The translations under genes were made by a program, and so were the position numbers. Under the pieces are notes generated by a model, which saw only the letters and a list, made by a program, of their open reading frames with translations, ran no database searches and was not told the origin of the DNA. DNA of 64,000 nucleotides from Lytechinus variegatus (lineage: Eukaryota > Echinodermata > Echinoidea > Temnopleuroida > Toxopneustidae): positions 44,672,701 to 44,736,700 of the forward strand of contig NC_054746.1 of assembly GCF_018143015.1 (NCBI RefSeq), written 5' to 3'. Positions 1 through 64,000 of the stretch are shown one piece after another (position 1 is the first letter of the stretch; every line of letters starts with the position of its first letter).

Positions 1-261
1 CTAGTACTTTTATTGAGAGCTATTTTTACTTTTCTCTTCGTGATACGTATGTAATAATTTTGTTTTTCAATTATAGTACATAGGCAGGCACCTTACCACA
101 TATCTACAGGTACATGTAAGGCAAAATCTATTCCAAGTACACTATGATTTATGATAGGTTCAAAGTCTTTTTCAGTAAACACTACATAACTTCAGAGTCA
201 AAGGAAGTTCACAAGATATCATCAACAAACAAGAGAGATATATTTATAGTGCTATAAGACC

Positions 262-449
262 GGGGGGGATTTCATAAAGCTGTTCATAAGAGTGACTTTA
301 AGTTCGACTGGTGATCCTTTTTGTGGTAAATGATATCCACCATTAAATGATCATTGGTGACTATTCAGTTCATGCCATAATAAAGGTTCACCAGTCACTG
401 TTCTTTAAGTCACTCTTAACTTAATATGAATAGCTTTATGAAACACCCA
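262..449. mobile_element. Small inverted-repeat transposon, TTTCATAAAGCTGTTC family, copy 1
   Basis: The ends TTTCATAAAGCTGTTCATA and TATGAATAGCTTTATGAAA are inverted repeats, and most of the 188 bp folds on itself. The inner motif GACTGGTGATCCTTT recurs in copies at 4174 and 38051. It has no coding capacity. Target duplication is not clear. Confidence 0.75.
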
Positions 450-1508
450 CCATGTTCTGCTTCTACCAAAGCTTTAATACATACATGATGTATGTACACA
501 AAGAACACATTCTACATTATGGAAAAGTCCCTTGCAAGCAGTAAACTGAAAATACTGTATGAACTACATGTAACACTTTTCTGATCTGCAGTCTTCATTA
601 AGTCAATTATCAAATGCAGTCTAGGAATATAGACTTTTGCTTGAGATGGAATAAAAGTAAATGTACAGTATCATATTACCATATAGCAAATAAAAACAAT
701 TATTCCTCTGAAAAGGCATCTGACCTAAAGTACCTTCAGATGAATGATTTGGGGAAACTCAAGTAGTAAAAAGGGATGTTTTGGGTTGATCTTTAAGAGT
801 GAATTTTCTTCTCTTTCATTGTAAAAAAAACCCCAAACAGTTTTAAATACCACCTTTGTGAATTTGGGCCCTATTATAGTTTCTCTGGCTGAATAAACTA
901 TTAATATTATTATTTGTATTTGGCAAATACAAAAATACATTTCGGTATACCGGTAAACAATACAAAATAAGAAATACCAAAAATTGGAACGCCGGGTACA
1001 GAAAAAGTTAACTGAATTACTGTGGCATAAATCCTCCTGTCCCAAGATGTAGGTATCAGCATTATAGTATGTTCATGATTGAGTATTAAGATGAAAATAT
1101 TCGCAGCATTACATGTATGAATCGTATTAGCCTGGTATATGATCTGATAACATCTAAATGTCATATGAATAGCAATGAGTTGTTGCAAGACTTGATTAGA
1201 TGCTGTACTCATGAATTTAAACATAGTAGTTGTACATGTACATGTAAATAGAAGCTAATAATAGCATGTGAAAATGAATATGGAGGCAAGCATCTACAGG
1301 TATAGAAAAAATATATATTTTGTTGTACCAGATATATTTTCAAAGAACCATCATTTGTGTGTACACAAATACTACACAAACATGTTCGGGCGAAAAGGCA
1401 ACATAGGCCTATACATGAGGTTCTACCGATGATTAAATCTCACACTGAAAAAGTAGCAAAGACAACATAAAGAAGTTACAACTTATTTTAGAGTTATTGC
1501 TCGGAAAC
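450..1508. other. No gene seen
   Basis: AT-rich sequence with many ACATGTA words. I see no open frame with splice sites or similarity, and no clear repeat. Confidence 0.5.
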
Positions 1509-1755
1509 CAACTCGCATATTTGATGAGCTGTGACTTTGACCTCCGGACTTGGAATTCAAACTTAGAAGGTATTTTGGTGTCATCTACATGCACACCAAA
1601 TTTTTTTTAATCCATTGGATATTTTTCGAGTTTTTGCACGGAAACCAAGTGGGGGGACAGACGGATGTACGGACGGGAGGATGGACAAACAGACAAACGG
1701 ACAGAGGCAACGCTTAATGCCCCCTCCTGACTTCGTCTGCGGGGGCATAAAAAGG
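1509..1755. repeat. Dispersed repeat ending in a GACGGAC-rich tract and GGGGGCATAAAA
   Basis: A section with GTGACTTTGACCTCC, then ACCAAATTTTTTTTAATCC, then several GGACAGACGG/GGACGGG words, ends in GCGGGGGCATAAAAA. I remember this ending from many marine invertebrate genomes as a high-copy repeat. Family name unknown. Confidence 0.5.
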
Positions 1756-2979
1756 GGAAGAGAGAGAAAGCTACTTTGAGATAAATACAGTAGATCAAAG
1801 ATGCACGATAGAAAGAAAAGAGTTAAGAAAGAGAGGAGAGAGAAAGAGGGAAGAATGAAGAAAGTGATGGAAAGAGGCCAAATACTTGTGAGTGCAGTCA
1901 AGGTGTGCAAAGAATGCAAAGACTCATCTAGCACGAAACCAAATGTCATGGGAGACATGTTAATGGCATACAGATAGTAGGCAAGAATGAAAGGGGGAAA
2001 GCTCTCATCATTTGAGCAATGGATTCTGGTAAGCCAACGGCTATTTGTGGCTCGAAACTAGGCTTTCTATGATCGCTCTAAAGTCTACTTCACATGCACA
2101 TTATGAATGGTACCTATATATTGCCATGGACATGTGTATGATTTTCCCCTATAGAAAAATTCAGCATTCATTCCATATACATGTATATGTGCATTGCTTC
2201 TAAATAAAGTTGTGAGTGTACTTTACGATGTTTACACAAAATTTACCATATTACAGGTATCTTGAAAAATAAAATTATACAATAATAGCAAATAGCAATC
2301 GTAAACCTACTTTTTGATATTGGCATAAAAATACAATGCAACTTGCAAGACAACTAGTATAGGAAGGAATAGTGATAATGTCATTCCGTAATTTTATATA
2401 AATTGCGTGTAATTTGAGAGAGGGGGGGTGAATAAGCATGTACTTGAAATGATATTCTATGAAATTCATTCCAATGTAGGACCTTTAATAGATTCATGGG
2501 GAATGATTCCCCTCCCCTCCTTCAAGTGCTGTCAATGATAGTTTATGACTCATACTGCCAATCAAAACATTAATTTATGGAAAGAAAGTCTGATTACTCA
2601 TATTACGCCTTCATACACTGACTGATGACGACCAACAAATATCACAACCTTCAGTCACGCAGCACATGGTTGTCAAGCCCATAGGGGGGGGGGGGGGTAC
2701 CATTTCAGATTGACCCGTTTTTATTTTGCTTGTCAAATTTTTTCTCAGACAAAATGGTCAAAAGCTTTGACTTTTTTTGTTTTACTTCTCAATATTTCAG
2801 CAAGGAAAGAAAAAGGAATTGAACCCCCTAATCGATAATCCTGGCTACATTGTTTGTTAACATGTACCTTTCAGCATTTCCATTGATAGAAATTATATAT
2901 TTATGAATTTCATATTTTATTTTGTTCTAAAAAGTACATGTGTTCACGTCACAATGATGGCATCACTTAAAAATCATCT
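1756..2979. other. No gene seen; polypurine stretch and a G tract
   Basis: A GA-rich stretch covers 1755-1870. A run of 14 G lies at 2684-2697. The rest is AT-rich with no gene I can support. Confidence 0.5.
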
Positions 2980-4013
2980 GGGGCCCGTTTCTCAACACAT
3001 GGACAAGTTAGTCATATCTTTATCCACCAACCACGGAGTTAGTTCCAATCTTACTAAACCTGTTTCTCGATAGGCTTCCTAACTAGAATACCTTGATATC
3101 GATACTATCGGTAAAAATAGCAGACGAGACATAGCCTTAGTCACAAAATATCATAATTTTCAAAATTAAAAATTATGACAAAATTGCAAATATTGTGATA
3201 AATTGGGAAATAAATCTTTTCAAAATAATAGCACACGTGAATTATGCATCATACATACTTAGACCATGAAGACTGGAGCATTCAATTGCAGAGAAAATCA
3301 AATTATGAATAATTCATTTCATGACTAAAAAATCACTTGTGGACGTTTAGATGGGTACCCCCGGGATATCCAATTTTAATAGTTTACGAAAGTAAACCAT
3401 AATGGTTTTCTTTGTAAAATGATGATAATTATACGGTCTTTTATGATTCTAAACGTCATCAAAATATAGTTTAACGAAATATTTTTAATTATTGATACCG
3501 AAACATACGATATTTGAAAAATTATATGCATAAATTAAAGATAGAATTTATCCAACTGTTAATAGGGGTCTGAAAACAACAAATACGAATCCAGTTATGG
3601 ATGGCCTGACGTGGTAGAACCTTTATCGATTAAATCATTTTACTATTTCAAAATGAATGGTTTTGTGGCGTTTAACAACAGTTTTTATAGTTTATTTGTA
3701 TTACAATTATCATTGAATGCATTATCCCACTTGTTTTGTGATGTAATTTCAACCTCTATGATTGATTACGTAAGATTATAATTTTAAAATTTCTGAGCAC
3801 TTTTGCATGTCATAGTCTACCCACGTGATGCCACACGTCATTAAGAAAGAAGTTAGGACAGGTTCGGAGGTGTCATAAATATTTAGTGAGGTTGTTGCAC
3901 CCGATCTTGGTAAAGAGGGCTTCGTGAAACGGTTAGCGGACAAGTACATGTAGCTCACTATCTCCGATTTAGTCAAGAAGTTAGACTTATGACGGTGTTG
4001 AGAAACGGGCCCC
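2980..4013. mobile_element. 1.03-kb inverted-repeat transposon with GGGGCCCGTTTCTCAACA ends
   Basis: The first 19 bases, GGGGCCCGTTTCTCAACAC, recur as a perfect inverted repeat at 3995-4013. The inside is AT-rich and has no transposase-like frame. Superfamily uncertain, since I could not define a target duplication. Confidence 0.75.
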
Positions 4014-4173
4014 TGGTAGATGTACATTCATACATGTCGGGAGAGTACCGGTAATTGTATTTTATGCAGTTTATTCTAATTTTGGAACACTCCAATTTTG
4101 TTCTCCATGTATGTTTTTTTGTTAATAAAAATACAAAGAAAAAATGAATAGCCTATGTGTAATTGGGTGTACT

Positions 4174-4339
4174 GGGGTCTGTTTCATAAAGCTGTTCGTA
4201 AGTTAAGAGCGATTGGTGAACCTTTTTTACGCCCTAATCCACCGCCAATGAATTTACCATTTGCCACTAGAAAGGATCACCAGTCGTTCTTAAAGTCGTT
4301 CTTAACTTACTTGTACATATAGCTTTATGAAACACCCAC
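4174..4339. mobile_element. Small inverted-repeat transposon, TTTCATAAAGCTGTTC family, copy 2
   Basis: GTTTCATAAAGCTGTTCGTA at the left and AGCTTTATGAAACACCC at the right are inverted. The middle carries AAAGGATCACCAGTCGTTC, shared with copies at 262 and 38051. Confidence 0.75.
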
Positions 4340-7300
4340 CTGGTACATGTAGACCTACATGAACATTGGTCAGGTGAAATACTGATGAACAATTAAAGTA
4401 CAAACCAGTTCTACAACAAATGAGGAAGGTATGAGGAAGGTTATTTGTAAGTTTAATCTCCTTGGAATAAAATAAAGAAAAGGGTCTTTGACAACATTAC
4501 AAAAATTACTTGGGGTATGAAAATTGATTAAATTGAATTCATATGAGGAAGAAACAGAGCTACTCTTTAATTGCATCTACCTTGACCTTCATTTTACAGA
4601 AAACATCGGGAATTGACATGTGATTTCTGAATGAGATTGTATAGAAGGTGACATGCTCTCTCACACATACTGCAGGTGGATTTTATGCATAGATTGCACA
4701 GAATGGATCTTTTCCCCCATTAAGGTGCTCACAGCATTCCATTCAGGCTGACAAGTACATGTAGATACAGTTCATACCAACTTTGCTGTTTCTTAGGGGT
4801 TTTTTTTCATCTCTGACACAAACCCCCAAATGTTATCATCTTCATTATCGACGATGGCACAAACTTGTACCATATCTTTTTAATAGTTAACATGTATATA
4901 CAGTTTAAATTCAATTATTCCAATATCTGTACTTTTGCTATCATACACCACCAGTGTTTTAATCCACCATTCATGTTTATGATTCTCGCCCAATAAATTC
5001 TACTGAAACACAGCCCTAGAATACTACATGTATTATTCCCTTGGACAATGCACCTACATGTTCCATTAGAGAAGATAAAAATCAACCTTCTTCTCCATAT
5101 AGAGTAGGGCATTATAGTTTACTTGGGTTTGTAAAATTACCTTTTCTTCTTTCAGGCGTATGAAATGCTTTCGCATAAATTCTTATTCTGCTCGGCCGGC
5201 CCTAAAGTTCTTGTTAAGAAAGGGGGGTGGAGTAGTGTATTGTTTTTTTTTTAGCTACACGTAGAATGAAAATGACTAAATTGATGCTTAAGATACATGT
5301 AAGTAAATTTGAAGTTCAGTCATGCACATGTACATCCCAAGGTGACATTTATGAAAAAACATATACTCTTATTTTGTTGTTCCTTGTACTACATGAGCAT
5401 ACATGTATGTACATTTTTTAGTTTTGATCATTTACGCTGCTCTTTATATTTTTGTTCTCCCAAGTCCAAATTGAAAAATACTGTGAAAAAAAATATGGAT
5501 AGGATGTCCCGATAGACTAAAAAACATATCGAATCCTATGGGACACTAACTGCGCGTGCTTTCCGCGTGTGTCTACCACTCTATGGAAATACCATTGGAA
5601 ATTTCATGTTTTGTTAACAATTTTGTCATTCCTGAAAAAAGTTCCCACTTTTATCTCTAGTTCCAATGATATAATGCTGATGATATCATATTATTTCCAT
5701 TAAATAATTGAAATTTTTGCAAAGATGTTAGTTACATTCGCGTTTTGGAGTCAAAAACATCCCTTTCATATCAAAAATAGGATGAAACTCAATGTAAAAT
5801 CCTACTTTATGTCACCACAAACGATTTCCCACTCGTTCCAATTTCGCTTGATGGTATCGTACAGCTTAGTTCCCATGAGTCATTGTGCAGTTTTTTCTAA
5901 GCTTTACGATGATGTAAGAATGATGTTTATTTGTCAAACTTTGCGTTCGCGTTTTAGCTTTGAATAAACATGTGTCAGACCACAAGCCAATGGCAAAAGT
6001 TGTCATATTCGGGCCGGGCACATACTGTACATAATATGCAGTGCAGCAGGCAGGGGCCACGGCCGCCGTGCCCTAGCGCTAGCTGTGCTGCGCTTGTGCG
6101 ACTGTGCGTGTTCCGCTGAGCATTGGCAGGCAGAAGGGGTCCAAAAGGCGTAAAAGGACTTGATATGATGTGAAATTTTAGTACATTAGTTAAAACTACA
6201 TGTAGAATGACTACGGGAGAAACTCCAGAATCATGTCCATATAATTAATCTTCAACAATGATTGATTGATTCTGAAAGCAATATTTAAAGGATTTAATAA
6301 GATAGTCATCATCAATATAGATCCCCCTTTGATGACTCCCCTATCTGAATTCCTTTGATTTATATGTAAATCATTGGGGTACTATCCAACTCTGACAGGG
6401 TTTGAACTATATGGGCATGATCTTGATTAAATCTATTTTTTTTCATAATATAGAATGTAACCGCAAAGCAATTTGCACAAATTGAATGTTTATCTGCATG
6501 TTATTAGGTGTCAATATTTCTCTGCTTTTCATGATTATCCTTTACTATTCAGTGTTTTAATTGGTGGATAATTCCCCCAACTACAAAGCACAGGATCTGG
6601 GATTCAAATCACACAGTAGCACAAAGAGTTTTTCAGCAAGATGCAAAAGCCTCGGTTGCTGCACCAGAACCAAATCACCTGTAAATCAACCCGAAAACAC
6701 ATACCCTGTATTTGGAATATTCAGGAGCATTCTCCCTCCCAAATGAGCAAAAATTTGGGAGAGATTCTGGAAAATTTGTGGAGTTCTTTGGTTCGTTTTG
6801 AAATGTTTAAAACCATCCAAATACCCTCCAAAATAATCCTGAATTTGGCTTTGACAAATATCATTCAGGCAACATTTGGGATGTGTTCAGATAAAATGTG
6901 GTTGATAATCATTTTCACTTCTATTTGTTTATCTTTTCTGATAATTTACAATACATGTGTATTTTGTACATAATAGTGGCCTAAATGATCAATTAGTAAA
7001 TGGAAACCACAAAACACTACAGCAATCTATCTAGTCTGTACTTGCAAGGCATAGACAGGCATGCAGGCGATATTGCTATCTGGTGGATTCATCCATAGAC
7101 TTCATTAGAGCATTACTCGGATCCTAATTTTGTTAATACTAAATTGGGTGAAGTCAATTTAATTGCAGTAGCAAGAACCACTACATGTATGCGTGCGTAT
7201 CTGTGAGGGGAGATGAGGTGAGGTAAATATTTGCACATTTTCCCATAGTCCATGGGGATAAAACCACGTTGGATCATTCAATAAATAGAAAAGTAAATGA

Positions 7301-7370
7301 CATGCTCAATGTACAGTCACTTGCCCCATGAACCTGTAGGTTACTTGTACTTTTAAAATGCTTAAATATA
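4340..7370. other. No gene seen
   Basis: AT-rich. A GC-rich patch at 6015-6130 contains GGCCACGGCCGCCGTG but no open frame or promoter signature I trust. A possible worn tRNA-like B box (GGGATTCAAATCAC, 6600-6613) hints at an old SINE. Confidence 0.4.
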
Positions 7371-7845
7371 AGGTGGTTTCAGACCGCCTCGATATTCGCC
7401 AGTTCCAGGTATTCTCTGATCGGGAAATTTACCCCGATCAGAAAATACCAGGTATTTTGGTAATGTGAAAGCAAACTACGCGTAATCTCCCCGAAAGAAA
7501 ATACCCGCTAAATAGTAGGTACTTGGCGAAATTACGAGAACTTTCGTGGGGATTTTTCCAAGGTCGCAGGTATTTTGGCGATGTGAAAGCAAATTACGGG
7601 AACTTTTATCCCAGCGTGTCGTTGGGCGCGGCGGCGTGGGTGGCTGCTGGGCTAGAGATTTTGAATCTCCCGCCTTGCCTGCTTATCAGACCACACTGCG
7701 CATGCTCGTAACTTCGGGAACTTATCCCGAAGGATGTGTTTCGGGGCGGTGTGAATGCAGGAATAATTAACGGGTATTTTTTAGCCTTAAAAAGTTCTCG
7801 TAATTTAACGGGGATTCTTGTGATCGAGGCGGTTTGAAACCGCCT
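7371..7845. mobile_element. 475-bp inverted-repeat transposon with palindromic ends
   Basis: Ends AGGTGGTTTCAGACCGCCTC and GAGGCGGTTTGAAACCGCCT are inverted with two mismatches. Each terminal repeat is itself a hairpin (GGCGGTTT-G-AAACCGCC at the right end). The inside repeats AGGTATTTTGG and ATGTGAAAGCAAA-TACG twice. It is non-coding. Flanks are TATA and ATAT, so the target site is ambiguous. Confidence 0.75.
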
Positions 7846-8036
7846 ATATTTTGAAATAATATACTATCATGAAATTTTATTTCAGGGAGATTAAAGAGTG
7901 TAGACATTTAAGAATACTCTACAAGTTCATGAATACCTTGAGTGCAAAAAAAAAGCATCATCAATTCTTCTCTCATATACAGATTTACAATTCATGTGGT
8001 TTGAATGAATTCAAATTAAATCTAATCTGCATAATA

Positions 8037-8421
8037 GGTGGTGCTGCACCAGCCCGAGTTTGCTCGATCTTGAGATTATAGCACGGTCTGCCCTCTTCGC
8101 GATTAATCTTGAGATTCAAGAAACCCTGTCTCCACCATCCCAAGTAGAGCGATTTCTGCTCGAGCGAGGCTTCGATGCATTATGGTCTGATGCTGTACCT
8201 GCCAATTAGGGGGCTAATTCGTAAGAGCGTGCTATTTTGCAAATAATCACAAGTCAACTTGGGATTTTTTGCAAGAGCGGGCTATTTTGAGATTGATCCT
8301 GCGAACTAGCGTGGTAATTGCATCTCTATTACAAATAATAATGAGATTGTTAAGATCAGGATAATTTGCCCGATCAAAAATAGCGCGTTAATTTGAAAAC
8401 TCGGGCTGGTGCACACGTCCC
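8037..8421. mobile_element. Hairpin-ended TA-target transposon, short copy (385 bp)
   Basis: Ends GGTGGTGCTGCACCAGCCCG and CGGGCTGGTGCACACGTCCC are inverted, with TA on both sides. The same terminal and subterminal sequence recurs in the 901-bp copy at 13912. No coding capacity. Confidence 0.75.
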
Positions 8422-8423
8422 TA

Positions 8424-11087
8424 TTGTGTTGCTAAGAACATCTGACAAATTTTGCACTTTTTTCTGAGCATCAAATTTTGACTGAAATATTACTAAAAAA
8501 TGTATAATGCCACAAAATAAATTAATAATAACAAATGTTAAATGAAAATAATGTGAAAGAAATAGGAAGCTGATCCTGATATTGGGTTTTAGTTTTAATT
8601 ACGGTAGTTCTGTGATGTCACAGGCCATTAGTACCCCTATATGTTATTTCTAAGAAAAACATGAACTTACCAATATTGCTACATGTATATATTGATCACG
8701 ATTGATTTTTCAGGCATCATGAACGATAAAAGAATGGGGTTTTATGGACTTTACATGTATATCCCATGATATACAAGGTACATGTACATGTAGCTGTTAA
8801 CATGTGATGTTAGACAATCAAAACTTACAAAATTTTACAAAACATTGTTATTCTTTGTCAAACTCCCTATTTCCTTTTTTCTGTTTTTGTTAAAACCAAA
8901 ATAGTATCAGAGTGGACTTGGAGCCCCTTTAATATTAGAAATTCACATCAATAAACGAACAAAAAATGAAATCAATTACTTCAAATAGTAAAAAAGCAGG
9001 AAAGAACACAATTTCTTATATTCATGAACCATATAGAAATAGCTGTACATTGGAATCTGCTTTATGATTGATCAGGCCTACAGACTGTACATTGTCCACC
9101 TTCATTGTAATAATACTGGCCCCTTTTTTAAACCTATATCAAATACGTACATGCAGACCTGTCAAAAAGGAACCTTATTCCTGTATCGTCTAGTCCCCAG
9201 TGTGATCAGATTATATTGCAAGATATAGCTTACACAAAACCAATCAATGGTCAATTGCACAAGGATACTTTGGGTATCTTTTATTACACATCATGCATTA
9301 TTAATCATTATATTCACCCAGACATGAAATTGGCTACTGGTTTATCAAATGGGATAAAAGATGATAAAAGAAAATAGCATAATTTTTTATGCATAACAAT
9401 ATACATAAATTAAATTGGATGAATCATTAGAAATGTACAAAAGGGTTATGTGATAACATCAAAGAATGATACTCGGTGAAAAGCAGTGAAATTACTCGTG
9501 CCTTTTATTGGTTTGACACTAAAGTACACCTTGGTATGTACATTGTACTGGTGCAAAAGAAAGCACAGTTCTTGAAATCATAAAATTGAGAAGATACATG
9601 TACATGTAACTGTGGGTCTAACAATTTCAAATAAATCATGTACCCAATTTACATCACGCTGTAAATTATATAAAAACCAATATGATTTGCATACATGTAC
9701 AAAGTATGTATTCGCTTTCTGATCCTATTCAAAATAATTGAATATAAGCCAGCACTTTGCTTCCATAAATATTCCAACTGAGTTTTATAAAACCTAACAG
9801 CTTTATTAAACACTCCTACTATACTTGTTTTCCTCGTTATATGTTTGGTTCACGGATAAGTAGAAACGTGTACCCTAATTTTGGGCCTCCTAGCATCATG
9901 TTAATACTGTACACCATCCAGCCATGTTTCTTCAATTATGGATGGACTCTACACATGCCACACCAACTATTACTAAGCTTGAGCTCTGGCTGATCTGCAT
10001 CTTGTACTTTGCTTCTTATGAGTCTTTATCTTACAGTCAGCTAGTTTCTCGTATGTACATTAAAACCATAGAAAGTGGAAAAAGAGGATTGTGCACCCTT
10101 CACCTTCGATGGACCATAACTCTGTACCCTTGACAATTGTGATGCAAGAAAGAAATCAAATTAAAGTTGATGAGTTACTCAATCATGTAGAATAAACATC
10201 ACAAGAATAAATTATGCATTCTTGATACAGCTGACCTTTGAACTTTGGTTACTTTTTTTAAACACCCTGTATATTTTTATATGTATAGATTTGGGTGATT
10301 AAGAAGCACTTTCACTAACCATTCACAATCAATTCAATGAGGTTAGTTCCACTAAGAGTCAAACTAAGTTTTAGATCATTGGAGGACAGAATTTCTTTTA
10401 AACATATTGAGAGTGACCAGGATGCGCATAAAAGTTGGCCTATAACTATTTTGTGAAAATACATGGAACTTCAAAAGGCCATAGATTATGTCACTGCCTT
10501 GCTTGTATGATTCTAACTTTTTTAATCAAAATCAATTATTGAGGTGAATGTGTGCGCTGTATGTCGTATGATGTAGACTTTCAATGAAACTGTTATTGTA
10601 ATGTGTTAGCATTTCATCTAATTCCCAAATAGCATTCTTTTTATTTACAATGTTAAAATTGTACACACCAAATTAGAAATGATATGTACATGTGGCAACA
10701 AGATAAACACACAGCGATTTCACCTTGAAAAAAAAAACATAAAAGTTATTAGACAAAAACTATTACTGCTACCTTGCTCAACATGTACACGTAGGAAAAT
10801 ACGGTTTTCATCAACTATTTCAAAAGGAACCTATCACTCTATACAGCAGAGCATGAATGAAACCATGCTATAAATGAGCAATCGTATCGTCACAGTTTCC
10901 TCTCAGAAATGTGTGTGTTTTGTACAGTCAGCAAGCAAGCAATCGCAGCAATTTTCAACAGTGCACATGATTCTGTATTCTGTTCGTGAACGCAGGCAAG
11001 GGTTACAGCTTCTAACAGACTCAGCCAAAATGGCAGCATTGCTAGGGAACATTTGGGGAGATTGACTTGGAATTCTTAAAGCACACA
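8424..11087. other. No gene seen
   Basis: AT-rich single-copy-looking sequence. Short open frames here show no family motifs, and none has convincing splice sites. Confidence 0.45.
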
Positions 11088-11089
11088 TA

Positions 11090-11475
11090 CCCCTTTCATA
11101 AACCCAATTAAAATGAATTAGGCGGCTAATAGCAGCATAATTTGGTCGTAAAATTGGAGGAGGACAGGAGTTATCCGTATTACTCTGATGCTGCTATTAT
11201 CCGCATAATAGCGGCATCGGGATAAGATTTAGAGTTTATGAACGCATTTCCAAATAATGCGGATAATTGCCATGGTGCGGTCACAAGGTCACCCTTTTCC
11301 AACACAACTGCATCGGAGGGGGCGTGTCCAGTTGTCATGGCGATTATCCACCTTTTTCAGGACGGGCGCTCGTAAAAATAATGCGGCTTATTTTCGGAGT
11401 TTATGAACGCAATTTTTATTGATTTATCCGCATTACTCTTAGGCGGCTAATTGGAGGATAGGTTTATGAAAAGGG
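11090..11475. mobile_element. 386-bp TA-target inverted-repeat transposon
   Basis: The ends CCCCTTTCATAAACC and GGTTTATGAAAAGGG are inverted, with TA directly outside each. Both sides carry AGGCGGCTAAT further in. Non-coding. Confidence 0.75.
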
Positions 11476-11477
11476 TA

Positions 11478-12172
11478 ACAATCTCAGTTATCTTGGGCAG
11501 TTATACATGCAGTAATGTTCGGCTGATGCCCTGCCAGTTGGGAGAGGTACCATACCGCATATTTATTAAACTCAGCTGGATTACGTTGGAAGTTTTTTTT
11601 TTTAGTACATCCAAATACGCAATTATTGTTTCTTTAAATTGTATTCCTAATGTGTCTACTTACATGTAATATTGTGTGAATTGTAATTGAGCTAATTAAA
11701 GTTTGGATAGCATTACTTTGAAATGACTAGATAGCGGTTTCATAAAAGGGTACATCAGTAGACTGCCATTGGTGATGGGGAAAATGTAAGGGCAGCACTG
11801 CAACTGCTGAGAGCGCCAATGGCAATCGCCGTCTGTGCCATCAGTTACCGCAAGGGCTGGTCTACATTTATTATTATGTGTACCAAACTGTGTCATTAGG
11901 CTTTGGCATACCATGTATGAAATGAGTTAATATCTGCCTAGCTCAAAATCCTTTACATTCTCTTTCATACAGACTTTCCAGCTATAAATCCCTGCTTCAA
12001 ATATTCTTACATACATATAAAATTCAAAGGTATTGTAATGCTCTGTATTGCAAAAGGTCAAAAAGATTTAAATTCATCTTTTAAGTTTGATTATCAAACT
12101 GTACGGTTCAGGATATTCATTCCCTGAAGAATTCCATACAAGTAGAGACATCACCTTCGGATAGCAGCATTC
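11478..12172. other. No gene seen
   Basis: AT-rich sequence between two transposons, with no supported feature. Confidence 0.45.
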
Positions 12173-12174
12173 TA

Positions 12175-13162
12175 CAGTGCGTATCAAAAAAAAGTTTACA
12201 CTTTGAAAAAATCCTGTAAAATTATACATTTGTAATATTCTGAAGATTTTTCCACATTTTAACTTTGGTACAGATCCATTTAAACAAATGACGATATAAC
12301 TGTCGAAAAATAGTTCCGCTTGAGTGAGCACCACTTACTTTTGAAAAGTTGGTGAAAAATGATTTGCGCAGAACTTTGAAATAGTTATGCGAATAAAAGT
12401 AGACATTAATCATGAAGAACACGTTGAATTTAGCTAGTACAATTGATTTGAAGATACCTTTTACATTTTTAGCTTGTTTCCTTGCCCGAAACACTTCGAA
12501 GAGTGCATTGCGCCCCACCCAACTCCCCCAAACACAGAGGCCATCGTCACGATATTTGCCATACACTGAGCTGTGATTTACATGAAATGGCTTAGGCTTG
12601 ATTTTCATTTTGTTAATCATTGTCAAGCTTGGAAAAAGTGTGGAGAAACAATAATTAAATGAAAATGAAATGTGAACCCACTTTAAATGATGAAAACTTA
12701 GTGAAAAAAATGCTGGAGATGTCCGATATAAACTTTTGTTCAGATTTAGTTATGTCCTCAGATCCAGTTGGCACAAAAAGGGTAAAGGTTTTGCTTACTA
12801 AGTGTTTAAATTTCAATTTTGGTGGCAAAAAATGTTACAAAATGCTTGAATGTATCCATTTATTACAATTGACAAAAAGTGCATTGGGAAATGTATGAGA
12901 AATGTTTCGCAGGGTAAGTTTGATTTCACCATTTCCCCCTTGACACAGCGTGAAAACGAGCATTTCTGCGCAAAGAGATTTCTGCGAGCTTTACAAAAAT
13001 GGAGAGTGCTCACTCAAGTGTAACATTCTGTCAAAACTTTTACTTTCATTGGATAGATGAGACCCAAACCAAAGATTATATGTGAAAAAATTACCCACAT
13101 GTTGTATATTTTTTAATTCCCAGGGCTTTTTCAAAGTGTAAACTTTTTTTTGATACGCACTG
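12175..13162. mobile_element. Mariner-like non-autonomous element (988 bp)
   Basis: It starts CAGTGCGTATC followed by A-rich sequence and GTTTACACTTTG, and ends with the inverse, a terminal repeat of over 40 bp. TA lies on both sides (12173-12174 and 13163-13164). Weaker inverted similarity (CTTGAGTGAGCAC against GTGCTCACTCAAG) continues inward for about 150 bp. Short frames inside show no DDE transposase motif. TA target and CAGTG ends fit the Tc1/mariner group. Confidence 0.8.
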
Positions 13163-13164
13163 TA

Positions 13165-13909
13165 TAGTAGTGAGTGAATTACCACTATATCAGACATTAT
13201 CACTTTCTTGAGGGAGCATATTTTATGTCAGGGCATCTGAAAAAGCAATCCCTTGTAGTTGACCTGAGATTCTGTACCTGTAGATACACCTGATATTCTT
13301 TCAAAATAACATCAAAAGAACATCAAACTCACTATGATTGTTTTAATCTTTAACATAACACACATTCTCATTTTACCATTACCAATGGATGTGATGTTAG
13401 CATGTTCATGAATAGATGATTAAAATATAGGTCGTTACTCCATAACCAGCTTGATGCAAATACATTTATGAAATCATGATGATAAATCTAGTTAATCTAC
13501 ACACATATTCTAAATCTACATGTACTAAGGCTGTGTTTAGGCAACATATATAATCACAAACATGAATCATAATTTGTTTGGATTTCAGCCATTTTTATTC
13601 TTATGCAAGACTGATTACAATAGCATTGATAGCATATAAGCAAATGGAATACAATGTCATAGATTTTAGTCCTGCCACATCGACTGTATCAAGTCATATT
13701 TTCTATAAACCTTTAGAATAGCATATATTACAAATGTCATTGTGAACAGACAATACAATGTAAAAGCCAACAGCATGGCAGCCATCTGAGGCATACACAG
13801 ACACTACATGCACCAATTAAATATTCAGAAAGAGCATACACGTAGGTTCCCTAGGGGAATGTTCTTGCTTTGACTCAATTTATTCAGCTTTATGAAATGA
13901 ATGACACTT
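13165..13909. other. No gene seen
   Basis: AT-rich sequence with no supported feature. Confidence 0.45.
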
Positions 13910-13911
13910 TA

Positions 13912-14812
13912 GGCGGTGCTGCACCATCCCGAGTTTGCTCAATCTCGAGATTTTAGCCCGATCAGCCCTCTTCGCGATTAATCTCGAGATTCAAGAAACC
14001 CCGTCTCCACCATCGCACGAAGAGCGATTCTTGCTCGAGCGAGGCAACAAGCCCGATATTCCGAGCATGCGCACTTTCGATCTTGGAGTTTCAACGGCCC
14101 GCGCTTTTGAATAACTTCCCGCGATATGCAATCAAGTCCATGTACTCTTTCGCCGAATTCGACCGTTGTTATGCAACAATCCTCTCAGCTCAGCCGCGCT
14201 ATAATTATAAGCGAGTGAAGTATTCTTCGTTTAATATGATGGCGGACTCCGAGGCAACGACAGAGGGGGAGAGAGAGAGAGGGGAGGAAAGAAATGCTAT
14301 TTGCTCACATTTTGCGAAGGAATAAGACGACAATGCTGTCAGTATTGTTATTGACTATGACCATCGTCGATAATGAGCGCCTCCCCATCGGTCTGGTCTC
14401 TCCCAAAATCCATTCACGGGGGGCTTGACACCATCGTTGCTGATTGGGGAATTGATGAACGCTATGATAAAGTTGACTTTCGCATGCGTTCGGTATAATC
14501 GCTGTTTATGTTTTTACCAAGGCGGAAATGGAACGCGAATTGCATTATGGACTGAAGGTCATGAATAAATTAACCCGAGTCCAAACCCGAGTGCGTCTGC
14601 ACCTACGAATTAGCGCGATAATTCGTAAATAGCGCGCTATTTTGCAAATAAACCCGAGTTGACTTGGGATTGCAATCTCGAGATTAATCCTACGAACTAG
14701 CGCGATAATTGCGTCTGCATTACAAACAATCTCGAGATTTTTCAGATCGGGATAATTTGCCGGATCAGAAATAGCGCGCTAATTTGAAAACTCGGGATGG
14801 TGCAGACGGCCC
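13912..14812. mobile_element. Hairpin-ended TA-target transposon, long copy (901 bp)
   Basis: Ends GGCGGTGCTGCACCATCCCG and CGGGATGGTGCAGACGGCCC are inverted and flanked by TA. The outer parts match the 385-bp copy at 8037, but about 500 bp in the middle (14060-14570) are absent there. That middle has an 80-codon frame (14083-14325) with no recognised motif. It may be the family's original interior or captured host DNA. Confidence 0.75.
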
Positions 14813-14814
14813 TA

Positions 14815-15248
14815 TACATACCTTCTAGCAAGCAGAAAAGGAATGTGATTTGGAGAGCGGAAGCACAGCCTTTTAGGAGTTTTCTTTCAGTGCGACAGGG
14901 TCAAGAGTCAAGTTACCATGCAGCAAGTAACATCCTTTTATCTCCTGACTTGAAAACACTTTTAACAGGCAGGGAAAAACGAAGAGTATACATGCGTGCA
15001 CATAGAGTAAAAACAAAAGGGAAAAGGGGAGAACAAATCAAAATCAAGACTAAAATACATGAACAAAGCAGGGAACATTTACCAACAAACTCACATTCTA
15101 TTAAGTACTAAAAAAATATACGGGAAGTGAAAGAGGACATGAAGATGCACAGAATTACAAAGACAGCTTTATTCTCTTTTGTTTTGTTACATTCAGGTAT
15201 TAAACAGAGATACATGTACATCATGGTATAGTGTATACTGTACAAGTC
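14815..15248. other. No gene seen
   Basis: AT-rich sequence; an open frame runs on from the transposon end (to 15111) but has no family motif. Confidence 0.4.
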
Positions 15249-15560
15249 CTAGGGTGGTATTCTGAGGACATTTTATCTTTAAATATGGGATTTTATTTTA
15301 TCTTTGAAATTGGTATGCTGAGTTGACATTTTATCTCTCAGATACAATTTCAAATTATATATATCTGTGATAAAATTTACATCTTATATCTAAAGATGAC
15401 ACATGAAAAAGCAGTGCCTGAGTAGACATATCCATGGTGTATTTGCAATGTGGATTATGTACTTGCTGTGCACCCATATTACTTTGAATAAAATAGGGTG
15501 GGACTTTTTTATCTCTGCCATGTTCATTTCATAAATGTGAATTAGCTCTAAATATAAAAA
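15249..15560. repeat. Dispersed repeat with TGGTATTCTGAG words, copy 1
   Basis: It begins CTAGGGTGGTATTCTGAGG and later has CAGTGCCTGAGTAGACAT and TTATCTCTGCCATGTTCATT. A second copy at 57973-58270 has the same order of blocks. Boundaries are approximate. Confidence 0.65.
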
Positions 15561-16069
15561 TGCGAATGAAAAAAATGATAGTCATTGAGAGTAACACCTT
15601 AACATTGTTCCTGTAGAATTAAGAATTATTTCATATTATTTTTCTTAACTGATTTTGTCTTTGAAATATTTTTGGTTGCAATGATGCGATATCGAGATCG
15701 AAACAAAGATGAGAGTACTCATTTTTAAAAAGAAATCTCAGTTAAAACGGCACTAGTCTATAGTGCAAGCACAATTTGAATGCAATATGGCGCAATCCAG
15801 CTCGTTTGCGAACCCTGTTTGCCACACCTCCTGACAAAATGGATTTTTATTGGTTGATCACTTGAGATGAGAGTGCTATAAAACAGCCTTTCTCATTGGA
15901 TATTGCTTCAGAAATACATGTATGTGAATCTTACAGAAATACAAGTGGAGCACCTCTTGCAGTCTCACCTACATCATGCGATTCAATACAGCAGCAGTGC
16001 TGACTCTGGAAATTACTATAAAATAATTATTCACAAAAACACCATTTATAATATATACTGTTCATTGAC

Positions 16070-16900
16070 AATAAATGAATTTGACCTTGATCATGAGACC
16101 TAAGACTTGTCAGTGAAAGCTGATTACCCCTATATCTACACTTTGAAAGTTATGACAGCAATCTAATAATTACCTCATTAAACGTTAAATTAATTTGTAA
16201 ACAAGAAGGACAAAATGTGATGCTAAATCATGCGCTGAATCATGAAAAAAAATGGCTCTCGAAAACTGAAAATGGCTCTGGTGAAATGAAAAATAGCTCT
16301 CATTTTCTTTCAAAATGGCTCCCTAAAAATAAATAAGTGATTTCAACACTATTTCAAAGTTATAATGGCATTTCAAAAACTTAACGTTAGATTAAGATTT
16401 TGATGTTAATTTCCCCAACATGGTCTAAGTTTATTGACCCTAAATGACCTTTGACCTTGAACATGTGACCTGAAACTCAAGCAGAATGTTCAATTAATAC
16501 TTGATTAACCTTATGTCCAAGTCTCATGAACTAGGTCCATACAGCCTATTTTCTAAGTCATGCTGTCATTTAAAAAACTTAACTTTCGGTTAAGGCGAGC
16601 ACATAAAATGCCCACCTGTAATGCAGAAAATGGAGTTATTAGTCAAGCAAGAAAAGTGGAAGTTGGCGACTTCACCTTTGACCTTCTGACCTCAAAATCA
16701 ACAGAATTGCTCTGATCTTATCCCGTTTACAAGGACTGCAGAAGAGTAAGATGAAAAAATGTCACTGTGACCTTGACCTTTGACCTCAAAAATCGACAGG
16801 CTTTCTCGGATCCATTCTAGTATCATACACACCAAATAATATGATCCTAGGTTATAAAGTCAAACTGAAGATATCACGTTTACAAGGAAAAGTATCTACG
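16070..16900. repeat. Dispersed repeat rich in TGACCTTTGACCT
   Basis: Blocks of TTTATTGACC, TGACCTTTGACCTTGA, GTGACCTGAAACTCA and TATGTCCAAG-TCATGAA-TAGGTCCATA occur here and again at 40260-40560 in a TATDN3 intron. Internal repetition suggests a worn tandem structure. Perfect 13-bp TGACCTTTGACCT sites are at 16445 and 16774. Confidence 0.65.
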
Positions 16901-17169
16901 TGAACATGAAGTCTAAAAGTTGCGTATAATATCTTCATCATTCATGTACTGCATACCACGGATCCTACAAGTGAGCGATTTTATAAGCAGATGCTGTCAG
17001 AGACAAGAACTTCATAATGCTTTCACTCTAGTGAAATACATGAACCTTTTTTTCTTTGCTACCACTAGTCATCATATTATGATATACATGTACTGTACAT
17101 GTATGATTTAAAAGATCATGAGTTGACATTGTTTACGATGAACCTGTGGTGATCGTGCCATGTGTTTAA

Positions 17170-17750
17170 AGAATGAAACCATTGGAACAAGATAGCTTGT
17201 GTGAAAACAGAAAAATCAAAGAAACAGATCAACAAAAGTTTGAGAAAAATCAGACAAATAATGAGAAAGTTATGAGCATTTGAATATTGCAATCACTAAT
17301 GTTATGGAGAAAGCAAATTGGCAATGCGACAAAGATGTGTGATGTCACTTGTGAACAACTCTCCCCATTACTTTTGTATATATTTCACTTGAATTGCCTC
17401 TTTTATCACATCTATCCATAGATCATGTGTTCTTTCTACATGAGGGCATGTATTTGTAATACATATTTTTTAAGAATACATCATGGATAAAAAAATTGTA
17501 TCATAAGAAAAAGCAAAAAGAGACATTTTGAGGGTATTTTATAGTCCACCAAAGGGAAAGTTGTTCATCAGTGACACACATCCTTGTCGCATTGCCAATG
17601 GGAGGATCTCCATAGCATTAGTGATTGCAATATTTAAATGCTCATAACTCTCTCATTAGTTGTCTGATTTTTCTCAAACTTTCTTTATTCTTATCCTTTG
17701 ATTTTTCTGTTTCTACACAAGCCTATTTGTTCCAAAGGTTTCATTCCCCT
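17170..17750. mobile_element. PiggyBac-like non-autonomous element, GAATGAAACC family, copy 1
   Basis: TTAA lies at 17166-17169 and 17751-17754. The ends AGAATGAAACC and GGTTTCATTCCCCT are inverted, and the inverted arms reach about 150 bp (GAGCATTTGAATATTGCAAT against ATTGCAATATTTAAATGCTC). No coding capacity. Copy 2 is at 56147. Confidence 0.8.
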
Positions 17751-18000
17751 TTAAGGGCTACAATCTTACAATGTATTAGTATACATGTAGCTTATTGCTA
17801 TACAAATCCTCGAGACTGATATCATGAATCCATATTGAATGCTACCCCAGGGTGAGTGTGCGATCAGTTGGATATGATCAGTTAGGATTGTGTCCAGCAA
17901 CATTCAAATTGAATTCTAATGATGCCATGTTAATTCTCTGAACAGATTACTGAGATTCTCTTTTTTAAACTAATTCCTTAATCATTTTCAAACCCAATTA

Positions 18001-18036
<36 letters not shown>

Positions 18037-19188
18037 TTGTTTCATGTGTGTTCACATCATCCACAATCTCATATATGAAAATACAGTGATACATGTTTAT
18101 TACATAAAGACAATATTACGTAAAGAAAATATTACATAATCTCTCATTAACAGAGCACACAAAGGTCTTGCAACATAAGCTTGAAGCTTGAGTCATTACA
18201 AAACCATTATTTTACGCTAACCAGAAAAAAAAAAAAAACTGATGAAAGGGTATAGATGAATACAGGTACATGTATATACAATATTTACAAAGAAGTATAC
18301 AGAGATGACACAAGAATAGAAAGGAGGGTACCCCAATTTATATAAGAATATATGCATAATTTGTCAAGCAAATACAACGACATGAACTATCTTCGAAGAA
18401 AACATTATATGCCTACATTTTCATCATAGTTTCGAGATGAGCATGCTCTTAACTGCCTTCTTAAAGGAATATGTTTTACGTGAATTGCGAATACTTTGCG
18501 GTAAAGAATTCCAAATATCTGGACCATTATGCCTTATCGACTTATGGGCTAATGCGGTGAGAGGATTGTTTAAGTGTATATTAGATGCCTGTCTTGTGTA
18601 GTGTGAGTGAACTGCACTATTCGTTTGAAACATAGAAGAGACCGGCAGGAGTCCTGCGTTATATCGAAACATGAATATGGCAGTTTGAAGAAAATGTATG
18701 TCGTCAACTTTCAAACACTTTAGTTTTACAAACAGAGGATTTGTGTGGTCTCTAAAACCAGATCGAGTACATATTCGAATAGCTTTCTTTTGCAGAAGAA
18801 GAATATTATTTGTCAAACCCTTAGCTGTTGCCCACAGAATATTGCAGTATGAAATGTAAGGTAAAACAAGAGTATTGTATAGCATCAATAATATATTGGT
18901 GGCAACGTAATATCTAACTTTGTACAACACACCGATATTTCGAGAGATTGGTGCACTGATGTGATTCACTTGGTCTTTCCAATTAAGTTTTTCATTGATA
19001 TATACACCAAGGAACTTCGTACATGCTTTTCTTTCAATTGGGGTGCCGTTTAAGGAAGTGATGTTATCGATAACCTCTTTATCGCTAGTCTTATCGATAA
19101 TCGCATGTTTTTTGCCACTAAGGATATCGATTACCTTTTTCTCATGTCGATAATACCTGAAAATCTGAGAACACTTCATAGCCTGCAA
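18001..19188 (-). mobile_element. LINE 3' fragment: C-terminal part of a reverse transcriptase, with 3' tail
   Basis: A 254-residue minus-strand frame (18424-19188) carries typical reverse transcriptase C-terminal text of Jockey/CR1-type LINEs: FLGVYINEKLNWKDQV, TLVLPYISYCNILWA, LLQKKAIRI and GPDIWNSLPQSIRNS. The catalytic YxDD half is missing, so it is 5'-truncated. Downstream on the minus strand about 380 bp of 3' UTR end in a (TAAA)n run at 18001-18045, the usual 3' tail. The frame is undisrupted over 254 codons, so the copy is fairly young. It abuts another LINE in opposite orientation near 19190. Confidence 0.85.
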
Positions 19189-19189
19189 T

Positions 19190-20580
19190 GTACTTTGAAT
19201 AATGTGCCTTCATCTGGACCCTGCCCAATTTCTCCTAGCCATATCTACCACCTTGTGGATGTCCTTACTAAGCTTAGTCCTTACGCTCTTCATGCACACG
19301 CAGATACATGTAGACCTCAGTCTGTATCAACAGCTCTGCTGACACACTTTTCTAAAGCTTTTGACCTTGTTGACCATTCAATTGCAATTAGAAAATTGGT
19401 CAACATGGGAATTGCTCTATCACTTATAGCGTGGATTTCTGACTTTCTCTCCAATTGGCAACAAGTGAGGTACAAACCGAACGTTTGCATCAAACCGAAC
19501 GTTTGCATCAAACTGCAATACATAGATTTCCAATTATATGGGAAAGTATGCCCTCACATATCAAAGATGAAATTGTATCTGGAAACATCTCAAAAGTTCT
19601 GAACCTCCTTCGTCGTGAAATTCTTTGTGTTTTTTTTAATAATTAGATGTCTGATTTATAAATATTTCTTTCTATAATGTTTAATTTATTATTTTCCCAT
19701 TGACAAATTTCAACTAAAGAGCAAGTTTATTCATAATTTATACACTAAATTTAATCCGGCCTATTTCAGCCTCAACATCATGTCATTTGATCTCTCTTAT
19801 ATGGTTTTATCAATTCTTATTGTCCTATATCCCATTATTTATGGTAGATGCAATATTATTTACAATTTTAAATTTACGATTGCTTTAATGTTTGATGCTT
19901 ATCATTCTAATGCTTGTAGATACATAATGATGTGATTGGGGAGGTATTGTGGGGGTTGACTTGAGGTGACAAAGTCACATGAATGACCATTGTATTTTGC
20001 CGATTCTAAATATCTTCATCTTATTCTTATGTTCACCATTACTGTCATGACCTGGATGGGGTTGGGAGGTTTGGGGAGGAAGACCTGTGGGTTATGGCTA
20101 TTAAGTTAGCCTTTTCCATACCCAGGCAGCCTCTCCAACTCTCATCCAGGTCTTATTTTCTCTATCATGTACAAGTTTGATTGATCTTGTCTTTGATCTG
20201 TTGTATTCTTTGTCTTTTGAATGCCAAATAAAATAATAATAATAATAATAAAGGTGTTCTCTCTGAACCTTGTTATCTCAACTCAGGTATACCTCATGGG
20301 ACAAAGCTGGGCCCTGTGGTGTTTTCTGCTATGATCAATGATACATGAAGACGACACATTTGCGAGTACTTAGCAACATACGCTGTTTCAAATATGTCGA
20401 CGACTTGACACTGAATGAAAGTCGCATGTCTTCTATGCCATCTCAACTCCAATCAGCTCTGAATGAATTACACCAATGGGCGAAGTTGAATAACATGCGA
20501 CTTAACCCCAAGAAATGTGCGACAATGGACATCAGCATTGCGAGAGTTTGCTGTCCCCTGGGCCATGATATAACTACATC
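19190..20580 (+). mobile_element. LINE reverse transcriptase fragment, broken by a nested insertion
   Basis: Plus strand. Residues HFSKAFDLVDHS and WISDFLSNWQQVRYK before 19476 and SGIPHGTKLGPVVFSAMIND then FKYVDDLTLNE after 20250 are successive reverse transcriptase motifs (YVDD is the active site). A frame change separates the last two. The element is cut by a second LINE tail at about 19477-20250, and a TTAA element starts at 20585. Dead copy. Confidence 0.8.
19477..20250 (+). mobile_element. LINE 3' end nested inside another LINE
   Basis: It begins after GTACAAA of the host LINE and includes FPIIWESMPSHIKDEIV, the usual last conserved block of LINE reverse transcriptases. About 600 bp of 3' UTR then end in AATAAAATAATAATAATAATA. 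An 18-bp tandem duplication (ACCGAACGTTTGCATCAA twice) lies at its 5' edge. Confidence 0.7.
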
Positions 20581-20584
20581 TTAA

Positions 20585-21177
20585 AGGGGAATCCAACCCA
20601 AATAAAAACTTGTTTTTATAAGGAAAAGAAAAATCAGACAAGTTGATAGGTGAAAGTTTGAACAATATTGGACAACCAAAAAGAAAGATATGAATTTTTA
20701 AGTTGTAAATATTGGTAATCACTATACCCATGGAGATTTCAAATTGGCCGCATATGGGATGTCATAGTGATGTAAGGCAAGGACTACTCTTCCATGTACT
20801 CAAATACATATTATGGCTAAAATGTCATTTTCCCCAAAAGTTTTATTTCAAATTATATTTTTCTTTCATGAGGACATAAAACAATATACTACATGGGTTA
20901 TATTTAGATTACCGCCCCAGGGGAATGGATACTTAGGAGAAAACCACAAATCCCTGATAATAAAGTACATGGCCTATGGGAAAGTTGTCCTTGCCCCTTG
21001 TCATAATTTACTTACCCAGTTGCCAATTTGAAATCTACATAGTATTAGTGATCTCAATTTTAAAGCAGCTATAACTTTCTTATTGCTTGTCCAATTTCTT
21101 TCAAACTTTCATCATTCTGTTTAATTTATTTTTCTCCTTCCCAACACAACATTTTATGGCCAAGGCTGGATTCCCCT
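20585..21177. mobile_element. PiggyBac-like non-autonomous element, GGGGAATCC family, copy 1
   Basis: TTAA at 20581-20584 and 21178-21181; ends AGGGGAATCC and GGATTCCCCT. The 593-bp inside matches, in reverse orientation, the 595-bp element at 62465. Non-coding. Confidence 0.85.
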
Positions 21178-21181
21178 TTAA

Positions 21182-23022
21182 CATATCCTCCCTCAGCGAC
21201 ATAAGGTACACTCTCTGTGTGAAGTTTGCTGAGAGTGAGACCATGCTTGACTCTTCTTCAAAGCTCCATCACCTCTTTGCCCCCGCGTAGTAAACACAGG
21301 TATAACACTAGGAACACTGGCAAATGTAGCCTCAAATGTGGAGCGTAGTGTAGCAGTAGTGAAGTGGAGCCTGCACGAAGGTTACCGGTACATGAAGTGT
21401 TGCCTTTTTTTCACCAAAAACTAGGTATGTGACTATCGCGCGATGTGATCTCAATACCGCGGCACCGGCACCGGTTTCAGAACGAGTTTGGGCTGCTCTG
21501 TAAGGGGCACTCATTCAATGAACAAGGTTATGATTAGTGCTGTAGCCAAACTGCCGAACCGAACGGAAGTTCGCCGAATTTGGCACTTCCGAACCGGACC
21601 GAACGCAAATTCCTGGTTCGGTATTCAGTAAAAAAAAATTTGCACATTAATTGTAACACATTATTTTGGTAGTAAAAGCATAGAATTTAATATGAAATTA
21701 AAAATAAAAATTGGTTAGTGATTATGCACAAGATTAATTCCACACAAAATATTTTTAATATCCCACTTTTTAAGCTACCATCTCATCTTCGATTGAACTG
21801 TTATCAACTTAAGAATATTTTATTAACATGAATATATATTTTCTTCATAAAATGAGGGGACATTTGACTTGAATTAGTTATTGCAGTAATCGATCGTGAT
21901 CGTAATCGGACCTCTTTGTTTTGTATTTAATAAAGAAAAAGGACAAGACAAATTCATTCCTCATAGTATAACAATGACAAAGTATAACAGCTTCGGCCTC
22001 GTCTTTGATTTATTTTTTATCAGTCTCAATTTTTTTTTAATTAATTAATTTTTTTTCTTCATAAAATCTGCAGACATTTTAAGCTAAACTCGGTTAAAAA
22101 GTGTAGTTGAATTAGGTATTGCTGTAATCGATCATGATTGGAATCGGACGTACATGTAATTGTTTTCTATTTAATAAAAGAATAAGACCTAAATTCATTC
22201 CTTGTGACTGACAAAGTAATGGTCAAGTATATATATTTCATCTTCTGAAATTTCCATATCAACATAAAAAATAAATAAGAGATTAAGGAATGAGGGTAGA
22301 AAAGAATGAAACAAAATTCAAAGCAAATCAACGCATGTTCCCTGATCGTGTTCCGGAAATGGTTGATAAGGAAAGTTGAAACAGGAAGTCCAAACAACCC
22401 GCTCTTAGTTGCTATAATACTGGTAAAATTCATATTCCGAATTTGAAATTTTTTTCCATTTTCTAAAAAGTGGTTTAATCTGGTCAATTACTGAAAATGA
22501 AATGATAAATGATCAGTTCCGTCTTCGTTCTGAAGATCAACGCCGAGTGATTTAGTTTAATACTGCTAATTATTTATCATTTATAAATAATTAGTTTAAT
22601 ACTGCTAATTATTCATAATCACGTAATAAATTTTAATATTCGTGAAATAATATTTTTCATCTATACATTGTTCTTCAAAACGGCATTGCTTATTGGAAGT
22701 ACGTAATACATAAGCGCTTCAAGGGTCGACACCATTGTATCTGCGTTGTTTACATGTGGATCGAGGGGTCTACTCGACATCAGTCTGGGAAGAAACCTTC
22801 ATTTTGTATCATTTTTACTGAAGATTTTTTTAAACCTTCCTACGCCCAATGTGTAAAAATTAATGAAATAAAAATAGTTTACGTGATTATTTCATCAAAA
22901 GATGGATTTCCTAGGGAAATCCATCTTTGTTTACCTGGTTCTCTAACATGTCTATGAAGGCCTGTTCAAGACGTCAATGATGAAGTATATGACAGGATTT
23001 AAAAAGTCATCATCATTGCGTC
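21182..23022. repeat. No gene seen; local duplications
   Basis: A block with TCTTCATAAAAT and TTGCAGTAATCGATC at 21842-21960 recurs, diverged, at 22055-22200. TTTAGTTTAATACTGCTAATT is duplicated about 36 bp apart at 22553-22612. A hairpin GATGGATTTCC/GGAAATCCATC lies at 22901-22926. No gene is supported. Confidence 0.5.
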
Positions 23023-23030
23023 CTCAAGAC

Positions 23031-23474
23031 TAGCCTGGAGGCGTCTGGGAGTAAAAAACATTTACATTGTGGGCTTACCCCCCAATGACACCTGGAAGTG
23101 GATCCTATTTATCTCTGTGTAGGGATGAGATTCCCACGGTCAAAGTAAGGCTAAATCAACACTTGTCCGTTACGTTTGGAGAGCTACCAACTTAGATTTT
23201 AAAAATACTTGAATCGGCCGATAAATATCATGAATCGTAAAATACATTTTTCGGTCAAAAAATATCATAACACATGCTAAATAAATGGTTTGGGCCCACT
23301 TACGTTAATTTGGGCTCCAAACCTAACGGACAAGTGTTGATTTAGCCTTACTTTGACCGTGGGAATCTCATCCCTACACAGAGATACATGGGATCCACTA
23401 CCAGGCGTCATTGGGGAGTAAGCCTACGAAGTAAATGTTTTTTATTCCCCAGACGCCTCAAGGAGTCCAGGCTA
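23031..23474. mobile_element. Fold-back element with 8-bp target duplication
   Basis: Two arms of about 150 bp (TAGCCTGGA at the left, TCCAGGCTA at the right) are near-complementary, separated by about 150 bp. The 8-bp CTCAAGAC lies directly outside at both ends (23023-23030 and 23475-23482). The size of the duplication fits hAT-type insertion. Confidence 0.85.
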
Positions 23475-23691
23475 CTCAAGACTAAGTTTGTCCCCAGTGA
23501 CTTGACGATAGGCAAAAAAAGTGACAGTTTAGTCACTGGTTTTTGAGAGAGAATTTATCGCCCGATGGCGATGGTTCAGGTAGGTGTAGCGGTAGTGAAG
23601 TGTTGTGGCCTGAGCCTTCTTTATTAAGTTAAACTTTAAAGGCCGACTCGCGCTGCGCCTAGCTCGCCGACCGGCTACTTACATGTACCGG

Positions 23692-25133
23692 CAGGGTGAC
23701 CAGACGTCCCGTATTTCCTGGGATTGTCCCGTATTTTGCTTCTTTGTCCCGGCAAACCCTTCCCAGGACGCCTATTTGTCCCGTATTTCAGAATATTGAA
23801 CAAAATGTATTTAAAAGTGATGAATTTTCATCCAAATAACCAACATATGACGAAGCAGAGACAATGAAATTGATAAATAAACTTATGCAAGTTCTGCAGT
23901 GATTTTCTTGCTAAATATCGCAAACGAACTGGCCTCCTGCCATTGTGTGGCAGGCTACTATAGCTAGGCATGTAGGATCGGAGCAGATTCTCTCCACCAA
24001 ACATGCGAAAATAATCACAAAATCGGCGGGAAATTTGTATAATGATATTATGGGTTCTCAGATTACTGATTTGGAGATGTGATCGGAGGAACAAGTTCTT
24101 GAGTTTATAGATCTAGTTGTCTAAGCCTTTGTTTTGAGTCTTGTTGTGTATGATGCCGCGATGTTTCATCTAATTTTTAAATAAAAAGAAAATCACTTTG
24201 AAATTTTATTCATTTCTTTAAACTTTTCTTTTAGTTTTAAAAATATATTTGAAAAACACCAAATATCATTATGAATTTTTGTTAGATTGGATTTTTTTGT
24301 TTGCTTGAAGTCTTAACTTTATTCCTCTTTCTTACTTTTCTATCCTTCTTTCTTCATCCTTCTACCCTTCCTGCTTCCCCGTTTTTGTTCCATCTATCTT
24401 TCTTTCCTGATCCTTTCTCTCTCTCTCTGTTCATTTTTCTTTCTTTTCTTCTTTTTCTTACCTGTCTTTATCACATTTCCTTTTTTTTATTTCCTTCATT
24501 CTTTCTTTCTTTCTTTAAACTTTTTTCTTCCCTCTCCTTTTAATTCTTTCTCTTCTTCCATTATGTTTTCATTCCCTCCTCACTTCATTCTTTCTCCCTC
24601 TTTTTCCTCCTTTCTTTCATTCTTTATTTCATTTTCACTTCTAATTCTTTCTCTTCCTCCCTCCCTTCCCTCCTCACTTACTGTTTTCATTCTTTCTTAA
24701 TTGTTCGTTTCTTTCTTTCTTTCAAAGAATGAAGGAAACAGTTTTCTTTCCTTCATTTTTTCTGTCCTCCTTTTCTTACTTTCTTTTTTTCTCTCCTTTA
24801 TTTTGTCTTTCACACATGTATTCTTCTTCCATTCCTTTCTTTTTCTTTCTTTCGGTATTCCATTGAAAGAATGACAGAAACCTTTTACGCTTTTCATTCT
24901 TTCTTTCATTGTTTTTTAAATTTTACCCTTCATTTTCCCCTTCATTTTTTCTTTCTTCTCAATTCATCTTTTTTCTTTCGTGACTTCGTCTTTTCTTTCT
25001 CTCCTTCATTCTGTCGTTCACCCTCCCTTCCAATTCTTTATAATTTTTCACAGGTGTAACACTGTGTAGCCTTCTTTGTTGATCTTTTTTGTCGATTGTC
25101 CCGTATTTCATTTTGTGAAATCTGGTCACCCTG
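23692..25133. mobile_element. hAT-like non-autonomous element (1442 bp) with pyrimidine-rich core
   Basis: Ends CAGGGTGACCAGACGTCCCG and GGTCACCCTG are inverted, and TGTACCGG lies directly outside both ends (23684-23691 and 25134-25141), a perfect 8-bp target duplication. The motif GTCCCGTATTT repeats near both ends. Positions 24300-25040 are almost only C and T (CTTT-type), so half the element is simple sequence. No transposase frame seen. Confidence 0.9.
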
Positions 25134-25141
25134 TGTACCGG

Positions 25142-25585
25142 TACGGCTAAGTTAATGTTACACTACAGGCTACGCCTACCCGATCCCCCGCCCGATCCGC
25201 ATGCAAATATCCATCAATCAAGGAAGTTCTCCGTGTAAGTGTAACGTAAGTGTAGTTCGCATCATTTGCTTAAATTGATACAAAACAAAACGGTTGAAAA
25301 TATAACTCACCTTTAGCGTTATAACCTACGAATAGAATGTTAGTTGGACTAGCCAACGTTGAAGTGAATAGTGATTTCAGGTGGCTTTGCAGATGCAGAC
25401 TAACGTTAAGGTTAGGCCTAATTAAATTAGCTGTAGGAGAGTCGGTGGTCGTTTTCTTCTATTTTTCCACAATTGGTCGATCGATCGACAGGCCGTACGA
25501 TGTTGGACTGTAGACATATCAGCGTGAGAGGGTGCCATTTCATTTAGCACAAGGCCCTATTATAGGGCCTTGATTTAGCACAGAT
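25142..25585. other. No gene seen; perfect palindrome
   Basis: An AAGGCCCTAT/ATAGGGCCTT hairpin with one base between arms lies near 25551-25571, flanked by TTTAGCAC on both sides. No gene is supported. Confidence 0.4.
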
Positions 25586-25589
25586 TAGT

Positions 25590-25739
25590 ATAGTAGTAGC
25601 AGTATATAGTAGTAGTAGTAGTAATAGTAGTAATTTATTTATTTATTTTGTTTCATTTATTTTATACTGCAGGGTATATAGGCCTGTTCAGTTTATAGAA
25701 CTGCTTTAAAAAGGCGCCCTGCAGTTTAGTAGTAGTGTA

Positions 25740-25781
<42 letters not shown>

Positions 25782-26170
25782 TACTTAGTAGTAATTTATT
25801 TATTTTGTTTCATTTATTTTATACTGCAGGGTAGGCCTGTTCAGTTTATAAAACTGCTTTACAAAGGCGCCCTGCAGTTTAAAATACATGTCAAGATAAC
25901 TATAAAATATATCATCCAAAAAACGTCAAAAATACAAAATACAAACTATTTAACATCAGAAACAATTAACATCAAAAAAATTTAGAGTGGGAAGTGACAA
26001 TTTAAACATACAAGTACATAGCATGAATTGAATATTATTTCGCTCTTCATCAATTCGCATAAGGCTTTGCATATTAAAAAAAAAAACTAACAACGAGGTA
26101 CAGGCTTGTAAATTTGAAGGAAGTGCATTAAATAATTTGGGTCAGAAATATGCGAAAGATTTTCTTTTAT
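25590..26170 (-). mobile_element. LINE 3' tail with duplicated end and (TAG)n microsatellite
   Basis: On the minus strand, KSFAYF and PKLFNALPSNLQ (near 26100-26165) resemble the last block of LINE reverse transcriptases. About 230 bp later comes a TAAA-rich tail. The final 120 bp, containing ACTGCAGGG and GCGCCCTGCAGT, are present twice (25620-25730 and 25795-25885) with (GTA)n runs between. Old, broken copy. Confidence 0.55.
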
Positions 26171-27080
26171 ACTCAGTAGTAATAATACATAACATAAGAT
26201 TTATATATAGCGCACTTTCCATCTTGATTAGATGTCATAAGTATGCAGGCCCATAGTCTAAATTTTTATTGTTAGCCTAGGCTATCAGAATAACTGCTGC
26301 TAAGCAAAATCAGAATGAATGATTGAATTAAATCAGCCGAATGAACAAGGGTCAGTCTGGGAACGATTATTTTAAGGGATGCTGTTTTTTAACAAGCAAA
26401 TAAAAACAATCACTACAAAATGAAAGTCATTGGTTAGAAAAATTTGACGAGCAAAGAAAGGTTTTCACTTCAAACCGAAGGGGGTTTGGTCAGAAAAAAT
26501 TAACAGGCAAAAGAAGAAGAAAAAAGGTTTTCACCTTTAATTTCCAGGGGTATACGACACAACATCATGACCCAGCACCCCCAGAAAAATCTTGCATCGA
26601 TCAGCACCCTCGCTCTACACTAATGTAACATTATAATGTCAAAAAAACAAAAACGGCGATAGCATGTATTTTGATGTAAAGTATATTGCAAGACGACCTC
26701 AACGTGACCTCCTCCCCCCCCCCCACCCTATTGGAAATGCCTATGTGCCTATATAACGACCCGGGCATAACCGGAATAAGTTTCATTGGACTTCTTTTTC
26801 AGTATACTCCCCCACCCTTCTTATTTTCAAAGTTCCCGTTTTTATGACTTGACTGGTGAGGTGGCTGTCCGGCTGTGGCCGTCCCTGCAAAATGTTAGGC
26901 ATATATAGAAGTGAAACATAACAGGAACGCATGTATTATAAAGAGGGCATCATCGCATAATCTCCATTTTTATACATGTAGTATGATTATTTAATCAGTG
27001 TCACAGGAAACCTGTCTATAGGCCACTGACACGTGACTATTAGACAGATTCTTATACACACAATGAATCGATTATTATAG
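26171..27080. other. No gene seen
   Basis: AT-rich with a run of C at 26714-26723. No supported gene. Confidence 0.45.
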
Positions 27081-27245
27081 GAGGTGCCGTGGCCGAGTGG
27101 TCTATGCGCCTGGCTGTACGTGGAAAGTCCGAGATTCGACTCGGCCGCTGCATCTATTATATGCCCGTGAGCAGAGCATTAATGCTCTTTTATCCTGCAT
27201 TCAAATAAATGGAAATGCTATATGCATTGGCTAGGTGTGCACTTG
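27081..27245 (+). mobile_element. tRNA-headed SINE
   Basis: GTGGCCGAGTGGTCTATGCG is an A box much like tRNA-Leu, and GAGATTCGACTCGG is a B box with a T arm lacking one loop base. The acceptor stem does not close, so it is not a working tRNA. The body has CATTAATGCTCTTTTATCC and ends in AAATGGAAATGCTA. Confidence 0.65.
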
Positions 27246-27959
27246 TGTTTTTTTTAACTATATAATTGCAGACATGTGACCACTAATATACTTGACTGTA
27301 TATATACGGACCTCTTCATCATCACTTTTTGGGGGCCCATAAATATATAGGAACTTCATAGGAATGTGACAAACTTGGATTTTTACGTCCCGGATTTCAA
27401 GGATCCAATATTCCAACAATTATGTCCGCGTCCCGTATTATATACAAGTTCAAGTCTATTTCATTTCTCAACTCAATGATACAACATAAAAAATAATTAC
27501 ACAGATATTGCATACAAATCAATACAAATACATATTGCAAGCAATATACAAGAAAAGTAAATAAATGTATTATGGTAAACACTAAATTATGTGATAATCA
27601 TAATTATTTACCAATAACAAACATACAATGGAAATAGAACAAAGTGTATATACCCCGGGTGTATACCATTCTCGATAAAACAATTTGCAAGGCTACCTTA
27701 TGAGTAAATAAACCTTCCAGGGACGATGTTTTGTCTCGCACTTCATAATTTCGAACACATTTATGTGAGAATATTCAAACAATAATTGTTTTTCTTTAAA
27801 AGATGCTCTTGGCTGAAAATATTTATATCTAAATAAAATAAAATTCACAGTGTAAAATGCTGAAAATTTCATCAAAACGGATATCAATTAACAATAATTA
27901 AACAGTTATTGAATTTTAATCTTTAGCAATAGTTTGTGAAAACAGTTACATGCACATCA

Positions 27960-28170
27960 TCATCCGTTTTATTGCTCCACGCCTTTGGAACTCCCTCCCC
28001 TTTTCACTTCGTGAAATTGACAGCCTAGAACTCTTCCAACCGTCCTCAAAACTCACTTATTTCGGCAGATGTGATGCAGTGATTAACTTATTGGATGAGC
28101 CTGCGCCTTTGAATGTTGTTGACAGGTAAATGGCGCAATATAAAATGCTGTGGATTATCATCATCATCAA
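27960..28170 (+). mobile_element. LINE 3' end fragment
   Basis: The plus strand reads APRLWNSLPFSLREIDSLEL (after small frame adjustment by eye), the last conserved block of LINE proteins. It ends in GCGCAATATAAAATGCTGTGG and (ATC)n. Only the 3' end is present. Confidence 0.65.
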
Positions 28171-28179
28171 ACTTCATTA

Positions 28180-28600
28180 TGTGGGCTGATGATGTCACAT
28201 CCCCACTTTCTTTTTTCTAATGTTATTACATGAAATCATATTCATACTATGAACTATATCAACAGTGTGTCTCCTTTATAATGAAATAAGTTGCAGCAAT
28301 GAACTTATGCATTAAATGTTGTCAGATATAACTTTTCTTGGTAGAAAAAAAATTGAATAAAAAAATAAAATACAAAAGAATAAGTGGGGATATGGCATCA
28401 TGAATTTCCTGTGAATATTCATGAAGACATGCCTGAAACTGTCACCGGAATAAAGCAAATCTTTAAAATGCCATAACTTAATTTGTTATTCCTTATCCAA
28501 TTTTGATCAAAATTTCAGTGTCCTTTAATATGCAGAGTAGCAAAATAGGAAAGGGTGAAATATGATATATATTTTTTTTACGGTAGTCAAAATCTATCAC
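28180..28600. repeat. Worn repeat with TTATTCCTTATCCAATTTTGATC words
   Basis: ATGATGTCACATCCCCAC at the left and AAATGCCATAACTTAATTTGTTATTCC at the right resemble parts of the inverted-repeat elements at 49211 and 56147. Limits are vague. Confidence 0.4.
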
Positions 28601-28804
28601 AATTATCGCTCGCTTCGCTTGCTCACTGTCGTTTTTTTTCTGCGCCCTCTGAAAATGTCTTGCTCTAAGCAAAACTGATCAGATCACAAACTGCCCAAAT
28701 ATGGTCACCTTGATCACGATATAGGTCCTATGTCACACTTTAATTTTGATGCATGATTTCTTAATGATTTGATACATGCGCTGCTTAAAATAAAAAAAAA
28801 TGTG

Positions 28805-28877
28805 CGCCCAATGTGGGGCTCGAACCCACGACCCTGGGATTAAGAGTCCCATGCTCTACCGACTGAGCTAACCGGGC
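28805..28877 (-). tRNA. tRNA-Lys (anticodon CTT)
   Basis: The minus strand folds into a perfect 73-nt cloverleaf: acceptor stem GCCCGGT with ATTGGGC (two G-T pairs), D stem GCTC/GAGC, anticodon stem TGGGA/TCCCA with loop CTCTTAA, and T stem GTGGG/CCCAC with loop TTCGAGC. The discriminator is G. The A and B boxes are intact, and a run of nine T follows four bases downstream, a good RNA polymerase III terminator. No intron. It looks functional and is not followed by a SINE-like body. Confidence 0.96.
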
Positions 28878-29537
28878 TGGTAAAATGTAAAAGTTATTGT
28901 CCAAATAAATTGTTACCCGTTTGTACACCATGATGTATTCGAGGCGTCGTCTGCTTTTTCAATTTACATGCCGAAATCGTACAGAAAATCGCTTATTCAG
29001 TTACTCTGTTAAGAAAAAAGTCATATGATATATATATTAGATATGATGTTAATTCAAATTTCATTAAAATCATGCAAGATTACGGGATCATAGCATACAT
29101 GCCCCGAAATCATACCACGTTTCGGATCCGATTCCGTGTTCGCACATCATGAGAGCGGGAGCAAAATCAATTTTCGCGCCAAATGCTCCTGTTTAGCGCG
29201 CGCCGATTTAGTCTGCAGGCACAGACCCTTAATTTTCACAATTCGCATAGTGCGTCATAGTCTGAAGTAGTGAGAATAGATTCACTATGTACTGTAGTCG
29301 GCCTTTATTAGATACTGATAGAGTTCGGTGTCTAGTCTATTCTTCATTCTAGAAATGTATAATTGGTGAAATTATAAAATACCGCTATGAAATATGAGTC
29401 TGTGCTTGCACACTACTCGCTGTTTGGAGAGTACCACTGATTTAGCACACAGTTCATGGAGTACAGTGCATGAGATAGAAAGCAGGCAGGGTGTGGGCCA
29501 TGCAGGGTTCGGGTAGTGAATCCGGAGTGAATCCAGG
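28878..29537. other. No gene seen upstream of the tRNA
   Basis: Mixed AT-rich sequence with a GC-rich patch (TTTAGCGCGCGCCGATTTAG, 29193-29212). No gene supported. Confidence 0.4.
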
Positions 29538-29545
29538 AACACGAG

Positions 29546-29833
29546 CAGTGGCGAACCTAGGATTTTCCACGGGGGGGGGGGTAAAAACGTCCGCCAAAAA
29601 AAATTGACAAGCCCCCCCCAAAAAAAAAAAAAGGTCTTCAATCACAAATAAAGGTTTTCGTACCAGAAAAAAATTGACAAGCAAAAAAAAAAAGGTCTTC
29701 AAGCTCGTCAGGGGGAGGGGGCAAAAAAGGTCTTTCAAGCTCGTCAGGGGGGGGGGGGTATGGATACGTCCTTTGCATGGGTTGTGGCTCGTCGGGGGGC
29801 AGTCTGCCCCCCCCCCCCGTAGGTACGCTAGTG
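29546..29833. mobile_element. hAT-like short element with G/C tracts, CAGTGGCG family, copy 1
   Basis: Left end CAGTGGCGAACCTAGG and right end GGTACGCTAGTG are inverted with mismatches. AACACGAG lies directly outside both ends (29538-29545, 29834-29841), a perfect 8-bp duplication. The inside has runs of G or C of 8 to 13 bases and two AGCTCGTCAGGGGG words. Confidence 0.85.
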
Positions 29834-29841
29834 AACACGAG

Positions 29842-30221
29842 GTCAGGGGAAAGGTTATGTTACTCGTTAAGGGTATAAAAAACACCGTTTTTCACAAAAA
29901 AGGGGTGGTTTGAAAGACTGGTCAATGGTCAATCGCGGGGTCAAACATACTTTTTTCAAAGCATTTTCCTCGGGTTCTTTCCGATGGGGACAGCATATAG
30001 TTTTGTCGAGCTTATAGTAGACAAACTAATTGTTTAGGGGTCCTATTCTGGCGACAATAGGGGCAAAAACGAAGCCCGCGAAAAACTTGTTTAGGGGGTA
30101 TTTAGAAATAATTTGGTCACTCATGTGTACAGCAATACATTGACTGCCCCCCCCCCCCTCCCCCGGGTGTATGGTCATTAATAAGCTCCGACCGGTGTCA
30201 GTTGCCATGCAGTTGCGAGCT
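29842..30221. other. No gene seen
   Basis: Short stretch between two hAT-like elements, with a C run at 30148-30157. It contains ACACCGTTTTTCACAAAA and other low-complexity words. Nothing supported. Confidence 0.4.
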
Positions 30222-30229
30222 AGAAGGCC

Positions 30230-30786
30230 CCCCCCCGGGGGGGGCCACTTCCATTCACGAGTGGATACCATGCGCGACCATGGGGTCTCGAAAAGCACCC
30301 TAAACACGTAATTTCCATATTCTGAAAATGCACCCCTTAACAAGTATTGGCGTGTCAAACCCTACCCTTAACAAGTATTGGAAACAAATCGATACTCTTG
30401 GAAAATATTCCCTGAAATGAACCCCTAAACAAGTACAGGAATGTTTTATTGTTACGGGTCCTTTGGTTGTCGGCTTTACCTTATTTGGTTTAGTACGACC
30501 CCACCTTCTACACCTAGCGCAAATAGGACTCTAAACACGTAGTGTTGGGGCAAAAAGGACATCCTTTATAAAACATTTTAATTTTGTTTTATCATCCCCG
30601 CAAATTCGATCCTAAACACGTAATTTTCCTAGCGAAATAGATACCCTTTTTTCATTATTTTTGTGTTTTTGACACCCTTTTCACGTTACGTACGTAACGT
30701 GCCCTATCGTGAAAAGGACATCCTTTTTACGTGTTTTTTTTGGTCGCGCATGGTATCCACTCGTCAATGTAAGTGGCCCCCCCGGG
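30230..30786. mobile_element. hAT-like element with CCCGGGG ends, copy A (557 bp)
   Basis: Inverted ends include CCACTTCCATTCACGAGTGG and ATCCACTCGTCAATGTAAGT. AGAAGGCC lies outside both ends (30222-30229, 30787-30794). Inside, CTAAACACGTA repeats, and the 20-bp palindrome CACGTTACGTACGTAACGTG lies at 30682-30701. Copy B, inverted, is at 33278. Non-coding. Confidence 0.9.
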
Positions 30787-31199
30787 AGAAGGCCACATCA
30801 CGGGAAAACATTCTGTATGTACGCATGGAAGGCCGATAGAGAAGCTCGATGTGGGCGTCATCAGATTTCGGGGGGGGGGGGGGCACTGAATGGGACTCAT
30901 GTGTAGCAGTGCCGGTACTTTCAGCTTTTCAAGACTAACAGGTTTGATCCATTATGATAATAACGGATAACATACTATCAGACGCTTATTTGGGCACAAT
31001 TCTGTCTTCCAACTCCAATTCGCTAGCTCACTTCGCTCACTCATTGCGGTGGTATAGATCACAACAATTACAAGTCATTGAAAAAAAAAAAGTTATCGGC
31101 CTCTGTCATTACCAAAACAGGATAGATGGTAGCTATGCAGGGCCCTGGGAACAATTTTTTTTGATGGGGTGCTGAAGTAGGCATAAATTCAGGGGCGGA

Positions 31200-32900
31200 T
31201 ACAGCCTTCGCGAATAGGGGGGGGGGGGCAACTTAACCCATATTTTCCCCGATCGGCCACTCAAAGTTGATTTCTGATTGTTTCTTTGAAGGGGTATTCG
31301 TAACAGTCACTTCTAGCTATTTTCTTATAAAACAACATAATAGTAATCTCATAAGCCCTATCAGTCAAAAAGTGCGAGCGCGAAGCGCAAGCTATTTTTT
31401 TATTATTATTCATGTATTTTGTCCTGAAAATTGAACATTGCTGGGCAATGTATGTGATCCTGAACAAGGTGCGTGTAGGCTAACTGATCGAAAGGGACAA
31501 AAAATAGACCTAAAAACGGGTCATTCTATTCATTTTTTTTGTAAATCATGAAGAAGATGGGTAATTGGGTATATCCTATACATCAATAATGTGAGCGCGG
31601 AGCGGAGCAGAAACTTGTTGATATTCTAATCTGAAACTGGATAATGTAATCATATTTTAGATAAAGATAAAGTTGCGCATCTCTATGAACATGCATGCGT
31701 GTGTTTTAGATTAATCATATAGACCTATAGTATCTGGGCATTCTAAATATATTCTTTATCATGAAAATAACAAATTCGAGCGCGAAGCGCGAGCTGAAAA
31801 TATTTGATATTCCGATCTGAAAAGGATTAATTCAAGCACTAATTCAAGCACTATAGAAAAATTGTGATCGTGAATAGTGCACAATTTAAGAGGAATTGGA
31901 GAAACCAAATCATTACTATATACTTATTCATTTTTTTTTACTTGATTAATTATTCTGATTGTTTGTTTGGGTTAGTAAGGTAATTCTTTCCCTTTTTCTG
32001 CTTTAAATGTTCAAATAATATGTTATTTTATTTTGGGTCGGGATACATTAGGTTACCTTCGTTTTGGCTGCTACCTTTTCAGTATAATACTTTAATTTAT
32101 GTCTATGTCTGATTTATTTCATGTTTGTACTATTTATATTGTTTTATACTGAGAAAAGTAAATTGAATCGTTTTAATGATGCGAGCGCGAAGCGCGAGCT
32201 AACATTTTTGTTACTATTTTGACATAGGACCGGAACATTCTATAAGGACATTTAGTCATAATCTATCTTCCTATTCCTCTTCCCAGCAAGCACGTGATAT
32301 TCCATTCTGAAAAAAAGGACAAATTAATTTTTAGGAGTTAATTCATGAAAATGTTATTGTTGTATTCTAATAAGCCTAATGACAACTCGAAATTTGTTGA
32401 TATTAAGGCCTGAAAATGTGACATTTTAAGCAATTTTGCAATTATGATTAGGATGCATGGGTTAATTATATTTTAACAATCAATGCGAGCGCAAATCGCG
32501 ATGTGATGGAAAATTGATTTTAAGTAGTTTGTTATATATCATAGACGCATACATGTACATCACTCACCAATCAAAATGCGAGCGCGCAGCGCTGGCTGAT
32601 AGGTTTTGACAATCAAACCTAAAAAGGGTTATTTTGAGAACTTTATATGGAGTACACGAAGAGGTACTTGACAAATCAAATAATGCGATCGCGCAGCGCG
32701 AGCTGAAAATGTTGATACTGAGACAATGAAACGGAAATTTTACAAAGCACCTTTTTAAAATCAATTATTGTTAATTAAACAAAGTAATGAAAGCTAGATG
32801 TTGGAGCTGAAATATGTTATGTATATTGACTATCAGCCTATCGATGAAAAATATTATATCTCTCATCAAACATGCAATGCGAGCGCGAAGAGTGAGCCAA
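31200..32900. repeat. Degenerate array of a GC-rich palindromic motif
   Basis: The motif GCGAGCGCGAAGCGCGAGCT, or close variants, occurs at about 31371, 31592, 31778, 32181, 32486, 32577, 32685 and 32878, spaced 90 to 400 bp apart in AT-rich sequence. Several are followed by GAAAAT-TTGATATTC-GATCTGAAA-like text, so the spacers are related too. Isolated reverse-strand variants occur near 28605 and 31020, and one more at 33829. Confidence 0.7.
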
Positions 32901-33277
32901 ATAGTGACATGAAAGATATTTTAAATTTTACTGATTTTCCAAGTTTTCCCCCACCTTGTTTTATTCACTTGTCTTCTTCCTCTTTTTTCTCCTCTCTTTT
33001 CCCTTCTTTTCAACGCAAGATGTTGTTCATTTTCCATACATTTTCCTACACCTACCAGAATGTAGGGTGTGCTGCCTATGGAAAATAATACACCCAGCAC
33101 CCCCAGTGAAAATGTTGGGGGTGCTTCTGCACTTCCAGTCCGCAGCACCCCCGCTTCGCAGTGCCATGTAGCTATGGAGACATTATTACAAAATATAGCC
33201 AGAACTTTGAATTTTCAGCTCATCTGATTCTTATCATGTTCCAAAGCAAATGCTGCTCGGACAGGGCCGTGAGGGAT

Positions 33278-33807
33278 CCCGGGGGGGGGGTGACTTACAT
33301 TGACGAGTGGATACCACGCGCGACCAAAAAAAACACGTAAAAACACCAGGATATAGGGCACGTTACGTACGTAACGTGATAAGGGTGTCAAAAACACTAA
33401 AAATTAAAAAAGGGTATTTATTTCGCTCGGAAAATATACGTGTTTAGGGTCATATATGCGGGGATGATGAAACAAAATCAAAATGTTTCATAAAGGATGT
33501 CCTTTTTGCCCCAACACTACGTGTTATAAGAGTCCGATTTGCACGAGGTGTGGAAGGTGGGCCGTATTAAACCAAAATAATGGTGTGTAAAGGCAAAACG
33601 ACCGACGGACCCGACAATAAAATATCGCTGTACTTGTTTAGGAGGCATTTCAGGGAATACTTGCCAAGAGTATCGTTTTGTTTCCAATAGGGTTTTACAC
33701 GCCAATACTTGTTAAGGGATGCATTTTCAGAATAATTATGGAAAATACGTGTTTAGGGTGCTGGTCGCGCATGGTATCCACTTGTCAATGGACGTGGCCC
33801 CTCCGGG
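33278..33807. mobile_element. hAT-like element with CCCGGGG ends, copy B (530 bp, inverted to copy A)
   Basis: Same family as 30230, in opposite orientation. TGAGGGAT lies outside both ends (33270-33277, 33808-33815). The 20-bp palindrome is at 33359-33378 and is identical to copy A, although nearby sequence has diverged. Confidence 0.9.
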
Positions 33808-33815
33808 TGAGGGAT

Positions 33816-35160
33816 CTCACTAAAAATGATGCGAGCGGGAAGCAAGAGCTTAATAATAGTAATGATAATGATTAATGCAAACGAGACAGACGATGATGTC
33901 CCTCACTCACAATTTCTTTTGTTTTTTATTGTTTGAATTATACAATGATTTATTTTGTAACGATTTGACAATAAGGACCAACTTGACTGAACCATTATTG
34001 ATACTTATTCTCTTTTACATATTGATAGGTGATAAAAGAAAGAGAGGGAGAGAGAGAACGAGAGAGGAGAAAGAGGGATGAGGTGTCTGAGCTGGCTGGT
34101 TGCATGGTGAGAAGTATGTCAAATCAGTTTTAGGTTGATAGATAATACATATCTCTTCTAAATAGTGTCTCAGATTGACAAGACAAAACAATGTTTTTGT
34201 GAATATGGTTTGACAGTGAACTATAATTCCAATAAAGAACAATGAAAGATTTGAACAAGGGGATATACTGAATGATGTATGCTTTCAAACATATTACTTT
34301 GTATAAATTCCCGATCATGTACATGACCATATAGGTCTCAATTAAAAAAAAAATTGAAATGCCAATTACTGCACAACGCCCGGGCACAATGATTAAAGCA
34401 TGCGCAAAACTTAAGGTCATACCATATTCATGGTCATACACTCTAGAACAGAATACGGTTATATTAATGATGGCAGGTATTCGTATGCCCATACACAATA
34501 AACAGACCCAGTGTAAACAGGTTACATTTTAAACAAGGCCTTTGACAAACATTATTCAAGCTTCCAGTTTCTTTATGAGCCGAGTCGGAGTTTGTGTCTT
34601 TTTTTTTGCCAATCAATTTCTTTTGCTTCTTAAGGATAAATCCAAAGTTTGGAACAACTTTGCTGCATAAATTTACAAATCAAGATGAAGTATTTCAATA
34701 ATAAAAATAAGTAGGATATGTATTTGTAATCCGGATCACCAAATATTTTTCCGAAATTAGAAAAAGTAAAATTGGAATTGAATTAACTTTTGTATTATAA
34801 GAGGGCCTATTTTAAATAAAAAACTTCATGGTAAAATATTTCATTGTAGAGCACTTGCCGACATGAATGGGATATTACGCTATATTTACATTGCATACAA
34901 TAGGCATAATGGCCTACATGACATTTTTTTCTTAGCGGTCATTTTTTTGTAAGGGGGCTTGAGCGATTTTTATCTATTTATGTTAATTTAATTATTTGTA
35001 AATGTTTTCTTATTTTATTTTGTTTATTCATTCATTCATTTTTTTGGGAGGTTAATCCACCATACGCCAGTGATTAGAAAAAGTGTTCCACAAAAGTAGT
35101 TGACACGGAAATAAAAGATAGTGGTAGTAGGCGGAGTTTATCGTACTTTTACGCTCAGCT
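33816..35160. other. No gene seen
   Basis: 33890-34000 (TTTCTTTTGTTTTTTATTG, then GGACCAACTTGACTGAACC) resembles 49300-49400. A GA-rich run lies at 34040-34078. Otherwise AT-rich with no supported gene. Confidence 0.45.
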
Positions 35161-35182
35161 AGCTCACGAGAGGGAGCTGTCT

Positions 35183-35196
35183 GTTGCTAGGCATGC
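35183..35196 (+). promoter_or_regulatory. X-box-like (RFX) site upstream of the SPATA45-like gene
   Basis: GTTGCTAGGCATGC at about 240 bp before the ATG matches most of the RFX consensus, GTNRCC followed by RGYAAC; the last two bases differ. RFX factors drive ciliary and sperm-flagellum genes, which would suit a spermatogenesis gene. It is a single weak match, so this is inference. Confidence 0.35.
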
Positions 35197-35436
35197 GGGT
35201 CATCCCCTAAACAAACCCTTGTTTGTACACAGCTGATTTGTTTTTGTTACACGTGCAATTATGTTTGTATTGGTGACGCGACGATTAGCTCAACACACAG
35301 TTCGTTGTCCTTCCAAGCTCAAATCAAGAAGTGTAGCCATTATTTCTACGTTATTTTTATCGAGCTTATAAGTTATACTTATCGTATTCTCAGTTTGAAG
35401 TTAATGTGAAAAACTGTTCATTGTTTTAAACTCATC

Positions 35437-36607
35437 ATGGATCCCCAGAAAATGTACGAGATGAATAATCAGCGTGAGTCTTGGTGTGCTGTCGAGCTGA
35501 GTCCACTGCAAGATTGGTGCAAAGCAGAGAGAAAACACCATTCTGAAAACTTCAAAAGTTCTGTCTTCAGCGATAAACAGGGTCGACCTGAGAGCGAAGC
35601 TAGATGCACATTCCAAGTCAACGACAGGACACACAGAGAAAAGAGACATTTTCCAAACAAGTCAAGTAAGTTGAATGTAGATCTAGGGCTAGGCCTAGTG
35701 AATTGCAGTGCTGACTACACTTCAATCAGGATTTAATTAAGATGCCCTCATTAATAGTCTTGATGAAATTGACGTGAAACTTCTTTAAAGGAATGATTTT
35801 TCATTAAGTCAAAATTTGGCTTCTTGACACTCACAGTTGCATTTGTATGAATTTATGTTTTTTTCCCAGTGACGTATCTATTCTATTTGCCAAAAATGGC
35901 AAAGCAGGAAGGGAATGATGAAAAAAAAGCAAGTTTGCAGAGATTTTATTTTTGAACTAAAGCAAAGGTATATCACTGCCTTCCTAGAGATTTTTTCTGA
36001 GCATTTCAGTATTTTCAGTTTTTCACGCGTTATGCTTTGACTGAGTTTTGCAACTTACCCAGAGTTAGACAAATCTCTTCCCAACATAAATTTTGATTTA
36101 TCATCTTTGCAATCTCTGTAGATCTGAAAATGAGTAAACTCTTGCAAATGTTTTCAGTCAGCTCTTTAAAATCAGGGAGAATTGTTTTTTCATGATTTAT
36201 TATCTGATTGACATGATTATGGTAAAAAAAAATGCATTCAATTTTTTCTAAAGAAATTAGGGTTTACTGATTATCCTCTAGCAATAAATCAATTAAAGTG
36301 ATAATCATTGAAATTTCACCCCCCCCCCCTCATCATAACATCAATTCATTGGACTCTTTCAAATGTAAAATCACTCAAAAACCTAGTTAAGTGACCTGCT
36401 TACTCGGTGATCTCACACACATCAATAAAGTTGGCGGAATACAGCAAGTCTGCCTATGCCGACTTAACTGAAGACAATACAAAACATAATTTGATTGTAC
36501 ATATACATGCATGATAGTACTCATTTCAAATCTTAAAGATGAGTATTTATTGATTTTGTTTCCATTTCATGTTCTATTTTCTTCCAGACTTTAGTCACCT
36601 AGCATGA
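35437..36607 (+). CDS. SPATA45: SPATA45-like small protein (2 coding exons, 82 aa)
   Basis: Exons 35437-35665 and 36588-36607 join in phase 1 through a GTAAGT donor and a TTCCAG acceptor, giving 82 residues and a TGA stop. Seen: an N-terminal MYEMNNQRESWCAVE block and a C-terminal REKRHFPNKSNFSHLA tail; no membrane segment or signal peptide; many charged residues. Human SPATA45 (98 aa, from memory) has EEINKKRESNCLVE and ERKHFPPKNN in the same positions, and in human it lies beside TATDN3, as here. The two short motifs plus position support the name, but similarity is limited to them. Known: SPATA45 is annotated from testis expression; its function is not established. An AG at 35394-35395 preceded by a pyrimidine-rich run could end a 5' untranslated intron. 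An X-box-like site lies about 240 bp upstream. The gene is convergent with TATDN3. Confidence 0.6.
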
Positions 36608-38050
36608 GGGATGTATCTTTCTGGAATTCTGAGTGGAAGGTTTTCAATGATGGAGTAAGATGGAAGTTGTCAACACTCTTTTGATGCTGGCCATCATGGA
36701 AGTCTGACTAGGAGACCGACTCATAAACAATATCTATTCTTTGCATCTTGGAACATTAAATTACATGTACATCTAGTCAATCTTACTATTGTTCTTTAAA
36801 ATCTAGATGAAAACAATTGGTGCAAAAGTGGAACGTATGAGGATGAATTTCCTACAACTGTCATCTTTCAGTTTCTTAGCATCATATACAGTATGAATAT
36901 TAGAGTAATTTTGAAATTAAGAGATGTTGCATCTCATTGATTCGCAATAATAAAAAAGCATATTCATTCATGTAATTTTGATTGAATCTTAAAGAAATTT
37001 ATATGTAGACATTCAACTAGTTTCATTTGAAAGATAAATGAGCAATAAATGCTGTATTAGTGTTTCTCTAAAATGTGTGAAAACGTACACGAGTTATGCT
37101 GCAGTGCAAGATGAGAATGTTGTTTAATAGGCAATATTTAATAATGGTTTTACTGACATTATTGAAATATTAAAATAAGAATCATGCAATAATGAGGAAA
37201 TCAAACTATGCATAATGTCGTGCTCTGTTCATTGTAATTGATATTTTTATGAAGTAATTTTATATATGTAGATAAAAAGAAAAAAAATGGAATAGAAATG
37301 AATAGAATTACTATCATGTAATCGTACCAAGGTATTTGGCTTCCAATTTTTTTTCACTCTTGGCTTATTCAGATTAATGTTACTTGCTAAATCTATTTTC
37401 AATATAATCTGAATAGCAATTTAAACGTACACACAGAGACATAGATTTTTATTTATGAAGTTGAATGAAATTTTATTCAAGAAAGGAAAATCTAAATGTT
37501 GTCTAATGGGCAAATCATTATACAAGAAAGGGGTTTTTGTTTCTTTTCGTGCATACCCAGACTTTTTACTCACGTATACTGATGAATACACATTCAGAAC
37601 ATATTACAAGTAGATTTTACTGCAATGAGAGTTTGGAACTTACCAGCTCAAGTGCACAAGTTTCTAATGTACATGTAATAGTAGATTACACCATCTATGC
37701 AAATACTTTGGAATTGTGATTATGCATGTATAAGTGAATATCATGGCAATATTAATTTATCATTTTTTTTATGATATGGTTTGTATTGATTGTTTTATTA
37801 CTTTTTTTGTTGCTTATGAATAAAAATACATGAAATATGTATTTCAATATATTCGTAGATTATGTAAGTCCATTGTGTGCTAATTCATTTAGCTATAAGT
37901 TCACAAGAAAATTGATGAATTAGACTTTAAATGGAACTTGGTAATTGTCATGACTATGACTTCTATAAATTGACATCTAAATGCAATGCCTTGTTGAAGG
38001 TGAAAGAGATAGATTTCAAGAAAGTATCCCAATTCAATAGTGTACCTGTT
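36608..38050. other. Possible 3' UTR and intergenic sequence after the SPATA45-like gene
   Basis: AT-rich with no coding signal. The first few hundred bases may be the 3' UTR of the SPATA45-like gene; no clear end could be set. Confidence 0.4.
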
Positions 38051-38206
38051 GGGTGTTTCATAAAGCTGTTCATAAGTTAAGAGCGACTTTAAGAACGACT
38101 TGTAATCCTTTCTTGGGGTAAATGGTATATTCATTGGCGATGGTTAAGCGCGTAAGAAAAGGATCACCAGTCGTTCTTAATTTACGAACAGCTTTATGAA
38201 ATACCC
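38051..38206. mobile_element. Small inverted-repeat transposon, TTTCATAAAGCTGTTC family, copy 3
   Basis: GGGTGTTTCATAAAGCTGTT at the left and AACAGCTTTATGAAATACCC at the right form the best-kept inverted ends of the three copies in this window. Confidence 0.8.
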
Positions 38207-38724
38207 AACCTGGCATGGGAGATTGAGTGGGTAAAAGTATTTGGAATTTGATAAAACTTGAAAAGAAAATGTGTAATAGGGGATGACAGATAATAAAAAG
38301 AGTGAAAAGAAAATGAGAAAGATGAAATAGAAAAGGAAATAAAGAAAAAGTGAAGAAATAGAGAGGAGAATGGTTCTGAAATTAATGAGAAGGAATAAGA
38401 GATAAAGATAGCAAGGGGAAGATAGGTCTCTAATCAATAACCAGGTAATCTAATACTCTCTATTATTTCATCTCTTGATCTAATTGCCTCTTTATTTAGT
38501 TATCCCACTCTGTCTTATACTAATTGGTCTACAGTATTACTAGTTGGTCTAAGCAGGAAGACTACATGTACCACCCACACCAAGGCTAATATTAAATTCA
38601 GAGCACTGACTGACTACAGTGTAAGCAAGTTACTAAGCATTTTACTTGGCTAAGCATGTATTCTGATTACTTCTATATGTTTCACCTTGTCGAGCCAAAT
38701 TAAAACAAAAAACTTTGTAATAAC

Positions 38725-38934
38725 CATTGTGACATCCTGGATTTTCCAAAGGGGGGGGGGCACATTTTTTCATGGAAAATTTGACAAGCCCCCCCCCCTC
38801 AAAAAAAAGGTCTCCACTTTCAAGGGGGGGGGCACACTTCTGTTTTGATTTGCAGTACAAATTTCAATTGTGCCTCTCAAAGGAGGGGGGGGGGCATGGG
38901 CCGGCTTTGCCCCCCCCCTCTGGATCCGCCAGTG
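38725..38934. mobile_element. hAT-like short element with G/C tracts, CAGTGGCG family, copy 2
   Basis: The right end TGGATCCGCCAGTG and the inner ATCCTGGATTTTCCAAAGGG, AAAATTTGACAAGC and AAGGTCTCCACTTTCAA match the copy at 40989. The left end is worn and no clean target duplication was found. Confidence 0.65.
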
Positions 38935-39785
38935 ATGACATTGATAATTCTAAGTCAAATAATGGACAGGGTAATTTCAAGTACAGTGTTCACCCAAAGT
39001 ATGTCTGTAAGCAGAATGTATGACTGTATGTGTGTGAATTTGTAAACGGCATACAAGTCAGACTTTAGCCAGGAAGAGAGCTGACCTGGATTTCAACAAA
39101 ATACCTAGCCAAATAAAGTAATTGAATAAAAAGATGTTATAATAATTAAGCAGAATACTGTGTAAAATACAGAGATTCAAGAATTACATGTAAATACTGG
39201 CCGAAGTGATCTTTCTAGATGCTGGATATTCATTACCCCAGCTTTAGAATGGCTGCCTAATATGACCAAATGGATCAAGGACATGGTGCAATCAGATTAA
39301 ATTTGTTACTACATGGAGTTTCCTGTAGATAAAAAGGATCAAAGAAATTTGAGTCAGATTAAGATTAAGTGGGAAGAGACCTGGATCAAGTAGTGATTTT
39401 CCAAACTAACTCTAATATAAGCTATTATCTAACATATTTCATAAATGTACAGTACATGCATGAAACCAGCGGATTATACTACATTTTTCCAGTTCAGGAA
39501 AGAATTCTCCTTCATTACAAATTTGAAATTCGCACCATAATTTGACTCTGGATGGAAATGCCATAGGATGGACCACTGGATCAATGAATACTACACTTCT
39601 TAAAAACTTAACAACTATTATTATTCTCCAAGTTCTAAAAGAATAATAATGAAAATCTCTACATAGAATAAACATAAATAGTTCATATCCATAAATTGGC
39701 CTAATAATCATTTTACAATGGCCACATTAAATAATTTTTCCTATTTCATCAATTTAAAATGAATAAGCTACAGTCCTTTGAAATG
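38935..39785. other. No gene seen; sequence downstream of TATDN3
   Basis: AT-rich; the part near 39700 may include the TATDN3 3' UTR. No polyadenylation signal is obvious. Confidence 0.4.
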
Positions 39786-42700
39786 TCATCTTGTTTTTAG
39801 AAACTTCTGAATTTTAGGGAAAAGTCTCAGGGCATTTTCTCTGGTGATTTGCCGAACTGTCTCCACTGACACACCTTTGACCTCTGCGATGTAGTCACAT
39901 GATATATGAATGTTACTGGGTTCATTCCGTTTCTGAGTGAAAAAAGAACAAAAATTGATATTCATGATCGCTTCCTGTACACTACCTCATAAAAAAATAT
40001 TCACAAAAGAAATGGGCTTCATAGAAATGGTGTGGATAAGTGGATAGAATATGAATAATGAAGTCCCAAGGTTCAAACCCCATCAGAGCAAAACAACTGA
40101 TATTTTAGACAGTGGAATGACTCTGGCAGTCTTACCAATATTGTGCAATCAAATATAGCACAATGCTGACTTTGATAACAATTTAGATGAGTCATTTTTT
40201 CCACAAAGAAATGAAAGAACCTCTAAACATCCATTTGGCAATAAAATCATAAGTTTGTTGACCTCAAATGACCTTTGACCTTTTCTCAGTAATCTGAAAT
40301 TACATTCGTCTATTTGCTAATACATGATAACCATTAAACAAAAGTTTTATGGAATAGGGACTAACATTTGCAAAATTATCTTTAATATTTAAAATCATAA
40401 TTCTGGCTATGATTTCAATGTTGATACCCCAACATGATCAAAGTTTATTGACACTAAGGCCTTTGACTTTTATGACCTGAAACTCATGCAAGTTGATCAG
40501 TGATACTTTAGAACCCATATGTCCAAGTTCATGAAATAGGTCCATATGATTATATTTCAAAACTTGACCTCGATTAAGTTTTCAATGTTGACCATGCCAC
40601 AGCTACTGTTGGAAAAGAGGCATCCAGACAGTAAAGAAACATATTATCTGAGTTTTGCTTTGGTCAAGCTCCTGGCCCGCTGAAAAACTGTAAAATATTT
40701 TTCAGAGGACTTTAAATTTTGAATTTTAATGTAATACTTGATAAGAACTTTGAAAAGAGACTTACTTGTTTTTCTGCAGACAATGCTGGGGAATCAGTCT
40801 CCAATAGAATCCTCTCAAGAGGGAGCTGTTTAACTAGCTTTTGCTTCTTGTCCATGTGTGTGTGAGAGAGTGAGAGAAATGGGGGCGGGGGGTAAGGAAA
40901 GATCGTGAGAGAGCAAGAGGGGGAGAGAGGGAGATATAATTGGAAAGAGAGAGAGAGGAAGCAAAGAGTAAAACTAAATATTTCAACCCAGAGGCAGATT
41001 TAGGATTTTCCAAAAGGCGGGGGGGAGCACATTTTTTCGAGGAAAAATTTGAAAAGCAAAAAAAGGTCTTCACTTTCAAAACGGGGGAGAACACTTTGGC
41101 GGTATTTTTAGATTACAAATTTTAATTCTGCCTCTCAAAGGGGGGGATCACAGGCTGACTTTGCCCCCCGGATCCGTCAGTGTTTCAACTGTTTCTGAAG
41201 TTAAAACTTGTACCAAAATAGTAAGACCAAACAACAATAATAGACAAATAAAAACCTAGAGGTATAATTATGGTCTATTAGGTCATATCAGTCATTCCTG
41301 TGATCATATGCTTCATTATTGAACTCTTTTTTTATATCAAACCATGGACCCTACTATCTAAAATCATATAAAAACAACAACTCTCTAGGTTGAAAAATTT
41401 AGAATATAAGTTTGTATCAATAAAGATATTTATGTACTGGTTTTAGATTTTGGCACAGTAGATTAATCAATTACATTCCAGCCAAAGTAGCTCTGATATT
41501 CTTTAATGATTTTCATATTGGAATGTCATACCTTTTTTAAAGCATTACCTGTTTAGTATTAATGTCAATAATCATTCTGTAATGAAGCAAAGACAGCATA
41601 AAAGCAAAATTCACTTACTTGTCCACTCCTAACTATAGAGGGCGGTATGGAGAAGTAATAGCCATATTGTATACCCAGCATAGCTACAGACGGCTTACCA
41701 TCAAACGCGTGAAGCAATACATTCTCAGCACCTGCCATCAAGAAACAGAAATCTGAATAATATTTCCATAAATATAAAACAATCTGTATGACTAATATTA
41801 ATTCTCTATAAATGAAACAAACATTCAAACATATTTCTTATCACTACTTTTGGTGTAGTAGGTATCATTTTCCTCAAAAAAATAAAAAAATTCTTTCTTT
41901 ATTTAATTAAAGAAATGGACATGTCAACAAGAAGCCAAATATTTTTTTTATTAATAACAGATCTTTGATGTAAAATATGTGCCTCCAAACTGCCAGATCT
42001 GAAATTTATTTTTCACATTTAACTTCTACAATTTTCATACTCTTAAATTAATGATCTAATCAGGTCATCAATTATACATGCATACACAAAATGAGTTTAA
42101 ACCTGCTTTTTTTATTATCTAGTATACAATTGAGACAACTAACATTTTACGTTTTTATGATGGACATTCATGACTTTGAAACCTCAAATTTAATTAGATC
42201 AATTAACCTTATCATAAATATGTGTTTGAATTCAAGATTTCCAATACTGCTGAAGATGATATTCAGAACTCAGGAGAAACTACAAATAATGTGTGGAATC
42301 TTGCCACTTCAAATACCCCTTGCAAGTTTCAGTAAAGCATTTGTTGACATTTTGCGAACAACCTCACAATAAGACCCCAACTTCTGAAATCCTCTCAGGA
42401 TATGGTTAAAATAAATAATGTCCCTTTGGGTAAATAAGAATAACTTACAGAATTCCAAATCATTTCATCTTTTGTGTAAAAAGGATGCTAATACTAATTG
42501 AGAAGAAAATACCTTGTTCATGAAGCAAAGCAATAGTTGGTCTGCCTGCAGATCTAGAATGAACATTTCTGTCAACAAAAAATACAAGAGTACTATGAGA
42601 TAAAAGAAATATTTATATTTTTAATAATTTCCTACCATTCCCTATCACTCTCACAATATGTGCACTTCGTTCCATCTTAAATCCAGATAATGCAACGCTT

Positions 42701-45700
42701 GCGGAGTTCTATTGAATAAAGTTGTTTTTACCATCGACTACCAGAGCCTTTATATGTTCATGACAGTATTACTATTAGTATTACTATTAGCTAATATTCA
42801 AGCTTACACATATTTTCATGAATGCTACTTACAGTTTTTATATTCAAAATTTTGGTACATGTCCTAACATAAATCACAGTGATTAATAGTACAATCATTT
42901 ATACATAATCAAAATCGTTCTACGATCAAGCTTTGCTACGAGGTCGTACTATTACATTCATGAGTTATTAAAGGCAATATGTAGAAGTGGAAATGTTAGC
43001 AATGTTGTATAAGTTCACAAAATTAGCAAAATAAAATCACTGCAAAAAAAAGAAGCTTATAAAGGAAAAAAAGATTCAATTAATTTTCCACTCATTTTTG
43101 TCAAAGTCAAAACTATGTATAGTTTATTTAAAGTTTTTCACTTACAGGGGTAGATTTAGTCTCTTAGCAAGTTGAATCTGTTTTGTTAGAACCAGTCTCT
43201 GAATGTCTTTGTCTTCGGAACATTTTGCAATCCTTGGAGTGAAATCCAATCCTACCTATGAATCAATAAAATACATGGTAAATTAAAATTTCTTAAAACT
43301 GTAAAATGATATTACAGGGTCTCTACAGGGATATGACCTCATTAAAAGAATTACTGGCAGTATAATATTTGAGGAATTAAAAATTACTGTGGATGGAAAA
43401 GAAGCATCTTTAGAGAGAAAAAAATTTAATGGGACCTGTGCATTTTTTCATTAAAAAAACACAAATAAAATAATAGGATTAGTTGAAATCTGTGCCAATA
43501 GTATATATCACATTTAGATTTAATACACATGCCTTGTGGCTGGGTTGAGGTTATGAAAACTACCCCTGAGGAGAATCATTCAATCAATTGGATGTAGTCC
43601 TGCACTGATGATTGATCCATTGCTGAGCAAAATCTGCTACGTTTTCTTCAGTCTCTCTCAGTCAATGAAACAATCCACTCTTTGTATGTTATACTCCCAT
43701 TTTGTCAGTTTTTACTTCACTTCGTTAACTACTCAAGTCATGATAATATAAGGGAACTACATCATTTCACATGAAGCAAAAAGCAGAGAAAAATCATTAT
43801 AGGAAGATCCTGCATACAGACGGTCAGATTTACACTTGATCTAGACGTTTACTGATGAAAATGATCTTCCTAAAAGATCTTATATTCTCATCACTAACTC
43901 ACCTCCCCAACTGCTACCAGCTGATCAGCATATTTCTCAATATCAAGCAATGCCTCCTCAATGTCATTCTCCTTTACACTTCTTTGTGTATCGGGACTTA
44001 AGCCCTGTATGTCAAGTAAAGTTTACATAGCAGAATCAAAAGTTTTGATGAAAGTGTTTCAAATGCAAAGTAGAAAATATAATGTCAATACAAAAGTAGA
44101 TGAAACTGCAAATACAGAATCAGTGAAATCTATAAGCAACTTCAAATATCTTTAAGCTTTTTTTTTTCAAAAGTTCATCCTGAAACTTTTCTCACTGAAA
44201 AATCAAATGAATCATATTAACCAAGTCCAGGGTTATTGCAATCCTCTATTAACTAAGGAAAAAAGAGAAAGAAAGAGTATTAAAACAGTAATATCTGGGT
44301 CATGTAAATCTACATGTATATTAGCCCTGTTGATTGGTTGAAAAGAAAATTAGGCCTCAAAATGATGTCACATTTAGGCAATTTCCTCCCCCCTCAAATT
44401 TTCCTTGTGCCACCCTAATTCAGAGACATTACGTCAAATCCAATGTTATTTTGTTTACAATTTTTAATGAAGAAAATCTGCCCAAAAATAAGGAAACTTA
44501 TAAGAGAAAAATAAAAGTGACTGCATGCGCTGGCAAGCGAGTTTGCTAGAATCGGCACACTGCTTATGTAATTGCGGTTTAGTTTTTTTCTGACCCATCG
44601 AGGTCAAGAAACGCATGTTTAGATACTTATATAACTGGCCTGGGGTGATTTATGTTTTTCATGGTTTGAAACTGGGGTTGGACTTCTCCAACAATGGTTT
44701 TGCCTCATGCTGAGCTCATGTATGTCTGGATGTATTCCAATAACATAATAAAAAATAAATAAACTAATACAATGTATCAAATAACCATTGATATCACTAT
44801 ATGATGTGTCATTAAAAGCAAACTACATAATTGGACAGCAATAAAAGTAATGATAATGGAATATATTCAGACAAATTATTGCAAAGGGTTGGGCAGAATC
44901 GGTAGAGCATACCTGCACAGGATGGACACCTAAGCATGGAAGCACAAAACAAGGAAAGCTTCTTGATAACTCTAAGATCCTCTCAAACTCTCCATGATGT
45001 TCTGCCACTACTAATGCAGCCTCTACTCCATTCTAAAATGATGAAATAAAACAAACAAGAGCTGTGCTTTCATATTCATGTTGACAATAATACTTTTACC
45101 TACGTAAAGTACCAAGTTTAGCTAAAAAAAAAGAAAATGAAACTTTGATCTCATTTGTAAATTCAGTGCCGTACTCAAACCAACCGTGTACTTGTTCTGA
45201 TCAGGCCATTTATAGAGATAAAGATACCATTCTTAAATTTTACAAACCATTTGTGGGACTATGGACATAGTAGTAGGTCCATGGTGAGACCTATTTTTGA
45301 GTATGGAAATGCCATTTGGCACCCAAGGTATGTATGTGATCAGAAAGCCATTGAAAAAGTTCAGCGACGCGCTACCAAGTTGGTGCCATCTAAGATTTAA
45401 ATTTAAGTTTGAATAGTTCGAAAATTTTAAAGATTTTTTTTATGGGAAAAATTCAATAGTCATTGTTGAATTCGTACTTTACTTACATTTGTGGCTCTGG
45501 AAATCACCTCAGCAAGATCCTACAAATGCAAAGAAACAAAAAAAGGATATGGGAAACATGCAAAATATAGAATCAGTATATGGAAATTATATCAAATATA
45601 ATGTACTCTCTCTCTCGAAGTGAGACAGAGATCATCTTATTGAAAGCGTGGGTAAATTGTGGTCTGGAGAACTGGAGATGCAAGCAGGTTAGTCAGCTGG

Positions 45701-46664
45701 CAGCCGTCTGCTTCGAGGAGTTTTTAAACATTTTTTTTCTCCTTGTACACAGATGGCTTGCAATCGTGCAGCCGCCATTAGGGGGTTAAAAATGCAAAAT
45801 CCCCAACGGCGATGGGGCTTATCAATTTTTTTTTATTTCATAAAAATATATGAAAAGAACTGGACCAAAATAAAGATTATTGATATTATTCCGTTTTGGC
45901 CTGAAATGCACCAAAACAGAAAAAATCAACTTAAAAGGAAAAAAAAACAATGACTTACTTCGGCCGTTGCGCAACTTCACTTCCCTGGTTTAGCCGAACT
46001 TAATAAACATATGGCAATTGAGTTCCTGTACAGATCGAGTTAGAACTTCACTTCAGTCTCTGTATAACTATAAATTGATGAGTGGATCCAACGAAGTTCG
46101 GCGGAATTAACAACCAATTAATATTAATTAATTTTGAATCCTATATGCATGGATTACAATTTACAAACCTTATCTCAGATTCAAAATAATTATGCTTTAA
46201 TTAATATGGATTTTCTATGGAAATCCATACACGTGTAGATCTATGTTTAAATGCATATACCATATCTCTACTTGGGCCTTGGATCAGTGATGACAATTAT
46301 ACAGAGTCCTCTTGGCTAGACTTAAGCTCTGCCATCCCGATAAAAAAAACGCCTATTTACTTTGAGTTTGATTCTGAACTTCAGTCATGTCAGTCATCCA
46401 GAAAAAGCAGACAAACAATATTTTTATGTTCCACACAATGCACAACAAACATGACAAAGAGTCTTTAATTAAGTTTGACTTTGAGTTTGAAAGACAAAGT
46501 TAGATTTTAATTTTACATGAGTTTTCACATTTTCAAAAATCTAACCTCATAGGTAGTGGACTGACAAAAATTTATATCATATAAGGCTGTCTATTTACCT
46601 CTTTGAAATCATTTGCAGCTAAATGACAATGGCAGTCAATAAATGTTCCACGACCAGCATCCAT
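39786..46664 (-). CDS. TATDN3: TATDN3, putative TatD-family metal-dependent hydrolase (9 coding exons, 275 aa)
   Basis: Minus-strand exons: 46599-46664, 45487-45519, 44913-45032, 43903-44004, 43146-43255, 42513-42568, 41619-41731, 40766-40846, 39786-39932. All junctions are GT-AG and the phases agree, giving 828 nt including stop. Seen: the TatD metal-site motifs DCHCHL (His12, His14), GEVGLDF (Glu107), NVHSR (His147), LLHAFDG (His170) and LETDSPA (Asp218), all in canonical order. Known: TatD proteins are TIM-barrel metallohydrolases with DNase activity in several members; TATDN3 is the animal paralogue, about 274 aa in human, matching this length. Segments such as [12 protein letters not shown] and [11 protein letters not shown] are near-identical to human TATDN3 as I remember it. 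The start is the first in-frame ATG, directly before the HxH motif. The gene is divergent to NSL1 (256 bp between ATGs) and its 3' end faces the SPATA45-like gene. Introns hold a LINE fragment, a SINE remnant and a small hAT-like element. Confidence 0.96.
40026..40090 (+). mobile_element. Worn tRNA-headed SINE in TATDN3 intron 8
   Basis: TGTGGATAAGTGGATAGA (A box-like) and AAGGTTCAAACCCCATC (B box-like) are spaced as in a tRNA head. The body could not be delimited. Confidence 0.45.
40260..40560. repeat. TGACCTTTGACCT dispersed repeat in TATDN3 intron 8
   Basis: Shares with 16430-16560 the ordered blocks AAGTTTATTGAC, GACCTGAAACTCA, ATATGTCCAAGTTCATGAA and TAGGTCCATA. TGACCTTTGACCT is perfect at 40269-40281. 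Confidence 0.65.
40989..41182. mobile_element. hAT-like short element, CAGTGGCG family, copy 3, in TATDN3 intron 7
   Basis: Left CAGAGGCAGATTTAGG, right GGATCCGTCAGTG, with TTTCAACC and TTTCAACT outside (7 of 8 match). It sits about 140 bp upstream (in gene sense) of exon 8, next to a 100-bp GA-rich tract (40860-40970). Confidence 0.75.
45165..45400 (+). mobile_element. LINE reverse transcriptase fragment in TATDN3 intron 2
   Basis: From 45284 the plus strand reads [17 protein letters not shown] then [15 protein letters not shown], a standard C-terminal reverse transcriptase block. It is opposite to TATDN3 and truncated at both ends. Confidence 0.75.
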
Positions 46665-46920
46665 CGTTCATCATCTACCGGGGATTCACCGTTTTTTTAC
46701 AAGAGCCTCTATCAATATTAGAAAATTATAGCTTTCATATTTTGTTATATTATGTAGAATTTAGGATTTTTGAATTATTTCAAATATCTAAAAATTAAAA
46801 AAAATAATTTGAAAAAATGAATTATGAATTATTTTAAATTCAAACTTCAAAATTTATTACTATATGTTAAATATAAGTACCCGTATGTATATGATGCGGT
46901 GTGGCGCGCAAAGATTGAAA
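46665..46920. promoter_or_regulatory. Divergent TATDN3/NSL1 promoter region
   Basis: This is the 256-bp gap between the two start codons. It is very AT-rich in its middle, with no TATA box that is clearly placed. A GGCGCGCAAA word at 46903-46912 (reverse TTTGCGCGCC) matches the E2F consensus TTTSSCGC and sits 8 bp before the NSL1 start. E2F control would suit a mitotic gene; this is inference. Confidence 0.6.
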
Positions 46921-49900
46921 ATGGATTCTGAAGATGCTGCCAAGGCTTCGCGGAAGATAAGCTGCTGCAGTAAACAGGCAGTTTCAACAGCAATCACAAC
47001 ACTTTTGTCGTCAGTTAACCAGCACATAGACAAAACAAAGTACAATGAGGAATTTAGGGAAGGATTAAAGCAAAGATTTAAGGAGGTACGTATGCATGTA
47101 TCCCTCTTTGCGAGCAGAATGCAGAGGACACTTTCCTTCCGGGCCGTTACTCGTTAGTCGGATCAAGACACGTCCGACGTCGGAGTTCCGCCGGCGAAGC
47201 GGGATAGATCTCCGATGGGTGCATCACAAGCCGCCGTGCCCACGAAAGGCCCGGCGCACGCAACACTTCGCGCGAATTTAAGAATACTTTTTAACAACGT
47301 TAGCTTTAATAAAATCAATTCCTTCTACAAAACTTACCAAAGCCTGTGAAGTCAATTTCATGTATGGTATATATATAGGTGGTCCTAAGCTGCGTGGGTC
47401 CTACTTACATGTAAGCTACGCACCACTCATTGCGCATACAGTTTTTATGGCAAATGCACACTCTGCAGTAGAAGCGCATGGCCAATAAATATTGGAGACT
47501 GTCTCCAATGTGGGAGATTATCTCCAATATCAGAGACTTTTGTAAAGAATTTGGGTATCCAATTTCAGAGACAGTCTCCAGTTTCGGAGTCTAATCTTTG
47601 TTTACATTTGCGGCAAAAGGATTACCTTGGCGGCAAATAAAAATGTGATAAGCAGATTCCTCATGAAAATTTACACCTTTTCACCATCTACTTTTGTTTT
47701 GATAAGGATTTTTGTTGTCATCCACACACAAAACAAATGGGCTTCTGGCGCTGGCCTCAGCGAGACAAAATTTTGGGTGGAAAAAATTGTGTTTTTGTTG
47801 GTGTTGTTTCTTTTGTCCTTTTGCAAAGCAAAAAAAAAAAAAAGCCGCCAAGGTAATCCTTTTGACCGTGCGCCTCTACTGCTCTGTGTGGAACTTAACT
47901 GTGACTGCAGAGTGACGAATGATTCCTATTCAATTTTTTCTACAGAGGCTGCAGTAAATCTCTAAATGCAGAGAAACCAACAATTGTTTGGAATTTGGAG
48001 TTATATTCGCTTAAATTTTATTTTATCCTATAGGGATAATATGAATATATTTTAGAAATTGAGGCACAGGAAATATAGCATGGCAAGTCGAGTGCGTAGC
48101 TTTAGGACCCCTTCTACATCAGGTGGCGAAATCAAGAGGTGTTCGGAAAACACGGCAGGATTTTCGTATACTATTAGTGAGTTTTTGCGATATTTTCTTC
48201 TTGGTTAATGATCTTTAGAATGTTTGCCACAAATTAGTGAAAGATATTAGAATTGGGATAGTTTTTATTGTTTGAAAACAAAGTGCGTAGCTTTAGGTCC
48301 CCCCATCATACCGGTAAGGCGGTAATTGAATATCCCTAAAAATAAAATAGCTTCATTTATTTAAATTTTTATTATTTTAGAAATGCCACGCCCGCGACAT
48401 GGTTCTTTTTTCAGAAAAAGTACGCTAGATATTTAAAAATTTATTCATGATGATGGTGGTCCCAAGTCTGCGCACCTAACGATTTGAAATAAGATTTAAT
48501 GTGAATTTATTTTTATTTCATAAAATCTTTCATTTGAATAATGTTCCTTACATGTACAAGCTACATCATACTTAACTATGATTCATACTAGACATTAGTG
48601 TGCCAAATATCTCATAAAAATTTGAAAGAAATATATGATTTTCTTGAAAAAACCTTGGGCAGTCATTTTCAGGTACGATCAAGGTACGATAATAAAGTAA
48701 TACGCCAGTGGCGGACTGTACACCAGACTGGAACAAGAGGGGAAAAAATGGAAGAACTCTACCCCATCATATGTCTGCGCAGTGCGCACCCATTCACTTT
48801 GCACACGATTCTGTTATTTTGATGAGAAAGGCTGCATTTTGAGGCCATCACATGAAATGCCCTAAATTCATTATTTTTCCACCATTTTGAGTTGGATTTT
48901 TTAATAAATATATGTTTATGTGTTGCATGTGTAAAGTTTGTTGTGTATCTTCTTTTATGAGAATTGCGCAGATACGTATGTGCAAAGACAAGGGGGACTG
49001 CGCAGACTCGAAGTTGGGGGAACTTTTCCCATAACACTTAAAACAGATAGGCAAATTAGAGCCTATTCTCAGGCGATGGTTCGTATAGGCTCCACTTCAG
49101 TACAGCTACCCTCCGTTCCACCTAGGCTATGATCCTATCCGAACCCTTGGGGGACAAATACTTGCTCTCAAAACCAGTCACAAAATGTGGCACTTTATAT
49201 TTAGATATAAGGTCAAGACCACCCCAGCAAAATGTTGATTTGTATAGAGAAAAATCAAATATGTACAACTCATTGACCTTCGAATGAGTCAGTCGATGAT
49301 GTCCACTCACTATTTCTTTTGTTTTTTATTGTTTGACTTATACAATATTTCATTTTTTACAGATTTGACCAGAGGGACCGACTTGACTGAATCATATAGT
49401 ATTAAACAATTCTAATTCCAGATGTTCATGGACGAATCAATCATTGCTTCACTTGACAATGAGGAGAAAATGAGAATATTTCATATTTCATGTAATAAAA
49501 TACAAAAGAAATAGTGAGTGGATGACGTCGTCAGTCTCGTCATTTGCATACCGACCAGGATGTGTGTATAAGTGTTTTGTGAAATTAAGCAGAACTTTAA
49601 AATATCGTAACTTTCTTATTTTACATGTACATCCGATTTTGATGAAGTTTTCAGTGTTTTGCTTGTTGGATTTTTCTCTTTTTATTCAAATTAACTTTTT
49701 GTTGGGGTGGACTTGTCCTTTTAGGTAACAAAGGCAACATAAGACCAAAACATACATTCAGCTTACTCTACAGTGACTAAACTTTCTATCGAACACAGAC
49801 TCACTCCTTGCCCTTTCTTGTAAACGTCTCAAAATCAGTGTTTTGAAGCTGGTTTGCAATACCCACACATATTAATTCAGCGCCAAATCCAAAATGCAAA

Positions 49901-52900
49901 CGGAAATTGTGCACGACCTGCATGCAGTTCATTTGCGTTTGTGATCGCCATTTTTTATTCGGCGGTGAATTAATTTGTGTGGGGTACTAGATTCTAAATT
50001 CATGTGCAATTCCTCTGATTGTTTGATAAAATGTAGACTACTAATAAATGCAATGAATTAAAAAACATACTTTTTAGATTATATTTGCTGACGATAACAC
50101 TTTTTGGAAAACATTCAAAGCGATGACTAATTGAACAAAAAATAGAAAATTCTATGTGCCTTGAACAAAGCCAGCAGTGCGAGCCAATGATAACTGGGCG
50201 TTGTGGCGTGCGCCTGTAATCCAAGCTGTGGGGAAGTTACAAATTGATGCAGAGGGTCGAGGTTTGAGCCCTGGTCATGTCTTTCGGATGGTGACGTTAA
50301 AAGTCAGTCCCAGACGTAAATAATCATACATGTATCTGATTGATACACGTCTGACAAAACTCAAATACACACACACACACTGTTTGTCAACAAATGTTCC
50401 ATCAAAGTCTTTACAATAAAAATATTGGACACTAGCTTTGCCGACTTCGTGTAACGCTTTGCATCGATTTAAGTGTAAAAGAGTTTTAGTGCCTTTTCTT
50501 TCACTTGTAATGTCTTAGATATGAAGATAAATCGCACGCCCTCTTTATACGAAAAATTCAGAAAAGGCAAGAAAGCTCCATAATTAGTCAACGAGAAGAA
50601 AAATCAGTAGCAATGCCACACTGGCCGCAGAACACTAGACTTGCGCATCAGACAACAGAAGAATTCCCAATTGAGGCCTCTCTATTTGCTTTTATTTTAG
50701 GAATAAAACATGGTACATGTATATAAAACATTTAATTGCAAATAATACAGAAGAAAACTTACAATTTTTGTTATTTCAATGCTAATTCGTCAAACCATGG
50801 ACATTTTCAGTAAAAAATTTTTTTTTCCATGACGTGCAGCATTGGGCATATCATCACGCTGCAGAGTGTTTAGGTAAAACTAAAACATGGCTTTAATTCC
50901 CAGGTTTGCAGGGTCAACAAAAATCAAGCATTGCGAGGGACGTGGACTGTGATATAGGCTACAAGATGGCTAAGTTTGAACAAAGCTAAGATTTTTCCCC
51001 CAAAACTATATTTTTTCCCTATGATTTTCATTGAATTATTAAACTGAAAAAGAAGGAGTATTTTAGGCTAAATTTGATGTATCTTTGAGGGCTTACCACT
51101 TGAAACTGACCCCCTAGGAACATATTAAAACCATGTTTTTGAGTAGCTTGCAATGAAATGCTGTAATTTGTAATCCTGTACTTAAGTTGTTTTATTTGTG
51201 TGTATACATATAAGTCTTTGGGGGATGGTCTAGAATTATGGAGCGTTGTGGCCCAGTGGATTAGATTCAAGAATTTGAGGGTCATGGGTTTGAATCCCAG
51301 CCATGTATGATTCAATAGATCCATAATGTGCTGCACTCGACCAAGGTGAGCTTAATTGGTACCAATAGGAAATAATTCCTCAAAAAAAAAGCTGTAAGCA
51401 CTGGAATTGGTAGACTAGCTTAGCCGGGCTAATACAATGGTGCCTTGAGCACCTATAAACAAGGTGGATATGTGTGCTATAAAATGTGTGCCCAATATTA
51501 TTATGACTTGCATTATTGTTATTGAACTTCATTAATTATGTAGATTTATTCAAATCTAAAAATTCAAGCTCTTTTTTCTTTTGTTAAATCATTATTTGAT
51601 CCAAAAAAAAATCATAGAAATGACTGGCCAGAAAACTACTTGACGAAGCCAGGAAAGATTTGCATAGACCCTACATTACTACAATAATCATGAATCAGTA
51701 TGAAAATTGACCATTCCAAGAAGACCGTAGGATGAGCAGGATATGGAAACCATCCTAATAAAGTATACCATACTTAACCAAAGAAGAGTGATCCAACAAG
51801 GGTTATGTTGAAGTAGATGACATATGGTGCCTGACTGTATTATGAATCATCAGTACCAAATGGCTGTGTGAATAGTTCAATTATTATATGTTGAGGATGT
51901 TGTAGTCATTTGTTTAATTTGTTTTGTTTTTTTTTCTTATTCAGATTTATGAAAACACAGTCCATGACAATATTACAGTAGACGGTCAAACATGGAGTCA
52001 GTCATTGGAAGATGGGAATACAACCAAAGGTAAATTCATACTCAGACCGTGTAACACCATCAAGGCTAAAACCACTTGGTCTACTAGCAGATGGTCTAAT
52101 TCTCAGACCATGTGACACTATCAAGGCTAAAACCACTTGGTCTACTAGCAGATGGTCTAATTCTCAGACCGTGTGACACTATCAAGGCTAAAACCACTTG
52201 GTCTACTAGCAGATGGTCTAATTCTCAGACCGTGTGACACCATCAAGGCTAAAACCACTTGGTCTACTAGCAGATGGACTAATTCTCAGACCCTGTGACA
52301 CCATCAAGGCTAAAACCACTTGGTCTACTAACAGATGGACTAATTCTCAGACCGTATGACACCATCAAGGCTAAAACCACTTGGTCTACTAGCAGATGGA
52401 CTAATTCTCAGACCGTGTGACACCATCAAGGCTAAAACCACTTGGTCTACTAGCAGATGGACTAATTCTCAGACCGTGTGACACCATCAAGGCTAAAACC
52501 ACTTGGTCTACTAGCAGATGGACTAATTCTCAGACCGTGTGACACCATCAAGGCTAAAACCACTTGGTCTACCAGCAGATGGTCTCATTCTCAGACTGTG
52601 TGACACCATCAAGGCTAAACTAATTTGGTCTAATTATTTCTGGTCCAACCATTATTATTTGGTCTGTCAGTATAATGGCTAATGCCAATATGATCTAATT
52701 TACACTAATGTATGTATAAGTATTATTTTGCATTTGAAAAATGAAAATTTGTTTTCAAAAACAGTTTTTAATCATAAAGACTAAATGCTAGACCAAGTGG
52801 ATACTAGTTGGAATAGGTATAGCCTAACTAGAAACTAGGCAAAATGATGAATGTGTTGAATTGCAATTAGACTAAATGGTTAGTAGACAAACTGGTTATC

Positions 52901-55900
52901 AGCAAACAAGGATTAGACCATGTGTGATGAGAACAATGCAGAGAAGAAAAGTGGGACCAAGTGGAACTACCTACCGTATTCACATGAGAAAAATATTGAA
53001 GTCTAGATTAATCAGATAACTATAGATACCCACAGTTCTTATATAATACATTTTTTATGAAAATGCTGCAGGTTTCATAAAAATAAGATTTTCTCCACAT
53101 TCATTTACACAACATCTAATGCAGTTAAGTTGACAATACTGCTTCTTTACCCAGAATGCTTTTTTCTCTTCATCTCTCAAAATACTGGGATTGTTTTTAA
53201 TGTTATATTAGCACCCCTGGGGTACAGGTAAGTATGGCTGCATAATATTACAATGATGACAATGAACAGCCAATATATCACATTATTGTGAACAATTGAC
53301 GTTTGAATGTAAAGGTACAAAAAAACTCACTGATGTCATAAAAATGTCATCCACAAGCTTCACCCCATCTCCACTCTGTTTTTAGCCTTAGCTGAAAATG
53401 TATTGTATCAACATTACTTGACAATGTTTGTGGTTATTACAGCTGGCAATGATCTAAACTGTGCAGCACTAATGTTCCAAATTTTCATTCTTGCAGATTA
53501 TGAAGCAGTAGATTTGGAACTAAAGAAAGAAGTTTCAACAAGAACACTTGAGTTAGATGAACTAATGGTGAAGACAACAGCTAAGAGAAGGACACACCCT
53601 ACCAAGGTTTCTCATGAGGTCACTAAGCGTATGAAGCATTTAAGACACGCAGTGGTAAGGAGAAGATTTAGGGGTGTTCTGGGTTCATTTAATGGTGGGA
53701 AAATAACTCAAGTATGATAAACAGATTGTTCAAGATTTGTGTGTTTTACATACACATACATGGTCAAGTGCAACCATGTGGTATTTTGTGCCTTTCACAG
53801 TAGAAGCCCTCTGATGTAAAATGGGGAAAGATTAAATTATTGTCCAGTAAACAATTTCTTTATGAGGGCTTGAATGATGTTGACATTGAAACTTCAATGA
53901 ATATCAATGTAGCTTTAAATACACATTGGGTGATTTCAGGTCTGGTGTTGGCATTTAAGTTTCTGTTGGAACTTGGATTGCTTCCCCCAGCTCCAAAATC
54001 TATTCTGAGTTTGTAAAACTGATCCAGATCACATTATTGACATATCAAAACTAAACTAGTGAGTGACTTTTTAAACCATTTTATGTGTGGTGTTACACTC
54101 GTGTATAAATGGACCTAACACCAATAGGTCAATACTGAACTTGAAATCACCCATTGTACAGCCTTACGTCCTAATAATAATATCGACTGGCTCTTCTTTC
54201 AGGAAACATCAAAGATGTTGCCCTTAACCCTAAGAAGACTGGGGGGGGGCTGATTCAGCCCCCCCCCCTCGACATTTTTCATGATAAATCCGCCGTGCTA
54301 AATTTCTTTACTGTGTCGACCGCTGACTTTTTACTTTCAAGTCTCGCGCAACTTTTGAGACCAAAATTGCAACCCCCGGGTATGTGGTTCCAAAATCACG
54401 CAACATTTCATAAGTGCATGCAGACCCAAAATTGCTCCAAAACATGAATTTGTGTACAAATCCAATGCAAATAGTGTTTTTAGCCAAAATTCATGAATGT
54501 ATCATTTTTCCTTTTACTGCTTGAAACCAATTTATTTTATCTTGTTTATGGTCAAAATAAAGTCTCAGACAATTTCCATTGAAAAAACAATAAAAAACAA
54601 AAAGTCAAAAAACAAAGAAATATATAAGAAATTTAGAAAGCAATAAAATGCATAAAAAAATAAATGTAATGTTGACATTTTTTTTAAATAAATTTGATCA
54701 GATGCCTATTAAGAGTATCTGAAACAAAAATCAACATTTTAAGGGCATTATTTTGTTAATTAGAGCAATTAACTTATGATTTTACACATAAATTAACATA
54801 ATTAATGAGCAATGAGATTTTTCGCAGAATTTGATATTATTTTTTTGAAGATTATGCCATGGGTAACGTGCATGCCAATTTTTGTTGCGATCGACGGCCG
54901 AGATCATAAGGGGGCTGAATCAGCCCCCCCCCCTTCCTGTCTTCTTAGGCATCGAAATAGCCCAGTCTATTTAGGGTTTAAAAACCATATTGCCCTTGTC
55001 GAAAGACTCGGGCCAGTATGATTCTGTTTCGGCTGACATATTTTGATGTTCCCCTCAAGGCCAGTCAATATGATATAATTATTTTTTCTTTTTTTTACGA
55101 AGAACTTTTCTTTAAGGTGAACTTCCCTTCTTAGTCTTATCCCCAAAAGAGCAGTATGTGAACATTCCACATCATTTTTTTACAGCTGATTTTGATGATT
55201 TAGAATCCATTGGCTCATTCAATTAATAACCAGTCTTTGTCTTTCCAGGAAAAATACAAACCAGTGATACAGCCAGTACAGATAAAAGATAAAGAGCTGC
55301 CTAAGCAAGGTAATTCTCCAATATTATATGATGTTACAATTATTACACATTAATATTCATATGTGGCAGTAAGATTTGGAAATTTATTCAATTCAATTAA
55401 AAAAAAGTATTGATAAGTACATATTGATTCATGATAGAGCAATTTCTATTCAAGTACTTCATGATTGAATATTGTTCTGAGAGATGCATTAAGTGATAAT
55501 CAGTCTCTTTTTAATGATCAGTAACAGCCATTTCAGTATACTTATCAAATGTCTATTTGAAATTTAGATGTCTCAAATTGTATTAACTATGGGGAAATTT
55601 TGTAAGATAGAGAAAATCTTGGCCAGTGCTTGAAAACAATATCTTTATCTAATGATTATTTCTTGTTATGGCAGTTTCTAATATGTTGGTGGGATTATAT
55701 GCTTGAAATCTCAAGCGTTTCATTCAAGAGTTCATTGGTTCTCAGCAGTTTTTTCAGTAGATAAGTTATCCATGTGACATGGATATTTTTCCCTCATGGA
55801 TTTTTTGAAAAATTATATGCGTACAATATTTGATTGAGCTGTTAACTAAGTTTTTGTTCACACAGTTCTTGATGAGGAATCCAAGCGACTTCAGGAAGCA

Positions 55901-57836
55901 GGATGTTCCATATCTGCTATATCACGGGTGAGCCAAATCATTACCTCTTGGGTTCATGTAAAACCAGGGAGGCATTGCAGAATGTGTGCAATTAAACACT
56001 ACTCCTAAAATCAATTACATCTTGGTTCTCAACCATTCAGAAGAGAACATTTGTGTTATTTAAATTTATTGACCAAATTCCGTCTACAACAGACCCCAAT
56101 TCTAATAAATATTTTTAATTTCATTTCAATACCGTTAATGACTTAAAGGAGAATGAAACCTTTGGAACAAGTTGGCTTGTGTCGTAACAGAAAAATCAAA
56201 GAATGATAACAAAGAAAGTTTGAGAAAAATCAGACAAATAATGAGAAAGTAATGAGCATTTGAATATTGCAGTAAATAATGCTATGGAGATCCTGCCATT
56301 GGCAATGCCACAAGGATGTGTGATGTCACATGTGAACAACTTTACCTTTGATCGACTATAAAATACCACCAAAATATCTGTTTTTGCTTTTTATTATGAT
56401 GATGCAACTCTTTATCCATGATGTATTCTTTAATAATCTGTATTACATGCTCTCCTATAGAAAGAACACATGATCTACTCATAGATGTGATAAAAGAGGC
56501 ATTTTAAGTGAAATATATACTAAAGTGATGAGGAGAGTTGTTCACAATTGACATCACACATCTTTGTTGCATTGCCAATGGGAGGATCTCCATAGCATTA
56601 GTGATTGCAATATTCAAATGCTCATAACTTTCTCATTATTTGTCTGATTTTTTCTCAAACTTTTGTTGATCTGTTTCTTTGATTTTTCTGTTTTCACACA
56701 AGCTATCTTGTTCCAAAGGTTTCATGCTCCTTTATATATTTTCTAGTAAGGGTGTGCCCAATTCATTCATTACTGATAAGGTTGAACACAGTCTTTTGAT
56801 GAACTGCACTTGCCCCAAATTCTGGAAACAAATTGATGTAATCCTAGTGATATTTGATAACCGTGGAATTAGACAAAGACTAAGTGGCTATCAACTGAAG
56901 AGAGGAAGAATTGAAGGGACAGTCAAGTTTTAGCAAGTGAAAATTATAATGTAATTAGAATGTCTATTGTACAGGATTCCACTTCATATTCCTTCATACT
57001 GTATTCAGATTATTACTTCCAAATCTGAAACTTTCTAGCTAAAAGTTTGCATAGCCCCATAAAAGAATGTTTGTGTTTAGTGCTATGTAACTTAGCAGAA
57101 TGTACAGGACATTTTGATTATTTTTTGCTGGTGATTCCAAAATCTTCTAGCGAACAGTAATCTATGCCATTACTATCTACACTTCCAAATCACTTTGCAG
57201 TTAGTCCTTCCATACTTCAATAAATCTGGTGACTAGGAGCTTGTAATGTTAAGCTATTGATAATGCTGTTGACTTGTATGCTTGATTCCATATGATGATC
57301 ATTGTATACAGTCTTAAAAATCATTCTTATTTTGGAGCTCAAATTTGTTGTCATGGGGTCCTGAACATCACTTATCTTGTGATTGATATTAATAGAAAAA
57401 CAATCTGAGAAATCACAAGGAATAGGGCTCATTGCAGAAAATAGAATTTTACATGGAATCCTTGATATTGAGAATCATTACCATGGTCATTTAACATTTA
57501 ATGTTCAATTTAGGGTTGACATCGTATCCTAAAATATTTTCACTATTCTGTTTTTATCAGGATCTGCCATTGTTGGAGGATAAGGCATCTCGATTGATTG
57601 AAGCAAGACAGCTGAGGTCATCAATGAAGAGTAACCGGATCTATAAGATCATCTCACAACCTCTGACGGATGAAAGCAAGATGGCTGCCTCTTTGACACC
57701 TCTACAGCACAGATTAGCCAATGAGACACCGTCCCCAATAAAGCAAACACCCAGACACAGTTTACGAGCCCTCAAGGTTCAAAGTCATCCAATTAATAAC
57801 AATTTCAAAGTTGAAGCTTCTGACAAATCAACCTGA
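46921..57836 (+). CDS. NSL1: NSL1, MIS12 kinetochore complex subunit (6 coding exons, 268 aa)
   Basis: Plus-strand exons: 46921-47085, 51945-52029, 53497-53654, 55249-55309, 55866-55927, 57561-57836. Junctions are GT-AG and phases agree, 807 nt including stop TGA. Seen: exon 2 reads YENTVHDNITVDGQTW, exon 3 contains LDELMVKTTAKRRTHPTKV, and exon 4 starts EKYKPVIQPVQIK. These line up with human NSL1 stretches (VQENISINGQAW, FDEIIVDIATKRKQYPRKI and QYHPVVHPL, from memory). Human NSL1 is 281 aa. Known: NSL1 is part of the four-subunit MIS12 complex, which links centromeric chromatin to KNL1 and the NDC80 complex at the outer kinetochore. Exons 3 to 5 look helical and charged, as expected of that rod. 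The C-terminal exon has several SP/TP sites (residues about 223-240), possible mitotic kinase targets (inference). The ATG at 46921 has A at -3 and G at +4; an in-frame ATG at 46864 would add 19 residues. Confidence 0.93.
47130..47280. promoter_or_regulatory. CpG-rich block at the start of NSL1 intron 1
   Basis: About 150 bp of GC- and CpG-rich sequence in an otherwise AT-rich region. It contains the palindrome TCCGACGTCGGA (47173-47184, CRE-like core) and TTCGCGCGAA (47267-47276, a palindromic E2F-like core). It lies 45 to 195 bp after exon 1, so it may be part of the shared promoter. Function is inferred from position and base content only. Confidence 0.4.
47457..47896. mobile_element. Fold-back element in NSL1 intron 1
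   Basis: CACACTCTGCAGTAGAAGCG at the left pairs with CGCCTCTACTGCTCTGTGTG at the right, and inside AAAAGGATTACCTTGGCGGC (47617) pairs with GCCGCCAAGGTAATCCTTTT (47843). Between them, on the left, lie small palindromes GGAGACTGTCTCC and GGAGATTATCTCC. No target duplication found. Confidence 0.6.
49211..49720. mobile_element. Inverted-repeat element in NSL1 intron 1
   Basis: GACCACCCCAGCAAAATGTT at the left is inverted relative to AACTTTTTGTTGGGGTGGAC at the right. Inside, both sides carry ATTTCTTTTGT and its inverse. A related partial copy is at 33890. Limits are approximate. Confidence 0.6.
50195..50390 (+). mobile_element. 7SL-RNA-like sequence heading a SINE-like repeat
   Basis: TGGGCGTTGTGGCGTGCGCC followed by TGTAATCCAAGCT matches the 5' Alu domain of human 7SL RNA (GGGCGCGGTGGCGCGTGCCTG then TAGTCCCAGCT, from memory) at 26 of 32 positions by hand alignment. 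About 30 bp later, GAGGGTCGAGGTTTGAGCCC matches the 7SL GAGGATCGCTTGAGTCC segment. After 50280 the text leaves 7SL (CTTTCGGATGGTGACGTTAAA) and ends near a CA repeat. A whole SRP RNA gene is excluded by this break. Confidence 0.6.
51240..51500 (+). mobile_element. tRNA-headed SINE in NSL1 intron 1
   Basis: GGAGCGTTGTGGCCCAGTGG carries the A box and GGTTTGAATCCCAGCC the B box. A body follows with CTCGACCAAGGTGAGCTTAA and TGTGTGCTATAAAA. The tail is ATTATTATG-like. It lies about 450 bp before exon 2. Confidence 0.75.
52041..52640. repeat. 61-bp minisatellite in NSL1 intron 2
   Basis: Units start at 52041, 52102, 52163, 52224, 52285, 52346, 52407, 52468, 52529 and 52590, exactly 61 bp apart. Each contains CTCAGACCGTGTGACACC, GGCTAAAACCACTTGGTCTA and CTAGCAGATGG. 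Units are nearly identical, with one shared variant (GGTCTAATT to GGACTAATT) in a run. The array begins 12 bp after the exon 2 donor. Looser GGTCTAATT words continue to about 52960. Confidence 0.95.
54229..54949. mobile_element. 721-bp inverted-repeat element with G-tract hairpin ends, NSL1 intron 3
   Basis: CCTAAGAAGAC at the left and GTCTTCTTAGG at the right are inverted. Just inside each end is GGGGGCTGATTCAGCCCCC or a close form, itself a palindrome. The middle is AT-rich and non-coding. No target duplication found. Confidence 0.75.
56147..56731. mobile_element. PiggyBac-like non-autonomous element, GAATGAAACC family, copy 2, NSL1 intron 5
   Basis: Left flank TTAA (56143-56146), right flank TTAT (one change). 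Ends AGGAGAATGAAACC and GGTTTCATGCTCCT. Matches the copy at 17170 along its length (CTTGTGT, ACAGAAAAATCAAAGA, GAGAAAAATCAGACAAATAA). Confidence 0.8.
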
Positions 57837-57972
57837 AATAACCAAAATAACTTTTCGGAATGTGAACTTTATGTAATACAGGGAATCCCATTCAAGAAGG
57901 GCCATGAGGAACTTTTTTTTCCTTTGCCTGGTTTTTGATATATCAGGTGTTTTAGATCATAGGATTTAAAGA

Positions 57973-58270
57973 ACTAGGGTGGTATTCTGAGGTGATTTCA
58001 TCTTTAAACATATCTAATTTTACTTTTAGAATGAAATTGGTATTCTGAGATCAGATTTTATCTTTGAGATTTTTTATCTTAGATAAGTTTTGATCTTGCG
58101 TATTTAAATACGGAGCAGAACAGTGCCTGCATAGACATGTGCATTGTGTATCTAATCAAAGCTACACAGATTATGTGCTTGTGCCCATGTTACTTTGAAG
58201 AATTTACATAAAATCACCTTAGAAATATGGTGGGGGCTATTTAATCTCTGCGACGTCCATTTCTAACTTT
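57973..58270. repeat. Dispersed repeat with TGGTATTCTGAG words, copy 2
   Basis: Same family and block order as 15249-15560, beginning CTAGGGTGGTATTCTGAGG. It starts 137 bp after the NSL1 stop, so it may be in the 3' UTR. Confidence 0.65.
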
Positions 58271-59763
58271 TTTAAGAATTTATTTGGCTTACAGCTTTTT
58301 TGGGCCGGCATATGTAAGTTCTGTACTTAGGGGTTTTCATTTAGGAGGTTCCTCATCTTCATTGGCTGCAAAAATTGACAAGCAAAAAAAAAAAAGAAAT
58401 AAATGTCATTGACTGCACACATGTTGTTGACCTATGTAACAATAGTGTTGATATTGGGATATGGTACAGATGGCTTTGAAGGTATTAGGAGGCTACTCTA
58501 AATCTCTAGAACAAAGCAGATCTGCCAACTATCCTGATTTTATCAGGATGGACTTCATTTTCAAAATGGCCCACAATCAGGACATCAAGGGCCCGTTGCA
58601 TCAAAATTTTGGCAAGCAAAAATATGCCATTGACACTTAATGTATTGAAAAGCTCTGGGAAAAATATTGTCAAGAGTTTTTCTTTTTTGGCAACAGGTCC
58701 CTGATGTCTGAAATTCATGCGAGAAAAAAATGTGTGGAAAAAAATTTGCCATAGACCCATTCATGCCCCCCCCCCCACCGGTTCTCTCTGTTGTAAATAG
58801 CTCAGACCTTTAAAGGTTAAATTTGCTAAAATGCAGGTATTTTAGGAAATTCCCTTCTTGACCCCTTCGTGGAGATCTGCCCCTTGACCCTGCCTAGGGC
58901 TCAGTCCCCCTTTTTTTACTATCGGACATTCCTTATTGTTCCCAGGTATGGCTTTGTTACTAAAAAACCCATTAACCTTGGAAGTGTAAAAAATTATTTT
59001 GATTTTGACGAGTTTTTGTAAAATATTCAACATTGTCATCATTTATAAATTTATCATGACTATTTTTTTAACTGCAAAGTAGATTTATTTTGTAGTCAAA
59101 AAATGTATATTTGATTCTCTGTGATGCTTTTTCCTTTTTTTTTGCATAACATTTGATGTCCATATATTTTGTTATCGCGATTTAAGCAGTATATGCATGA
59201 TAGGGGTATATTCAACAATATTCTAACAAACATTCAACATAAAAGTAATGCATATTTAAGAGCATAGGGTTGAATGAACACTAATATCATGAGTAAGAGG
59301 AATTGGATTTCAGTCTTTTTTTTCTCTCTTGCAAAAAGCATTTTCAGAGTTTAAGTTGCGCTTACATTAGAAGAGGTTTCTATGAAATATAATTTCACTT
59401 TTAATGTATTTCATTAGAATTTATTAATTTTGTTTTTTTATCAAACTTCTAGCCCTTTGTAGGAGTCGATTTATTTTTTTGAAATGATTGAACACCTATA
59501 CTCAAATGAAATGCTCTATTAAAATAAAGTGATGTACATGTACTTTCAAAACATACTTTGTGGTACTGTTCTATTATATATTTTCTTTAAGAAAAAAACA
59601 GACACAGAAGTTAAATGATCAAACTTTACCAATTTTATTTCCAATTCATTATCATTATTGTTGTCTTACAGTGATGCTTAGCCTACACTTTTTATCATTA
59701 AAGATCCCATCTGAAGCGAAAAGTGAAACTGACAAATCAAAATGCCAGGCAAACATTTTTAAC
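58271..59763. other. No gene seen
   Basis: AT-rich sequence downstream of NSL1 with a C run at 58766-58777. No supported gene. Confidence 0.45.
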
Positions 59764-59777
59764 ACAGAATTTGAATG

Positions 59778-60051
59778 AGGTTATCTTTGCAGGTTTGTAT
59801 GGTGGAGTTTATGTGGAGGTTTACGGTTCACCATGTGAAATGTAAAGATGGTTTGAGTAGTAGCAGGATGTAGTAGTAGGTACTACTCAAACCATCGCTA
59901 CTCAAGCCATATTCAGCTCATCTCATCTAGTTTCCAGTCCTTTTCAGGACTTCACTCACTTTCAAGAAAGAATGCTTATTTCTTTTCATCCTATCTCGTA
60001 GCCTTAATTCCATCCCTTTACATTACACATGGTGAACCGGAAACCTCCACG
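59778..60051 (+). mobile_element. Insert with 14-bp direct repeats and a histone-type 3' signal
   Basis: ACAGAATTTGAATG lies on both sides (59764-59777 and 60052-60065). Inside, GTGGAGGTTTACGGTTCACC is inverted relative to GGTGAACCGGAAACCTCCAC at the right end, and GGTTTGAGTAGTAG pairs with CTACTCAAACC. AGTCCTTTTCAGGACT then TTCAAGAAAGA resemble a histone stem-loop and downstream element. Non-coding. Confidence 0.7.
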
Positions 60052-60065
60052 ACAGAATTTGAATG

Positions 60066-61678
60066 CATTTACAGAAGGAAAGTTGTGCAATATATTAAAG
60101 TGGGAAATAAAAAAAATCACATAAAAAATTAGTCTGGAGCTGAAGGTTTCATATTTTTTAAAGCAGGGGTTACCTTTCAGGATATTTCCAAGTGATATAG
60201 TGAGCAAAATCCAATCCCTAATCTGGATTTTTTTTTCTCGTACACTAAAGACACATGTAATCTCAACCATGCTCACACAGTATTACATCAAAGGTCTCCA
60301 ATGCCTACTAATTTCAAAAGCAAAATACTCCGCTCACAAAAGGTGAAAATGAATAAAAATTGCATTGTTGTGATGTTTTTTGATTGGTAGTTTTCTAATT
60401 TCTCTTTCCGCTTCAGATGAGGTCTTAAGCTGTAGAAAATGAGATTGACAGGATGTTGGGAATCATCAAAGCTATTCCCAGAAATCTAACTAATACAACT
60501 AATCTAACTAATTTTTTACAAGCATAACAAACTAGAATCAAATTATTTCAGGGTGATATATCAACTGCATGAATTCCTTACTTTTTAAATGAGATACAAC
60601 TGCATCTGGAAATATGAAACTATTCTCATATCATTAAAACTAATAAGCAAGGTTTCAAAATTGCCCTTGCCATTTAATGCATTGGGACATTACACAAAGG
60701 AATTGTAAGAAATGAGGGTCAACTTTAACATTAAAATGAAATTCAGTACAATTCGATACATGTATTTTCTAATAGAAAAGTATTTCTTTTTCAATTAATT
60801 TTTGAATTTGCATACATCAAAATACAATCTATACATAAAGTTGTTCCTGTCTTTGTATTTTCCCCCAAGTCATTTAATATTTTTATTTCAGTTGAATAGA
60901 ACAACTTGTATCATACACTGACTATGAAAGGGAAATTCCATGGTTACCTCTGTTACATTTGAAGGGCCATTGACTTCATGAGCTATAATTTAACATCATG
61001 TATGCACATCATTTAGTAAACAAGTTTAGCTGTTCAATAAAGTCAGAAAAATATTTTGATTTTGCTGTATGTGCTAAAATGTGTTGGTTACTTGTGTTAC
61101 ATATTTGGACAGCAATTACACAACAAAATTGTAAATTTATGATTCCTTATCTGAGGTACTGAAAGAATAAATTGTTCCCTAAAATCACATATAGTGGATG
61201 TGAATCATGGCCAGGATCCAATTCAATCAAGAAGGCACATTAATAAGTTAAGTCTGTAACTCTGTATATTTCCACATAATCATCCAAGTCAGAGCAATTT
61301 TTCAGTCCAGTTTGTACAAAATGTGGGATGTTTGAATACCCCTTCTATAAAGTTGAACAGATTTTTGAGGTCCCAAGAGATTCAAATTGAGCACAGCATC
61401 CTATAAACACTAAAACCTGTCTTCAATGGAAACCTGTCTCCAGTGGCCACCAAAATTGTCTCCCAATTGAAAGCAATGTGACCTGTCTCAAGTCTCAAGC
61501 ATTTCAGGAATGTGACCTGTCTCAAGTGAAAACTTTTTCTGATGTCATCAGGGAAGTGTTTCATGAAAGAACTGACATCCAGTGCTTCTTAGCCAATCAG
61601 AATAAAGGAAATCAAAACTCTATAGGTCTTCTTCACTTTTGATTTGGGATGTTCATTCTCACGATGTATAAAGCTATT
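60066..61678. other. No gene seen
   Basis: AT-rich. TGTGACCTGTCTCAAGT-like text repeats at 61480 and 61511 as a short local duplication. No supported gene. Confidence 0.45.
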
Positions 61679-61691
61679 CAATAATCCATCT

Positions 61692-61851
61692 TCTGAAGGT
61701 TTCCATGGTGAAGAACAATAGTGTAGTAGGTTTCATTGTACATCATGTACCACCTGAGGACGACAAAAAAACACTTGTCAAAATGTCGAGATTGGGTGGT
61801 CCTTTTCAGGACCAACACTTGCCCAAGAAAGATACATGGTGTACAGTGAAA
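61692..61851 (+). mobile_element. Insert with 13-bp direct repeats and a histone-type 3' signal
   Basis: CAATAATCCATCT lies on both sides (61679-61691 and 61852-61864). Inside, GTTTCATTGTACATCATGTA is inverted relative to TACATGGTGTACAGTGAAAC. The stem-loop GGTCCTTTTCAGGACC (61798-61813) fits the histone consensus GGYYYT-THTH-ARRRCC, and CAAGAAAGA (61824-61832) equals the sea urchin histone downstream element. Non-coding. Confidence 0.7.
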
Positions 61852-61884
61852 CAATAATCCATCTCTACTGTCATCAGCCTTGTC

Positions 61885-63263
61885 TCAATTCCTTGTTGAA
61901 TTCAGAAACTGGAGCAATTGTTCTCTGTTCTTTTCACGCTGTAAAAAAAAAATCATTATCAAAGATATGAAAGCATCTCCGAATAAAGAAATGAATTCAT
62001 ATATTGAATAAAAAACAAAAATGTTAGCCTTCATATATGAATTTGATAGCCTGTCAAATGAACATACCGATGCATAACTCCAACTTTTCAAATCAATTCA
62101 AGGTACATTAAAAAAAATTGGTCATGTATACAAAGTACAATCACTTTATAGAATACTCATATATTTCAAACATTAAAAAACAGCAACATTTATAAGTACT
62201 GAGGTAAGAATATGTAGTTAAGGCAATTTTCCTTAGGCGATTAAAAGTTGAAACTCAACAAAGATAATTCAATGAGAAATTCACACTGATTCATCTAAAA
62301 CATTTTCAAATAATTATTGAAAAGAGAATACATTTGAGGGCTTGAGGCAATTTCATTGTTCACCTAAACCATGACTATTTCAAAGTATTTAATATGGCCT
62401 GAAGATGTGTTATTACAGTAAAAAATGTTTGTCAACATCTGCATATTCCAACTTCAGCTATTAAAGGGGAATCCAGCCTTGGCCATAAAAAGTTGTGTTG
62501 GGAAGGCGAAAAATAAATTAAATAGAATGGCGAAAGTTTGAAAGAAATCGGACAAGCAATAAGAAAGTTATAGCTGCTTTAAAATTGAGATCACTAATAG
62601 AATGTAGATTTCAAATTGGCAACTGGGTAAGTAAATTATGACAAGGGGCAAGGACAACTTTCCCATAGGCCATGTACTTTATCATCAGGGATTTGTGGTT
62701 TTCTCCTAAGTACCCATTCCCCTGGGGCAGTAATCTAAATATAATCCAGGCAGTATATTGTTTTATGTCCTCATGAACGAAAAATACAATTTAAAATAAA
62801 ACTTTTTGGAAAAATGACATTTTAGCCATAATATGTATTGGAGTACATGGAAGAGTAGTCCTTGCCTTACATCACTATGACATCCCATATGCGGCCAATT
62901 TGAAGTCTCTATGGGTATAGTGATTACCAATATTTACAACATTTAAAAATTCATAACTTTTTTGTTGTTTGTCCAATATTGATCAAACTTTCACCTATCG
63001 ACTTGTCTGATTTTTCTTTTTCTTATAAAAGCAAGTTTTTATTTGGGTTGGATTCCCCTTTAAAATACATTATAAAATATTGAGACAAATGTGCTGCTTG
63101 CCATAATCCAATCATTCATAAATTAGTGCTTGACTATATGACATCACTATGAAACACCCCATTATTTACTTACTGCTTTATCCTGGCTTGTCTTTCTGAC
63201 TTTCATTTTAATCTTCTGACCTGACACTACGCTTCTAGCAACATCTTTCTCATCATTCATGTA
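61885..63263 (-). CDS. 3' end of an unrecognised minus-strand gene (two terminal coding exons)
   Basis: Two phase-0 minus-strand exons: 63174-63263 (90 nt, acceptor TGCAG, donor GTAAGT) and 61885-61938 (54 nt, acceptor with a T-rich tract and ACAG, ending in TGA). In the first exon only one frame is open. Joined they give a lysine-rich 47-residue tail beginning YMNDEKDVARSVVSG and ending REQLLQFLNSTRN. I do not recognise the protein. The intron holds a TTAA-flanked transposon (62465-63059). Upstream exons were not found in the last 740 bases, so the gene probably extends beyond the window. The exon pair could be a chance pairing, but open frames, splice sites and matching phase together make a real gene more likely. 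Confidence 0.5.
62465..63059. mobile_element. PiggyBac-like non-autonomous element, GGGGAATCC family, copy 2
   Basis: TTAA at 62461-62464 and 63060-63063; ends AGGGGAATCC and GGATTCCCCT. It matches the copy at 20585 in reverse orientation (AAAAAGTTGTGTTGGGAAGG, ATGACATCCCATATGCGGCC). It lies in the intron of the unnamed right-end gene. Confidence 0.85.
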
Positions 63264-64000
63264 CTGCAGTCATTACCGTCACCATGGTCAGTCAGTTCAC
63301 ACGTAGGCAGGTATAACATGAAGAGACCAATGTATATCACTCCAACACAGAGATAGAGAGGGGAAGCAACAGAATAAAAGAGAGTGCAGGGGAAGGGAAA
63401 GCTATTAAGTATATTGTGGGTTAGTGATAGGAAAGAAATAAAGGTAGTAGAGGAAAAACAGATGGAAAAGGATGAAAGGGAAAAACAAAAATAAAAGTGC
63501 ATAAGAAAAAAATTGTTAGAAGATCATTTTAATCTTACAATGAATAACACATGTATTACAATGGATAAAGGTAGCAAACACAAAAGACATCAAGAATTGA
63601 AATGAGAATATATGCATAAAGCCTGCATTTGCAATTCAATATCACTGGAAGTCTTTTTACACTTTCTTTCTTACTGGTAAGATTTATCAATGCAATATTT
63701 GGATAATTAATCGTCCACATTGGATTGTATTAATAAATCACTTCAATTTATAAATTGCCTTCTTCATTTATATTAATGCTATCAATTATCAAGTGTAAAT
63801 AACTAATTAAAGCCCTTTTAAAAAGTGTATTTTTAGTATTAAGTATGTTTTTTAATGATTTCGCATTACCGTATGTATTGGTAATATGTGTGACCACTCC
63901 ACATTTTCATGACAAAGGAAATTGAATTAAAATCAAATTGAATTGAAGTAAGATCAAGCCAGTTGCTTTTACTATTACTCCCCATATGTATTTATGGCCC
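63264..64000. other. No further exon found
   Basis: A GA-rich run at 63350-63500 and AT-rich sequence. I searched for further exons of the right-end gene and found none I trust. Confidence 0.4.

Follow-up and report, generated by a model that had tools for sequence, protein, structure and literature searches.

Two related direct-repeat-flanked inserts carrying a histone-type stem-loop and downstream element in Lytechinus variegatus

How does a short insert without histone coding sequence come to carry both of the signals associated with histone mRNA 3' processing? According to two reports (PMC1924863, PMC5011920), animal histone pre-mRNAs bear a stem-loop together with a downstream element to which U7 binds, and a third (PMC7026596) places the cut site 4–5 nt after the stem-loop. 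The question was raised by an initial annotation of a 64,000-nucleotide stretch of Lytechinus variegatus DNA (the window), in which a 160-bp retroposon-like insert was described as holding the two signals. Here we analyze this insert (copy 1) together with a related second insert (copy 2), which lies 1.6 kb upstream and was absent from the initial annotation.

Copy 1 occupies positions 61692–61851 of the window on the plus strand and is bounded by exact direct repeats, the putative target-site duplications CAATAATCCATCT at 61679–61691 and 61852–61864, which agree at 13 of 13 positions. The 5' leader includes the block TGAAGGTTTCCATGGTGAAG (61694–61713). Downstream of it, the left arm of an enclosing helix (61730–61749) pairs in the predicted fold with a right arm at 61833–61852 at all 20 positions, two of them G-U, and the right arm ends on the base with which the right direct repeat starts. 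Enclosed by this helix, a histone-type stem-loop of six pairs, GGTCCTTTTCAGGACC, can be read directly at 61798–61813; 10 nt after it comes the histone-downstream-element-like CAAGAAAGA (61824–61832), which was both read directly and recovered by a pattern search. We take this 9-mer to be the sea urchin form of the downstream element. Thus the insert with its 13-bp direct repeats, its flanking inverted repeat and its two signals at 10 nt spacing was found as originally described. The predicted RNA fold of copy 1 is moderately stable (z -2.3, with 3 of 200 shuffles as stable), and the opposite strand folds about equally well (z -2.5, 2 of 200 shuffles).

Copy 2 spans 274 bp (59778–60051, plus strand) between exact 14-bp direct repeats, ACAGAATTTGAATG, at 59764–59777 and 60052–60065 (14/14). 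It has its own leader block, TGCAGGTTTGTATGGTGGAG (59788–59807), and an enclosing helix whose arms of 35 nt (59813–59847 and 60016–60050) are 94% complementary. The histone-type stem-loop of this insert, AGTCCTTTTCAGGACT, lies at 59936–59951 and closes with an A-T pair in place of the G-C pair of copy 1; CAAGAAAGA follows at 59963–59971, 11 nt 3' of the stem-loop. Both copies therefore hold a 16-nt stem-loop with six pairs and a four-base loop, and both hold the purine-rich CAAGAAAGA, at spacings of 10 and 11 nt. An extra internal hairpin of 16 pairs in copy 2 (59847–59896, arms 59847–59862 and 59881–59896) has no counterpart in the predicted fold of copy 1. The fold of copy 2 as a whole is far below its shuffles (z = -8.4), none of 200 being as stable. 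Two suggestions of the initial annotation, the retroposon-like nature of copy 1 and a small RNA family with histone-type ends, gain support from this second insert, with its own 14-bp direct repeats, both signals at 11 nt spacing, a like leader and an enclosing helix.

Among the protein-coding features of the window, an exon of an NSL1/Mis14-like kinetochore gene lies at 53334–53717 on the plus strand (Pfam Mis14, E 1.2e-5, above the cut-off). By eye, and with human NSL1 as the reference, the open reading frames at 46828–47157 and 57495–57836 look like the first and last exons of the same gene; neither has a Pfam match above the cut-off. TatD-DNase-like stretches are found on the minus strand at 40712–40999 and 41565–41837 (E 3.8e-5 and 0.026, below the curated cut-off). 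Human NSL1 and TATDN3 are neighbours, and the proximity of the NSL1-like and TatD-like sequences may reflect an old shared gene order. The window also contains a tRNA match of 67.8 bits at 28805–28877 on the minus strand.

To what extent could the signals have arisen by coincidence? The pattern of CTTTTCAG, 4–20 nt and then CAAGAAAGA occurs at two places in the 64-kb window and in none of 100 shuffles. Six-pair stem-loops followed by CAAGAAAGA at 6–16 nt likewise number two, against none in 40 Markov surrogates and an expectation of ~3e-5. When stem-loops with six Watson-Crick pairs and a fixed G-C second pair were counted alone on both strands, the window gave four and the surrogates (n=40) averaged 0.325 and never exceeded 2; the four are the two copies and a palindrome at 27173, which was counted once per strand. 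Against the Rfam model RF00032 (Histone3), copy 1 reached 16.2 bits (E 0.11) and copy 2 15.6 bits. These values are about half the gathering score of 34, so Rfam alone would not call the signals, and no Rfam family matched the inserts at its gathering score. Animal histone mRNAs have an A-rich 5' flank and an ACCA 3' flank around the stem-loop, and the stem-loop flanks of both copies have neither.

It is very improbable that CTTTTCAG, which is also a good splice-acceptor motif, and a purine-rich stretch merely resemble histone signals in a sequence of other use. Such coincidences do arise elsewhere: a like 21-base pattern holding both signals was found in 16 stretches of prokaryote genomes, several of them alike, which we set aside as ordinary bacterial sequence by eye and in which neither leader nor arms were seen within ~40 nt on each side. 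However, a splice acceptor needs no complementary 5' stem half, yet six pairs form in both copies. The low joint expectation in the window, the absence of the combination from the surrogates and shuffles, and the existence of two related copies all argue against chance as well.

If the signals are not accidental, they might still have come from a histone gene directly. The initial annotation had raised an uncleaved histone transcript as one possible origin, and a retroposed piece of a real uncleaved histone pre-mRNA, that is, a histone 3'-end pseudogene, would account for the presence of both signals at a histone-like distance from each other. We regard this origin as barely credible. As had been reported for copy 1, no histone text accompanies the signals: six frames of both copies contained none by eye, and tblastn across the window with H3 and H4 returned nothing at E<=1. 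Additionally, the copies have in common a leader and an enclosing helix that are not known from histone genes, and the discovery of copy 2 already weakened this reading.

We also rejected coding function as the main explanation. An open reading frame starting with ATGGTG at 61705 in copy 1 runs for 50 codons through the signals into the direct repeat, and the corresponding frame of copy 2, starting with ATGGTG at 59799, has 24 codons and ends before the stem-loop. Where they cross the left arm, both have F-x-VHHV in common, which is probably a result of shared DNA; a tiny peptide is possible. For a 58-aa frame of copy 1, no Pfam family was matched up to E 1, and a search against the PDB gave one match (E 1.7), which we judged to be chance. 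Two further candidates were discarded: a U7 snRNA on the opposite strand, which is not among the Rfam matches and for which no Sm site is seen by eye, and weak matches to snoRNA, microRNA and other Rfam families, which lie far below gathering scores.

How closely are the two inserts related? Their leaders TGAAGGTTTCCATGGTGAAG and TGCAGGTTTGTATGGTGGAG are identical at 16 of 20 positions, a score reached by none of 2000 mononucleotide shuffles. When the left arm is included, the score of 32 exceeds that of the best of 2000 such shuffles (31) and is matched by none of 2634 control windows on the plus strand. The similarity of the right arms was reached by 2 of 2000 mononucleotide shuffles, and the score of the signal block was equalled by none of 6370 control windows over both strands. 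Compared as whole inserts, the copies have a best local score of 39, a level that 1 of 1000 dinucleotide-shuffled versions of copy 1 also attained against copy 2. This kinship evidence rests on n=2 copies.

Conservation is uneven along the inserts. The interior, from left arm to stem-loop, aligns poorly between the copies and is of unequal length; stem-loop and CAAGAAAGA agree at 23 of 25 positions, compared with 43 of 60 in leader and arms (Fisher p 0.048). The two differing positions are both partners of one pair, and when these compensated closing-pair bases are omitted the signals are identical at 23 of 23 positions (p 0.002); both p values are post hoc and were obtained on an alignment of our own choosing. 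Such a pattern bears on whether the signals are there for a reason. It is possible, though we consider it unlikely, that they are neutral passengers: a retroposon ancestor would have captured a histone gene 3' end or have arisen from a rearranged histone gene, and the signals would have no present role and be common by descent only. The ancestor may have been recent enough for this, given that leader and arms still agree to the extent above; over all 25 signal positions the excess of conservation reaches p 0.048 only, and stem-loop and CAAGAAAGA form one short block that could be a gene-conversion tract. Nonetheless, the signals stayed nearly identical while the interior came to align poorly and to differ in length, and the pairing of the only two differing positions is a further point against mere descent.

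The enclosing helix speaks to the same issue. Over 20 aligned columns, the arms of the two copies differ at 13 of 40 positions, and pairing within each copy is nonetheless 20/20 in copy 1 (two G-U) and 19/20 in copy 2. Both partners differ in five pairs and a single partner in three, one of which is the broken pair of copy 2; the remaining twelve pairs are unchanged. Cross-pairing of arms between copies gives just 14/20 and 17/20. None of 14748 simulations of unconstrained drift from a perfect hairpin (12–18 differences) kept both copies so well paired. A two-sided change is likewise seen in the stem-loop, which closes with G-C in copy 1 and with A-T in copy 2. Arm pairing could instead persist through DNA copying of one arm onto the other; this would less readily explain the change in the stem-loop. 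In the predicted folds of both copies CAAGAAAGA is partly paired and, as a matter of speculation, such pairing might hinder cutting.

We next consider how the inserts came to be where they are. In copy 1 the right direct repeat follows directly on the right arm, one base being common to both, and in copy 2 it begins 1 nt further on. On the left, in contrast, direct repeat and arm are kept apart by a leader of 38 nt (copy 1) or 35 nt (copy 2). Taken with the long duplications and the like leaders, this asymmetry fits reverse transcription of an RNA that has a defined 5' part better than it fits a terminal-inverted-repeat transposon. The 3' ends of the two inserts read GTGAAA and CCTCCACG, and neither has a poly(A) or simple-repeat tail; tailless retroposons are known. 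The same geometry makes it improbable that the inserts are foldback or MITE-like hairpin DNA elements moved by a transposase, with histone-like signals in the loop. Such an element should have long inverted arms, and those of the inserts pair at 20/20 in copy 1 and reach 94% complementarity across 35 bp in copy 2. But the left arms are not terminal, lying 38 and 35 nt inward, part of the leader is alike in both copies, and the direct repeats of 13–14 bp are longer than those of most DNA transposons.

Direct repeats of at least 13 bp at distances of 80–400 bp are not scarce in the window: 58 pairs were counted, of which a tandem array at 52 kb accounts for 41, and those of the inserts were recognized in part by their exactness. 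What gives the latter weight is how they fit the ends of two related elements, and not rarity within the window. The tandem array itself extends over 52054–52620 with a unit of ~61 bp. Long inverted repeats with arms of 76–135 bp and loops of 133–296 bp lie at 23047–23449, 56225–56652 and 17235–17682, and by eye the latter two have sequence in common.

Are there further copies? A scan for paired repeats turned up copy 2 as well as a weak candidate at 14.7 kb; copy 1 escaped it because the arms of that copy lack an exact 10-base seed. Scans of the window for leader and arms, allowing up to 4 mismatches, yielded nothing more that could convincingly be called a copy, whether it carried the signals or lacked them. 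Eight weak arm-like matches were found in addition to the four true arms; they pair with the sequence that follows at 14–16 of 20 positions at best, compared with 19 and 20 in the copies. There was also one extra leader-like match with 4 mismatches at 42146, read by eye. Outside the window, viral contigs scanned for the arms, for both signals and for an internal motif yielded none, and six matches to an 18-mer of the leader were rejected, as their flanks (~40 nt on each side) look unrelated to the family. Within the window, both signals are thus present in 2 of 2 recognized copies, which is not an unbiased count since copy 2 was detected by motif search. The idea that other copies keep both signals accordingly held for one other copy, and that copy had been found through the motifs themselves.

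Our preferred explanation, in which our confidence is slightly past the halfway mark, is that the inserts are retroposed copies of one structured non-coding RNA family whose sources kept histone-type signals. Such an RNA would open with a leader of ~35–40 nt, after which a long helix begins with its left arm. A variable interior would lead to a histone-type stem-loop, with CAAGAAAGA 10–11 nt beyond it, and the helix would close with its right arm at the 3' end or close to it. Uncleaved RNA would have been reverse-transcribed into new sites by the machinery of another element, which would leave target duplications of 13–14 bp without a poly(A) tail. What may be remnants of a LINE-type reverse transcriptase at 18424–19602 (RVT_1, E 0.0062, below the cut-off) are a possible source of the machinery.

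Both the RNA intermediate and the constraint on the sources are inferred. The exactness of the direct repeats suggests that the insertions are recent, so the differences between the copies would have arisen mostly between their sources. The source genes would then have diverged much in sequence but retained stem-loop and downstream element within their enclosing helix, and retention of these parts while much else changed points to a functional RNA family that is occasionally retroposed. Most likely, the signals were retained because some of the source RNA would be treated in the way that histone pre-mRNA is, with SLBP on the stem-loop and U7 snRNP on CAAGAAAGA, in the service of stability, localization or 3'-end formation. 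The copies extend beyond the downstream element through the right arm, so their templates were RNAs that U7 had not cut. We count it against our preferred explanation that U7-cleaved RNA could not have yielded these copies.

More tentatively, and with some doubt on our part, a mobile, hairpin-framed non-coding RNA family may carry working histone pre-mRNA signals and use SLBP and U7 snRNP, so that the S-phase machinery of the histone locus makes, stabilizes or places the RNA while uncleaved molecules jump. If true, U7 would have a client outside the histones, and an RNA-processing signal would couple a retroposon to the cell cycle. U7-guided 3'-end formation is generally considered almost exclusive to replication-dependent histone genes. 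A family of mobile RNAs keeping both signals would be an unusual client; it could explain the spread or origin of histone-type ends outside histone genes, and it would tie retroposition to S phase. No paper among the matches listed, as far as the excerpted text goes, describes a mobile element with a histone stem-loop and downstream element, and the family may already bear a name in Repbase or Dfam.

These inserts can be set beside four known systems. Like the 3' end of a replication-dependent histone pre-mRNA, they have a six-pair stem with a UUUC loop and a G-C second pair, followed by the purine-rich CAAGAAAGA 10–11 nt downstream and no poly(A). Unlike it, they were found without a histone open reading frame and have other flanks, they score 15.6–16.2 bits against RF00032 (gathering 34), and their signals lie within a longer helix and within direct-repeat-flanked inserts. 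With SINEs and other short non-autonomous retroposons they share a size of 160–274 bp, direct repeats of 13–14 bp, like 5' leaders, more than one copy and no recognized protein of their own. They differ from SINEs in that they have no poly(A) or simple tail and, at gathering score, match neither a tRNA nor any other Rfam family, and in having a long enclosing hairpin and histone-type signals. MITEs and foldback elements resemble them in inverted-repeat arms and small size; in the inserts, however, the left arm lies 35–38 nt from the target duplication and only the right end adjoins it, the leader is alike in both, and the direct repeats are long. Metazoan retrozymes, as described in one report (PMC7229834), are non-LTR elements that carry a hammerhead in a small structured RNA, spread as non-autonomous retroelements and make target duplications of more than 4 bp. 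No hammerhead was found among the Rfam matches of our copies up to E 10, and the inserts are single units, unlike the retrozymes, with no tandem array. Nevertheless, the retrozymes offer the same combination that we propose for the inserts, a small structured RNA that behaves as a non-autonomous retroelement and leaves target duplications of more than 4 bp.
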